From contig OY754465.1 in assembly GCA_963575645.1 (NCBI GenBank), positions 38,466,401 through 38,530,400 on the forward strand: 64,000 nt of DNA, written 5' to 3'. Below are positions 1-64,000 of the stretch, piece after piece. The stretch's first letter is position 1; every line of letters starts with the position of its first letter. The stretch comes from Xanthostigma xanthostigma. Taxonomy: Eukaryota; Arthropoda; Insecta; Raphidioptera; Raphidiidae. The position numbers and the translations under genes were made by a program. The notes beneath the pieces are model-generated. The model had not been told where the DNA came from. It made no database searches and saw only the letters and a list, made by a program, of their open reading frames with translations.

Positions 1-97
1 AAAAAAAGGACAAACAACATATCCAGTAGTCCACAAAGCGCCAAACCGTATATTATATTTAATGCCTTCATTGGATCCGTACTTCTCCCGATTAATT

Positions 98-215
98 GAC
101 ATCGGAAGAAAAGCATACAAGATTATAATGTGTGTCTACATTGGAAAGGAAAGCCCGACTTCCTTTGTAATATAGACACCTACATAATCGTGGTGTTTGT
201 TTTTCTTCCGATGTC
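98..215. repeat. Imperfect palindrome, probable miniature inverted-repeat element
   Basis: The left arm begins GACATCGGAAGAAAA and the right arm ends TTTTCTTCCGATGTC. The arms are about 50 bp each with mismatches and there is almost no loop, so the whole unit folds into one hairpin. A related ATCGGATC motif lies just outside on both sides. No coding content is seen. The superfamily cannot be named because no clear target duplication is visible. Confidence 0.55.
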
Positions 216-559
216 GACCAACATCGGATCAGCCATAAATGGTCCGAACTCGCATATGAAGTTACACTTCAAAAATGTTCTTTATTTCGTGATCTATGGG
301 TCATCCTGTATGCATAATATTATGTAGATAAATATTATTCTCCTCTACCTAGCAAAGGTGACTAACCGAATCGAGGATGCAATTGTCACTCCCCCGCCAT
401 TGAGAGACGTTGTTGTGACACCCGCACACTTTGATCTGAACACCTTAATGGTGACTTTGTGAGGTCAAAATTACACTGCTATTATTCTAAAACAAATTAT
501 ACCTGGTGCTGTTTTACAGCGTTCACTCTTATGTTGGATGGTTGCAGAACCGTTTAGTT
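216..559. other. AT-rich stretch without recognisable gene
   Basis: I see no exon-like open frame, repeat or RNA here. The few short open frames lack codon structure and family resemblance. Confidence 0.5.
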
Positions 560-625
560 TGTTTAGTTAGCATGCTAGACTGCTGACCAGACTGTCGTGG
601 GGTCGTATCCCATCTCTGCTCATGG
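560..625 (+). repeat. tRNA-derived SINE relic
   Basis: The segment reads like a degenerate tRNA gene: an A-box-like stretch (TTAGTTAGCATGCTAGACT) is followed about 30 bp later by a B-box-like GGGTCGTATCCC. This spacing and order are those of an RNA polymerase III internal promoter. No acceptor stem closes around it, so it is better read as the head of a tRNA-derived SINE than as a tRNA gene. Its 3' boundary is not visible. Confidence 0.5.
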
Positions 626-667
626 GTATATTAATATTATCAGTAATGAGAAATGCAATGACTTAGG

Positions 668-860
668 CCTGTATTCATGGAACACTGTTAAAGATAGAAA
701 TTACTAATCTTGGAACAAATTTATTCCTTTAAATAAAATTAACTTTAAAGCAATAGATTCGATAGAATAGTAACTTAAGAGACTCTTTGTACCGTATGCA
801 TAGGGCATTATGTTGAATATTCTGATTCTAAGCACGTTTACTGAAAATCCGACCGATCGC
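668..860 (+). mobile_element. Partial copy of the TIR family seen at 7164-7902
   Basis: The stretch from TATTCATGGAACACTGTTAA onward matches the left end and interior of the element at 7164 (GAAATTACTAATCTTGGAAC and following). The shared AAAATCCGACCGA motif recurs near 846 and 7525. The 5' end is close to intact, but the right terminus is not recognisable. It is non-coding. Confidence 0.55.
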
Positions 861-1158
861 GCAGCGACCGAAAATATATAATGTGCCCCTTCAATGAATG
901 GTTATCCTCGCTCATGGTAATGACAGTTTAATAATAATACTGCAGATTTAATTAATAACATGGCAAGAATTATCCCTGTAAAATGTTTATTTGCCAAAAA
1001 ACTACATACAAAATAATCGTCTTATCATATCCTTATTTCAAACAAAGTTTAGCTGATTTTCACTTAATTTTCAAGATTTAATAGTAGACTGCATTGTATT
1101 CGCATGCAGTTTCACAGGTCATGATACAATCTGCTTGTTATCTTACCAATTGCATATA
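861..1158. other. AT-rich stretch, nothing recognised
   Basis: No gene, repeat boundary or RNA signature was found between the partial TIR copy and the fold-back that starts at 1159. Confidence 0.5.
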
Positions 1159-2792
1159 CAGAGTGTTCACGCGAGGAACAAAGGCAAGTTTATTTCGGAA
1201 ATGAAGACGCTTACAGAAACATGTTTCAGACAAAAGTTGTTAGGTTCGATCTGCTCTACAGCTGGAAAATATTTTTTGTCCTATTTAAGCGGGGCAGACC
1301 AAAGTTATGTTTTCTTTAATGCAGCATCCTGTTTTTGTTTGATTTTTGAATTCTGCACCTAATTGTAAATAGAAACTGTAAGGGAAACGTTGCTCGAAAA
1401 ATTAGCAGTTTATGAGTTATTCAAGTTTTTTTGAAATTTTTGACATATGCATGCTTTTACCGAAAATTCGAGATAGCCCAAACGAAAAACTTTATCAAAC
1501 TGATATTTTGGAGATCAATAGGTAATGAAAGAGCAAATTAATTTTTGTATTGAAAAAAATAATTTACTATACAGGGTGTTCAAAATATTGTACTTCTTTT
1601 ATCTAACTTAAATCACGTATAACTTGTGAAAGTTAAATACCATGGGGTGGTTTTTATGCCCGAATTGCTTTCTTTAGGATATTTACTAACACTTTTATAA
1701 AGGGTTCCCTAGACCAAAATCTGGTATTTTCGTGTTTATTGCGACTTGAATGCGATATTGCGAAACTTCACCTTTTAAAAGAACTGTCGCAGTGTGCTGT
1801 GAAGTATTTTTTACCTAAACAGTTGAAAATAGTCATTTTAAAACTCATATCAACTAAACAAATTTATCTGGTGACCTAGGGGCCAAGCAACCGGAGTACA
1901 TCTTCCAATCCAACGTTGCTGAAATATTGTCGGTAAATAATTGCGTATACTTGTATTAAAGAGAATACAGTTGTGTATTCAAAATGAAGGCCGACAATTC
2001 GAGCACTTGTTTTAAGTTTTATTCTGTTATGTTGATTTCATAATTATTTTTTAAATATTACTTTTGTAAAATAAATAAATTTGTTTAGTTGATATGAGTT
2101 TTAAAATGACTATTTTCAACTGTTTAGGTAAAAATACTTCACAGCACACTGCGACAGTTCTTTTAAAAGGTGAAATTTCGCAATATCGCATTCAAGTCGC
2201 AATAAACACGAAAATACCAAATTTAGGTCTAAAGAACCCTTTATAAAAGTGTTAGTAAATATCCTAAAGAAAGCAATTCGGGCATAAAAACCACCCCGTG
2301 GTATTTAACTTTCACAAGTTATACGCGATTTAAGTTAGATAAAAGAAGTACAATATTTTGAACACCCTGTATAGTAAATTATTTTTTTGAATACAAAAAT
2401 TAATTTGCTCTTTCATTACCTATCGATCTCCAAAATATTGATAAAGTTTTTCGTTTGGGCTATCTCGAATTTTTGGTAAAGGCCTGCATATTATGTCAAA
2501 ATTTTCAAAAAAACTTGAATAACTCAAAAACTGCTAATTTTTCGAGCAACGTTTCCCTTACAGTTTCTATTTACAATTATGTGTAGAATTCAAAAATCAA
2601 ATAAAAACAGGGTGCTGCATTGAAGAAAACATAAATTTGGTCTGTCCCGCTTAAATAGGACAACTTGTATAGCTGAAAATATTTTCCAGTTGTAGAGCAG
2701 ATCGAACCTAACAACTTTTGTCTGAAACATGTTTATGTAAGCGTCTTCATTTCCGAAATAAACTTGCCTTTGTTCCTCGCGTGAACACCCTG
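1159..2792. mobile_element. Large fold-back element with TA-flanked termini
   Basis: The element is a giant inverted repeat. The left arm runs from 1159 to about 1864 and the right arm from about 2079 to 2792, at roughly 90 percent similarity by eye, around a loop of about 215 bp. The ends read CAGAGTGTTCACGCG on the left and CGCGTGAACACCCTG on the right, each flanked by TA. A TA duplication is typical of Tc1/mariner-type insertion, but no transposase is present, so the superfamily is inference. Open frames in the arms are mirror shadows and not genes. Confidence 0.75.
1572..2369. mobile_element. Inner nested fold-back with the same terminal motif
   Basis: Inside the larger palindrome a second pair of termini, CAGGGTGTTCAAAAT and ATTTTGAACACCCTG, is again flanked by TA. 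The terminal motif CAGGGTGTTC is shared with the outer ends, so inner and outer units belong to one family. Either one copy inserted at the symmetry axis of another, or the unit has two alternative termini per arm. Confidence 0.65.
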
Positions 2793-5700
2793 TAGGTACA
2801 TTGAAACATTATTGCTCTGATCGGTGCTGAACTGATACGTTCCATTTCTATGCGGATAATATTATAAATTTATGCTTCATAATTCATAATTGCCTTCTGT
2901 ACAATACACTGAATCTTATGTGATTGATGGTAAAATTTCATGTGTAAAAAACGATAAATGTAGGTATGTAAGAATTGTTTAACAAACGATATTCAAGGAC
3001 ACGTAAAATAATTTGTTATTTAATTTTAATAACATTGTAATAATGGTACCATTTGCTTGATTAGTGCAGGGTTGTACATAAGTAAATTGTAATGTATTTT
3101 TGTGTGTTTATTAAATTGGTAATAAATATTTTCTATATTCTTGGATCTTCAGTGTGTAAGAAAATGTTTCAAATATTCCAAATTTCAAGGAAGATGCATA
3201 ATTTTAGCGCTCCGTTATACTTGAAAAAAGAAAAACATTTCAGCGATATATTGACGTCTGTGGAGTTGTTTAAAGAATCTCAAAAATCGAATAGACATTA
3301 TATTTTAAACTTTAAAACGCTTTGTTTGATAAAAATCTATTTTTGTGATTGAATTCAAAATAATTGCTTTTTTTCATTGCACTAATTTCTATATGTTAAA
3401 TAACAATATTAATAATTATTAATTTTATTAATACTACACATTATGTATAGTAAAAGTAAAAAAAAATACTAAAAATATGCATTAGGTTCAATGTGCTTTT
3501 TCAATTAAAATGTATTAGTTTCTTCCTTAAATGTAATAATTAGTTATTCAGGAAATTAATCCAATTATTTATTTTTTATAACCGGCCTGATCATTTTTCT
3601 GCACCTTTCTACATTGTATGAATAAAGTTATTACGGTGTATTTTTTCTCAATTTATTATGGTCTCATTGTCACCTGACTTTACTTTCATATGCGCGCGTA
3701 AAAGTTTTGACGGGTTCAGGATGGTCTTTTTCCTTAAAAACGTACTTCTCCTCGAATAAGGCAGCGGTTACAATGGATGCGAATTCGTACAAAATTTTTG
3801 ATCTCCTACGAAATATATTCGTAAAAAAATAGGGTTAGCGCAGAGTAAAAGTGTAAGGTAAGTTTGAAATCCCGCAAGCGATTTCTGAGTCAAATTGGTG
3901 TACAGCAAAGTGATTTGTTATGAATTTTTTTACTTTTGATCAATAGCGTACTTACGCAGAATTTTGTTCCGGGTGGGGGATTCCAAACGTGCAATGCGGG
4001 GAAGTTTCAAACGCCAAAGTTCACTGATGGAAAATAAAATGGAATTGAATTAAGAAAGATTCATGATTTTTCACACTTTACGTAATTTTTTCGGATTCCA
4101 TAATCTTGCGTAATTCTAAAAACAAAACAAAAACAAAAAGACGAGTAGGAAAGTTAAAATAGAATAAATAGATGGATGTCAATTTTTTTGGTCACCCCTA
4201 ATATTATAACAATATTGTACATTTTTTTGACAATCATAACATATTGCCTCAGGTTCAATGGTATACGTGAGGGCGTTTCCAAACCTCCGGGATTTTATTT
4301 ACGCTATTAAAGCTTTCACTTCCTTAACGTCAATAATTCTTTTAATGTAAACTGTACACAGTTATTGATATGATTAGTGCGTGTTTGGCAAACGAATTTA
4401 TTTCACAATTAGTATAAGAATAACATTGAATGATTCCGGCCTCATATTGCCGCTGCCCAATCTGTTCTTACAATTATTGCGTACAAAATATTCGATACAT
4501 CAAGGTTACACGAAAATGTGGTTTCGTTTTGATGTTTCGACACAGTTATGTCTTACTAAGATAGATAATAGTCTTTATCCGCCGCTTCACTCGCTCGTGT
4601 TAAGGACGGTTTTGACTCAACTGGAGCCAGACAGACATTACAATACACTTTAAAGGAGGTGGGTTGATAAGGGACATTTTCCGCCCATCACACATTCGAA
4701 ATAAAAAGTTTCGGTTTACGAAGGTCTATTTGCAAAATGTACGTTATTTAAGAGAATCAAACTTTCGAATAATCAGTTCTTCAAAACTTTGTCTGGAGCC
4801 AATTTCATTTAATTTCAATAATATCTTCATTATGTGCGTTTTCGGTAAGTCTCTGATTTATCATTGCGTTCCCCATTTTAAAAACCCACCTGAAAAATAT
4901 ACGTTCAATAGGTGAAACGCAGATTAAATTGTATTTTCATTTTGGAATTTGGTAATGTTCTAAATAGGTTTAATATTTTCTCTTATGTCTCCATCAAAAT
5001 CTTAAATTTTAATTAAAATATTACAGCACTTTTGTCGAATTAAAAATAACAAGAAAATGTGACGATTAAATGCGACAGCATTTTAAACCGTAAAGACAGC
5101 TTTTGCAGTTATTTAAAGTTTAAGATCGTCATAACTTATCACTGAATAAATGCACTCGTTAGACTTGACACATTACGATCTCGTTAATACGATTTATTTG
5201 ATACAGATAGAAATACTTTTATGATTAGGTAAGTCATATTATTGGTTTTCTATAGCAATTTTTTACAGTATAATTGAGACGCTAGTGTGATGACAAATTG
5301 TTGTAAAGTATTGCCTTTTTCTCAGTTATCTAAGTCTGTGCCATTTTTTGTATAGCATTATTTTTCCAAGAACCAAGACAACGTATTTCGCAATCTCTAT
5401 CCCGATTTTAATGAAATTGAAAATATGAATTGGCGCTAGATCCAAACAACCATATCTGTTGGTGGCCTTATAATAAATAAATAATATAGATTTATACATT
5501 TAATAATTAGTGATTCACTGGCTAAAAGCAAACTCCAGACGTGCAGCAAAAATACACTTTATTTATTTTATTATTTATGTGTAAATTAATATAATATAAT
5601 AATAATTAATATATAATATAATAAAGTGTCTTAATACAGATTTCTATGCATTGCGTAATTACTACTTAAGACATCTATTCGAAATCTCCAAATTTTCTCT

Positions 5701-7163
5701 ATAAATTTGTATAAAATTTTCATAAGGTTACATAAGAAAATATTCAAAAAAACGTCATCGATTTATTAATTAAATACACAGTAATAATTATTATTAAAAG
5801 CACTCCACACATGTGTAAATAATTATTGTTGATGTGTATTCAATTCATAAATTGATAGCGTTTTTACCAGATTTTTCTACTCTTCTAAAAAATTTTTTCT
5901 GAATTTTTGGAGAAAAAAATGTAAAAAAATATATGTTGCCATTTAGAAAAAAATGCATATATATACACTTTCCGTTGAGTTTAATGTACAAAAAAATATA
6001 CCTCAGGGGTTTCCGATAGTTAGTTTCGAGTTGAACAAAAAAACTATTTGAACTTTTTTTTTGTATCTATAGTAGGATACATGAATTATTTATTTAGTTA
6101 TCACATTGGGTGAACCGACAGTATATTGGTATATCAATTAAAATAAGACACTTTACCGCCAGTAATTTTTGCAACCATTATCAATAAATGGCAGTAACAG
6201 CAATTATATCAAGCAAGTCGCAATTTAATTAGAATATATGTACATTTTTTTCATAAACCAATGACAAATTCTTACTCTTAAATTCACAATATCCGTTGTA
6301 ATTTTGTACTTTCAATACACCTATTACAAAGAGTATTGTGTGTTGCTCGTGCAGAAAGTTGACTCGTGTGAGTCACAAGCTCGTCGAAAACCCTAGTTCT
6401 GCCCTAGTAGGTAGTAACACAATATACAGCTACATGAGCAATAAAAGAATTACATTCGAGACACATACTACATTTTTTGCTCGTTCTTCATATAAAATAG
6501 CTGATTTTTACTTTTGTTTTGCTTTACGCACAAGTTTGAAATGGATCATTTTACTATCGCTGTACAAGCATGAAACTATTTTATAGGGAGGCGTGCAAAA
6601 ATTATTTTTTATATTCGCTATTCATTTGAATGTTATAAAAATAGTAATTGTGTTATTCAATGTGATTGTTCTATTGTTCAAAGTCAAGCATAAAATATCT
6701 ATCCCAAAAAATCCGTTATTATTTCTGGTTATAATTATAACATATTTTTGAGAGTTCTCTTTAAAAATGGGAATTTCTATTGGTGTTTATATCTTGCTAC
6801 GTGATGTTCCTACAGTTTTATTTAGAATTTATGAAATGTAAAAGAAATCAGGTATGGTTTACCCAAAGGAAATTTGTAATTTTATAAAAAATATATAAAA
6901 CCAAAACTTAATTACGCAAATGTAAGGATTTTACCTGCGTTTGTCTAGACCACTACGCCTGTCTCATCTAATTTTTCTACGGGGTGTTTCAAACGATTGC
7001 GTTTAATTTAACAATTTAGGAAAGCACAACGATCTGTGACCAAATTATCAACTAAAAACTAGTTTCATAACTTTATGGTATCTAAAACCTTTCTAGATAA
7101 TATAGATAATTAATCAATGCAAATCTATAATAATTGATTAGAAAATTTACATTTGCATTTTTA
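2793..7163. other. Long AT-rich region without supported gene
   Basis: This 4.4-kb block holds low-complexity A/T stretches (for example 3360-3470 and 5450-5650) and a slightly GC-richer patch at 3660-4020 that I cannot assign. Two short consecutive plus-strand open frames at 4381-4653 and 4664-4915 show no domain, no shared frame and no splice-site context that would support a gene. It could contain unrecognised old repeats. Confidence 0.45.
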
Positions 7164-7902
7164 ATGGCCATATTCATCGAACACTATTAAATATAGAAAT
7201 TACTAATCTTGGAACAAATTTTTTCATTACAATAAAATTTAATTTCAATTCACCAACCAAATTATCAGGTAAAATCTTTGAAGAATAAATATACACTGCA
7301 CTATACTCTTTGATATTATTATCCTCAGTTTCTGCTTAATGCCCATATTCACCGAACACTATTAAAGATAGAAGCTACTAGTCTTGGAACAAATTTATTC
7401 GTTAGAATAAAATTTATTTTTAATTCACCAAGAAAGATATCGGGTAGAAAAGTTAGTTAAAGAATAAATATACACTGCACCATACTCCTTAATCTTTTTG
7501 TTCATATTTTGACGTTCACCCAAAAATCCGACCGAATGTCAAAAAAAGTTTCATTAAAATAATATTGTTTTATCCTAACCCAATTGCACACAAAACTTCC
7601 ACTAACTTTAATGTTTTGCAACTATACACTACACAAAAGGTTAAACAGCACATAAATAAATTTACAAGAGCAACTGCAGATATAATACTCCACGTTTATA
7701 GGTTAGGTATTATGATCTATGTGGCGGCTATTATTATTTTCTCAGGCGAATAAAAATTTGTACCCGAGAATTGGGACAGAATAGATTTATACCTGTAGTT
7801 AACATAATTAAGCTTGGTGAATTGAATTATTGCTATTTATTCGGAGGAATGAAACAAATGAACCGAATAAGTCACTACTTACGTTCGGTGAATATGGCCA
7901 TA
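7164..7902. mobile_element. Non-autonomous TIR element with duplicated left end
   Basis: The left terminus ATGGCCATATTCATCGAAC is mirrored by GTTCGGTGAATATGGCCAT at the right end. The left terminal block (about 175 bp) is present twice in tandem, at 7164 and again at about 7343, with the second copy reading GCCCATATTCACCGAACACT. The interior is non-coding and AT-rich. No target duplication could be fixed with confidence. A third partial copy is at 668. Confidence 0.65.
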
Positions 7903-8059
7903 AGAAAGATAAAACGCCTTTAAATTAGATAATTTATTACGCTAGTCAAAACAAGCTGAGATTATCATATAATTAAGTATCCATGAATAATTTTAACGTA
8001 AGTTTTCATTATTTTACATCCATGTTTGCAGGGAATGGAATTATGGTGATAGGATCCTT

Positions 8060-8300
8060 AAACCATGTACGAAATAAAGTCATATTCTGATTGTAATACT
8101 TTCAAACGGTAAAGCACACTGGGTGTTCACATGACGACTGTGCGTCAGTGCAATATTTTTTTTGTCAGTCAGTGTGTCAGTTTGGATCAAAATTTTGCAA
8201 TCAAAATTTAGACTAGATCTAATAAAGCTAGAGCTTGAAATTTTGCACACGAGTGCAAGTCCTGTGACAATGCATAAATTCAATATGGTTGACATCCCAA
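8060..8300 (+). repeat. Diverged copy of a dispersed insect-type repeat
   Basis: The block contains GTCAGTCAGTGTGTCAGT, AATCAAAATTTAGACTAGAT and GAGCTTGAAATTTTGCACAC. It parallels blocks at 26160, 31990 (minus), 44100 and 49000, which share the order TCTGTCTGT repeats, an ACTTCCCG motif and GAGCTGAAATTTTGCA. The family is high copy in this window but I cannot assign it to a named element. Confidence 0.45.
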
Positions 8301-8749
8301 AATGGCGGATTGACTTTTTATTTGCATCCCTCTTAACATGTGTACCAAATGAAAGAGTTTGACGAATGGAATACGATAAGCTGCTGTGTGACGTCATTGT
8401 AAACCTATATAGCGGACAACACATATCCGATCGATTTGAAATTTTGTACACCTATGTTTTCCGGATGACAATACATGATTCTATTAATTGTGTTAAATTA
8501 ATGAATTAATAGTAAAAATTTTGAAAGACTAACAAGAACAAAATAAAATATTGGTAAAAAACTTTTTACAAACAAGCTTTCATTAAAATGTACTAACAAG
8601 GAAAAAAACAATTTTAAATAATTTAGGTACATAATTATAAAAGCGTGGGTTGTGACTAATTAACATTTAGAGTTTATAGCCACGTTTTCATTAAATTTTT
8701 TTAGTAGCTAGATTTAAAAAAAAAAAACAAGTCTGAAATGTTTTTTATT

Positions 8750-9290
8750 AACATTTTTAACTTTACGCTAAAAAAAATCACCGATTTTCAAAGTAATCGG
8801 GAAGTTTGATGTTTTCTCCCCGACTTTTAGAAAATCGAGTTTTCGTCAAATCTCGACGTTTTGTGTTCCTAGGAAACTATTTAAGCGATGAGGTGTATGT
8901 ATCTCTTATTACTTTTGAACGAAATTTCCGATTGAAACGCGGTTCACGGTATCTGACGTGACTTTGCTGAACTTAGATTTCCTGAAAATTTGAAAGATTC
9001 GGCCCAAAAGTTTCAAACATTTTTTGAAACTTGCTTTTTTGAAATACTAAACCGATCAATTCCAAAATCTAATCAGCTCTTCTTCTCAAAAAACTGTGTA
9101 TATTGCTGCAAACCGCCTCTAAATCGGTTTATTTGTTCACGAGATATAATGAACGAAAAATTTGTAAGATAGTCTTTTTTTTTGCTATATTTAATATATT
9201 TTTGAGCGTTTTGAACTCTAAAATAGCAGGAAGTTTCAAGGATGACCTGTAGGGTCAAACTTCTTTCCAATTTTTTTCCAATTAGCTAGC
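8750..9290. other. Possible fold-back arm relic
   Basis: The composition (TTTTCGTCAAATCTCG, ACGAAATTTCCGATTG, TCACGAGATATAATGAACG) resembles the interiors of the fold-backs at 11-13 kb and 50 kb, but I find no opposite arm. It is therefore recorded as a possible one-arm relic only. Confidence 0.25.
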
Positions 9291-10149
9291 CATTTGTATC
9301 AATAGGTACCGATTACATTTATTTATTTAAAAATTTTCAACAAGATTAAATTCCAATAATTAATTCCAAATTGTGCACAAATAACAAAAACATAAAAAAA
9401 TTGTTATGAAAAAACAAAAAAAGTAAACATTCTGCATATTAAAATATACGTAATATATTATGTTAACAAAAAAATGAAACTCCATATAAATTGAGAATCA
9501 ATATTGCAAAAAAAAATTCAAAGCTGCCATTGTAAAAATATAGTGTCAAGGGGATTAATTAATCATTTATTAATTTACGCATTTTTAATAAAGGCGAATT
9601 ACTATTATATGCAACAGAGCTACAACTAACAACACGAGCTAACTAGAAACTTCTTAGATAGCTATATTTTAGTATGGAAATTGTAGTTAGTGACCAATAC
9701 TTAGTTTAGGTAAAAACAAGCTTAAAGCATATACCCGTTATTATAGATTTTCTATGGATAAAAACTGTGCTGTTTGATTTGCATTGTGAAACTAGTATTA
9801 GACTGACTACAATGTTATTTTGAAAAATTGAATTGAAATTTACCCCATTAAAACTAAGTCTGTCTAGTTCTGAGTTTTAACAGCGAACCAAATAATATTG
9901 GAGTTTAAATGTAAAAAAGTCTTATCTCAGATTAATAGTAATAAGTCCAATAAAGACGCTTTTGGTTTTTGTTTTACAATATCTATAAATAAGTTTAGTA
10001 CACTGTTTTGTTGTTTTCAACATTGATAAAGTTATGTAGAAGTGTCGTTTTCATGTCATAATTTTATTGCAATAAAAAATATTGTTAAGAAATTAAGTTA
10101 ACTGGAAAAAATTGGTTGACTTGAAATAAAAAAAATAATTACCTATAAA
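9291..10149. other. AT-rich region, nothing recognised
   Basis: Runs of A and T with no open frame, palindrome or repeat I could define precede the tandem array. Confidence 0.45.
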
Positions 10150-10700
10150 AGTTGAACGTTTCCTTATATCCAACTAAATTAGAACTGGTGACATGTGCAG
10201 ATATTCCCATTTCTTTCCTTATTTTATTGAGAAGTACACAAAAAAAATAAAAATAATCTCACAGCTTTCCTTATTTCAGACTAAACTAGGATTAGTGACG
10301 TAGATAGAATTTTCCATTTCTTTCCTTATTTTATTGCAAAGTAAATTGAAAAAAACATAAACTCACAAACCTTATTTCCGGCTAAATTAGGAGTAATGAC
10401 GTATGTAGATATTCCAATTTCTTTCCTTATTTAATGAGATGTAAACTGAAGAAAATATAATTTCTGACTAAATTAGAATCAGTGACGTACATAGTTATTC
10501 CTACTTCTTTCCTTGATTTAGTGAGAAGCCATTTGAACAAAATAATTTCTTTATTTCACCCTAAATATAGATATTCCCGTTGCTTTTCTTATTTTATTGA
10601 GAAATGTAAATTGCAGAAAAGAAATTTCATAGATTTTCTTAGTTCCGACTAAATTATAGAAGTATCGACGTATATTTCCTTATTTTAACAAGAAACAAAT
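10150..10700. repeat. Degenerate tandem array, unit about 85-115 bp
   Basis: About six imperfect copies share the order TTTCCTTATTTC, GACTAAATTAG, AGTGACGTA, TAGATATTCCCATTTC, TTTCCTTATTTTATTGAGAA and an A-rich tail. Starts lie near 10155, 10268, 10373, 10460, 10545 and 10633. Unit length drifts, and later copies are shortened. The repeated TGACGTA core is conserved better than its surroundings in most copies. It is non-coding. Confidence 0.65.
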
Positions 10701-10958
10701 TTAGGAAACTTATCTCACTTTGTATATTTTGTCTGTAGACAGTTTAATTACTTGCGGTTTGAAAGTCTAGTAATAGTTTTTTATGAACAAATTTTCGATT
10801 GCACTGTGGGAAAATACTGCAACAACTTATTATTCAGTACATCCAGAGGTGAAATTAAAGTTAAGACCTACAAAAATCTATGAAGATCAGTAAAACCAGT
10901 TTTTTAGTGTATTAGTCTAGTTCACATCTCCCTTTTTGATGAATTCCAGTTCTCAATC

Positions 10959-11580
10959 ACCAAAAATTATGATCATAGTGTCATTAGATTCGAAATGACA
11001 CCTAGAAACCTTTTGAAAAATTGAAGTAGAGGACGAAAAAATTGCAAAAGTTATAAACTTTTTAGTAAAAATAAGATGGATTTGGTTTTTTACAAATATC
11101 TCTAAAACTGTTGCAGATATCTGAAATCACAAAAAAGATCCTGAAAGAGCAGGAAATCTCCTACAAAAAAGTCCCATTTCCTAGAACTCTACCACCAATA
11201 TTTCTAATTTTAATTTAGAGGTGAAAATAGGGCTAAACATTTTTTTTCTACTTTTTATATAATTTTCAATATTTTCGTATCTTTTGCCTTGTCGTATAAA
11301 AAATAAAAAAAAAATTATTTCTATTTTCACCTCTAAATTAAAATCAGAAATATTGGTGGTAGAGTTCCGGCAGATGGGACTTTTTAGTAGAAAATTTTCT
11401 GCTCTTTCAGAATCTTTTTTGTGATTTCAGATATCTGCAATAATTTTTGTTATATCCGTCATAAAGCAAACCTCTATTTTTTACTAAAAGGTTTATAGCT
11501 TTTGCAATTTTTTCGTCCCCTACTTCAAATTTTCAAAAAATTTCTAGACATCATTCCGAATCGAATCATAATTTTTGATA
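10959..11580. mobile_element. Fold-back element, arms about 270 bp
   Basis: The left arm (about 10959-11230) and right arm (about 11321-11580) are inverted copies, roughly 85 percent similar by eye, around a 90-bp A/T loop. Matching landmarks include TTTAGAGGTGAAAATAG with CTATTTTCACCTCTAAA, and GATATCTGAAATCACAAAAA with its reverse complement. Terminal sequences are ATTATGAT-like and no target duplication is obvious. Confidence 0.7.
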
Positions 11581-11598
11581 AAGCAGATTTATGGCTGA

Positions 11599-11690
11599 TA
11601 CACTATCGACGTTGGTCGGATGACGGAACCCTAGGGATGTGGTTATAAAATCGCACGTTTTATATGGCTTGATCGATTCAAATAAAATTG
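11599..11690 (+). repeat. Terminal piece of dispersed repeat family A
   Basis: The segment reads CACTATCGACGTTGGTCGGA, followed by a TGACGGAACCCTAGGG block. The same module recurs at 13400 (plus), 41519 (plus) and 58745 (minus). The two long copies show that it is one end of a roughly 430-620-bp element. Here only the end is preserved, between two fold-backs. Confidence 0.6.
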
Positions 11691-11839
11691 GTATAGGTAC
11701 TGGCTGAAATTCATCATAGCAGGAATCGGCGCGAACGGGTCATTATGAAGGTTGTATTTACGTAACTGTTGAAAACACTAGCAATTTTCAGAATTGTTTT
11801 AAAACTGAATTTTAAACATAGCGCGAAATAGACGGCATG

Positions 11840-12982
11840 AAAACCAATCGATTTATCTTTTTTTTCCAACCGATGGAGTTCGATTCCCTCAAAATATTTC
11901 AGGTGATCGGCGGTTGTAGGGGGGGGGGGGTGGGGGGTTGTATCTGTAAACGGTTTTTCGAGCATATCTCAGCCGGATCTGATCCTACAAAAAAAATGTA
12001 AATGGCGAAATTGAAGAGCTTGAAAAAACACGTAAGTTCATTCAAAGCTGAGCCAGATATCTCAATCCGTTCGCGAAATATCGCGATTTGAAATTGCGAA
12101 TAAACAAAAATTCAATCAGGTTTTTTCGGAAGGGGGTGGAGTTGGGGCCTCAAATTTTTTTTAATAGAAGGGTATCAGGGAGCACTTTAATGGACCGGAG
12201 GGAGGGGGTGGTGGGACAATTAGTTGGGAAGATATGGGCCTGAAACTAATTCAGCGGAAACGCTTATAGTTTCGAAAGTAATTGAGTTAGAGGGTCCTAC
12301 AAGGGCTCATTTTGTTCGTTTTTCTATGAGATAAAAGGTGGGAATGGCGAAAAAATTTATTTTTTGCAAATGCGCAAACACGGCATGCAGCTCCTGATTA
12401 TTTAATTATTATTTACATCTGTCCACTCTAGATTTGGCAGCAGGTTAATTTTTTCGTCATTTCCACCTTTTAGCTCATAGAAAAACGAAGAAAATGAGCC
12501 CTCGTAGGGTCCTCTAGCTCAATTACTTTCGGAGCTATAAGCGTTTCCGCTAAATTAGTTTCAGGCCCATATCTTCCCTCCTAATTGTCTCACCACCCCC
12601 TTCCTCCGGCCCATTAAAGTGCTCCCTGATACCCTTCTTTTAAAAAAAATTTTAGGCCCCAACTCCACCCCCTTCCGAAAAAAACTGATTGCGTTTTTGT
12701 TTATTCGCAAATTCAAATCACGATATTTCGCGAACGAATTGAGATATCGGGCTCAGCTTTGAATGAGCTTACGTATTTTGTCAACCTCTTCAATTTTGCC
12801 ATTTGCATTTTTTTTGTAGGATCAGATCCGGCTGAGATTTGCTCGAAAAACCGTTTACAGGTAAATATAATACGCCCCCCACCCCCCTGCAACCGCCGAT
12901 CACCTGAAATATTTTGAGAGAATAAGGGGGGGATCGAACTCCATCGGTTGGAAAAAAAAATCAATTTTTTTTATTGGTTTTT
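11840..12982. mobile_element. Large fold-back element, arms about 510 bp
   Basis: The left arm (about 11840-12360) and right arm (about 12446-12982) are inverted and about 85-90 percent similar, with an 80-bp loop. Landmarks are CCAACCGATGGAGTTCGAT with ATCGAACTCCATCGGTTGG, and GGGTATCAGGGAGCACTTTA with its complement. The arms carry G-runs on one strand (11919-11938) and the matching C-runs at about 12876-12889. Open frames inside are mirror artefacts. Confidence 0.75.
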
Positions 12983-13399
12983 GAAAACCGAAGTGACACC
13001 GCGCTAACAGTAAAATATACAGTTAAATTTTTTATAAAATCGTCAGGATTTTGGACCGGCAACCCGAGTTATTATGCTCCATTTTAAGAAAGTATCACGT
13101 GCAGAAGTTGGAACCATCATAATAATAATATATTGAATGCTTCGTACTTACTGCTTCCTTTAAATCAAGTAGACCTCATACTATGCACTGGTATGCTTTG
13201 ATCGGAAATAATATGTGGTTACTTACACAATATTATAATGTGTTATGCAATTACGAGTATAACGATTCATACGTATTATATGCTATAGATATACGAAAAC
13301 AGTTCAATGCATTTCTGCATCACTGATAACCTCAGCTGTTTAGCATCTACAATCTTAATATTTTTGCCTGTATATTATAGCAATACTATTAGTATGTGG

Positions 13400-13495
13400 C
13401 ACATACACTTGGTGTTGGTTGAATGACGGGGTCGAGAAGTGGGACCATAAAATCTCGGCGTTTCACATTATTCAGAACAATCTGACCATGATTTT
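13400..13495 (+). repeat. Terminal piece of dispersed repeat family A
   Basis: ACATACACTTGGTGTTGGTT and a following GACGGGGTCGAGAAGTGGGA block match the end of the family copies at 41519 and 58745, with about 75 percent similarity. The downstream part is diverged beyond recognition. Confidence 0.5.
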
Positions 13496-13499
13496 TGAT

Positions 13500-14320
13500 A
13501 ATATCCAAATAACCGCTTGAACCCTGTTAAAATGGACATTATCAAATCATTAAAATTGAAAGATACATTTTTTTAGGCATAAAGACGTGTTTGTGTAATG
13601 CCGAAATATGTATAAATGTGTTTTATCATTCAACAAAATATAAAGATCGACTTTACACATTTTGCTGTTGAGGTAGAACAATACATTTTTAGTCTATTAC
13701 CAGTTTTTTATACACTTCTAGAGTACACATAGGCGTCTCTCAAATCTTTGGAGCGGTCAATAGGAAAAATTGGTTTTTGTAAAAAATACTCATTACTCAG
13801 TATGGTGTGGTGTTAGTATGTAAAAATTTAGTATCAAATCCACAATTATTTCACCTGTCTACCGTACCTCTTATATTTACAGGAGATGACTTTAGATTTA
13901 CGTCTTTTAAAATATGAAATTATCAAAGAGGCCAGTCGGCTGGCCATAACATTTATGATGTAAATTTTTAAAAAATATAATTAGGTATGTATAGAAACTT
14001 GTAAATGGTATCCCCTCGTATTTATACAATTTAATGTATAAATCTATGCACTTGCCTAGTGTGGATGGTCAGTGAAGCAAAACTGTTACGTGCTTGCAGA
14101 AATGTATTATATATTGCAAGTAATCGGATAGGTAAGGTCATTTTGAAAAAATGCAAGATATTTTAGATATTGAATGTTAAAAATTAATAAAACGCATAAA
14201 TTTGGTTTCTGTAAATGCAGCTTTTCATAAAATATTTCAAATGCAGTTTTTATGATATTTCTTTAAAATATTATTTTGGAACCCTAATAAATTTCAATGA
14301 AAAATTTTTTTTTTTAAGTA
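13500..14320. other. AT-rich region, nothing recognised
   Basis: No gene or defined repeat was found between the family A end and the pogo-type element. Confidence 0.45.
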
Positions 14321-14686
14321 CAGTAGGCGCTCGATAATCCGGCACCCGATTTTTTCCCTCTATGCCGGATTGTCGGAACTGCCGGATTATCGGATTTTCG
14401 CTTGCTTCTTGCCATAATAAATTTTTTTAATTATCATTTCTCTTAACTTTCTCAAATTCAGTAGAAACAGCATCATTTATTATTTCTTCATCGGTCATTA
14501 CAGGGTGAGAATCCGAGTTTTCCGCAAACCATTCCTCAATATCGAGAGAAACTACTCGAACCCGCTCAGTAGTCCGGCGTTCAGCAGTGTAAAATGCCGG
14601 ATTATAGAGCGGGCTACCTGAGTCCCAAAATGCCGGACTACTGAGCGTGCCGGATTGGCGAGCGCCGGATTATCGAGCGCCTACTG
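14321..14686 (-). mobile_element. Internally deleted pogo/Tigger-type DNA transposon
   Basis: The termini CAGTAGGCGCTCGATAATCC and GGATTATCGAGCGCCTACTG (14667-14686) are perfect inverted repeats flanked by TA on both sides. This is the insertion signature of Tc1/mariner-superfamily pogo elements, whose termini often read CAGTAG then CGATAATCCGGCA. Secondary copies of the GCCGGATTAT motif lie inward at both ends (about 14380 and 14607) and could be further transposase-binding sites. The centre keeps the last part of a transposase frame on the minus strand. Confidence 0.85.
14427..14591 (-). pseudogene. C-terminal tail of a pogo/jerky-type transposase
   Basis: Read on the minus strand from about 14591 to the stop at 14427-14429, the frame is open for about 54 codons. 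It contains LDIEEWFAENSDSHPVMTDE followed by EIINDAVSTEF and a basic end, KVKRND. The order acidic-tryptophan stretch, then PVMTDEEI, is characteristic of the tail that follows the DDE domain in Tigger, CENP-B-like and jerky-like proteins. Everything upstream (HTH and DDE domains) is missing because the terminal repeat follows directly, so this is a deletion derivative and not a functional gene. The frame and termini agree in orientation, which supports the assignment. Confidence 0.7.
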
Positions 14687-15950
14687 TATCACATTCCGTG
14701 TATGAAGAGCTTCAATTGATGAGTGTTGTGACCGCATGAAAATAAAAATATAGTTCTTTCAATTAAGCGATTTGAATCAGTTAAAAACTGAAAAAAAACG
14801 AGACTGCGGAAGAAATCAAACTTTATGAGGGAATCCATACAATTTGCGTTTATTTTGTTCTTCATTTAGCATTTTAATTATTCAACCACATATCGGTCCC
14901 ATTCTTTGGTAAGCAGTCGGCAGTTAGCTGTAATGTCTGAGTTTCTTTTTTGTGAGTGAATTTGAGAATTATTAAATGAAACACAAAAAAGAAACCCACC
15001 CAAGGTGGGTCCAAATAAACAAAATAAATATTCAAAATTTCTAGTTTTGCAATGCAAGATCAATACATCTAAGAAAGAAAACAAAAACTGTAAATTATGT
15101 ATTTCTTCGATTAATTGTAGTTAACAAATTATTTTCACTTAAATGTTTTGCTTACAAATCACGATCAACGTTTTTCACATAAAATTAAGAGAAAAAAAAA
15201 AACTGTATCAACATATTATATAGAGAATGCATTGTTGCAATAGATTGTATATTTCTGTGGTCGCAAGTAAAAATAACTTATGACATATTAACAAATTTTT
15301 CGTTACCCTCAAGCCATTTTGTTAACTCTATTTTCGTAACTTGTGTATAAATTAATCGTCTCTACCTAAAAAAAATCTAAATCTATATTGCATGTCATCA
15401 CAGTTTTATTAGCCTTCGTAGAGGTGTGTGGGTCAACTGGTCGTCAATTTTTTTCTTGAATAAAATTGTCAGCATCTGCGAAAATGTAATGCTGCAAAAA
15501 CTTCAGAGGAGTTGCGCCGTTATGAGTTAACCTATTTACATTTAAAATGTGAGCTTAGAATAAAAGTGAAAAAAGAGCTAAGCCCACGTTAAAGAGAAAT
15601 GCACTTATTCGGATAAAAAGACATTGCCCAAAGTTTTAGTCATGCCAGCAGTGAGATGACACTAAAACTAGCATCATTTTACCGGACTACTTTTCATATT
15701 TGATTTTTGTTTTCTTTTTTATGTAGTCGAGTTTCAGTTTTTCTTTTTTACTTTTATTTATACAATGCATATATTTTTGGAAACATACCTGTTGGCTTTG
15801 TCACAGTTGGATAATTAGTTGACAATGCAATGGCTCGTATATTACAGTTTCCAAATTCCATTCTGAAAATTGGTGAAAATATCAGTTTAGTTTCATAATA
15901 ACATGTATACTGTTTAGAACAATTTACCACTACTTGACCAGCTTGAGGCC
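14687..15950. other. AT-rich region, nothing recognised
   Basis: Short open frames on either strand (for example 14878-15084, minus) have no family resemblance. No palindrome or array was defined. Confidence 0.45.
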
Positions 15951-15981
15951 CTGAAGATGAAAATAAATTTTTCGAAACGTT
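15951..15981 (+). ncRNA. Compact hammerhead ribozyme core, Penelope-associated type
   Basis: The segment carries CTGAAGA, which fits the hammerhead consensus CUGANGA. It is followed by an A/T hairpin (GAAAA pairing with TTTTC) as helix II, then GAAAC and GTT. Upstream GGCC (15947-15950) and downstream GGCC (15982-15985) can pair as a 4-bp helix I. Helix III is reduced to the palindrome ACGU, the arrangement described for small dimer-forming hammerheads associated with Penelope-like retroelements. Predicted cleavage would follow position 15981. Core residues are all present. No Penelope reverse transcriptase was seen nearby, so the parent element is inferred. Confidence 0.6.
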
Positions 15982-18099
15982 GGCCACTAGCGAAACACTG
16001 GTAAAGCTTATTTTATGATCCTCAACCAAACCTTCCTTCATTTTAATAATAAACTGTCAATATAAATTGTTATTAAGCCCATATAATCGTGGCAGTTTAT
16101 GACGTAAAATGAAAATGAAAAAACTGATTTTAAATTACTATTTTTTGTTGCGCTCGTGCAGTAGGAAGATACCTCGAGGCCTGTGAACCACTTTGTAGTC
16201 TTTTTTTCAACTGCTGTGAAAAATTCACAACTGGATCATTTGTTTTTTGTGTACGGGTTATTGGTTTCTACATCGATTTAATTTAATTAACAACCATTTG
16301 TGTGAACAACGAAATTGCATATAAATAAAATTAGATAGAAAACAAATCCCATTACACATAACATTGGGACACAAGATGGCTGGAAGAAATAATTTATATG
16401 ATAAGGACCGCGGAGGAGCAGAGTGGATCTTTAAAAGAACTAGAAATTCATTTGTTTCGCGGACCATTTCCTGTATTTTGTAATTCACGACCCACAGACC
16501 TTGCCATTAGTATGTGTAGACGTTTTTTAATTGTTCAGTTGTTTGTTGCTGTAACAAACATAGCTAATTGCAGCTGAGAATGCGCTTATAATTAATTTGA
16601 AAGAAAAAAATAGTTTAAACTTGCATAACAACAAACAGGAAGCGACACTATGGTAAATAAAAACAAAATATTCAGTTTTATTGATTCAGATGAAATGAAA
16701 TGTTATTTGTATTTATGATGAAACCATTTTAAAAATTTTAAAAGCATAATATGTTGACTAAGTTATTATCATATATAACTATGTTTTATATTTTAACAGG
16801 AGTTTTTTGCGATAAATTTAAAAATTAAATTATAGTTTTTGTTTAGTTGTATGCATTTTAAATTTAACTGCTGTTTTTTTCGTGCAGGTGACACGGACCG
16901 AAAAAAAACGCCAGTTCTTCACTTCTAAGGCCCTCACAGACTTACGCGGAACAGCGGAAACTGGATAAAATTGTATGGCGGGATATGTTAGCGGGATATC
17001 GCTTGATTGTATTTTTATCCAGCCCTGTTTTTGCTTTTGTTTTAGAACTTACCGTTTCGCGTTTGTCAACGAGAGTTTTAAAGGGGGACGATCACATCGT
17101 CATTAATTTTGTCTTATCGATATATTACCCTAAACCGTTTTGCCTTAAGACCAGAGGTGCGCATGCATATATTGACAGACAGAAGAAAGTGCTTGTAATG
17201 AATAGGTAATCAATGTATAAGTAATTCTAACAATATTCTGTAATGTAAAAAACAAATGTAAATGTACCATAAATCAGGGTGGGAGACGACAGTCCAGTTG
17301 ACACAGAAAGGTACTGTCGTTTTTCTTCACAGATCACTAACTTACCGACTTTTAATATGTGAGGTTTGTTATTTACAATGTTACTATTTACGTCACTGAT
17401 TTGCTTAGAATCATTAATTTAATTATAAGGATTCCGATGAGATATACATCGGTATTTCCGTTTGTTAATTATTCTAAATATATGATGAAAATTTACATAT
17501 TATTGATAGGTAATAAAAAAGTTTTGTCGGTAAACAAGCTCGAAATCTGTACTGGAAAATAAAGAATACCAATCGGGAAAGGAAAATGAGGTTTGTGATT
17601 AAATGGTTTAAACTATTAATAGTACAAATTTTGTGAATATACAAGGACAACTCTCATTTACGGAAAATATATCGACGTTTAACTCCTCATGTAGAGAACA
17701 TCTTCAGTTAAGGACTTTCACGGAACCGTTATAATTCCATCATGTCCGTCCGTCTGTTTGTATATCACATAACTCCGTCATCTTTCCATCGATTCGAATG
17801 AAATTTTACAAACAGGTATCTTATGTGAATCGCCATTCTACTTGTGTAATGAGATTACAAAAAAAAATAGGAGTAGCCTTCCTCCAACAGACCTGAGGGT
17901 ATCGTTGCAATAAATGTTCTCAAATGACTTTTTTTCTTAGATGAATAATTCCAGAGATATAAGCTTCTAAAATCGTTAATAATATTTGCAAAGGCGGTTA
18001 ACAAGGGGAAGCACGGAGATATTTCAGCCAACCTTTCATGCCATATCATTAAATAATATTTTTTTTTTCATCTAATATATCTTAAGTGTCACCGTCTCT
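15982..18099. other. Mixed AT-rich region with repeat scraps
   Basis: No gene was recognised. A patch at 16860-17050 (GGCCCTCACAGACTTACGCG) looks like a transposon end but lacks a partner. At 17735-17830 there is a TCCGTCTGT-rich block followed by ATTCGAATGAAATTTTACA, a scrap of the dispersed repeat seen at 34045 and 49020. Confidence 0.4.
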
Positions 18100-18114
18100 T
18101 AGAGTAGGTACTAA

Positions 18115-18422
18115 TCTTTAGAGATTTTACGCAACGTCATCCAACCCGCGTTTCCTCGTCTTCCTTCTGAATGATTCCTGAAGTCTGACATGATTCGCTG
18201 CTCTTCATAACACGCTCTATGTGGCCAGCCTATCATGTGGCGTTTTACGCATTTTTGTTATGCGCAGACCTTCGTACAGCTAGCATTTCGTCGCTAGTTC
18301 AGATATGCCATTATTCACCCTTTCAAACCGATCGATTTCGCGCAAGATTCGGTGTATTTCATGTATTTAGTAGGCCATCAGTTTTCTTCGTTAACACCAA
18401 TGTTCGCAGCCGTATATAACAA
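18115..18422 (-). pseudogene. C-terminal relic of a LINE reverse transcriptase
   Basis: Read on the minus strand with several frame changes, the segment gives pieces in the order YGCE, LVLTKKTDGLLNT, KGE-W-I-TSDEM, AGHIERV and GRRGNAGWMTLRKI. This matches the order found after the reverse transcriptase domain of many non-LTR polyproteins: YGCETW-LTKK, then GH-RM, then GRR-RGRP-RW-DDV-DL. Stops and shifts occur throughout, so it is dead. The exact clade cannot be fixed from this piece. The preceding 1.2 kb (to about 19660) is somewhat GC-richer and may be more of the same element, too eroded to read. Confidence 0.45.
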
Positions 18423-20220
18423 CTGATCGGCTAATTGTGCAGTCTTCTTCGTAACTTGAGCTAAGTTAGCTGTTAAAGAGTGAAAGATTGTTATAAATGT
18501 TTGTTTTGAAGACTACAAAAAAAGCTTTTTCCAGCATTAGAACATATATGTCTTACATTGTCAGATAGTCATACAATTTTGAAGATTGGTACTTTTTTCT
18601 TTTTCCTTTTCGGCTATCAATTTTTATATTCTACGCCTTTAAGTGAGGAAGGTGTAATCGCACCTTAGCTTCCTCGCTGAAGCTTGAAACATTGCTTAAC
18701 ATCGACGATCCCTCATTTCTGATTTCCTCTTTTCAACTGTGTAGTATACGTTGACAAGAATTGAGACTCGCTATAAACTGGCCTCTCAATCGAACACAAC
18801 GATTAGCGATACAAACGTAGCCAGTAATTGAAATGAAGCGTATCTGCTCGTATTCACTGGTACTTCGTGACCAGAAAATATTATTCGTCATCCCAGAGAA
18901 CTATAAAAGAACTCTCTATAAAATGTGTCCGTGTCTTTAAGGTTGTCAGTCACTGCATCGTCCAATAACTGTCTATGTAATGGTTTTAGACCTAAACATA
19001 TTTATTTTCTTGAAACGGTGTACAAGTTTTACGTCTGTCTTATTAAAGCATTTTATAGAGTTATTTAACGTCAAGGTTATCTAGCCCTGGTATCAGTTCA
19101 TATTTTTAGTTCCCGTCTCGGTACGTTCTCAAGGGATTCTCGACAATTAAGTCTTGTCGTGAAATTCGACACGAGAAAGAATTATTAATCTCATGTCGAG
19201 ATTTTTCATTTCAGTGATAACACTAAGTGTGGTCTTGATCACGACGAGATTCCCACAATTTAGTCTTGGCATGAAATACGAGACGAAAAAACCGCCAATC
19301 TTGGGTCCGAAGAACAATCTTGTTCCACTGTTTTATTGGCACCTTTGCGTAGAAGAAAAGAAATGATATTATACGAGTATTAGAACCGTCTCGTTTCACA
19401 GCTCTAAAGTCTAAAAGTCGAACATGCCGGACCCTCGATATGGTACATATGCACTCTCATTCGGGAATCAACGAACACTGTGATCGTTGTTATGATATCT
19501 TCTAAGGAAAGATAGGAGACATCCCCAATAGAGGACATGGTTCCTGGAGTTATACTACATGTCCAAAACTATCCAAGTCTACTTCGAAACATAGACTTTT
19601 GTCGCGTCGCTCTTATGAGAAGTAACATTTTGCTGCATAACGCCGGGTCGCCATGTGATAATTTGCCTTAAGAAAAAACAAACATTGGTAAAGTAATCTT
19701 AAAATAAAATTAAAGGTAGGTACTTATACTTTACAACAAAATTGTTTTATTTATAACTTTACGTTGCTCGACACGCATTTGAAGTTTGATTCATTACGTT
19801 TAAATTAATTAATTATTTACGGAAAAAACAGCACTATTGAAAGAAAATTAAAAACGTTTTATAACAAGTTTTATATCGTATATCAAAGCATTTGTGTATA
19901 CGAAGACATTTATTTTGAAATTTGTTCTATAAAAAATTAGAAATTAAATTCAGACAAAAGGTTTTTATTTGATGCATCTGATTTGATCACGTTGTTGTAA
20001 AAATAACAAAAAAACAAATACGTACTATTGTTTTAAACTTGCTGAAACCCTGGTCGGTACTTCCCAGTATCAGTTTTCCCAAATAAAAAATAATTCTTTA
20101 ATTATTTAAAAAAGTAACAAAGAGCTAAAAAACATTATCTATACAGATCTTTCTTAAAAATCTTCCAAATGAGAAACAAACATACATTGAAATTGTTTCT
20201 TAACAGTTTAGAAACAATTA
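18423..20220. other. Region with possible LINE remains and a two-copy repeat
   Basis: No intact gene. Two related blocks at 19131-19188 and 19249-19291 share ATTC-C-ACAATT-AGTCTTG, -TGAAAT-CGA and ACGA-AAA, about 118 bp apart, and suggest an old tandem duplication. The rest shows nothing I can name. Confidence 0.4.
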
Positions 20221-21212
20221 AGGTACCTTAACCAAATATGGGCACTCCCCCAAATATGGGCACTAGTGAAAAAAAAACAGTTAGTAACCAATTGTAGCAA
20301 AAGATGGCATCATGCGTCTTAGCAGGGATCTTATACAACTGCAAATATACAAAAAATTCCGCCATTACTCGCTAGTAGGCAATCAAAAATATTTTTAATC
20401 GGAAGATGTCACATTTGAAAAGTTAGATTGTAATTTTCGGTACGTAGGTTTAAGTTTATTTTGTAAGGAATTTGTACCAAAATTAATTGTTACTATACAC
20501 GAAATTGAAACTGAGGAGCTCTACTTTGAAGTGGTGCTATAGACTTTTAAATTTATTTCTGTATTATGAATGTATGCTTCGAAACTTTTAAGTAATGGCA
20601 TGTCCAAAATATGGGCACTAGAGTGACTGCTAAATATGGGCAGTGCCTCAATTACCAAGCAAAAAGCGCCTCAGTCCAAACAACAAAACGTCAAATTAAA
20701 AAAAGCAAAGTGCAGTGGCATTTCAATTCTTCGGAAAGAATCTTGGTACTGTACCCTTTGCAAGGAAGATGAGCAGAAAGACATGAGGCAGTGTACCGTT
20801 TGCTAGACTTGGGTTCACGAAGAATGCTGTGAACTGAGAGCCAAAGATGTCATGCGAAGACAGTGACTAAAATTAATTGTGCAACAACTTTTTTTTTAAT
20901 ATCGCGTTTTCAAGTTTTTTTTAATTAATATTAAAAATTACACTATTGTTTTCGGTATTAAATTGTTTCTTTTTAAGTTTTTTATATGGTGCCCGTATTT
21001 AGAACATGATGCTCTTAATATGGACACCTGATTAATTTTTTTATGTGTGATTTTTTGAAAATATATAAATGTTTTTTGCAAATTTTGTCTATGATTCTGT
21101 ATTCGTTATGACCTCAAGAACAAACTTATTTTTTTTTTTTAGTTTAATCTTGAATAATAAAGCTAATAATCAACAAAATGTTTAGGGGTGCCCATATTTA
21201 GGTTACTTACCT
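20221..21212 (+). mobile_element. Pogo-like DNA transposon derivative with zinc-finger tail
   Basis: Termini match as AGGTACCTTAACCAAATATG on the left and CATATTTAGGTTACTTACCT on the right, each flanked by TA. The motif AAATATGGGCACT recurs inside both ends (20234, 20251, 20608, 20632 and inverted near 20990 and 21190) and is a plausible transposase-binding site. The centre holds a broken plus-strand coding remnant, so the element is a deletion derivative of about 1 kb. Confidence 0.75.
20627..20866 (+). pseudogene. Transposase C-terminus with PHD-like zinc finger
   Basis: One plus-strand frame reads through from 20627 to the TGA at 20864, broken by a single TAG at 20804-20806. It contains a lysine/glutamine-rich linker, then WYCTLCKEDEQKDMRQCTVC and TWVHEECCELRAKD. 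The ligands are spaced C-x2-C-x10-C-x2-C-x4-H-x2-C (first C at 20750, H at 20816), which is PHD-like and known at the tail of insect pogo/Tigger-like transposases. The DDE domain is absent. The stop falls just after the fourth cysteine, so even this tail is not translatable in full. No start codon in a promoter context was found. Confidence 0.6.
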
Positions 21213-21239
21213 TAAAAAATTTTCAGAAACATTATATAG

Positions 21240-21346
21240 ACATGCTTAAAATTAACAAATAGTAAAAACAAAAAAAACACGTGAAAATATTTTGTAGAAT
21301 TTTTGACGTGTTTTTTGTTTTTACTATTTGTTAATTTTAAGCATGT
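21240..21346. repeat. Near-perfect hairpin, arms about 44 bp
   Basis: ACATGCTTAAAATTAACAAA at 21240 is mirrored by TTTGTTAATTTTAAGCATGT ending at 21346, with a CACGTGAA-type centre and a loop of under 20 bp. It lies 28 bp after the pogo-like element. The high arm identity suggests a recent inverted duplication or a very small inverted-repeat element. Confidence 0.65.
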
Positions 21347-24300
21347 TCTACCAAGTGCCGAGTGAAAAATCAGTGCAAATTATGCTTAAAATATTTCTGG
21401 GTCTCCACTATAGATGTAGAAAATAATTATAACTTGTCAATAGGGCAGTCACTTTCGCTCCTGCATTTGCATGAAGCATATGATTATTTAACGATATATG
21501 ACGTGAAAATTTACCTTGCATTTCCGTCAATTTGCAATAAATCTAGCTCCCAGCTGATATGACATTGCATAATAGAAGATGCTGACGGAAAGTATCGTCA
21601 GGTTATGAAATATGTGTGCGTGTATGTTTTATCACAGTTAAGTGCAGTAACAAAACGATAATGTTTTTAATTAAATATTTTAATTTTTGCTGAATGATTT
21701 TGATGAAAATGTTGTCTTTCGTATCTGTATAACGATAGTAAAATTTCTAGTGCGTAATGGAAAGCAAAAAAAATGCGATTTTACCAATCCAACAATAATT
21801 TCCAAAAAGCGACCGGTCAGTTACCGTTTAATTCTATAAGATGAACAGAAATAGCAAATAGACACAATTATAGCGGGCGTATTTTTCGTATAAACCGCTC
21901 AAATGAAATGCAATATGACCGCACACAGTGCTGACACAAGCTGTCAGAAATAATGTTATGAAGTGAATATCAGTAATTTTACAGGACGTATGTTTTTGGG
22001 GAAAATCCGCCCATGTGCAGCGTAGATATATGCTATAACGTTGTTTTTTTTTACATAATAATGGTATAATATTCATAACGGTTTATTATTCTTTTTATTT
22101 TTACAAGAAAGTTTTGTAAACATTTTTTTTCTAAACTTTATAGTTTCGAAAATATTTTGAAAATAAAATAAAACAGCTGTTATTTTGTTCTGTCGATCTG
22201 TCAGACAAAAATTAGCTAAGCATGCTTTGATTAATTTTTACATGACGTAATAACATATTATATAGATAACCGTGCAAACTAATAGCAAATATCATAATAT
22301 TTAATACTAGCCGTCATCCGTGTCATCGCACGCCTTAACAGAAATTCTATATTATAATACGTCAAATGTTAATATTTTTGAAGTTCGAAGGGTTCCGTCG
22401 CTCAATTAGCTGACATTTTTTTCCTATATAAGCGCCTGACGATAATTTTCTATTGAATTAATCTTAAAGATAATTCATTTAGTATCTTTTAAACTCTTTG
22501 AAGCAATTTTTTATATTATATTCTGTGTATTTAATAAAAGCTCCCCGAGCTATGGAGTATTTTTTAAAGAACAATTTTGGAAAAACAGAAGAGTCAGTAC
22601 GACCCAAAAAAAGAATGGATATTACACATGAGTTTAATGTCATCCTCCAATATCAGTGATAATAAGTTACAGAATATATTTTTCAAAATTGATCACACAA
22701 TGTGTAATGCCTTTCCGGTTATTTAATTTAACTCGGTCCGGCCTAGATAATGTGTTAAATTACTCGTTTAATTTTTTTAAATATTTCTTTTGATTATTTA
22801 AATCACGCAAGAAATTATTTTTTTCCTTCCGTACAAATTACTTCTTAAGTAATATGAAATTCCTCAGACAATATTCAATATGATTAATTATTCAAATGAA
22901 AGTTGTCAATTTTTTATACCGCAAACTCAATTATTATAGTGCAACTATAATACATACATTTTATCTTATATGTGTTGAAAAAGTACTATGATTGACACCA
23001 AACAACAAATTTCAGCCAATTGGGCGACGGGACCATTCCAACTTCAAAAATGTCGACATTTGATTATAATAAAGAAAATAAAATTTCTGATATCGCGTGA
23101 GGTGACGCGGGTAATGGCTAGTATTCAATATGATATTTGCTATTCGTTTTTGGAGAATTAATTATAGGTCAGCTTATGGTTTATTACTACTGTTGGAATA
23201 TGAAAATTAAACCCCTAGACAGATTTTTATAGTACCTACCATAAATTTTATGCATCAGACAACACTGGAATAGGAACACATTGAAATAGAATTTATTCGT
23301 GGGCAACATTTAGATCAAATCCCCGAGTAAAATGTACAATGTCCTTTGTCTTGTTATCCTTGAATACGTTACATTAGCAAAATGAGTTATTGCTCTGTGT
23401 TAGCGACAAGAAAAAAGTGAATGTCACAGTTCACTGTCATTTAAGTTAAAAGCATGACGACTGTCAAATTGGAAGGCCGCAGGTTCAAGGTTTGTTACTT
23501 ACCCCTTTGTGTTAGGTTGTTAAAAATAGCTGTTGGTACTGGAATGTCACATGTGATATTAAATTATTTGTTTCTTTTTATAGAACATTCGCTTTTTGAC
23601 TTGGCTTCGCCAGGGTAAATTTTTAATTTGATAGTGAAATAATCAAGAGCAACAAATTCTCATACGTCACTGTATCTATTACAGTTTTGTCATCAACTCA
23701 GCGTACATTTCAATAAAAAATCGCGTGCGGCATTTTAGATTGACATTTTTGTTCACCGCCCATCTCTCTTTTGTCGTAACGTATAATATGATTATAGTCA
23801 ATGTTCTTTGGCTTTTAAGGAGTCACATCTAAATGAACGCATTTAAAATGAACGTTATTTTAATATTTTTTGAGGGTGTACAAAGCTAAGAATTAAAAAA
23901 AGGAGGCGTGTTTTTTTATTGACTACTTTTGTTTGAAAAATAATTAAAAAAACATTTATAAAAAAGAATATATTATACTAGTAAGTATAATGAGATTTTT
24001 TTAAGGTATTTCTGAAAAAATGGCGTCTCACTGGTCGATATCACAACTGTTCGAAATATTGATAAATCTGAAAAATTCACGAAAAATATTGTGCGTATGG
24101 AGTTAATTTTTTATGACAGTTTGAATTTAATTTATCTTTTTTAGCCAAATGGTTCATACATCTTAAAGATAACCTTACTTTATAATAATCTTTTGAATTT
24201 TTCAGACCCATCAATATTACGAGCAATTATCATGCCAACAGTGAGGGGTCATTTTTTAACAGTATCTTAAATCTCATTATATATATTATATATTGTGCTA

Positions 24301-26150
24301 TACAAAAATGTTTTTAATTATTTTTTAATACATATATCAGTAAATAACATGCCATTTTTATTTTATATAATTTTTGACACTGTACATCCTAACAAAATTA
24401 TTAAAAACACTTTCATTTTTAGTGTATTCAGGTAGATTCGGCCCTTTTAATAGTGAATAAATTTTTCTTAACTGTTCTATAGTTTCCAAGATTATCCGCG
24501 ATATACAAAATATATACAAATTTTTTCTTTTAATAATATTAGTATAAAATATTAACGAAAATCTACTTGAAATATTCATCCGAAACCCGAAACTTAGGGG
24601 TTCCTAATGGACATACCACAACATCTTCATCTAAACAACGGCATAGTAACGATTGTGGCTATCGTTTAATCTTATAGTTGAATTTGAAGTGTGCAAATAA
24701 ATTTAAAGTTTTATTACAAAATGTATATGCGAAATGTGTAGCATCGCTCCAGACTTGTCACGTGGTTTCTAAAAAATAACAATTTCAAATTTTATCCGTT
24801 TTTAAATTGTCGCACATAAAAAAAACGTAAGTGCATATTTTATTGTATTATACTCAGAGCCAAAATTAAATAAGTCATCACTTATAAAATATATTACCTA
24901 ACAAATATTTATTAGGCACATTTATATAATATAGTAACTCATTTAAATTGTAGCTTCCAATTTCCTTAATTACTTTATGTTCGCGCTACATTAACTGTAT
25001 AATTTTCTTTTAAAAATTGTATATATTTATTTAAGTTTCGACGATTTGAATTACAATAGTTATAATAGAGAAATAGTAGAGAAATGCAGAAATCTCTCCT
25101 GCGGTGTGATCGTATCATTTACATTGCAGCTGTAATAATAATATAGGCAATAATGTAATGTTATTGTAGTGATGCAAACATCTGAGATAGACGTGGTCAA
25201 CATTTTACCGTCAGGTGTCAAATATCATCTATACACTATACCGGCTGTTTCATCAGGAGTGCGACATAAGAGATTTATATGGCGTTACATGTTTTTGTGA
25301 TGTAGCGTAATTCTTGTCACTTGGATGGTTCTTTGCTATAGTTGAACCCGGTAGGTGGCGCTGTTGTCGGATCCAGATTTTGTTTTATAATTTTCCAATG
25401 AAATTTTTATTTTATATTTTTTCTTGGATTTCTCACATAATAAAACATATAATCTCAAATTTTCAGCCTCCCACCACCTCTCAATAATTTTTTGATATTC
25501 ATGACTTATTAAATAATGAGTCTTTCATTAACTGACCGTTTGCCTACCAGGTCTGCTATTCTATAAAAAAAGTCTGATGGAGCATAATATGTCTGTTTAA
25601 AAGGTGATCTACAATCCGAGCGAAGTCGGACCGGGCTGCTATAGTATATTATATAACGTAACACTGTTATTGTTAATGCTGAATTGTGCAGCAATTGAAC
25701 AATTACAAAAAACGACTACAAGGATCAGGAAAATGTTTGCCAAGTTTTGTTGGGTTTCTACGCATGCATAAAAATTATTAAAATAGGAATAATGTAGGTA
25801 TTCGTTATATGAATCTCAAATGTCTTTGTTCCACTTCCCAGAGGAAAATAGATTCGACAAATATATCCTCATTTACCCTTGCTCTGATTCGAATTTTCAG
25901 CGATACGCTTGCATAGAGTTTTTCATCTCAGTTTTACTAGGAGTTGAAGCGCAATAATCTATTAAATTACGAATTAATTTTAAAAGGAATCATATTATGG
26001 TCATAAACATCTTGTAACACCACAAAACACCGCGCGTATTCGTTTCTGTTCAGTTACATAAATAGTTACAATGCGATATTTTTATACAGTTCTTTCTTCG
26101 TTTTTCAATGGGTTTCTTAAGCTTGAAATCTTGTGGGACATATGGGTCAA
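21347..26150. other. Long AT-rich region without supported gene
   Basis: Contains scraps of the dispersed repeat family (22980-23110: CCAATTGGGCGACGGGACC and ATATCGCGTGAGGTGACGCG) and one copy of a CCGGACGAAGCCGGACCGG-like module at 25611-25636. Short frames such as 21834-22076 and 24358-24579 (both minus) have no resemblance to known proteins. No exon, tRNA or rRNA was seen. Confidence 0.45.
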
Positions 26151-26159
26151 ATGCGGTGA

Positions 26160-26340
26160 TTGAAATTTGACTCACTTCCCGTTTTCTAGTCGAGCTGAAA
26201 TTTTGCACACAACTTTAGTTCTAATGACAATACAATAAAGTATATTTATAATGGTTCTAAATTTAATATGGCGGCTGCACCAAGATGACGAGGATCGGTT
26301 AGGTACAGATTCATCTTCTACTTATTGCGCTTGCATTACG
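26160..26340 (+). repeat. Copy of the dispersed ACTTCCCGTT / GAGCTGAAATTTTGCA repeat
   Basis: TGACTCACTTCCCGTTTTCT followed by GAGCTGAAATTTTGCACACA and AATGACAATACAATAAA closely matches the copies at 49071 and 49195. The downstream AATATGGCGGCTGCACCAAG block also resembles the copy at 8280. Confidence 0.6.
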
Positions 26341-27103
26341 AGGGTTTATCCTTCGACACGTTAGCAAATAAATGCAAATAACATATTAGTAATTGCGTTT
26401 CTTTTTTGGATCCTTTTGCCACTGAAGACTTTGCCGACAAAATATTTCTTTATATACGTTTATATACATTTATTACCAAAAAAAATAGTTCCTATTAAAT
26501 ACAAATTAACATATATTATAAAGAAATAACAATTTTTCTATATTTAGAAGACTTTGTCACAGTTTTAAAATCGATTTGATGTTTTTTCTTTAAATGGTCC
26601 CTCAGATCTGCCACAACAAACACATCCGTGACATATTGCAGATTGTTTATCCAACTCATACAAAATTAAGTTATCTGTTGATTTAAATTTGCTTGACTTA
26701 AAATATGTTGTTGAAAATCACGCGTTTAACAACCATTTTGCTTTTGTTTTTGTATTGTTTGACATAAAAACACGTTGTCTGATAACGTTTTTTCGACTTT
26801 TCAGTGCACAAATAAAGCCATTTTTTTAATATTTATTTTTTTTGAAAGTGTAAACGCACGTAGGTACTCCATGATTGCTGATACGTGAAGTCACGAATAA
26901 AAACACTTTTTGTCGACAGGACTTTCATAAATATTCCAAAATTTATTTTTTAGCTTATTAGAGAAGTAATTTTGTTTATAATAAGCTTATTACTGTGCCT
27001 TAAATGGTTTATGTGGTTGTACTGATCTACTTATTTTTTTTTCTTAAAATGAAATCGTTAAATAGCCTAGAACGGCTATCCGAGCAATTTGTTTTGGCGT
27101 GGC
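26341..27103. other. AT-rich region, nothing recognised
   Basis: No open frame or repeat could be defined. This is the upstream flank of the heat-shock-type promoter. Confidence 0.45.
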
Positions 27104-27170
27104 GTCACTATTATAGTAAACAAATGTAAGCAGACACGTTATTACTTGCGCTGTTTACTATAATTGTGAC
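27104..27170. repeat. Short inverted repeat upstream of the heat-shock promoter
   Basis: GTCACTATTATAGTAAAC and GTTTACTATAATTGTGAC are inverted copies separated by about 30 bp. A palindromic TGACGTCA site, the cyclic-AMP-response type, overlaps the right arm near 27166. Confidence 0.55.
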
Positions 27171-27310
27171 GTCATACACGAAACCATCATGTGACATAAT
27201 ATTGTAACACGCCAACCCCTGACTGCTACGTCACTGGCAGACGAACAACAATAACACACAGAATTACATGGAACAATATCGAACCAAGTAGCTAAAACCC
27301 CGACCTTCCT

Positions 27311-27490
27311 AGAATTTCCTGAAGAATGCGATGCAGGTATAGAAAGGTTCTGGAACATTCGAGAAGAAAAAAGCTCTGGCAGCCTTGCGTAAAAAGTATA
27401 TCAACGCAGGTTGATTTTTTCCAGAATGTTCGACCACGCGGCAGCAGAGACATATAAATAGACCGCGCCTGCAGTTCAGAAGTCGTTTGA
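27311..27490 (+). promoter_or_regulatory. Heat-shock-type promoter: HSE clusters, TATA box, initiation region
   Basis: A perfect four-unit heat-shock element lies at 27348-27365: TTCTGGAACATTCGAGAA, alternating TTC and GAA every 5 bp. A second set at 27419-27431 reads TTCCAGAATGTTC, and a weaker one at 27312-27323 contains TTCCTGAA. TATAAATAG follows at 27453-27461, 22 bp after the proximal element, which is the spacing seen in insect hsp70 promoters. Initiation would be expected about 30 bp later, near 27475-27490 (CAGTTCAGAAGTCG). Heat-shock factor trimers bind such arrays. The downstream kilobase has no hsp70, small-hsp or other recognisable coding frame, so the promoter appears orphaned, or it drives a non-coding RNA. 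Confidence 0.75.
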
Positions 27491-28369
27491 ACAGACACAG
27501 TTGTGTAGTGCTAACAATACGCGTGTTTGGTCGCCAGACATAAATTCATTGAGTTCACATTTACATTTTCATAGAAAACTTAGAAGATAAATCTTGATTA
27601 TATTTTTCATTATATAAGAACTACTGTTAGTTTGTTTGTTTGTGTGTTTAACATTTTATTAATGTAAATAAATATTTTCCACCACAGTGAAGAACAGTTA
27701 CAATATATACTAAGAATCTCACTTTTTAAAGCTTGAATAATATTTAATTAATTGTGTATTTTTTTGAATACAAACCCAATATGTTTGAATTTCTTTATGG
27801 ACATAACTTCACATATATTATATTCATTCACAATTGATTTCTCTAAGTGTAAAACATTCTGTTTACTCATGCCCTAATGATATAGGCACAAGAATGATAA
27901 CAACGAGAAAATAGTTTTCCATGTCTGGTTCATTTTGTAGGTACTTATCTGCAAAGGTATTGTTATATTGCGTAGCTAGTGTCTTATTTTAAGCATGAAG
28001 TCGTTAAAAACCGGCCCGGAGCACTCATTCTGCCACATAAAATATTCACGGTTTTGTGAATCGTGATATTGTTTTAGTGCAATATGTCATTCTTGTTTCA
28101 TAAACTCGGCTACATGTACATAATTATACCTGTAATAATAATAATACTGCGACTATAAAGTTCAGAGACATCCAACGTTGCCAAAAAAATAAATGCGAGT
28201 TAGGCTGGCGTGCCGAGAGTTTCGTACCGTCAACCACATTTTTTCCCATTGAATTAATGACCGAAAAAACTGCAAACAGCAAACACTTAGCTATCGTATA
28301 AATAAGTATGCTCATTTAAATTTAATCAAAATTTGTAAATACTAAATAATAGCTAAAAAATCCACAAAG
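27491..28369 (+). other. Putative transcribed region downstream of the heat-shock promoter
   Basis: If the promoter works, transcription would enter this AT-rich stretch. I find no open frame beginning like a heat-shock protein, no tandem repeat of the kind known from the fly hsr-omega non-coding RNA, and only weak processing signals: a TTTCCACCACAG acceptor-like site at 27675-27690. Function is unknown. Confidence 0.3.
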
Positions 28370-28680
28370 ATATTAATGAGTTTCGAACTTTTTCCTTTAC
28401 TTGTGCTATGAGATCCTCCTTCGTGCCAAATTTCAAGATTCATGGTCAACGAGGAAAGTACCCTATATGTTTTGGTATAGGTACGTGAATTTTAAAAATC
28501 TTTTTAATACATTTGTGGCTTGAATATTTTACAGGATTATAGGGTCGTATACCTTGATGTTGTACTAATTTCAACCTCATACCTCTAGCCGTTCCTGAGA
28601 AAAAGTGTCTTGATGGACAGACAGACGGACATCAAAGTGATCGTATAAGAACTTTGTTTTTTTCATTCTGAACTATGGAA
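28370..28680 (+). repeat. Dispersed repeat with CCGTTCCTGAGAAA module
   Basis: The block GTGCCAAATTTCAAGATTCA, TCTAGCCGTTCCTGAGAAA, GACAGACAGACGGACATCAA and AAAGTGATCGTATAAGAAC is an order of motifs common in insect repetitive DNA. It is non-coding. It is probably part of a LINE or Helitron 3' region, but that is not shown here. Confidence 0.5.
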
Positions 28681-28845
28681 CACTAATCTATCGAATGCTT
28701 GCTTTGAAAGTTTATAAATCCGAGCAGCATAAAATAAATAGCCTTTACCGGTAAATTAGGTCGTGTCGAAGTCGGTTTTGAAAAGAACTATAACTATAAA
28801 TATAGCTTTACCTATATTAATTTAAATTTTGTCAGTTAAAAAATT

Positions 28846-29090
28846 CCCTACACACTGGGGCCTACTGCACACGACTGACAGTTGGATAAAAAACCCATCA
28901 TTGATTTCTATGGAGTACCGCACACGAGCGACAAAAATATGTTTCAGCAGTTTAGTCGATTATGTGCGATATTCTATAAAAATCACGATGAAAATTCTCA
29001 CAATTATCTATCGGTGATTGTCTACTGTGTGCCGCGTCATCTTTTTGTCGCTTTAATATAGTTTGATCGTCCGTGTGCGATGTTCCATAA
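28846..29090. repeat. Repeat with direct GTGCGAT-TTC-ATAAAA copies
   Basis: ACACTGGGGCCTACTGCACA opens the block. Two direct copies, TGTGCGATATTCTATAAAAA at 28962 and TGTGCGATGTTCCATAAAAG at 29075, lie near its end. It looks like a miniature-element interior with subterminal repeats, but the right terminus is not resolved. Confidence 0.4.
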
Positions 29091-29168
29091 AAGATTGCGT
29101 ACACCTATCAAGCAAGTACCAGAAATACCAGTCCATGAGGGTAGATACCCGTGTTATTTAACGGAATA

Positions 29169-29333
29169 GCGCACATTAGACCAGCACCGACTGCCAGTCG
29201 GTCGCCAGCTGAACCGATCTAGTGTGCAAAATGTCTGCCGTACACCAAAAACTGCACAAAAAATTACTGGTCTGTGTAGGTTTAGTGTGCGACATTGTGC
29301 AGGCTGCAGGTTTACGCTGTGCTGGTCCACGAC
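29169..29333. mobile_element. Miniature element, GCGCACATTAGACC family, copy 1
   Basis: The left end GCGCACATTAGACCAGCAC is mirrored by CTGTGCTGGTC at the right. The interior module GAACCGATCTAGTGTGCAAA and AAATGTCTGCCG is shared with the copy at 56521-56745. Homology also extends about 25 bp to the left (ACCCGTGTTATTTAACGG), so the true element may be longer than the inverted ends suggest. Confidence 0.5.
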
Positions 29334-29954
29334 AAGTGAACGCGGTCTTCAATAGAAACATTGATGAATATTGTTATTGGCGTTTGTAGTAGACATGGGA
29401 TCACAGTGACTGTTATTCCAGTTACATACACAAAAATCACATTAAAAAATCCTCGTGACTGTCACGTCAAACCCAACCAAGCAAACCCACGGTCGGTCGG
29501 TTACTCGGTTGGAGCGACCGTCGTGATTGCGGAGACTTGGAACAACATACGTTACTTTAGAACGTAGTTACCTCTTGTCAGATCATAGTGATCTTAAGAC
29601 GGCTGGTCACAGTGATTTTTTCATCGTAAAGTTATTTATTTCCCAACTCTAGTTTGCGGTAGGCCTTTAGGTTTGCATGCCTTTAATAATAAATCGCGTG
29701 ACATCTTGCAGATGACTTTCAAATTCAATATATACGCATTTAAAAGTTTTTATATAGGTTTAAGTTATGTTTTTACTTTTTGAACATAACTTTAAGTAAA
29801 AAACATTTAAAGGGCCCTATTTTATATGTAGCGGTATCGATGGTATCTTCCTGTAATATATCTATTTATGTATTGTGCTGCAGGTATTACAAATTCTTGA
29901 ACTGTAACAGTTTGAAAGTCACTTTTATAGATCATAATAGTCACGATTCGAAAC
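29334..29954. other. No gene recognised
   Basis: A local GC-richer patch at 29450-29540 shows no family resemblance. A short frame at 29780-29995 may overlap the eroded beginning of the reverse transcriptase relic. Confidence 0.4.
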
Positions 29955-30345
29955 TATTACTTAAACGGTTCAACACAAGAAGATTTCATGTTTGAATGTT
30001 TGATAATTTCGTTGTCATTAATAAATTCTATAGGCTGGGATGAAATTCCAATTAAAGTGTTAAAATATTGTGCCCATATAATTTCTTATCCACTCAGTAT
30101 AATAAATAATAATAATTGCTTTGAATAAGGCATTTAGCCCGATAAGTTGAAGAAAACTATTGTCATATCGATTTATAAAAATAGTGAGAAGTGTATCACA
30201 TCCAATTATAGGCCTATTTCTCTGTTACCAAATTTAAGCAAAGTTTTTAAAAAAATTAAAAAATTCTTAATCCAGCATGCAAATTATGTACTTGGTTAAG
30301 AAACGATTTTTAAAATGACGCAATTTATACATGTTATCGTCCAAA
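29955..30345 (+). pseudogene. Jockey-type LINE reverse transcriptase relic
   Basis: From about 29985 the plus-strand frame gives GWDEIPIKVLKYCAHII, then PDKLKKTIVISIYKNSEK and SNYRPISLLPNLSKVFKKI. This is the start of the reverse transcriptase domain of jockey-like LINEs, where the usual order is G-D-IP-KLLK, FPD-LK-A-V-PI-KKG and NYRPISLLP-FSKIFEK. Stop codons interrupt the frame at about 30126 and 30135, and the catalytic YADD region is missing. It ends within about 50 bp of a (TTA)n run and a palindromic element, which probably truncated it. Confidence 0.75.
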
Positions 30346-30356
<11 letters not shown>

Positions 30357-30376
<20 letters not shown>

Positions 30377-30379
30377 TAA
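30357..30379. repeat. (TTA)n microsatellite
   Basis: About seven TTA/ATT units follow the reverse transcriptase relic. It could be a simple repeat or the tail of an adjoining retroelement. Confidence 0.7.
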
Positions 30380-30703
30380 ATAAATGAACGAATTTAAAAA
30401 AAAAGTTTTTATTAGTTGTCAATAAAAACGTTAAAAATAACTTTATTTTGATTAGAAAAAAACCGTTTTATATGTACTTATCACAGTCTCAAGTTTTCAA
30501 ATAAAAGCGTGTTACACCCTCGTTATTTCTTTCTTGCTCTTAAAATGTAACCGCTTTTATTTGAAAACATGGAACTGGGATAAGTATGTATGTATGTATA
30601 AAACGGCTTATTTCTAATCGGAATAAAATTATTTTTAACTTTTTTTATCAACAACTAAGAAAAACTTGTTTAAAAAAAAAACATTTTTTTCGTTTATTTA
30701 TAA
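30376..30703 (-). mobile_element. Palindromic element, copy 1
   Basis: The unit is an imperfect palindrome: TTTTATATGTACTTATCACA and AAGTTTTCAAATAAAAGCGT on the left are mirrored on the right, with outer TTTATTAGTTGT and AACAAC-AAGAAAAAC-TG ends. It matches copy 2 at 49351-49650. On its right flank (30703-30787) the sequence continues with GTGTGCTTTATTC and a CCGGACGAAAGCCGGACCGG module. Copy 2 has the same continuation in the opposite orientation, so the palindrome is part of a longer element. Confidence 0.65.
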
Positions 30704-30787
30704 GTTTTTAGTGTGCTTTATTCAAAATGTGATTGGCATCCGGACGAAAGCCGGACCGGTTCGTTAGTTATTATAAATATTGTAATC

Positions 30788-30935
30788 TTTGATTAACGTC
30801 TGATTAGAACTCTTCAATAAATAAAATTATCGACCAATTTTTCAGACAAATATATTAACAAAAAATATAAAAACACATAAAAATTAATACATTAACGTTT
30901 CAGTGCGGATGTGGACATTCTTCAGAACTGATCTA
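30788..30935 (-). ncRNA. Eroded hammerhead-bearing element arm
   Basis: On the minus strand, CTGAAGA (30919-30925) and GAAACGTT (30894-30901) are the two conserved hammerhead core strands, 17 bp apart. Helix II between them is degenerate, so cleavage is doubtful. The left flank (AATAAATAAAATTATCGACC) is the same arm as in the palindrome at 33781-33970, showing both are copies of one family. The right arm is largely lost. Confidence 0.4.
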
Positions 30936-31276
30936 ACAAATATAAAAATTAATTAATAATTAGTTTTTAATTGGCTTTTGAAAAAAATTTGCTTTAATTT
31001 TTAGGTAAGAGTACGATAACTTGCTATGCAAAATATCCACTGGAAATTCACAATTTTATTGGTCGTTTTAAGTGCGGAAAATTAATTTTTAGAAATTAAT
31101 TTAAAAAAATTAAATAATTATGGTATAGTAAGTTGAGAGTATATTATTTACTATAGCGATCGCTATCTTGTCTCATATAGTGATAAGAAAAGAGAAAGTT
31201 ATATATACCTGTATCTATGATAAACAAAGATAGAAATATCAATTGGTTGGAATGAAATACAATTGAACGTTCAGGG
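30936..31276. other. AT-rich stretch, nothing recognised
   Basis: No gene or repeat defined between the hammerhead relic and the minisatellite-bearing element. Confidence 0.45.
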
Positions 31277-31722
31277 CAGAGTCGTATTTGGAAATTTTAA
31301 TTTATAAAACGAATTTTAAATTTAAAACTCACATTTTCATGAAGATTGAAAACCACCGCTTTTTTTGATAAACGGGTATGCGAATTGTCTCGCAGTCAAA
31401 CGGGAAGGGACAAATGTGGAGTTTTTAAAAAAACAATTCCGGGGTGAACGATAAACGGGTATGCGAATTGTAATTCTGGGGTGAACGATAAGGGGTATGC
31501 GAATTGTCTCGCAGTGAAACGGGAAGGGGCAAATAATGAGTTTTTAAAAAAACAATTCCGGGGTGAACGATAAACGGGTATGCGAATTGTAATTCTGGGG
31601 TGAACGATAAAGGGGTATGCGAATTGTCTCGCAGTGAAACGGGAAGGGGCAAATGTTGAGTTTTTAAAAAAACAATTCCTGGGTGAACGATAAACGGGTA
31701 TGCGAATCTAAATACGACCCTG
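31277..31722. mobile_element. TIR element carrying an internal minisatellite
   Basis: The ends CAGAGTCGTATTTGGA and TCTAAATACGACCCTG are imperfect inverted repeats. CAGGGTCGTA is also the start of the hAT relic at 60143, so a hAT affinity is possible, but no 8-bp duplication is visible here. Most of the interior is a 120-bp tandem repeat. Confidence 0.55.
31367..31708. repeat. 120-bp minisatellite, 2.85 copies with internal sub-repeat
   Basis: The anchor GTCTCGCAG recurs at 31387, 31506 and 31626. Each unit contains GATAAACGGGTATGCGAATT twice, 60-90 bp apart, separated by GGGGTGAAC blocks, so there is a sub-repeat within the unit. Copies differ at only a few positions, which points to recent expansion. 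Because the unit is nearly a multiple of three, a 103-codon open frame exists on the minus strand; it is a repeat artefact. Confidence 0.8.
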
Positions 31723-31989
31723 CTTCCATAACACAATCGAAAGCTGCATACAAACTGAGATAGTTATACAATAATTCTACACCAGCTGCTATGACGTGTA
31801 TTTGTGATTTTTGATTGGTTACATTCAAAAAATGACAGTGAAAGACGAAAAGTAGTTCCATTTTTTTCACGTATTTTTGAGGAAACTTGTGAATAATCCG
31901 CAAAGTTTTTTTTTTTTGAACGTCAAAATTTAGTGTTTTCTATGACTTAAAAAAAAAATTTCAAAATTTGGGTGCATAGTGTTATCGTA

Positions 31990-32115
31990 CTGGACCCCTA
32001 CATACGTATGCAAATGATCAACTCAATCTGAAACCGGGAAATGGGTCAAATTTAACCTCCAAGATTTGATTTCAGACAGACAGACACCGAGACAGGTAAA
32101 ACTAAATGAAAGCTT
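31990..32115 (-). repeat. Minus-strand copy of the dispersed TCTGTCTGT repeat
   Basis: Read on the minus strand: TACAAGCTTTCATTTAGTTT, GTGTCTGTCTGTCTGAAATC, AGGTTAAATTTGACCCATTT and TTTGCATACGTATGTAG. This is the same order as the plus-strand copy beginning at 48990. Confidence 0.65.
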
Positions 32116-33063
32116 GTAAAAATGTATAATATACCTCCTATGTATTTTGTAAAGAAAATGTTAAATATTTTGTTTCACTCAGTATAATATTTACATATAT
32201 CGATTTTCGATTGTCGTGGTTTTTATGTATTTTAAATAAAATAGGGCAGAATGTTAGGAGTTCTACAATAATAATAATTAAATGTTTAATTGTTAAATTC
32301 TTAACATTCTGCCCCACATTATTTAAAATAACTGAATCACGATGAAAAGTGAAACCGATAAATCTAAACAAACGTACGTAATGATTTTCACTATTTTATA
32401 AATGGCAATCAGTGTTGAGCAGGAATTAATGCCAATTATTCAAATTAAACACAAAGAAAGTGCAGTATGAATTTCGCATACGTGTTTAAAGTAAAAGGAC
32501 ATTTTCTTATACAATGCGATCTAAAGAAATGCTAGAGTAGGCCTTAGAAAATTTATTCGATAGTTAAACTATATAAGATGACCAGTAATTACTCGTATTC
32601 CTCTTGGGAAAAGAAACTATGACTAATTTGGAATGATTTAGCCTCTATCACTTGGGGTCGAAAATACGTTTTTTTTATAATGTCGCTTCTGTGAAAAATT
32701 TTTATTTTATTTTTTTTTAATTTATTGTTAGTTTTAACACACAACAAAAAATCTAACAGTAAATTTCGTGGTTTTTAGCTTTAGGAAGGATAATGATTTG
32801 CCTGATGATCAGAAACCATTTTTCCCTTTACTATGCTTATCAAAACGAATACCTATAATAAATCTTTAAAGGGAATAGTTCCGTGCCTATCTGTTTATTT
32901 GGTCATAACTCTTAAACCCCATATCCGATTTCAATTAAATTTGGTACGCTCTTCAACTCCTATTAGGCGATATTATATCAGATTTCGCTCGCGTTAAAGT
33001 AGGACTCCCATACAAATAAAAGTATATTTTATATAAAATCAACAATTTTTGAAGAGATATTTT
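32116..33063. other. AT-rich region with a small inverted repeat
   Basis: GGGCAGAATGTTAGGAGTTC near 32245 is mirrored by TTCTTAACATTCTGCCCC near 32296-32316, giving a short hairpin. A repeat scrap at 32895-33005 carries CGATTTCAATTAAATTTGGT and TCGCTCGCGTTAAAGTAG. No gene seen. Confidence 0.4.
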
Positions 33064-33239
33064 TGACGTGATAACATCTTATAAATTGATGAAACACCGG
33101 CTGCACGCACGAAAAAGTGTCACGTTCCGCCTGAGCCTGAGCGTGCAAGCGAGAGCGCGGTATAAGCGATAGAGAGGCACGATCGGCCCAAGCGTCGGCT
33201 TGTACGCATTTCAATTTTTCTTTATGACGTTATCACGTA
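33064..33239. mobile_element. Miniature inverted-repeat element with GC-rich core
   Basis: TGACGTGATAACATCTTATA at the left pairs with TATGACGTTATCACGTA at the right. The core (GTTCCGCCTGAGCCTGAGCG and AAGCGAGAGCGCGGTATAAG) is far more GC-rich than its surroundings. It is non-coding, and the target duplication is not clear. Confidence 0.6.
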
Positions 33240-33780
33240 AAACTATCGTCCGTAAACCGACTTTACAGACAACCAATTTTTGTTATACTTAAAGGGAAAA
33301 CATGATTTCAGAATTTTTGTTATACTTAAGGAAAACCAGCATAACGAACCGATGTTGAGAAATTTATTTAAACTGGCTTTTATAAAAAAAACTCGTCTAA
33401 CGATTTTTCCCAATTAAAAATGTTTTCTAGATAGTTTTTAACAGTACACTTATTTAATTAGTATTCTTGTATCGGTTCGGGATTAATTTACACATTGCTG
33501 CACAAAATAACAAGTACATACTATAATTGGGAGGCCACGTAATGTCATTATATTCTGTATAACAGCTGTATTTATGATTAAAAAAAACCGCAGAGTAAAT
33601 TTAAATGATAATGCTTTTAAAGTAGGAATAATAACAAACAAATGAAAGTAAAAAATAACGTGAATGAGATAATAATATTAAAACGAAATCAGCAAACGAG
33701 ACTTGACATGATACAAACATAAATCGTCAAGGCGTAAAAACGAAGAAATGATATAATCGATTTTTAAGATGCTTGCTTAA

Positions 33781-33970
33781 TAAATAAAATTATTATCGCC
33801 AATTTTTTAAGATTATAATATATTGACAGAATTTATAAAATTATAGTTCAATAGATGACGTTTCGGTCCCCGATTTGGAGTCTGTTCATCTATTGAATTA
33901 TAATATTTTTATAACTTTTGTCAATATAAATATAGTCTGAAAAAATTGGTCGATAATTTTATTTATTTGA
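33781..33970 (-). mobile_element. Palindrome with a hammerhead-like core at its centre
   Basis: The left arm (33781-33858) and right arm (33886-33970) are inverted copies: TTCAATAGATGA faces TCATCTATTGAA, and AAAATTAT-CC-AATTTTT faces AAAAATTGG-ATAATTTT. The 27-bp centre, read on the minus strand, gives a GACTCC-AAATC-GGGGAC hairpin followed by CGAAACGTC, the helix II and GAAA side of a hammerhead. The 5' core is diverged (GATGA in place of CUGANGA). In this fold helix I would be the whole arm. Confidence 0.55.
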
Positions 33971-34044
33971 AGAGCTCTATATTCAGACGTTAATCAAAGA
34001 TTTGAATACTTGCTTAATGTCAAGCCTCATCATTTTTAGATTTT

Positions 34045-34170
34045 TTTTATATCAGTCGATCAGTCTGTCTGTCTGATTTCAATGAAATTTGGTACACGTA
34101 GTATATAAGGGCTCATCAACTCAAAGGGAAGACTACATTATCCGGTTCGCTCGCGTTGATATATTATAAT
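34045..34170 (+). repeat. Dispersed repeat scrap with TCTGTCTGTCTG block
   Basis: CAGTCTGTCTGTCTGATTTC, AATGAAATTTGGTACACGTA and TTATCCGGTTCGCTCGCG. The same combination appears at 32895-33005. It is non-coding. Confidence 0.5.
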
Positions 34171-34569
34171 ATATAAAACTTTTTGTTGCCACAGGGAAAC
34201 GGCTAATAAAAAGTGATGGTTTTCAATTTTGATTGAGAGAAAAGGTACATTGTGTTACTAGCATAGAACATTGACGATTGTGAACGAGGGTGGCGCAGTC
34301 GTCAATTTCGCTTAAGTAACACATAGTGCTGTTGTTATACATTGAAAGAACAACACTAAATATTTACAAAAACACCGTAAATGGATATTGTAGAATAGGC
34401 CGAATTATCAAAAGTAGTTTAGGAACATCGCCTAAGATGGTGCCACTTTCGCTTAATTTCGATTCGAAAAGGATTTCCCAAGGACTTTATATTTTATATC
34501 ATTGGCACCAAGCGCAAACTTCCCGTTAAACAAGCAGAAAAGAGACTGTATTTTACACTGTGCACTACA

Positions 34570-34797
34570 GAAGTAAAACTGGTTTAATTGTAAAAAAAAC
34601 TAAAAAAACTTTTTATGGTAGTGGTACCGATCGCCAGGATCGAACCTACGACCTTTAGGTTACGAGGCAACCGGTCTACTTCTTTGCTACCACAGTTGTT
34701 TTTATAGTATATTGTATACGTACATTGCGACACATTCGTTATATTTTTAATTTCAGGACTCAATTTTACTCTGCCGTGCTAAAAGAAGTTTGACTTC
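34570..34797 (-). mobile_element. tRNA-like element bounded by inverted ends, copy 1
   Basis: The 228-bp unit starts GAAGTAAAACT and ends AGTTTGACTTC, short imperfect inverted repeats. On the minus strand it has a roughly 100-bp leader (GAGTAAAATTGAGTCCTGAA and AATGTGTCGCAATGTACGTA), then a tRNA-like block, then a T-rich trailer. Related units are at 48337-48930 and 57386-57640. A polymerase III SINE normally lacks inverted ends, so the combination is unusual. Confidence 0.6.
34621..34693 (-). ncRNA. tRNA-like sequence with intact B box
   Basis: The 73-bp minus-strand segment begins GTGGTAG and ends GTACCAC, so six acceptor-stem pairs are possible. GGTTCGATCC is a perfect B box in the expected T-arm position, and TAGCAAAGAAGTAGA is a degenerate A box. 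The anticodon region reads CCTCGTAACC, suggesting a tRNA-Thr(CGT)-like ancestor, but the anticodon stem does not pair properly. It is not a functional tRNA; it is the promoter part of a repeat. Confidence 0.55.
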
Positions 34798-35364
34798 AAA
34801 AAGATTATACGATAGCTGCAGCCTCTGACAATTTATGAATTGTTTCAAAGAAAATATAGAGTAAAGCAAAACTAATGTTCAATGAAAGGAAACGACAAAA
34901 TAATCTGGTTCAGTTGGAAATGGAAATGATCGCGCGATCAGTAAGTACCATAAATTCAATAATTACGAGCGTCTATAATGCACAATCTCTGGAGTCATTA
35001 AATCACAATAGGGAAAGTTTCGTAAAAAATATGTTTTTTTTTCGAAATAACAGAAAACCAACAGAAAAAGAATAATGATGTGTTACAGTTAATGCTTTTA
35101 GTCATCATTTCCTTTGTGGGTTAATTGATTTTAGAATATTCATTAATAGAAATGCAATTCAATTGAAAAATGATTTCAAGGTTTCATTCTCTGCCTAAAG
35201 TCACAAAGATGTAACTGTTATCTTGGCAAGCTCGATAAAAGAGGATGTTTAAATTGAACTAACTGTGCTTAATATAATAGATTTCAATCGACACCGATTT
35301 ATATTTTGCCTAAGCTGCTTATTTTGCCGAAACGAGCATGAAGCCGATTATTCGCGGCGATATA
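34798..35364. other. No gene recognised
   Basis: A short plus-strand frame at 34875-35075 has no resemblance to any family. No repeat defined. Confidence 0.4.
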
Positions 35365-35686
35365 TTGGGTTGTCCGATAAGTTCTTGCCGTTTTTTTAAA
35401 TTAATACACACAACACTGTCTTCCGTAGATGAAGATCTTGCTTCGCTCGCGGGGTCGCTTGTTTTTCTTTCAGCTATGGCACCCTCTCCGTATACGGCAC
35501 AAATTTCTCTAGCAGCTTCCGTGGCTTTGGCAAACAAAAATGAATCCAAACAAAAAAACTAAATATACTTTCTTGTAGAGCGAAAAGTTCTCTTTAGAAT
35601 AACACAAAACATTATACCAAAAAATTTCATTTCGATCGCTAATTTTTTAATTTAAAAAAACGGCAAGAACTTATCGGACAACCCAT
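35365..35686 (-). mobile_element. Internally deleted mariner transposon
   Basis: The termini TTGGGTTGTCCGATAAGTTC and GAACTTATCGGACAACCCAT are inverted repeats of about 30 bp, continuing into TTGCCGTTTTTTTAAATTAA on the left and its complement on the right. TA flanks both sides (35363-35364 and 35687-35688). Termini of the form GGGTTG plus a TA duplication, together with a mariner-type N-terminus inside, identify the element. At 322 bp it is about a quarter of a full mariner. Confidence 0.85.
35400..35549 (-). pseudogene. Mariner transposase N-terminal remnant
   Basis: On the minus strand the frame from 35549 reads KATEAAREICAVYGEGAIAE followed by RKTSDPASEARSSSTED. The first part is the helix-turn-helix region of mariner transposases (typically NATEAA-ICAVYGEGA). 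It is joined directly to a distant serine-rich piece by an internal deletion. All catalytic DD34D residues are missing. Upstream, another frame carries ENFSLYKK, a possible shifted beginning. Not functional. Confidence 0.75.
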
Positions 35687-38050
35687 TACAATAAAATATA
35701 TCGATAACAACTTTTTAAATACCTAGTAGACAATCATGTAGGGACATCTTTCCTCGACAAAAGATTATGACAGCTCCATGTATCTTTCAATTTTTCTTGT
35801 TACTTTTCGCTCATAAAAATTTGTCAAGATGTGCCTTGGTTGAGGATGGACCAAGGACATGGTCATGAATAATAAAACTACCATTGGCAACAAAAGACTT
35901 ATAAGTATTGTCCAGAAAATTATTCAGCCTACATTTACACTAAATTACCTGAAAGGTTGAAAAACAATACCTTCTCAATTAAAAAAAAAATATATTAAAC
36001 ATCTTTTAGTAGAACGGACCTTTTATAGTCTTAATGAATTTTTATGTTGCTGATAGAATTTATATTTCGTTGACGTGGTCAAATAGGTATGTATGTCTCA
36101 ACTAGCCAAATATCTATTTATCTATAACGTTTTACAAGATCCAAGGAAATATGGAATAATTCTTGGCCTAAAATAAGTATTTATTTATTTCAATTTTAAA
36201 GCAAGTTCTAAGAACTATTTGAGAGTTAATATATGAAATAGACTATTTGTCTTTTATTTTTATTAAACGTTCATATTATAATATTAGTTCACGGAGATTT
36301 TTATTTTGCTTGAATGCTTCCGTTTTATAGGATAATAATAGCATTCAAAATTTCAAATATATAACTTGGTGCGAAAACACTATGTCGTCATTTTTGTAGT
36401 ATACACATATATACTAGTTTTGCTCGGTATTGGTTGCACGAAACTCGTTTATTATTTACTCACGTGTGTGTATTGTGTGTTTATATAAATAGGTATATGA
36501 GTGTTTACTACAAAGCTGACGTTATATTTCAAACCATCAGGGTGAATGGCGTTTTTTGATGTCAAAAAATTGCAATTTTAAAATTGAAACTATAAATTAA
36601 CCTCGTGTTTTTGTGAGTACAAACCCATCATTTCAAATTTCATATTCAATAATAAATAATAATAACAATTTATTTTTCCTTTTGCACATTTAAAATGTGT
36701 GGCATAAGTCAATAGTCAGTCCTATAATGCAAATACTAATAACACGATACAAATTAAAAGTTAGAAATAAATAAAATAAATTATCGTATTCACATAATTT
36801 AATAATAATTTATTTTTTGTAGTGCCATATAGGTATCCTATACTAAGGATTTGTTGGAGAGTTGCTAGCCATCTGGCAACACTTATCGTAATACTAGTAA
36901 AATTCTTTTGATATTAACATCGGTGTCTATAACCGGACGGACAACTGTTTTTATGATGTGATAATTAATTACTTGTAACTGCATCGAGAGAATATACCCA
37001 ATTAGCCTTTTGTGGATCCGCCACTGGGATTTATTCAGATCATGCAGGACAACCAGAACATTAATTGTAAGTTGTTTATTGTTAATTGAATAGTGAATTG
37101 TATATGTTGTTGATGTTCGCACAAGTTGTTACGTAATGTGAAATAAGTGCACATGGCTGTCAGTCCGTATTGAGAGCTTTACAGAAGACAACTGCCGCCA
37201 ACAGAGAATTAGAGATGAGCGACTTTGATTAAATAGCTGGCGCTGGCGCTCGGTTTATACATAACTAGTCGCTACTCGCGGCTTCGCACGCGGTTGAGAC
37301 GAAACACTGATGCATTCCTATTATTTGGCATAGTTACTCCTTTCTCGACGTAGACCCCCCTAATAAATTCAAAATTGTTGACATTCACGTGATTAACGTC
37401 CTGACAAATCTTGAAAATGACACTCATGCTGACTTGCACTGCGGCTTCACCTCGGGCAACGTGGCGCGCAGTGCAAGATATCAAACGTTTGATCCTTAAG
37501 GTGTAATATACTATTAGGGTGAGAGATTGTTTGTTAGGAGAGTTTTTGTCGGGACTAGGGAGTTGTTGACACGACGACGTTTTTTGCGAGGTGAAAGCGA
37601 TGGGTGCAGGGGGAAGTTCTCCAAAAAAATGCAGAGCCTAGACCTAAATAGTTAATCAGCTTCGGGATTGATGTTCCTGACACTGGCTTGATGGCTTGTC
37701 AAGGTTTCGATTGAATTTTAGATCCAGGTTACATTTCTGTAATACCGAGACACAATGGAATGTGAATTCGTATGCGTAAATCATATTTGAATAGCTTCAC
37801 ACCACGTTAAACATTGTTACTATTTCCAAAGAATAATTTTTTTTGTGTTCCTACATTAATAATAATTAATAGTCAGTCAAAAATAGTCAATTTTATTGCC
37901 AACTATCACTTTCCTGAATAATCCAGCTCTGTCCAGAATTAACCCTAATTCCTATTTAATCTTGTTCATGTGATCGGGACTGATATATCTAATCCGGAAT
38001 AGAGATGAACGATATATTACTTAGTCGCTAATATCTGAATATCAAGTGGA
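35687..38050. other. Region without supported gene
   Basis: AT-rich to about 37140, then somewhat GC-richer. A CTACTCGCGGCTTCGCACGCG block at 37270-37291 is a motif common in insect repeats. The minus-strand frames 36883-37122 and 37272-37484 show no domain. No palindrome defined. Confidence 0.4.
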
Positions 38051-38051
38051 C

Positions 38052-38352
38052 TTCAGACTAGCTATCGATGACTACCCAGCGATTACAGCGATAAAAATAA
38101 TTGTCACATAAGAAATATTATGTCCAGGAAAAATAAAATTCACGATGACTAAGTAATTATGATTATTTTCGAAAGACTTTATGAAATACAAAATGTAGTA
38201 ATGAATTATTTATTATTGTAACGACAACGACTACGTAATATTATATACTAAGCGATATTTTGCTACTATAGTGATTTAGTCGGCAATACGTGGATTTCCC
38301 TGTTCACTGCAGTGGCCAGTAAGTTCAGTTCAGACTAGCTGCCAGTGACTGA
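38052..38352. repeat. Two direct copies of a CAGACTAGCT module
   Basis: CAGACTAGCTATCGATGACT at 38052 and CAGACTAGCTGCCAGTGACT at 38333 are direct copies about 280 bp apart. A palindrome CCAGTGATCACTGG lies at 38431. This suggests an unresolved miniature element. Confidence 0.35.
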
Positions 38353-38799
38353 CTGCACATATGCATAATCTTTTCAATGATCGGTGATCGCTTGTCGCAA
38401 ATTTGTCTGTATTGGTCGCACATAGTCGTACCAGTGATCACTGGACGCTGCAAAAAATTAGCGGTACTTGGAAGTCGCTGTCACTAAGTACCGGTAACTG
38501 AAATTAACCAATAAGCTCATCTTTAACCCGGATAGAAGCCCAACACAGAACTGTTACTGATATTTGGGTATTTTCAAATAGCAGTAACAATAATCTATAT
38601 ATTATATATAAAAAAAATTCTCGTGTCACAATTTTGGCCGCGCAAATCTCCGAAACCACTGAACAGATTTTTTTGAAATTTTGTAAATAAATGTGTGTTA
38701 CTTGGTGCAACATAGGGTATAGAATAGATTTTATTATTTTTTTTTGTACAATATTACGGTATTTTCTCAAAAAACTTGTATGTTTGCTTCTGAGCTAAT

Positions 38800-39470
38800 T
38801 TAGATGTGAAACAAATAAACAAAACGTTTTAGTATCAAATAGCGACATCTATCTGTTAGAACTCTCAATTAGCTCAAAGCTGTTAGTTCAGAAGCAAATT
38901 TGGTATTATTAATTCTTCCTCACATATGTTTCATAGACAAACAATACATTGTACACACAGAAGCAAACACACAACTGTTTTAGTACCAAATAGCAACATC
39001 TGTACACCGACACTAAACCTCAATCGTTCTGTCATCTAACAGAAACAAGACAAACTAAAATTTCCGGCCACATTGTTCCATTAGAAATAGACTTCTATAC
39101 AGTCTCTCTTCTCTGACAATGTAAACCACGAAGTCATAATAAGAAGAACCAGCTCGAGCATAGCGGTGGACCGATATCTGTCGCATGAAACAATATGACG
39201 TCAGCTACTGGGTAATGCACACAGGTAGAAAGAACCGAAGTTTTCCCCGGTAGTGATAGCAGCGCTATCTCGCGTGCGCCAGAAAACGGTCCATTTCGAA
39301 ACGCAGCAGGCATAGGAAGCTAGGACTACTGATTAAAGAGTTCCTGATTTAGTACTAAATAGCGATATCTGTCAGAAAGCTCAAAGATATTAGTTCAGAA
39401 GCAAATCTGATAGCTACACTTAATCACGTGTGTTTCATAGACAAACAATACGACGTAAAAACAACGCATG
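38800..39470 (+). repeat. Three related modules containing AAATAGCGACATCTGT
   Basis: AGTATCAAATAGCGACATCT (38831), AGTACCAAATAGCAACATCT (38983) and AGTACTAAATAGCGATATCT (39351) are followed by GTTAGTTCAGAAGCAAAT and CATAGACAAACAATACA blocks in matching order. The modules are direct repeats with unequal spacing, and they are non-coding. Confidence 0.55.
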
Positions 39471-40483
39471 TGTTTTGTTTTTTGTGTATCATTGTTTTTC
39501 CGAGTCCGCTATAATTCCAAGTCCGATACATCATAATAATGTCAATGTTTAATAGGTTATCCACAAATCCGGACGAAGCCGGACCGGACCGCCAGTATCT
39601 GTTATAAAAATAACAATCTGGCTCATCACTGACGTTGAAGCGAACGGTTCTCGTAGATACTTTCCGTAATTTCACATTCTTTGCATCCGTCTGTCAGTCA
39701 CAGCGTACTGCACTCTAATCTAAGCCATTTGTATGTAGAATTAGAATATCAATTGCATTAGAAATAGTAAGTTTGTTTACGTATGCGTTCTTATGCAAAT
39801 ATATGCATTTCCATATTTGAATAACAAAAAAGAGAGCTCCTGTGCACTCATAACAACAAACTGCATTGTCTATTCCGTATAACTGATAAAAAAATTATAA
39901 TCCCATTCTATGTGGGACCGACCTTCAGTGATAAATTTGAGATTATAATACTACCGGATGATAATTCAAACTGTAAGGCCACTGAAAAAGCGTCAGGGCT
40001 AAGTCCGGGTTTCTATGCGCATGAAGCATATAATTTTATTGTCAGTTGATAAAAATATTAACGGGCCATATTAGAAACCGTCTTTGTGTAATCTAAGCGC
40101 AGGACAAATTTTTGTTACATAACCGACCGCGGGGCTTACTGCAATATTTACACGGACCATTTCGACACCTTTTCGACCTCCCTCTATGTTGGGGGCTAGT
40201 TACATTGTAGGGCTGATTTTTTAGGTGGGTTGAGACTATCAAAAAGAAGCAGTATTCCAAACTTCATACATGTAGATCAAATAGTTTCCAAAATGTGAGT
40301 GCCCAGAAATCCGATTTTGTCATTCACTGATTTACTGCAGACTGACTGAGAGGTCATTATGGCTTTGAAACTTGGAACAAAGATAGTGTTATAGTGATAA
40401 TTACGAGGAAAATTAAAAAACAATAAAAATTCAACGTGACGGATTGTTACACGCGCAATAGCAGCTTTTGATTTGTTCAGTTA
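39471..40483. other. No gene recognised
   Basis: Contains one CCGGACGAAGCCGGACCGG module at 39568-39590. The rest is AT-rich and unassigned. Confidence 0.4.
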
Positions 40484-40948
40484 AGGCTCAATTACATTGA
40501 GCGAGTTTACAAGCTGCTTGTTGGCGAGTTTAGAAGCGGGCGAGTTGGCTAGTGAGATACGTATGATGACACACAAACTTCTCACTCGCTCACTAGCCAA
40601 CTAGCTAACGAACCACGTATTGTGAATTTGTTGTTGTTTTTCTTTCATTTCCGTCGACATTTTGTAGACACTGAAACCAGAAACTATCAAGACGCATCTA
40701 GTTCACTAGCAACTATGATGAGACACGGCTAGTTTACTGGCTAACAATCCCAAACGCCAGCGAGTAGCGAGTAAAGTTGACCGGCTTTCAACTTTACTGC
40801 GAGTAAAGTTGACCGGCTTTCAACTTTACTCGCAGATAGTTTACAGTCTGCTACTTGACTAGTAAACTGATTACACTGAGCGAGTTTACTAGCAACTAGC
40901 GAATTCGCCAACAAGCAGCTTGTAAACTCGCTCAATGTAATTGAGCCT
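40484..40948. mobile_element. PIF/Harbinger-like miniature element
   Basis: AGGCTCAATTACATTGAGCG at the left is perfectly mirrored by CGCTCAATGTAATTGAGCCT at the right. The match continues through GAGTTTACAAGCTGCTTG and its complement. TTA stands on both sides (40481-40483 and 40949-40951), the 3-bp duplication typical of PIF/Harbinger. Inside, a 32-bp block holding AGTAAAGTTGACCGGCTTTC is duplicated in tandem near 40768 and 40799, and each copy is itself palindromic. No transposase is present. Confidence 0.8.
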
Positions 40949-41518
40949 TTAGTCAGGAGTTAGTAAGATAGATAAGATAAGATTTTATTGTCACATTATA
41001 AAAGTAAGTAACAATTTTATATATTTTTATATAGGTACTGGTTCCTTATTAATTACCCAGTGGAATAAGCTTAATGCTAACATAAATGTTGTTTATTAGT
41101 AGTCTTATGTGTTACCATTTTTATTTTTTTGCGTATATAGGGAAAAGTTTAAAAAAACCCTACGCTAGATAATATCAAGAGTTAGTAAACATAAACAGAT
41201 CGGAAATGTTATCGATTATTTTTAGAGATTCACGGCTTAACTTGATTTTTAAGCTATCTGATTAGAAATCAAGTTGAGTTCAGGTCTGCAAGTATTAAAA
41301 TTCTAAAATCAAATAAGTCACGACAGTTATATTTCAAGTACTTGAAAAATCAACACTACATGTTTTTTCAAAAATTTTCACAAAAAAAGTAAAATGTTCT
41401 TATAACTGCTAAACAGCTTAAGTTATTAACAACATTTTTGAAAGTGGTTAATATATCATACCTATATGTATTTGAACAAAAATATGATCTATAATTAATT
41501 AGTGTATTTTCCATATGG

Positions 41519-41940
41519 TACATACACTATTGGCGTTGGTCGGATGGCAGGACCTAAGGGTCGAACCAAAATTTCATAGCCTCCTGAACAATCTGGTACC
41601 TCTTTTGGAAATGTTTATATTATATATGATTATGTTGGAATCCATTACCTACTACATAAAGCCTAGTTAAAGTGATCTCAATTGGGCTATTTTAAGGGTT
41701 ATAGTTTTTATAAGTTGAAAGATGTTCTTAAGTTCAAAAATACTGAAGAAATCCTCAGAATCGTTTCAAAATTTAAATTTTACCTATTAGTGAAGCTAAC
41801 GTGCTGTTAAAATTTTAATAAAATCGGCCCGACAGGACTGAACTTATAAATTGTATGAAAACGTTAATTTGTGGATATGAATTTACTTACTGAAATCTGA
41901 AGAATGTATTTAATTTGGTGCAGATGTATGATTGATATTA
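41519..41940 (+). repeat. Long copy of dispersed repeat family A
   Basis: Begins CACTATTGGCGTTGGTCGGA and continues through CATAGCCTCCTGAACAAT, AGAATCGTTTCAAAATTTAA, AAAATCGGCCCGACAGGACT and TAATTTGGTGCAGATGT. All of these occur in the same order, reverse-complemented, at 58128-58745. It abuts the fold-back at 41941. Confidence 0.7.
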
Positions 41941-42662
41941 ATGCTAAGAACACGCGTTTTACATACATTTTTTACTTAAATTTATAACTCAGATCTATAG
42001 TGGCGTGTTTAAGTCGGACGAACATGTAAATATTTTGAAAAGAAACAAGATTACCCCTCCCCCCCATTTTCAAGGATGCGGAACACGGTGATGTAATTAA
42101 AATTTCTCTTTGTGGTTGTGCAACCCTTCAAAATAACCAAAAACCACCCCCTAAAAAATGTTTTTTCCTTATTTTTGAGGATGCTGAGCACGGTGGTGGT
42201 TATGAAAATTGCCGCCGACTCTCACCAACCCCTCCACCGGCCAAATCTCAGAATCCTCTGAAACGGGAAGATAACCCAATTTTTCTGGTGATACGAAAAC
42301 AAAATCACCCGTTTCGGAGTTGAGATTTGGCTGGTTGATGGGTTGGTGAGAGTCGGCGGCAATTTCCAACAACACCACCGTGCTCAGCATCCTCAAAAAT
42401 AGGGAAAAAACATTTTTTCGGAAAGGGAATAACGTATACCTATTGCGCGTTTAAAGGGGAATTTATGGCCGTTTTGGGAGTTCCGCAGCCTTAAAGAGAA
42501 ATTTTAATATCACCACCGTGTTCCGCATCCTTAAAATCAGGGGGGGGGGTAATCTCGTTCCGGCTCCAAATATTTACATGTTCGTTCGACTCACACACGC
42601 CACTATTGATCTGAGCTATAAATTTAAGTAAAAAAATAATGTAAAACGCGTGTTCTTAGCAT
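41941..42662. mobile_element. Fold-back element, arms about 350 bp
   Basis: ATGCTAAGAACACGCGTTTT at the left is mirrored at the right end (AAAACGCG then TGTTCTTAGCAT). The arms match along CAAGGATGCGGAACACGGTG, GAGGATGCTGAGCACGGTGG and GCCGCCGACTCTCACCAACC, with the symmetry axis near 42280. C-runs at 42056-42065 face G-runs at 42541-42550. It is non-coding; the apparent frames are mirror artefacts. Confidence 0.75.
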
Positions 42663-43596
42663 AGATTTAATGAATATGTCGTTGGTCTTAATTCATTAGC
42701 GTTACATTTGTTACAAAGGCGAGAAATGCAGCGCGAAGCGCGAGTACTAGAGACTTAAAAATAGCACGATAATGAACAGCGCAAATTCGAGCGTGGATTG
42801 GCAGGCGAGGAATCAACAGATCGGCATGATTTTTTTTAAATACTGGAAATTGAGTCTAGTTTAAATAATACATTGGATGGAGTCTCAGAAGCACTGAAAA
42901 GAGATGCGAGCGGAAAAACCGGGCGCAAGAATTTTGGCAAAGAACTTTAAACTTTGGACGCCAATAACTTTTTTCCAGTACATTGGAGAGTTTTACTTGA
43001 TAGAAATTCAATTAAAGAGTAAATCCTGACGAGTCCAACGATCCCAGAATGATTGCTGTGGGATTATTAGAACGCGAGATATGAGTAAATGAAAAAATAA
43101 AACAGAATCCAAGATGACGGCGGACAGGGCAATTTGGAAAATGCGCAAATTGAGGGTTAAGGTCTCAATCAAAGACTCTTTTGAATGAGCAACAAATTTT
43201 TTTGGATCAATTCCTAAATGCACTGGGCTATAAGTCAAATCAAGAAGTAACGATAGAATAATCAAGTCAGGTTAAGTTTTGAATTTTTAAAATGCTTGAT
43301 TTTCAAGTCAAGTAGTTGTAAAAATGTCTAGCTTCTTGAATTGATGATTTCTAATCCTTTTTATTAAATTAAATATTAAACTTTCTATACATTTAACGGC
43401 GAGCATATGGATGCCATAAAACTTTATACAAAATACGAATGCATTGCACATCAGAACATCAATAACTTATTGTTCTATAAGTATATTCATAAAAAAATTA
43501 AAGGTACTATGGGAATCTGAAAAAGATATCTTCAACATGGCGTAGAAAAAAACCCTTATTTATTTTTGGTACAAGCTGCTATTGTAAAATCTAAAC
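42663..43596. other. No gene recognised
   Basis: Slightly GC-richer around 42715-42800 (GCAGCGCGAAGCGCGAGTAC) with no assignable feature. A minus-strand frame at 43008-43265 has no family resemblance. Confidence 0.4.
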
Positions 43597-43867
43597 CAGT
43601 GGTTCCCAAACTTATTTGGCTTACCGCCCCCTTTCCAGAAAAAAAATTACTCAGCGTCCCCTGGAAATTCTTTTTTTTATTTTAAAAGAAATTAAACAGA
43701 AAGATATATGTAATGATGTTTCTACCTTTTTCGTAAAATATAGTAAGTAAAAAAGGTGTAAATTAGAAACATTGAAGCTTGAAGTTATGCACCTGTAGCC
43801 ATCACCGCCCCCCTGGATTGTTGCAGCAGCCACCAGTGGGCGGTAGCTTCCACTTTGGGAATCACTG
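43597..43867. mobile_element. hAT miniature element with perfect 8-bp target duplication
   Basis: The ends CAGTGGTTCCCAAACTTATT and CACTTTGGGAATCACTG are imperfect inverted repeats of the classic hAT form (CAGTGGTTC). The 8-bp duplication ATCTAAAC stands at 43589-43596 and 43868-43875. The interior carries ACCGCCCCC-type stretches at both sides and no coding content. Confidence 0.9.
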
Positions 43868-44848
43868 ATCTAAACCCTACAAGATGAAGTCTTAGTTAAG
43901 GGATCTCTAGGCACATACGATAGGCACAGGGCTATAGAGACGATGATAATTATTATTATAAAATACAGCAAGTCTCTTCACAACATTTTTTGATGCTTAT
44001 TGCTCTTTTAGTTTAGTTAAGTGATTCTGATTTGGGGACGTTTTTACAAGTTTTTATTTAACTTAACACGTCAATAAGTCGGTATCTCGGTGTGGGTTAA
44101 AATTTTTTGTAATCAAAATTTAGACCAGATTTAATTAAGCTGGAAAATTACTGGCCTTCATAGATGATCATTTATGGAAATTTTACGTAATTTTATGTAC
44201 CTAAAAGGCCAGTAATTCTTAAAGTAGCATATTTATAGAAAAAAAAACAAGAACGATTTTTTGTAAAGAATTAATTTTCCTACAAAATTTGTGTATTCAA
44301 AATGTTTTACATTTTTTTCTAAGGGGTGGAAATCAGGGGGGGGGGCAATTTGATGGGCTTGTCGAGGAAAAAAAATTGTGGAACCCTCACCATCGCGCTC
44401 AGCAACCTCAAAAACGGAGGGGGTCTCTAAAGATTGGCGCTTTGACAAAAAAAAAGGTACCCCTTCTGACTTCTGACCTCGACTATCATGCGGATGCGTG
44501 AACTAGAATGGTTCACTAAGCGATGCAAGGTAAGAGAACGAGCATCATTCATGCGTGTACGCAATTTTAATCTTACGGAAAAAAAGTCAGACTATGTTTT
44601 TGTAGGCAATTTTATTAGCTACATACCACTATTTTTTCTATAAAAGTCATCGTTTTCGCGAAAAACAGTTTTTTGTGGCCATTGACCAGCGTAACATTTC
44701 TAGCGGCACATGTATTGGTGGGGACTTTTGGGATATTGTTTAGAACCACAAAAGGAAGGTTCATACGAAAATCTAGCTTTCCCCTAACTTTTCCGAATTC
44801 CCTGAATTAGTATTTCAAATCCACTAAAAAGTAAAAGTAATAAATACC
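43868..44848. other. No gene; two small repeat pieces
   Basis: A hairpin at 44147-44218 pairs AATTACTGGCCTT with AAGGCCAGTAATT. At 44330-44420 a G-run followed by GAACCCTCACCATCGCGCTC and AGCAACCTCAAAAACGGAG resembles one arm of the fold-back at 41941-42662. At 44000-44140 there is a diverged copy of the dispersed repeat. Confidence 0.45.
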
Positions 44849-44992
44849 CTCCTTTAAAAAAGTCACTAAAAGGAGGAAAGTATAAGAAAATATTGAGGTC
44901 GACGCCGATTTAATAAAAGTAAACAAGTAAAAATTTTAGTAATTGAATAAATTTCATTATTGTCCTCCTTTTAGTGACTTTTTGGAAGGAGA
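44849..44992. mobile_element. Small inverted-repeat element, arms about 33 bp
   Basis: CTCCTTTAAAAAAGTCACTA with AAAGGAGGA at the left is mirrored by TCCTCCTTTTAGTGACTTTT with GGAAGGAG at the right. The interior is about 80 bp and non-coding. Confidence 0.6.
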
Positions 44993-45892
44993 TTATCTTT
45001 TGTTTTTTTTTTTAAATATCGCAAATATTTTTAGATATTCATGCGTTTTGCAAATTTTTTTATGGTACCTACTAAGCTCTTTTTGGGTCGTTTGGAATTA
45101 GCCGAACTTATTGAAAACGCAAGCTGAATCGATTCCAATGATACCCAACTCCGTGTCTCTTTTAGTTTCAGAAGTAAGAGCGTTTATATTTTTTTTTTTT
45201 AGAAATACATACCGGTCAAAATCATAAACTTCTCTTTTGCTTCGCAGTAGTCGGGTAAAAATTTAAAATTTCATTATGTCTAAAGAAAGGTGGGAGTGAT
45301 CATAACCGATTCAGTGCGATTTTTTCTGTAAGAATAACGTTAGCTGTAAACAATATAATATATACCTAAACAATAGGTAACAGATTTTTGCACAGTGGGG
45401 CATACATAATACAATATTTTCGGGGGCATGAAGGTATACAGAACAGGTATCTTCACAAAATAATTGATGCCTATTGTCGTTTTAGCTTGGATGCGCGATG
45501 ATAAGGATGTTTTTACCAATATGACCGCCGAGCCCAGATTTATTGGAAAATCGTGCCACACTTTGAAGTGAAAGTGATAATTCAGTGTTATCTATCTGTA
45601 TATCTTCTTATTTATATTGTATGATATTTCTGTAAATATTAAAGGAAAATGGACTATTTTTGATATATATCTACAGTTTCCAACAGTCACAACAGATCCC
45701 TCATTTCGAATTTCGTGAATTAATCGGCATTTACAAAAAATCTTTGATGTTTAATTATTATTTTAACTTATGGGGCTGTGAACCGATTTTAATCACTTTC
45801 ACCCTCTATATATCTGAAACCTTTCCTACGCTCAACTTGAAGTTTTTTGTGATTCACAAGGTATTCATTATCATCATTCATTATCATTGACT
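44993..45892. other. No gene recognised
   Basis: AT-rich. The frames at 45340-45561 (minus) and 45660-45890 (plus) have no domain or neighbour support. Confidence 0.4.
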
Positions 45893-46089
45893 GAAGGAAG
45901 TTTTTGGAAGAATCCATGGCAATAGGATCAATAAAAAGCAATACTGAATTTAAAATTGCATTTTTTCATTAACGTTTCGGTACAATTTGTAGGTACCATC
46001 TTTAGTTAGTAATAAATGCAATTTTAAATTCAGTATTCCTTTTTATTAATCCTATTGCCATGGATTCTATCAAAAACTCCCTCCAATAG
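45893..46089 (-). mobile_element. Palindrome with a central hammerhead ribozyme-like core
   Basis: The left arm (45893-45970) and right arm (46006-46089) are inverted copies: AATCCATGGCAATAGGATCA faces GGATTAATCC-type and CCTATTGCCATGGATT sequence, and GAATTTAAAATTGCATTT faces AAATGCAATTTTAAATTC. The 35-bp centre on the minus strand reads CTAAAGA, then a helix II with GGTAC paired to GTACC, then GAAACGTT. Relative to the CUGANGA consensus one base differs (A for G at the third position), which would be expected to weaken cleavage. Helix III is the minimal ACGU palindrome. Confidence 0.6.
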
Positions 46090-46789
46090 TCTTCAAGGAT
46101 CGTTGCTCTATTTACTTAATTAGAGTCAAATTCAAATTTTTATTGACACTACAAATCAATAAAGAAATTTTTAATCTCCAAATGGGCTAGAAAAAATCAC
46201 CGTTTTTGGAGCCACTTTTTGTTCAACTTATCTCGGGGACAACTGTATTTTATCTAGTTTTTTGTCTCATATGTCCCACTGTGGGTTGCACTTATGAATA
46301 CATACTTGTAAATTATATCCATGCACAGTCGTCGTTATTGAACTGAGAATCTAGTAGTGTATTATTGTCACGTACGTAATGACACCTGACAAACAGTACC
46401 ACCTGTCGAGTGTGTAAATCTCACTTGTATTGTGGAAACTTTAATGATCACACAAGACACAACTCTTTGCAACTGACCATTTAAACAGTGTAGTACAAAA
46501 TCTTCGTGACTATTTTAACATGTTTTGCGTCAGACGAATTCGTTGTGGTTTCATGTTTATAGAAATATCGACACCTGAACTCGTAGGGGTTCCACTTTTT
46601 TATGACGTCTGTAGCTCATCTACGACAAATTCCCAATTACGTTTGAATACTGATTTTGAAATTAGAAAGTTTCCCATTATTTTTTCCCCTCACCTAGTTC
46701 TAAAATTGCAAAGCTAATGGCGAAAGAGTTTTTGTAATATCTTTAAAAACAAGATTGGTATTTATAAACTTGACACCTTATACCTACTA
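46090..46789. other. No gene recognised
   Basis: AT-rich, unassigned. A frame at 46520-46717 has no family resemblance. Confidence 0.4.
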
Positions 46790-47158
46790 GCCAGAGTGCC
46801 CGTCGGCAAAAATTTTATTGAAACATACTCTCCCCAAACTTTGTATATGGCTTCATTAGGCCTAGTCTGACTTTTCTTGATTTTGGGGCGTTTTCCCTCT
46901 AAACTTTTCGAAAGATGTCGTTTTGACGACTCGTAAAAATTTATAGATACTGTTAGTTTTTTTAAAACTTCAACTAAAACGCTAAAATAATGTTCTCTGA
47001 CAAATAACATAAACCATTTAAAATGTCTGACACCTCGAATATGTCGGAAAGTTTAGAGGGAAAACGCCCCAAAATCAAGAAAAGTCATAGAGGAAATAGG
47101 TGTCAGACTAGGCCTAATGAAGCCATATACAAAGTTTGGGGAGTTTGGGCACTCTGAC
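46790..47158. mobile_element. Inverted-repeat element with TA flanks
   Basis: GCCAGAGTGCCC at the left faces GGGCACTCTGAC at the right, with TA on each side. The arms, about 120-130 bp, match along CTCCCCAAACTTTGTATATG, GCTTCATTAGGCCTAGTCTG and GGGGCGTTTTCCCTCTAAAC. The right arm has an extra 15-20 bp insertion (CATAGAGGAAATAGGTGT). TA flanks suggest Tc1/mariner-type insertion. It is non-coding. Confidence 0.65.
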
Positions 47159-48336
47159 TATACCTGGTAACGATATCTCCACGCAAATAACCTTAGCTGC
47201 TGAGCAAAAAAAAAGTTGAATTTGACAATTTTCGGAGCTGTCGTTCTCAGTGTGGGTGACGTCACACACAAGTGATATATTTATAGTAACTAATAATATA
47301 GCAAGTCATGAAAGCAAAAGAGATTTAACACTTGAACAGATTTAATAATTAACATAATGCCAATTAGGAAGTTTGACAATTGACATATCTGAACTGTAAC
47401 ATATCATTAGGTACTTATTAGTTATAACCACTAATATGACACATATTGTCGCGTGACGCCATAATCGTCTATTAGTCTCGTTAGAGTTCCCCACATGCTA
47501 AATTCTAAAAATGAAATATTTCCGTTGAATTTAAAGCGGTCGAAATAATTCTTTCATCATTTTTAAAGTTATCCTTATCATCACGATATGACACTATCCT
47601 TACTGATAATTTCGCCCAGTGCAAAGTTCCTAATTAATTATTATTAAAAATAAAAATGTATCCAAATGACACAAACAGACACGGTACCATTGATCTTGTG
47701 CCTTGAGATACCTTCCTGCCACATGGACATTGAGTTAATTGAACTTTTTTATTAACTTTAAATTTTATTAAACTCGGAATCGTTGCAAATTGAAACTTGG
47801 TGATATGTTTCAATATACAATGTGTTCATCGATAGTGGTAACTGTGAATAATTCTTGCATCCTACTAAATAGGGGCTATTCAAGTATTACGTAAGCAGAA
47901 TTTTAGTAATTTTAGGAACTGTATACGTCGATTAATAAATTTTATTTGTCTCGTTTTTCGTGACGTAAATGCAACATAATATGATCGACGCATGGTGAAG
48001 TTTCTTTTCCTTGCAGTGAAAAATGGAGACCTGAATCATTAAAATCATCATTAAGAATTGCTTTCTCATTGGCGTTAACAAAATATACCCTTTCATTTTA
48101 CAACACTACACACAAATTACTCTCAATAAACTAAAATATTACTGTGGTTCATTTGTAACGCAAAAAAGTAAAATCATTCTCCCGACTTTATATTTGAACT
48201 TAGCAGGTTTGTTTTAATCATAAACCAATTAATATTCAGAAGAACAATGTGTGACCTTAATTTAAAAAAAAAGATCTGGTCTGCTCTCCCCAATATGTGG
48301 CAAGCAGACCATTGTGATGCAGAAAAACACGTCAAT
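47159..48336. other. No gene recognised
   Basis: AT-rich. A small hairpin at 48278-48310 pairs TGGTCTGCT with AGCAGACCA. Nothing else defined. Confidence 0.4.
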
Positions 48337-48930
48337 GATGTAAAACTGGTATAATTGTAAAAAAAGACAAAAAAATAGTAAATAGAATCGCACCTACGGC
48401 ATTTAGGTTATGAGGCAAGTGTTCTACCTCGCCGCCAATTTAGCTTAATGTTCTAGAGGTGTTGTAGCATACGGTATATAAAGTATGTTTCCCAGTAGCC
48501 CAGTAGGTATATTGGCCAGTGCTAATAATGTCATGAATCCGACGCCATATTGTACATTGTGTGCCACCATATTGTACTGGTGAGATAGGTGTGGCGTAGC
48601 ATAAATATTTCACCGGGCGTGTGTGCATCAGACTTTGTGGAATTTTTTAATTGTGATTTACAATAATGTCTTCTCAACAAAGTAAACAATTACTTTCGGT
48701 GGACGGGGGAAATAATAATACGTCAACGCGCTGGCTAGTATATTTCGGAACAACAATCAACAGTATGGCGTCTATTCATGATGATATTAGCACTGGCCAG
48801 TATATTGGGTTATATTTCGGAACATACCCATATAGTGTGCGGTATACGTACATTGCGACATGTCCGTTACATTTACAATCTCAAGAATCAATTTGAACCT
48901 ATCGTATCAAAAAATGTATTATCAGTTCAA
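48337..48930 (-). mobile_element. tRNA-like element, copy 2, split by an insertion
   Basis: Begins GATGTAAAACTGGTATAATT, matching the trailer of copy 1, then a diverged tRNA-like block (ATCGCACCTACGGCATTTAG and GAGGCAAGTGTTCTACCTCG). The leader resumes at about 48830 (CGGTATACGTACATTGCGAC and CTCAAGAATCAATTTGAAC). The B box is more eroded than in copy 1. The middle is occupied by an inverted-repeat insertion. Confidence 0.55.
48490..48825. mobile_element. Inverted-repeat insertion inside the tRNA-like element
   Basis: CCCAGTAGGTATATTGGCCA and GTGCTAATAATGTCATGAAT at the left are mirrored by ATTCATGATGATATTAGCAC and TGGCCAGTATATTGGG at the right, with arms of about 55 bp. A second inner match (GTAGCATAAATATTTCACCG) is weaker. 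The insertion must postdate its host element. Confidence 0.6.
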
Positions 48931-48989
48931 AAATCCGATTGGGGGTGTGCAATAAAGTTGCTATGTTTCACAAAATAGACATGATCAGT

Positions 48990-49340
48990 TTTTACAAGCT
49001 TTTATTTAGTTTCACCTGTCCAGATGTCTGTCTGTCTGAAATCAGATCTTGCAAGTTAAATTTGACCTACTTCCCGTTATCCGATTGAGCTGAAATTTTG
49101 CATACGTATGTAGTTCCGATGACAATACAATATTATAATAACTAACTGATCGTTCCGGCTTTAGTCCGGCTGCAAATCGTACTTTTAACTACTTCCCGTT
49201 ATCAGATGGAGTTGAAATTTTGCATACGTATGAAAATCCGATAATATTACAATATTATAATAAGTAACTGACCGGTCCGGCTTTCATCCGAATGCAAATC
49301 GCACTTTTAATAAAGCACACTAAAAATTTAAAACTAAATA
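48990..49340 (+). repeat. Dispersed repeat with a tandemly duplicated segment
   Basis: After TACAAGCTTTTATTTAGTTT and TGTCTGTCTGTCTGAAATC come two tandem copies (starts 49071 and 49192) of TACTTCCCGTTATC-GAT, GAAATTTTGCATACGTATG, GACAATACAATATTATAATA and TCCGGCTTT. The CCGG module closes each copy at 49149-49171 and 49271-49292. The block leads directly into the palindrome at 49351. Confidence 0.65.
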
Positions 49341-49350
49341 AACGAATTTT

Positions 49351-49650
49351 TTTTTAAACAAGCTTTTATTAGACGTTAAGAAAAATGAACTAAAAAGTAA
49401 TAAATAATTTTATTTCTAGTAGAAATAAGTCGTTTTATACGTACTTATCACAGTGTCAAGTTTTCAAATAACAGCGTGTTACATTTTAATAGCACGAAAA
49501 ATAAGACAGTGTAGTTCACGCTTTTATTTGAAAACTTGAGACTGTGATAAGTACGTATAAAACGACTTATTTCTACTTGAAATATAATTATTTTTAACTT
49601 TTTAGTTCATTTTTATTAACAACTAATAAAAGCTTGTTTAAAAATTTTTT
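49351..49650 (+). mobile_element. Palindromic element, copy 2
   Basis: TTTAAACAAGCTTTTATTAG at the left faces CTAATAAAAGCTTGTTTAAA at the right. AAGTCGTTTTATACGTACTT and TCAAGTTTTCAAATAACAGC are mirrored closely. It matches copy 1 at 30376-30703 in sequence and in having the CCGG-bearing flank on one side. Confidence 0.7.
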
Positions 49651-49702
49651 TTCTTTTATTCCTTTTGGGCACAGAACATAATATGTAGAGTCTAAATTAA
49701 TT

Positions 49703-49904
49703 GGCCTAGTTTATATGAGAGGCGTTCAACGCGCGTTGGCCCAACGCGCGTTTACAATTTCTAATTTCTATACAACTGTATATAACTGTTTACACGATAA
49801 CGCGCGTTATCATGTAAACATTTATATACAGTTGTATAGAAATTAGAAATTGTAAACGCGCGTTGGGCCAACGCGCGTTGAACGCTCTTCATGTGTGCTA
49901 GGCC
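49703..49904. mobile_element. Near-perfect 200-bp palindrome rich in AACGCGCGTT
   Basis: GGCCTAGTTTATATGAGAGG at the left faces GCTCTTCATGTGTGCTAGGCC at the right. The arms then match almost base for base through AACGCGCGTTGGCCCAACG and ACAATTTCTAATTTCTATAC to a central GATAACGCGCGTTATC near 49801. AACGCGCGTT or a half-unit occurs five times. There is practically no loop. TTAA lies near each end (49697 and 49905), although the left one is 2 bp further out. Confidence 0.75.
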
Positions 49905-49908
49905 TTAA

Positions 49909-50627
49909 GGGGTTAGGTGGGTTTCAAAGGCTCAAAACAGGTACATTTTTACGAATTTTTTTTTATTTAACCAACAAAATATTTCATTCCATCAATTTAC
50001 CATATAAAAGGTATATATTTCATAAGTAGTTTGTGAAATTTTCATTAAAAAATATTGAAAATTAAGGCGTGGGCACCTCGTTCCCTGTGACCCTTCAAAA
50101 AAAAGTTCTATCGGCGTGGTCAGGATAACTCATGACAGATTCATCGGAAATGCAAAAACCAAAAATTTTCTGTTAGTAGATGCTTAAAGCTTGTGCTTGG
50201 ACGAAGGAAAAAAATAAATAAATAAAATTGCATTTTTGGCGGCGTTGAGAACAAAAAAAACCTTTTTTTTGAGTAAAATTTGCACCCTTCATGGCCTTGA
50301 AAAATCACTTAAAATTGAAAAAAAAAATCCTTCGTTCAAGCACGAGATAATGTTATTTTGAAGAAGTGTGCAAAATTTCAAAGAGATCGGTTCATAATTT
50401 TTCGAGAAATCGTGACCACCGATTTCAAAAACGTAGTTTCGAGAAAAACGCGATTAAAGATTTACATTCAAATAACATAGCCTGAAGGGTAGAACATCCG
50501 AAGGCTATATCTCTTAGAATATTAAACAGATCGTTTTAAAACTTTAAGAGAATATTTTAAACATATTGAATTATAAGATAACCAAAAAAAAAAAAAATCG
50601 ATTTTTTGAAATTTTGAAACCCACCCC
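49909..50627. mobile_element. Miniature element with TTAA duplication
   Basis: GGGGTTAGGTGGGTTTCAAA at the left and TTTGAAACCCACCCC at the right are inverted ends, with TTAA directly outside on both sides (49905-49908 and 50628-50631). TTAA duplications are made by piggyBac and Kolobok transposases. The interior (ATCGGTTCATAATTTTTCG and CGTAGTTTCGAGAAAAACGC) has no coding frame. Confidence 0.75.
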
Positions 50628-50631
50628 TTAA

Positions 50632-51470
50632 GGTGGCTGTTAGTCGCCTTCTGTGATGACAGTTTGAACTTTGCTGAGAGCATGTTTTTCAATCTGAGCG
50701 AACAGTCAACTCAATAAAAAAGTATAGTCACAGTTTAACTAATCATTCTTTATTCTATAGTATAACCGAAAACTAAATGCAACGACATGTGATAAGGCTG
50801 TCATGCATTTGATTTGAAACAATGTGACATTCTAAAATATACATTATCTATAGAATATAAATTATTATATAATCATTTTTATAATGTGACAGTGATTAAA
50901 ATTTAGCCTAATTTCTCTACGCTAAACAAGTTTTTATGCGCAAACGGAACTTGTTTTAAATCTAAACCAGTGAATTTGCGTATGCTTAATTTTTATGTAA
51001 ATTTTATTTAAAATTTAATTTTTTCAGGTGAGTAACTACACCTGTTTTAATATAATTAGGGTCACATTAATAGTTCTTTGTTTGCTAAATTGCTCTTGTA
51101 TTAAAGTTAAAACAGTTAATTTCGACGGCTTATTATAATTTTAAACATAACGTTAATATTTAATTTGAATAATAAAACATTATATAAGTAATCTATACTT
51201 AATTTCTTCAATAAATACGGGCCAGCGCACACATGCTATTTTTGTATCATGATTGTGCGACTAAGTCGTTTGCAGATCATCAAATATAGCGACCAACGGC
51301 GTAAGGCCGCACACTATTCACTGAAATACACAATTGATGTGTCACGAATGCGCGATTGTCGAAAACACAAGGCACATTTTAGTTGCATGTTTACGATACT
51401 CTTCATGCCATTGATTAATAATAATAATAATAATGTGTTTAACGTCCGGTTCTGGACTTTATGTCATAAC
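50632..51470. other. No gene; one microsatellite
   Basis: AT-rich. An (AAT)n run of about seven units lies at 51413-51434, and a GCGCACAC-bearing block at 51220-51320 resembles a transposon end but lacks a partner. Confidence 0.45.
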
Positions 51471-52013
51471 TAGTGATGTGCCGGATCGTTAAAAATGTAT
51501 ATCCGCGGATACGGATCTGAATACGGATATTTGGTTACAAGCTCCGCGGATACGGATACGAATCTTAACTTTCTTAGAGTACGCGGCGGTAAAATATTGC
51601 ACATCAACCTTTGTAAAGAGACTATCTGTTATGGGAAAAAGTTATTGACCTTTTTAAGAGTTAACTCTCATAACAGATTGTCTCTTTCCGAAGATCAATG
51701 TGCAGTATCTCATTATAAAGATAGTTTTTTAGTACCTTTGAATTATGTACTATTGGTATGGTACTCCACTACGACAAATGTTTGCAATATAAAAGGTGCC
51801 AAATACGATTTTATAAAATAAAAAATAATCTGAATGGAATTTAACAGTTTTTCATTATTACTTAGTCACCAACATGTATAAAATTGAATGAATAGAAAAT
51901 TAATAAGGTAAAAAATCCGTAAAAGATCCGCCAAAACTAACCGATACGGATACGGATCTTTCTTCTCCCTCGGATATCCGCGGATACGGATACGGTTATC
52001 CAACACATCACTA
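51471..52013. mobile_element. hAT element derivative with subterminal GATACGGATACGG repeats
   Basis: TAGTGATGTG at the left and CACATCACTA at the right are perfect ends, and the 8-bp duplication GTCATAAC stands at 51463-51470 and 52014-52021. Both subterminal regions carry several copies of CCGCGGATACGGATACGG-type sequence (left 51510-51562, right 51940-51998), probably transposase-binding arrays. A central inverted repeat (51608-51700) pairs AGAGACTATCTGTTATG with CATAACAGATTGTCTCT. A 108-codon open frame covers much of the unit but has no transposase features. Confidence 0.9.
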
Positions 52014-52280
52014 GTCATAACAGACGTCATTCACACCATTACTATTTTCCATTTACCACACTTCTTGCTATTTTCTACATTTTTAAACTTTCACTTAATT
52101 AATAGCAATGGGCGAATGAATGAATTTTAGAACATTAGGATAAAATCCGCAAATTTTGAGCATAGGAGTTTGACAGGTAATGAACCATGGCCTTGAATAA
52201 GGAACCATCTCGATATTTATCTGGAATTATTGAGGGAAACCATGGAAAACTTCAAAAATTAAAGTCTCAGCCACATCAGC

Positions 52281-52312
52281 TCCCGCCGGGATTCGTACCC
52301 GGTGCCACTCGA
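52281..52312 (-). repeat. B-box-like tRNA relic
   Basis: On the minus strand GGCACCGGGTACGAATCCCG resembles a T-arm with B box (GGGTTCGAATCCC). No A box can be read upstream. Probably a SINE scrap. Confidence 0.35.
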
Positions 52313-52467
52313 ATGTTATATTATGGATAATAAATATAATAAAATTAAACAGAATTGCAGCAAGTAAATATTGAATATATAGGAGCGTAAAATTTACAAA
52401 ATATCGTTTATGTTTTTTTTTAACATTAATCGTCGTTGTGTGCACTAGCCCTAATATATTTAATGTA

Positions 52468-52492
52468 CAGGGAAATCTCGATTATCCGCCAA
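52468..52492 (+). repeat. Isolated pogo-type terminal repeat
   Basis: CAGGGAAATCTCGATTATCC preceded by TA has the form of a pogo terminus and parallels the end at 14321. No partner end is found within several kilobases, so it is a truncated relic. Confidence 0.4.
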
Positions 52493-55400
52493 GAATATGA
52501 GAAACAGACTGTCGACGGTCGGTGCGTTTATTCTACATCACTAATTTTGTGAAAACGCAGATTGAATTTGTAAATTTTAAGTTAAAAATTAAAATGTATT
52601 GACTCTGTACAATTTAAAAGTATAACGAATTGTGAAATTTTATATCATGTATCTTTTAGTAAATAAATAAAATTTGTACAAGACAAACGCTTAGTACTAT
52701 TTCCGCCTTTCATAGCATAACGAATTGCATTATACTAAAATGATATGCATTTGCATATATCACTGTTTTATCACGCAACCAATAATATACTTAACAATAC
52801 TATCTCTAATAGTTTATTTGAAATTATATTCGATACCCATAACGTCATAGTTTTAGAACCCTGTTTTAGCTCGACGCCAGGCGCACTAATTTTATAATAA
52901 TTACCTATGATCAAACATAATAAAAAACTAGTTTACACTGGTGTTTTTTAAGTTTATTTTTCTTTTTTAAATCAAATAAACGAACAAATATTTTAAATAA
53001 CTTTTTTTATCAAAACACAAAAATAAGAGTGAAACAGCCGTTCAAAGTTTAATTAATTTTTTTAAGTTTTATTTAATTCATTCTTAAGACCGGTTAATAC
53101 ACGTGAAGAAATGATAGCACGAATCGCAAACAAATCCATGATTCGCGGAAGGCCTTTATCGCTACAAACATGTACTTACAAGAAGCATGGCTACGACGCA
53201 CACATCTTTGTGTCCAACAAAACGGGATCAACTGCGAACAATTTCTGTGAACACTTGATAATGACATAACATATTTCCATAGTGACATAACATAACACTA
53301 GGACCTATCTCAAAATTTGAAAAAATTTAATAAAACTATGAAAGCCCGTTTCTCTTTCATTTTTGAGTTTTGATAGAAAAGTTACTTCGAATATTTATTC
53401 GTCTATTTGATTTCTATACGCTGTTAAAAAAATAATCAACTTAAAAATCATCTGTATAGTGTATATGTTACGGTCAATTCCCGGTCAGTTCTGCATGTAT
53501 TTTATCAGCCTATCATCTTCCAGACAGGTCAGGATAGATAAAGACACTATTTGGCAGACAGTGTACAAGTACTTACTACATAGCCCGTTACAGTCGGCGA
53601 TTTTTTTTTGTTTTTGATTATTTAGGGACCAAGCAACCCAGAAAAATAAATTTAAAAAATTGTGTACCCCAGCTTAAACTGCGAAAATGACCCGCTCAAG
53701 ATAACCGTGCGAAGCCGGTTGCGTACACAAGAATTAATCTGTTTCGCGGCAAAAAAAATTGTCGTTCGTCACGCTCGTATAAAATCGGTTGTAAAAAATG
53801 GTTAAGGGTGTAGGTAGAGATATTATAATTTGATACAGATGTAGCTTGTCAAATGAATTTCAAAAAAGAGATGTATTAATGCGGTTATATTTTTTTTTCT
53901 GTCCGGCACACGTTGAAGTTCACCCATTGATATATTTATATATCGAAATGCATATGTTGCAATTAATAAATTATTTTGTCCGCAGTATTTGTGAGCAGTG
54001 TGTTTTTTGTGTGAAAATAAGCTTCTTGAATGTCATAACTATTATTTATTGTTATTTTATTTCAAGTGATTTGGATGTTTACGCTGTGATCATGCGGAGT
54101 TAATATAGGTAGGAATATATTCTGCGTTACGGGTTTACTAGAAAAATTCTAGTGTAGGTATATAGTATTTAATTAGAAGTTTATTAAAATTTGCATTTGC
54201 TACTATTTGTTGTTAAGCAAGATAATCTTTATCTGCGTTAATTAGTAACATATGTTTGTTAGTTATTGCAATTTCTAAGAGCAAGCAGAAAAGTTTAATT
54301 AATGGCTTATAAGTGATTCTCTGATTGTTAAGTTGAGATTGAAAAGATAATTTTTTTAACTAAAGCTTTTAATTACGCTTAAATTCTACTATTATTTTCA
54401 TGCAAGCACACAAGATTAATACTCTCATTCAGAACAAAAATAAGAAAATCGGCCAACCAACAACTGCGCTTGTACATAAAGGGTTCCGTACTTGCAGCTA
54501 TTACTTATATTTCACGAGTTTTTGAAGCGTGTACATATATCAGAAACAACAGGATTGATGTAACTTAATTATGTTATAATTTTTAAAATGCGACTGCACT
54601 ATGGATGGTTATTTCTTAGAAACTAGAAGAACAGCCTACATGATGTCGAGACATAATATGTCTCAAGTTCGACAGTTTTTGGGTGGACAGTCGAACTCTT
54701 TCTAGTGATTAACTGCGCTTAAAATGTGTTGTGCTAAAGCAATGAAAAATAAGTTCCGAGAAATTTCTATGAATTAATGACCGTTGCAATGTGTTTTAGC
54801 GTGATTGGCTAAGAGAAAAGAAGATTTATAAGTTGAGTTGAGAGTTGAAGTTTGGAGTTTGAGTTGGATTTTTAAATATTTGTAAATGAACTCGAGATTG
54901 TTTATTTTAAATGTGTTCCATCCTGACACGTGAAATAAATAAGGGAGAAAAGTAACAGTCTCTCAGAAGTGGTTAATAAAAATTAAGATAATAGATAACT
55001 AATATTTTCCGGTACATCAATTTATAAGAAGTGATATGTATAACAATTATCGGAAGTTACAATATATCTATCACATTTCATGCTTCTAGGTCAAGTATTT
55101 TCCAAAAATGACCAGTATTGTTCCAAACTTGGCTATTTGCATACTTTTTACAGATGATCCTCGTCATTATTTTAGGATAAACAAGCAAATACTTATAGTG
55201 GAGACTACACAATACATATCTACCACATTTTTTCTCTAGATAAAATAGGTTTACTCATATGTCGCCATTTTGTTAAAGTGAGGAATAAATTTGTTTACCA
55301 CTTTAACAAAAGCCTAAAGGGCAGATATTTTGAATGAATTTCTCCATAAGTGCAAGTTATTTGCTTATAGCGACGTTATAATTTACATACGCTAGTTTAG

Positions 55401-56520
55401 ATTAATTTTTAAACTGCATAATTTACTTTTAATTAAATATCTCGATATTTATTTAAAACTTAAGTTTGTAATTATTTTTATGAATAAAATAACTTAATGA
55501 ATCTCGCAAATAATTTGCAATAAAAGGCGTAACCGTGCATGGTTGAGAATATTCAATACACCAGTTTGCGATATCATCTTATGCTATTTTTTATAATCAG
55601 GTCCATTAATAATAATAAAGAAAAGACATGAACTTCCAGCGGCTTAATTGATTTCTTTTTGGGTGGTACAGTCGAACCTGTCGAGACCGGATGTATAATC
55701 TCGGAGTGTTCTGAGCGGAACATAATCACGAGTAATATAATTATATTGTGCCTACAAGTAGTTTATGAGTAAAATAAGTACAGTAGGGTGGCGCTTACTC
55801 GTTTTTTTATATGAAAAATATATAGTACTGAAACATACAAAACGAAAACCTTTTTTAATACAAATATACCTAGGGATATACCAATATATTCTTTGTGGTG
55901 TAAACTGATAAAGCAATAAAATTATAGTTGCTATCTTGAAACTCAACACAGCCGAATAACCAAATGCTTGGTGCATCCTAGACAAGGGCATGTGCTGTTC
56001 TCCCGATAATTGGCGTTATTCGGAATGGTAAATAATAACATTAACAGGGCTGTTAAGCTCGTTAAGTTATGTGACGTTAAATTTATTAGAATAGGAAAAA
56101 AAATTAACAGCACTAAAATTTTTACATCGACCATACAGAATACCATCATATGGTAAAAGTTTATAATAAAAGTAAAATGTTGTCTGTTTGTGTTTTTATT
56201 TCTTTTCCTTTCCTTAAACGGCTGCATAAATTTCATAAACATTTTCAGTATTCATATTAATATGCATCCTGATTTCAGTTTTGCACCAAACCTTGTGGTC
56301 TTCTGTATAACGAATTTTGCTAAGGCGCTCCTGTATCCACGCAGACAGAGCCAAGTTCAAAAGTTATAATTGTTTATATTTTATTGTCATACTCAAAAAA
56401 ATTAGAGTACTAGAAAATGTATGATTTATAAAAGAGCGCACACAGTTATTCAGCACGAACCAGCACAGCACGGAGTAGAAAAGCCTGTTCTTGAAGGTAC
56501 CCGTGTTATTTAACGGCGTA
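52493..56520. other. Long AT-rich region without supported gene
   Basis: A plus-strand stretch at 53098-53250 is open and varied in composition but matches no family I can name. At 54655-54975 and 55665-55735 two blocks share GGGTGG-ACAGTCGAAC; the first also has a TATA-like and an AATAAA-like signal and could be an old LTR, without proof. The rest is AT-rich. Confidence 0.4.
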
Positions 56521-56745
56521 GCGCACATTAGACCTGCACCTGCAACCAGCAGTCAGCACTGAACATCAGTCGATCGCCTGTAATTTCTATCTAGACGTGT
56601 TAGACCGATCTAGTGTGCTAGTGATGTGTCGTTTTCATTAATTTGCATTGATAAACTACTTGAAAATTGCAAAATGTCTGCCGCACATTACAAAATCTGC
56701 ACTAAAATTTGCTGGTTCATGTTGTTTTGTGCTGGTCTAGTGTGC
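56521..56745. mobile_element. Miniature element, GCGCACATTAGACC family, copy 2
   Basis: GCGCACATTAGACCTGCACC at the left faces GTGCTGGTCTAGTGTGC at the right. The interior shares GACCGATCTAGTGTGC and AAATGTCTGCCG with copy 1 at 29169-29333, but contains an additional stretch of about 60 bp. The left flank ACCCGTGTTATTTAACGG is also shared. Confidence 0.6.
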
Positions 56746-57385
56746 CCATCGTGATGGTTACAGGTATGTGCTGTGCGGGTCGTCCTTGGTCTTTTATGCG
56801 AAATCAAGTTGTATAATTACGTTTTTGAATACCTACTAATTTAATTCTAATTTTACATTTGGTCTAATTTTTTTCATTTATTTTTATTTTAATGGAGATA
56901 TCAAAATAAGTTTTAACATTTTTTCAAAAATATACAGATATTTTTCCAGTTTTAATATTGGACTCATCAAATTTCTCAAAAAAAATCCCGTTAAAAGATT
57001 CTAACAATGCATTATAAAATTCCAAATACGGATAATTATTTTATCTGGCTTTATTTCCAATGAATTAGATTTTTTTAATCGAATCAAGAATGCAGATGTT
57101 TCTGTGCACATGAAACCTGTCCTAAGGTCAATGTAACAAACAAAACACGTCTGACATGACAAACGTAATATTGTAAATGTGATGGTATACGTAATATTTA
57201 TGTACATCACATTATTCTGACGTAATCACAACTAAGTCGTGCATCATTAAACAATAAATAACAATAATCGTTCATCTAAATATGTTAAATTCTCATATAA
57301 ACGTTTTGTCAATCTGCTTTGTTTGTTTTACAGTGAAAGTTTTATTCCCACTCTCTTCTTTATAGTGGCGTTACGCATTGGGCCA
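56746..57385. other. AT-rich, nothing recognised
   Basis: No gene, palindrome or array defined. Confidence 0.45.
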
Positions 57386-57640
57386 GATGTAGAAAAACGT
57401 GGCTAAAAATCTAAACTTATTATTTTCTACACTAATAGAAAACATCGACTCCCGGGATCGAATCTACAATCTTTAGGTTACGAGGCCAGTGTTCTACCTT
57501 GCCGCCAAACTAGCTTAATGTTCTACAGCCAGCTTTTGTAGTACCTATACGATATATACGTACATTACGACACATTCGTTGCGTTTTCAATCTCAAGAAT
57601 CAATTATTTTACTCTACCATAGCAAAAATAGTTTTACTTC
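57386..57640 (-). mobile_element. tRNA-like element, copy 3
   Basis: On the minus strand it opens GAAGTAAAACTATTTTTGCT, continues with GATTCTTGAGATTGAAAACG and AATGTGTCGTAATGTACGTA as the leader. Then come GGCGGCAAGGTAGAACACTG (A-box region), CTCGTAACCTAAAG and GATTCGATCCCGGGA (B box). The leader match to copies 1 and 2 extends over 130 bp. The 3' end is diverged. Confidence 0.6.
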
Positions 57641-57755
57641 GAAAATAAAAAAAAACTAAATTAAATTAATTATACTGTGTTAAAATAGAAAAGGGGTTCA
57701 ATAACCATCTGAGGTTAACAGCCAGTTGATCAACAGTTTATGATATATGCATCAC

Positions 57756-57985
57756 GCATAGATATATTAGACTAGAGTACGCGAGTGAGCCGTGAAAGTG
57801 TCTGCAATTCAGAGAGAGATCAGTTCCTTATATCTATGGTATAACTAATTATACAAAACAATACTGATTTGAGTAAACAAATATCTGGTTTTCTGCAGCA
57901 TTCTTTCTCTCTTTCTCAACTGAGGACACTTTCACTTATGGCAAGCATATGAACTAGCGTACTCTAATTACTTATATATCTATGC
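57756..57985. mobile_element. Inverted-repeat element, about 230 bp
   Basis: GCATAGATATATTAGACTAG at the left faces CTAATTACTTATATATCTATGC at the right. The match continues through GAGTACGC and GTGAAAGTGTC-GC-ATTC with GAGACACTTTCAC-type sequence, giving arms of about 65 bp with mismatches. It is non-coding. Confidence 0.6.
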
Positions 57986-58127
57986 TATCACGCGTATACA
58001 TCTCATAAAAACTCGGGTCGCAGTGCGAAACCCTGCCGACAACATAGTGTATTTGCTTTTGTAGGCAGTGTGGCTCTATTGTATGAACTTAACTTTGTTT
58101 TTGGACAAAATAAAAAAATTACCCCTT

Positions 58128-58523
58128 AATACACCCCTTAAAACAACATTTTTTACTTAATTTCAATACTACATATCAATTCAACATCTGTACCAAATTA
58201 TATAGTACACCCTTCAGTATGTAAATCTATATCAGTAAACTTGTGTTTTCATAAAATTTGTAAGTCCGGTCCTGCCGGGCCGATGTTTTTAAAATTTTAG
58301 CAGCATATTTTAATAATTACTAAAGGGTTAAATTTCAAATTTGAAACGATTCCGAAAATTTTTTCGGTATTTTTGGGCCCGAAAAATTTTTTCAACCCCT
58401 AAATACCACCCTTAACGTGGCCCGATTGGGCCCATTTTAAATAGGCTTCGTGCGGTGATAGATTCCAACATGTGGCCCAAATTTTGTTTAAATCGATTAA
58501 GTCTGTCGAGAGTTATCGTGCTA

Positions 58524-58596
<73 letters not shown>

Positions 58597-58745
58597 TATA
58601 TATATATACATATATAAACATACTTTTCCAAAAATGGTGCCAAAGTGTTCAGGAGGCTATGAAACGTCGAGAAATTTTGGTCCGACCCCTAGGTCCCGCC
58701 ATCCGACCGACGCCAATAGTGTAAGTGCCTTATGGCAAATACACT
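58128..58745 (-). repeat. Longest copy of dispersed repeat family A, with expanded TA tract
   Basis: Reverse-complemented, it gives CACTATTGGCGTTGGTCGGA, a GACCTAGGGG-TCGGACC block, GCCTCCTGAACACTTTGGCA, the TA tract, then CGGAATCGTTTCAAATTTGA, ATCGGCCCGGCAGGACCGGA and ATAATTTGGTACAGATGT. The order is the same as at 41519-41940. It is non-coding. Confidence 0.7.
58528..58617. repeat. (TA)n microsatellite
   Basis: About 32 uninterrupted TA units, followed by interrupted TA/CA. It sits inside the family A copy, where the 41-kb copy has only a short TATATTATATATG. This points to local expansion. Confidence 0.9.
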
Positions 58746-59555
58746 AAAAAGTGCTTCACTCTATTGTGAACGCATTTGTTTCACTCTTTTAATTTAAGTT
58801 TCATTCATTTTACTTCCCAAATCGTTGCGGTGCTACATAAGAAGTTTCACTTAAAAAAAGTGAATACGAATCGCCCGCCGGCTTTTAGTTATAAATATTT
58901 TCACTTAAAAGATGTGACTGGGCTCTGCTCTTGATTGCAGTTTACTCTTGTCTTAGAGATGGCACCGTAGTAGGAGCAATACGATGGGTGTCATCCGCTC
59001 GCGCCTCCATGTCTTACGGATTCATCCCAACAGCCCGAGATATATTGTTTTCATTCTCGTAAAGATGTAATTTTTCTAACCCTGTTGAATTATTCTTTTG
59101 ATATTTTGATTTATTTAAAATATTTTAACTGCAATTCGTCGAGGAAGTTTCGGAATGTTGGCCCAATGTGCAGCGTTCCTTTGATCAAAATCTAACACAA
59201 AGAGTGCGCTTACTTAGAAGTAATATGTGAAGATTTTTTAATAAGACCGCCGTGCCGCGACGATTTCAGAGGTCATAAAGATGCATTGCTTATAGTATTT
59301 TGGTCACGGATTGCCTAAGTGAAATTAAACGGACGAAAAAAGAATAAAATACTTTTTTCCTTCGTTTTACAGCCACCGTCCCTAGTTACCTGTTTAAAAT
59401 GTTTTAATTTAGAAGTTAGCGCGATTATTTCATTATTATTAATACCATTTATAAAACTCAGTGCCGTACTTATTTTTTTTAATTTTTGTGACATTGTTTA
59501 AGATGACACTTGCGTTTGGTAGCTTCCATATTATACATTATACTTTTATGTATAT
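58746..59555. other. No gene recognised
   Basis: A GC-richer patch at 58925-59040 is unassigned. A short plus-strand frame at 59319-59501 has no resemblance to known proteins. Confidence 0.4.
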
Positions 59556-59865
59556 GTTACGCTCAAAGATCGAAAACGCTCAGTGAGCGAAAAAATAGCT
59601 CACAACGCGTTGTGGTCACAGTAAAACATCCACATCGCGAAATTCGTGTTATGGCTCTAATAAAAACGCGCACGACGCGTTGTGTCAATCACAGTAAGAC
59701 CAAATAGCGAAATTCGCGTCGTGGCTATCATGCTATTCGATCTCAACGCGTTGTTGCAATGAAGAAAAGCCATGACGCGTTCTGAGCATTCATTGTTTTA
59801 ACCATATCACGACGGACAGAATCAGAACTATGATTTTAAGGGTATACACAGAGAAAAGGTTACCG

Positions 59866-60008
59866 GTATCAATATCCAGTACCAAGATATCCAGTACCAT
59901 AATATCCTGTAAAAATATCCAGTAATAAAATCTCCAGCATGAAAAATATCCAGCATAAATAATGTCCTGTATGAAAAATATCCAGTATAAATAATGTCCT
60001 GTATGAAA
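59866..60008 (+). repeat. ATATCCAGTA repeat tract
   Basis: About ten copies of ATATCCAGTA, ATATCCTGTA or ATGTCCTGTAT follow each other. The last part forms a roughly 38-bp higher-order unit (GAAAAATATCCAG-ATAAATA then ATGTCCTGTAT) present twice. It lies between the left terminal repeat and the hAT relic. Confidence 0.75.
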
Positions 60009-60142
60009 ATTAAAATCCCTAATTATTTTAAGTGAATTATAAGTAATTTACAAAATAATGATTAATATTTTGTGTTCAGTAATTCATTACTTAATACGTT
60101 GATTTTTTTAAATATAAAGTAATCTCAATAAATAACAAATAT

Positions 60143-60900
60143 CAGGGTCGTACCCAGGGGGGGGGGGTTAGAGGGGTTAACCCCCCACCCCATGAAACTC
60201 CAAAGCTATATATAATTTTTCTAATAAAAGATGCAACGTAAGAAAGTATGCCAATAAAATACAGATTTCGTTTCAAATAATGGCTAGTGTCCACTGTCCA
60301 CAGCATCGTGATTCCTCTTAGTCGATTATTGCAAGATGATGAACTCGATTTATCTTCAGCAGTAGATTTAGCAAATTGTGCTCGAAACGCTCTTGAAAAA
60401 TAAGAGAGTCGTCTGAATTGCATTTCCAAAAAATTTTTTCAACAGTCTCTACATTTTGCACAGACTACGAAATCGAAATAAGAAAACCTAGATTAGCTAA
60501 AAAACAAGTACCTACATCGTAGTATAATAAATCGATATTCTATAGTAATCTTCTACTTCGGTTGTCATATAACATGACAATCGAAGTAGAAGATTACTAT
60601 AGAATATCGATTTATTTACCATTTTTGGACACATTCATTTCCCATTTGACTGATAGGTTTTCTAAGTATCAAGAAATATTAGAATCATTTGAAATTTTGT
60701 TTAAACAAAAAAAAGGTAAACCTTATGAATATGATGTACAGTAAATTTGTTTCGGTGTGAGAACTTGGTTTACTTAATAACATGTGATCAAATTTTGTTT
60801 TTCCTTCAAAAAACAATGATATTCTTGAAAAAGGTGCTAAAAAACTGTATGACCTGTATTTATATAACATATTTAATAATGACAAACAAGTTATGCAGTG
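60143..60900 (+). pseudogene. hAT transposase pseudogene with 5' terminal motif
   Basis: CAGGGTCGTACCCAGGGG at 60143 is a hAT-style terminus. On the plus strand the frame from 60281 reads WLVSTVHSIVIPLSRLLQDD, then ELDLSSAVDLANCARNALEK, then a TAA at 60401. Another frame gives EIRKPRLAKKQV (about 60475-60510), and a third, from 60580, gives EDYYRISIYLPFLDTFISHL and TDRFSKYQEILESF. This order (PLSRLLQ, PRL-KRQ, YYR-SIF-PFLD-FI-QL-DRF) is that of P52rIPK/ZMYM1-like hAT transposases. At least one stop and two frame changes, plus a missing N-terminus and C-terminal dimerisation region, make it dead. No 3' terminus was found. Confidence 0.75.
60528..60614. repeat. 41-bp inverted duplication inside the hAT pseudogene
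   Basis: TAAATCGATATTCTATAGTA at 60528 is mirrored by TACTATAGAATATCGATTTA ending at 60614. The arms are 41 bp with one mismatch and a 5-bp loop. The right arm is the genuine coding sequence (IEVEDYYRIS), so the left arm is a templated inverted copy that replaced the codons between PRLAKKQV and EDYYR. Confidence 0.8.
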
Positions 60901-61238
60901 ATTTTATAAAATAAAAAATATTTCCTAAGGACATCTACCAAAACGTTTCCAGCCTAGGCCTAGTAGGATCCGTATCGGAAAGTAGTGTGCGTCGTAATCA
61001 AATAATATTCTATTCGCGTCATGGCTTTTCTTCATTGCCACAACGCGTTGAGATCGAATAGCATGTCAGCCACGACACGAATTTCACTATTTGGTTTTTC
61101 TGTGATTGCCACAACGCGTCGTGCGCGTTTTTATTAGAGCCATAACACGAATTTCGCGATGTGGATGTTTTACTGTGACCACAACGCGTTGTGAGCTATT
61201 TTTCCGCTCACTGAGCGTTTTCGATCTTTGAGCGTAAC

Positions 61239-62635
61239 ATATATTCTGTTAAACCTGTATTCTTACATTTATTATAACTTTTATGGCGTTAAAGTTTATG
61301 TACATCTATCAAGTTACAAGACAATGATTTCATTGATGTGTTTAAGTTAAAATATGGGTCATTTTTCTTTTCGTCGGATGTTTCATCCTCTAAAATAGTC
61401 TTGGATTGAAGTTTTCGATAAATCCAGTGATATCATACATAGCCTTTTTTACCCGATTACGGCAAAGCCAAAGAGAGGTTATGGTTTTGGTAGTCAGTTA
61501 TGTGTTCTAGAGACCAAATTAATGGGCCGATTTTATTAATGGGGTGTCGTTGGATTCGTCTCAGAGTCAAGAGATTGGATAAAATTCCTGGATCCTGGAA
61601 AGTTGCGACGAATGCCATCTGTTGAAATGGCTAAATAAATACTTTTACTAGATTATAAAAAATCCTTCATATTGCTCATCAAATAAAAATTGCATGGATT
61701 TGGGGTTTTGTGCTGTATTGTTTTTTTATTATCAATAATTTATAAAAATCGATCAAGCCAGTTCTTTTTCTTTTTTTTTTGTTTAAATAAAATGACTGCA
61801 AACAGTGATTTAGGATTTCTTGTGGAAGATTTGTCGGATCTGGAAATTAATTTTTTTAATCATTAAAATGCTCAGTTTTCTTATTGTTGTTGCTTACATT
61901 CAATATTCATCAAATTGAGAAGTTGGTCTTTTGAACCTTAGAACCGCTTGTCTGCATCTAGCATTGATATAATTTATACAAGCGTGAGAAAAATATATAA
62001 TAATTCGCAAACATGTCCTGTTTTTAAGTTATTTATTATTTTTATTGGAATAATTATGTAAACTGCAAATGCTAAGCCAGTTCAAGCAATGATCATTATA
62101 TTGTTAACATAAGAGTCATATTACAAGAACATTTATCACTTGGTTAATGCGTACATAACGTATGTCAGACGCAGTATATTTTCTCTTGTGTAATGTTTCA
62201 CCAAAATATTATTAGATTTAATCTACTATTCCAGCGTCTCCATTATGTAAAATTTTAACATATGCAACTCCATATTTTAAAGGTTGCAAAAATTACAAAA
62301 TCTGTTTGGGAAATATCATTGCCATTTTCTGTTATAATTACAAAATAATGTAAACTTTCTTTTCATCAAAATGTCTTAGGGAATCCTTGAATTTTCTGCA
62401 AAAAAGTTTTTTTTTCGTTTAAAAATAAATCTTCCAGACAGTTTACAATGTTTGTTCTTGAATCCAATGGCAAAAATTGAAATATTTAACATATAAAGTG
62501 AGTATGTTAGTTTAAATTAAAATCGTTGTATATTTTTGGTTTGAAAAACAAATTTAAAAATTTTAATTGTCTCTTTTATAAATATAGAAACACCTGCAGA
62601 AATGTAAAACAGTAATATAATAAATATTTACATTA
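61239..62635. other. No gene; one dispersed repeat block
   Basis: At 61448-61640 a block reads CCCGATTACGGCAAAGCCAA, TTATGGTTTTGGTAGTCAGT, GACCAAATTAATGGGCCGAT and TCGTTGGATTCGTCTCAGAG. I take it as a dispersed insect-type repeat from its resemblance to such blocks, but it is single-copy in this window. The rest is AT-rich. Confidence 0.4.
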
Positions 62636-62657
62636 TTTTTTTTTTTTTTTTTTTTTT
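62636..62657 (-). repeat. Poly(A) tract in minus orientation
   Basis: A run of 22 T on the plus strand, that is, a minus-strand poly(A) following AACGCGCAG-type sequence (GCTGCTGCGCGTTTATGTAT when read minus). It may be the 3' tail of a small retroposed sequence of unknown source, but no target duplication was found. Confidence 0.45.
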
Positions 62658-62750
62658 ATATACATAAACGCGCAGCAGCGAGGCTATATGCGTTACTAAA
62701 AAAGAAAGAATAGGTTACACTGTTCTATAAGATATAACTGCTAATTGTGA

Positions 62751-62900
62751 ATGTTGAAAGATGCTGATGTTGAAGAATGTGATGAAGATGAAGCAGAAGA
62801 TGGTGAAGAAGACAAACTGATGGTGACGTCTATGATGAGTTTAGCAAACTGCGACGGTAATGATGAAGAAGTTGTTGATGGTGTTAACCCGAATAATTAA
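62751..62900 (+). CDS. Short acidic open frame of unknown nature
   Basis: The frame of 49 codons begins ATG directly after an in-frame TGA, and reads MLKDADVEECDEDEAEDGEE then DKLMVTSMMSLANCDGNDEE and VVDGVNPNN. It is dominated by Asp and Glu from GAT and GAA codons, with no domain. It could be a low-complexity (GATGAA)-like expansion, the acidic tail of an eroded gene or transposase, or chance. I do not assign a function, and no promoter or splice context supports it strongly. Confidence 0.25.
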   Translation: MLKDADVEECDEDEAEDGEEDKLMVTSMMSLANCDGNDEEVVDGVNPNN

Positions 62901-63011
62901 AAACTGACGAGACTTTAGAGTTTTGAATGTTCTTTATGGGACTTTTTTATTATTTTTACACTAGCTCACATTGATTTATAACGAAGGAAGGTAATGTTTT
63001 ATTTATTTACT

Positions 63012-63033
63012 TTATTATTATTATTATTATTAT
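63012..63033 (-). repeat. (TAA)n tail of the I-like LINE
   Basis: Seven TTA units on the plus strand, equivalent to (TAA)7 on the minus strand, lie about 67 bp after the LINE stop codon. I elements characteristically end in TAA repeats in place of poly(A), so this tail supports the clade assignment. Confidence 0.7.
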
Positions 63034-63099
63034 TTTTTTTATTTTAGTTAATTATTATTTGTTCACTTGATTTTAATTCAGTTTTGGCGTCATTTATTA

Positions 63100-64000
63100 T
63101 TAGATTTTATTTTTCAGGTCGGTGTTTGTCAGAAAAAGGAAAAGATTATTGATAGTGGCGAGGTCATCTTTTAAAATATCTTCAACTTTAGATGGTAAGT
63201 TATACACTATTCTTTCTTTTTGGTATTTGTAGCAGGTTTCGAGGATATGTCTTACTGTGAGTGGGAGATTACATGTCTCGCATATCGGAGGGGATTTTTT
63301 TCAAATATAAATGAATGAGTCAAGGCCGTGTGTCCGATTCGGAGTCTTGTGAGTGCTGTTTCTAGTTTTCTTTGTTGTTGGAAGGATGTATGCCATTTCT
63401 TTATATCTGGTTTTATGTTTTTTAGTTTGTTATCTGTAATGTTTGTCCATTCATTTACCCATTCTCTTTTAATTTTGTTTTGGATGGAGTTTTTCAGGTC
63501 GTTGAAAGTCATTTTATCGGTGGCGAAAGGAGATACCGACATAGCGGCCTCTCGGGCATCATCATCAACCAGTTCGTTACCAGAAATGCCACAGTGTCCG
63601 GGGATCCAGAAAAGCAAAATTTCCTTGCCGTTACGGGTAATGTTCTCAATGCTGTTTAAAATTTTAACTATCAGAGGGTTTTCGAGTTGAGAGTTTTTTA
63701 AGGCAGAGACTGCGCTGCGGGAATCTGTGCAAATTATGAATTTCTTTGGATTCATTACTTTAATTTCTTCAAGGGCTGAAAAAATAGCGTACAACTCTGC
63801 AGAATAAACACTAAATTCACTCGGGAGTCGAAATTTTTTTGACGTTTTCTTGTACCTGATAGCGCAGCCTGTTTTGTCTTCTATTTTCGAGCCGTCTGTG
63901 TAAAAAATAGTGTGATCTGGATAGTTGCTAATTGTTTCTTTAAACCGCTGTCGATAAAAGGCTGGATGAGTTGTTTCTTTTGGAAGCGTGTGGAGGGTTT
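63100..64000 (-). pseudogene. 3' part of an I-like LINE ORF2: RNase H domain and C-terminal zinc knuckle
   Basis: The frame enters from the right edge and is open on the minus strand to 63302. An RNase H domain runs from FYTDGSKIEDKTGCAI through SAELYAIFSALEE and CTDSRSAVSALKNS to WIPGHCGISGNELVDDDARE. The four catalytic acids are present: D of TDG, E of AEL, D of TDS and D of VDDDA. It is followed by TALTRLRIGHTALTHSFIFE, typical of I/R1-type LINEs. In the T7 run at 63295-63301 one base is missing. After that shift the frame continues as PPICETCNLPLTVRHILETC, a C-x2-C-x8-H-x4-C knuckle, and ends at 63100-63102. A TAA tail follows. Reverse transcriptase and endonuclease should lie beyond 64000. 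One frameshift means it is nearly intact and young. Confidence 0.85.

Follow-up and report, generated by a model that had tools for sequence, protein, structure and literature searches.

Minimal type I hammerhead ribozymes reportedly sit in the pLTRs of Penelope-like elements (PLEs), as Cervera and de la Pena in 2014 and Lunse et al. in 2017 are said to have described. In the parts of the PLE literature considered here, insertions carry two pLTRs inverted head to head, of which one has a tail, together with target duplications of 8-10 bp and introns (PMC3846280, PMC11167929, PMC11722881); the available part of PMC11722881 describes spliceosomal introns in pLTRs and says nothing further on a hammerhead split by one. 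In an in vitro study of PLEs that includes PAc (PMC11167929), both target strands are cut and extended, starts are internal and fall mainly 111-118 bp into the ORF, the tail matches the sequence separating two start sites, and the start site shows no difference between strands; the ORF there begins at stem II of its own hammerhead. The role of the minimal hammerhead in PLEs is called 'still a mystery' in the portion of PMC7761336 considered, and the corresponding portion of PMC3846280 leaves the origin of inverted pLTRs open.

Here we consider a palindrome in a 64,000-nucleotide stretch of the Xanthostigma xanthostigma genome (the window), in which a first-pass annotation had described a hammerhead-like core within a long palindrome. 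Both are present (Table 1): inverted arms of 75 nt (45892-45966 and 46011-46085) are 91% complementary across a 44-nt spacer that holds the core strands, and the unit aligns to its own reverse complement at 80% identity over 199 columns. The 197-bp palindrome that had been taken for the whole unit exists, but the insertion is longer (250 bp, with no ORF), as it is bounded immediately on both sides by the 6-bp direct repeat ATTGAC; six letters agree at this spacing in only 0.07% of window positions. The left arm stops at position 75 of the probe made from this unit, the same endpoint as that of tailless arms elsewhere, while the tail stretch on the right arm is matched by other copies on one arm, up to probe position 101-133. 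The unit has inverted head-to-head pLTRs inside one insertion, only one of which bears a tail; a spliceosomal intron in the pLTR is seen at family level (in A, to which the unit belongs, and in C and D), the unit's own 5' end being too short to show it either way. The proposal that this is not a standard Penelope pLTR is not supported, because inverted pLTRs, one-sided tail, duplications and introns are all already described for PLEs. The window unit was correctly observed and is a degraded representative of a known kind: with a probability of about 0.85, we interpret it as a pLTR-only PLE insertion in which one internally started cDNA per target strand was joined head to head to the other.

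Table 1. Coordinates and strands of the features discussed, in window positions.
Feature	Position	Strand	Remark
Whole inserted unit, two pLTR pieces inverted and joined head to head	45892-46141	.	arms plus flanking ATTGAC
Target-site duplication, left (ATTGAC)	45886-45891	.	identical to 46142-46147
Target-site duplication, right (ATTGAC)	46142-46147	.	
Tailless arm, pLTR 3' part	45892-45966	- (sense strand of the arm)	ends at probe position 75
Second arm	46011-46089	+ (sense strand)	
Tail, about 50 nt, confined to second arm	46090-46141	+	outer end fixed by the duplication
Decayed hammerhead core	45971-46005	-	covariance-model match, 17.2 bits, E 0.033
Second head-to-head pLTR palindrome, family B	33782-34008 (33772-34018 with repeats)		10-letter CTTGCTTAAT on both sides
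Family-C hammerhead, top window match	15945-15987	+	51.6 bits, itself a model seed
One-armed family-B copy, CTGAAGA core	30775-30931	-	model match 30888-30931, 23.1 bits, not a seed

The ribozyme at the centre of the unit is degraded. On the minus strand it reads CTAAAGA (46005-45999), T, GGTAC, a 9-nt loop, GTACC, GAAA (45978-45975) and CGTT (45974-45971), with CTAAAGA standing where CTGAAGA is expected. The altered base is G5, which is essential to the hammerhead. The match to our covariance model (described below) covers only positions 10-37 of 43, and neither an intact core nor helix I is found: in the predicted fold the arms are paired, and TAAC pairs with GTTA next to the core, engaging the cleavage site as well as the first base of the core, in place of hammerhead helix I. 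Helix I had been equated with the entire arm; the arm does pair, but it is this TAAC/GTTA fold beside the core that replaces the helix. The window copy is mutated and probably inactive; C3 and G8 hammerhead mutants lose cleavage in PMC11167929. The nearest relative of the window copy (L009) has a near-identical joint and a mutation in the first base of its core, yet scores 44.7 bits. An Rfam scan of the window gave no family at gathering score, and permissive Rfam searches of 45700-46300 and 30300-34300 returned microRNA-like hairpins and other weak matches, with no hammerhead among them.

At the level of the family the hammerhead is real: CTGANGA, GAAA and NUH are present, and both helix I and helix II covary. 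Across the genome (623 Mb in 28 contigs) the exact motif CTGANGA...CGAAACGTY occurs 17,380 times (8,625 forward, 8,755 reverse), whereas its reversed pattern occurs 18 times, roughly a thousand-fold excess. For a hand-chosen alignment of 18 ribozymes from several subfamilies, the covariation score is 0.899 compared with 0.228 (sd 0.038) in shuffles, none of 500 of which scored as high; 88.7% of helix cells are paired, against at most 50.5% when the alignment is slid, and both-sided changes occur at four helix I positions and at three of the four stem II positions. The covariation and the motif excess bear out the hammerhead origin of the core. The covariance model built from these 18 ribozymes (seeds include L020 and L034 of family A) has three matches in the window with E < 0.05. 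The highest-scoring, from family C, keeps an intact CTGAAGA core and a helix I in spliced form and is not mentioned in the first-pass annotation of the palindrome; the one-armed family-B copy has an unspliced-looking 3' splice site upstream of its core.

The 197-bp unit finds at least 93 matches in its own genome (40 of 445 candidates were scored). These lie in the window and at 39 further places, every one of which we examined. Family-A hammerheads match the model at E <= 0.05 in 34 of the 39, a figure that includes the two seeds L020 and L034 (the exceptions are L017, L018, L021, L044 and L047). A simple hammerhead pattern is seen in 26 of the 39, and 24 of these have CTGAAGA, the core for which the first-pass annotation had suggested looking. 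It had also conceded that the idea would fail if no other copy kept both core strands or if the arms came from unrelated insertions; other copies do keep the hammerhead, and the arms share a single insertion, as set out below. The two 'copies' it had named at 33781 and 30788 are elements of the same kind, although they belong to a different subfamily (B).

How are the copies laid out? Read on the sense strand, family A consists of exon 1, AAACT, the core with an overlapping ATG, stem II, GAAACGTT and an arm running to CCAATAG, sometimes followed by a tail of about 50 nt. Two arms are present in 30 of 40 places (the 39 plus the window; L020, L022, L024, L026, L028, L034, L037, L039, L043 and L046 are not two-armed), and the tail is found on exactly one arm in 26 of the 30, on neither in 3 and on both in 1 (binomial P 3e-5 for 26/30 against one half). 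Tails were scored by hand, a value of at least 101 counting as tailed and one of at most 90 as tailless, with L011, L017 and L031 borderline; at L045 a piece of tail lies about 800 nt away. Family C, probed from L070, behaves in the same manner: among 11 head-to-head places (L066 and L067 being one place), exactly one tail is present in 8 of the 9 that can be scored and none in the other, L071 and L080 being unscorable since the match ended at 50. The tail statistics cover families A and C.

Direct repeats of at least 6 letters (range 6-11) flank 11 of the 30 two-armed family-A units, compared with 2.6 when the right flanks are shuffled. The script found no such repeat in the other 19, which include the window copy, unscorable in this way as the source of the probe; its ATTGAC repeat was found separately. 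These shared repeats support the arrival of both arms in one insertion. In the family-B palindrome of the window, a damaged core lies at the centre and a tail is seen by eye on the right arm only.

The head-to-head arrangement is also evident in a sample chosen independently of palindromes. Among the first 100 pattern matches listed, neighbours within 1.2 kb form 19 divergent pairs, where 0.5 are expected, 0 convergent pairs and 2 tandem pairs. An inverted partner on the 5' side (E <= 1e-3) accompanies 18 of the first 30 matches, or 14 of 26 distinct places. The joint itself may precede the ribozyme (for example L066, L075), interrupt it (L055, L062) or follow it (L069, L071), so that central placement of the core is not a rule: the core is central in the window unit because the joint happened to fall there. 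The window has other long self-reverse-complementary stretches of 68-91% identity (11858-12959, 41941-42662, 10983-11566, 23827-24437, 49351-49644 and 49703-49904). A direct-repeat array at 31371-31707, its repeats spaced about 120 bp with about 95% identity, keeps frames open along its length.

Such a unit most probably arises as follows. An RNA running through the pLTR would be reverse transcribed from internal starts about 107 and about 157 nt past the ATG that overlaps the core, the estimated positions of the family-A arm ends. Each of the two cut target strands would prime one cDNA from a different start site, leaving a tail on one arm and the other arm tailless. The cDNAs would extend toward the 5' end of the RNA, halt in or near the hammerhead, and be joined head to head, possibly via a short shared sequence, to give a palindrome flanked by short target duplications. 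The hammerhead is a pLTR component that comes to lie at the centre of the palindrome through the position of the joint, and a pLTR-only palindrome is the product to be expected of internal starts on both strands. Priming on both strands, the use of short shared sequence at the joint, the loss of activity in this copy and the kind of enzyme that moved family A are what we infer. The 3 tailless units and the 1 two-tailed unit among the 30 count against the scheme, as do the 19 units in which the script scored no repeat, the failure to find the family-A pLTR on any ORF-bearing element examined, and the many unspliced copies, though the spliced copies do mean that spliced RNA was copied. Because the start site did not differ between strands in vitro (PMC11167929), that study gives no reason to expect a single tail in each pair, which would be an addition to the PLE mechanism if the rule holds. 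We did not find it as a statistical rule in the available parts of the PLE literature, where PMC3846280 notes a tail on one inverted pLTR; among the papers listed by a text search on this layout, PMC3846280 alone dealt with transposons.

It is instructive to ask whether one cDNA could have made both arms. A single cDNA or antisense template might fold back, perhaps via the hammerhead stems, and copy itself; this kind of self-priming is proposed for PLE inverted repeats in the part of PMC3846280 considered, and brief annealing within the hammerhead (for example at AAACT in L010) could account for the joints. A folded-back copy should have arms with equal ends, however, and exactly one tail is what we see in 26/30 (A) and 8/9 (C) units; for this reason we set the model aside, and one cDNA per target strand fits the one-sided tail better. 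In its antisense-template form, self-priming also predicts retained introns, while spliced copies are common. Altogether we regard it as unlikely, though it deserves more weight than the readings that remain. Hammerhead-cleaved RNA as the main template was also rejected: judged by eye, arm ends show no exact pile-up at the cleavage site, although such a template is possible for L021.

Two further accounts dispense with a PLE altogether. The first-pass annotation had pictured a separate, non-autonomous family in which the mobile unit is a ribozyme hairpin and the arm serves as helix I, and the recurrence of palindromes with a hammerhead near the joint, seen in the inverted partners of those first 30 matches, is what one would expect of it. 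But the PLE tail, the target duplications, the intron and the ATG overlap all point elsewhere, the joint varies in position, arm formation does not require the ribozyme, and PLE hammerhead mutants insert unchanged in vitro (PMC11167929), which together make this account very improbable. Still harder to sustain is the idea of a foldback or MITE-like DNA transposon with a merely fortuitous likeness to a hammerhead at its centre. Long inverted arms, AT-richness and short flanking repeats would suit it, whereas the covarying helices and the motif excess speak against chance, the outer ends are unequal where such a transposon should have symmetric ones, and the flanking repeats vary in length. Spliced genomic copies reveal an RNA step, and together with the covariation we judge them to refute this account.

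The splicing just mentioned involves the ribozyme directly. Three families (A, C and D) have an intron whose 3' end lies 3-7 nt upstream of the ribozyme core, with 3' splice sites TTYAG|AAACT (A), TTCATAG|GCC (C) and TTACAG|AACACT (D) placed before the last nucleotides of helix I. Among the examined loci, family A has 14 spliced copies and 10 with the 3' splice site, and 5 match the 5' splice site; family C has 15 spliced, 6 with the 3' and 2 with the 5' splice site; and family D has 3 spliced and 1 with the 3' splice site. This scoring allowed one mismatch (two for the family-A 5' splice site), and rows at joints, such as L016, L032, L066, L080 and L085, are borderline. Under a strict definition, 23 of 88 ribozymes have a T-rich YAG 2-8 nt upstream of the core, compared with 3 of 80 control CTGANGA motifs. 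Distal helix I is contributed by the spliced form, as GCATTT/AAATGC in family A and as GCT/AGC in family C.

These observations raise the question of whether splicing licenses self-cleavage. Exon 2 would start with the proximal few nucleotides of helix I, and the distal stem and internal loop would come from exon 1; with helix I split between exons, an unspliced RNA could not assemble the complete ribozyme. In such an RNA the 3' splice site, through its pyrimidine tract and AG, would pair with CTGAAGA and mask the core, and the spliced and unspliced genomic copies would be fossils of the two states. Under a looser splice-site rule, the core strand is predicted to pair with the splice site in 26 of 37 unspliced copies, compared with 8 of the 54 remaining ones; formation of hammerhead helix I is predicted for 7 of the 37 and 22 of the 54, counts in which related copies are not independent. 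Controls put the masking in perspective: of 37, the mean is 19.9 (15-27) with introns swapped between families, 14.3 (8-19) with a generic T-rich YAG, 11.4 (8-14) with shuffled intron ends and 6.6 (2-13) with random AG-ending sequence. Since swapped introns reach the observed value, much of the masking follows from any good 3' splice site. We put forward only tentatively, as somewhat short of an even chance, the combined proposal of an intron inside helix I whose splicing licenses self-cleavage, with the two target strands primed from different internal starts. The listings of text searches that did not extend to the 2014 and 2017 papers named above contained no description of an intron-interrupted hammerhead.

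The genome also encodes candidate machinery. GIY-YIG has at least 37 matches (150 of 521 candidates were scored), and a reverse transcriptase and GIY-YIG occur in a single frame at L108 and in two frames at L104. Hammerheads of the same kind lie near 5 of 15 GIY-YIG loci, in four distinct places (L098, L104, L105 and L107/L109), and so stand beside GIY-YIG/reverse-transcriptase genes of other families. They belong to other subfamilies, and some have TTTCAG just before the helix I nucleotides. A pattern search of 3-5 kb stretches found no hammerhead at L108 or in the abundant L110-L113 family, and no ORF-bearing element with a family-A pLTR is among the GIY-YIG/reverse-transcriptase loci examined.

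With thousands of copies, this genome bears both on the role of the hammerhead and on the origin of inverted pLTRs. The tail on one arm and the spliced copies favour two cDNAs made from sense RNA, one per target strand, and a ribozyme-interrupting intron in several families offers a cheap test of splicing control over cleavage. Two results from around the window unit are worth testing: that the tail is one-sided, and that an intron interrupts the ribozyme.

How, then, does this locus compare with described systems? It resembles the PLEs with minimal type I hammerheads (PAc, PMC11167929), with which it shares ACGT in place of helix III, an ATG over the core (families A, C and D), internal starts, a tail, head-to-head inverted pLTRs and AT-rich targets. 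The window unit differs from them in having no ORF and a mutated core, and the families here differ, as far as the available parts of that literature go, in the intron in helix I and the one tail per pair. The animal retrozymes, in the part of PMC7229834 considered, are likewise short, non-coding and low in G+C, with a type I hammerhead and many copies; retrozymes are arranged in tandem and, in invertebrates, have a longer helix III, whereas here helix III is ACGT and the 2 tandem pairs among the first 100 matches listed are far outnumbered by divergent ones. Penelope of Adineta vaga, as far as the accessible portion of PMC3846280 describes it (its main text there has 0 mentions of a hammerhead), shares the inverted pLTRs, palindromes at joints, a tail on one pLTR and intron retention, along with target duplications, which are 8-10 bp there. 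That element has a low copy number, full ORFs and a self-priming model, in contrast to the thousands of pLTR-only copies seen here, many of them spliced.
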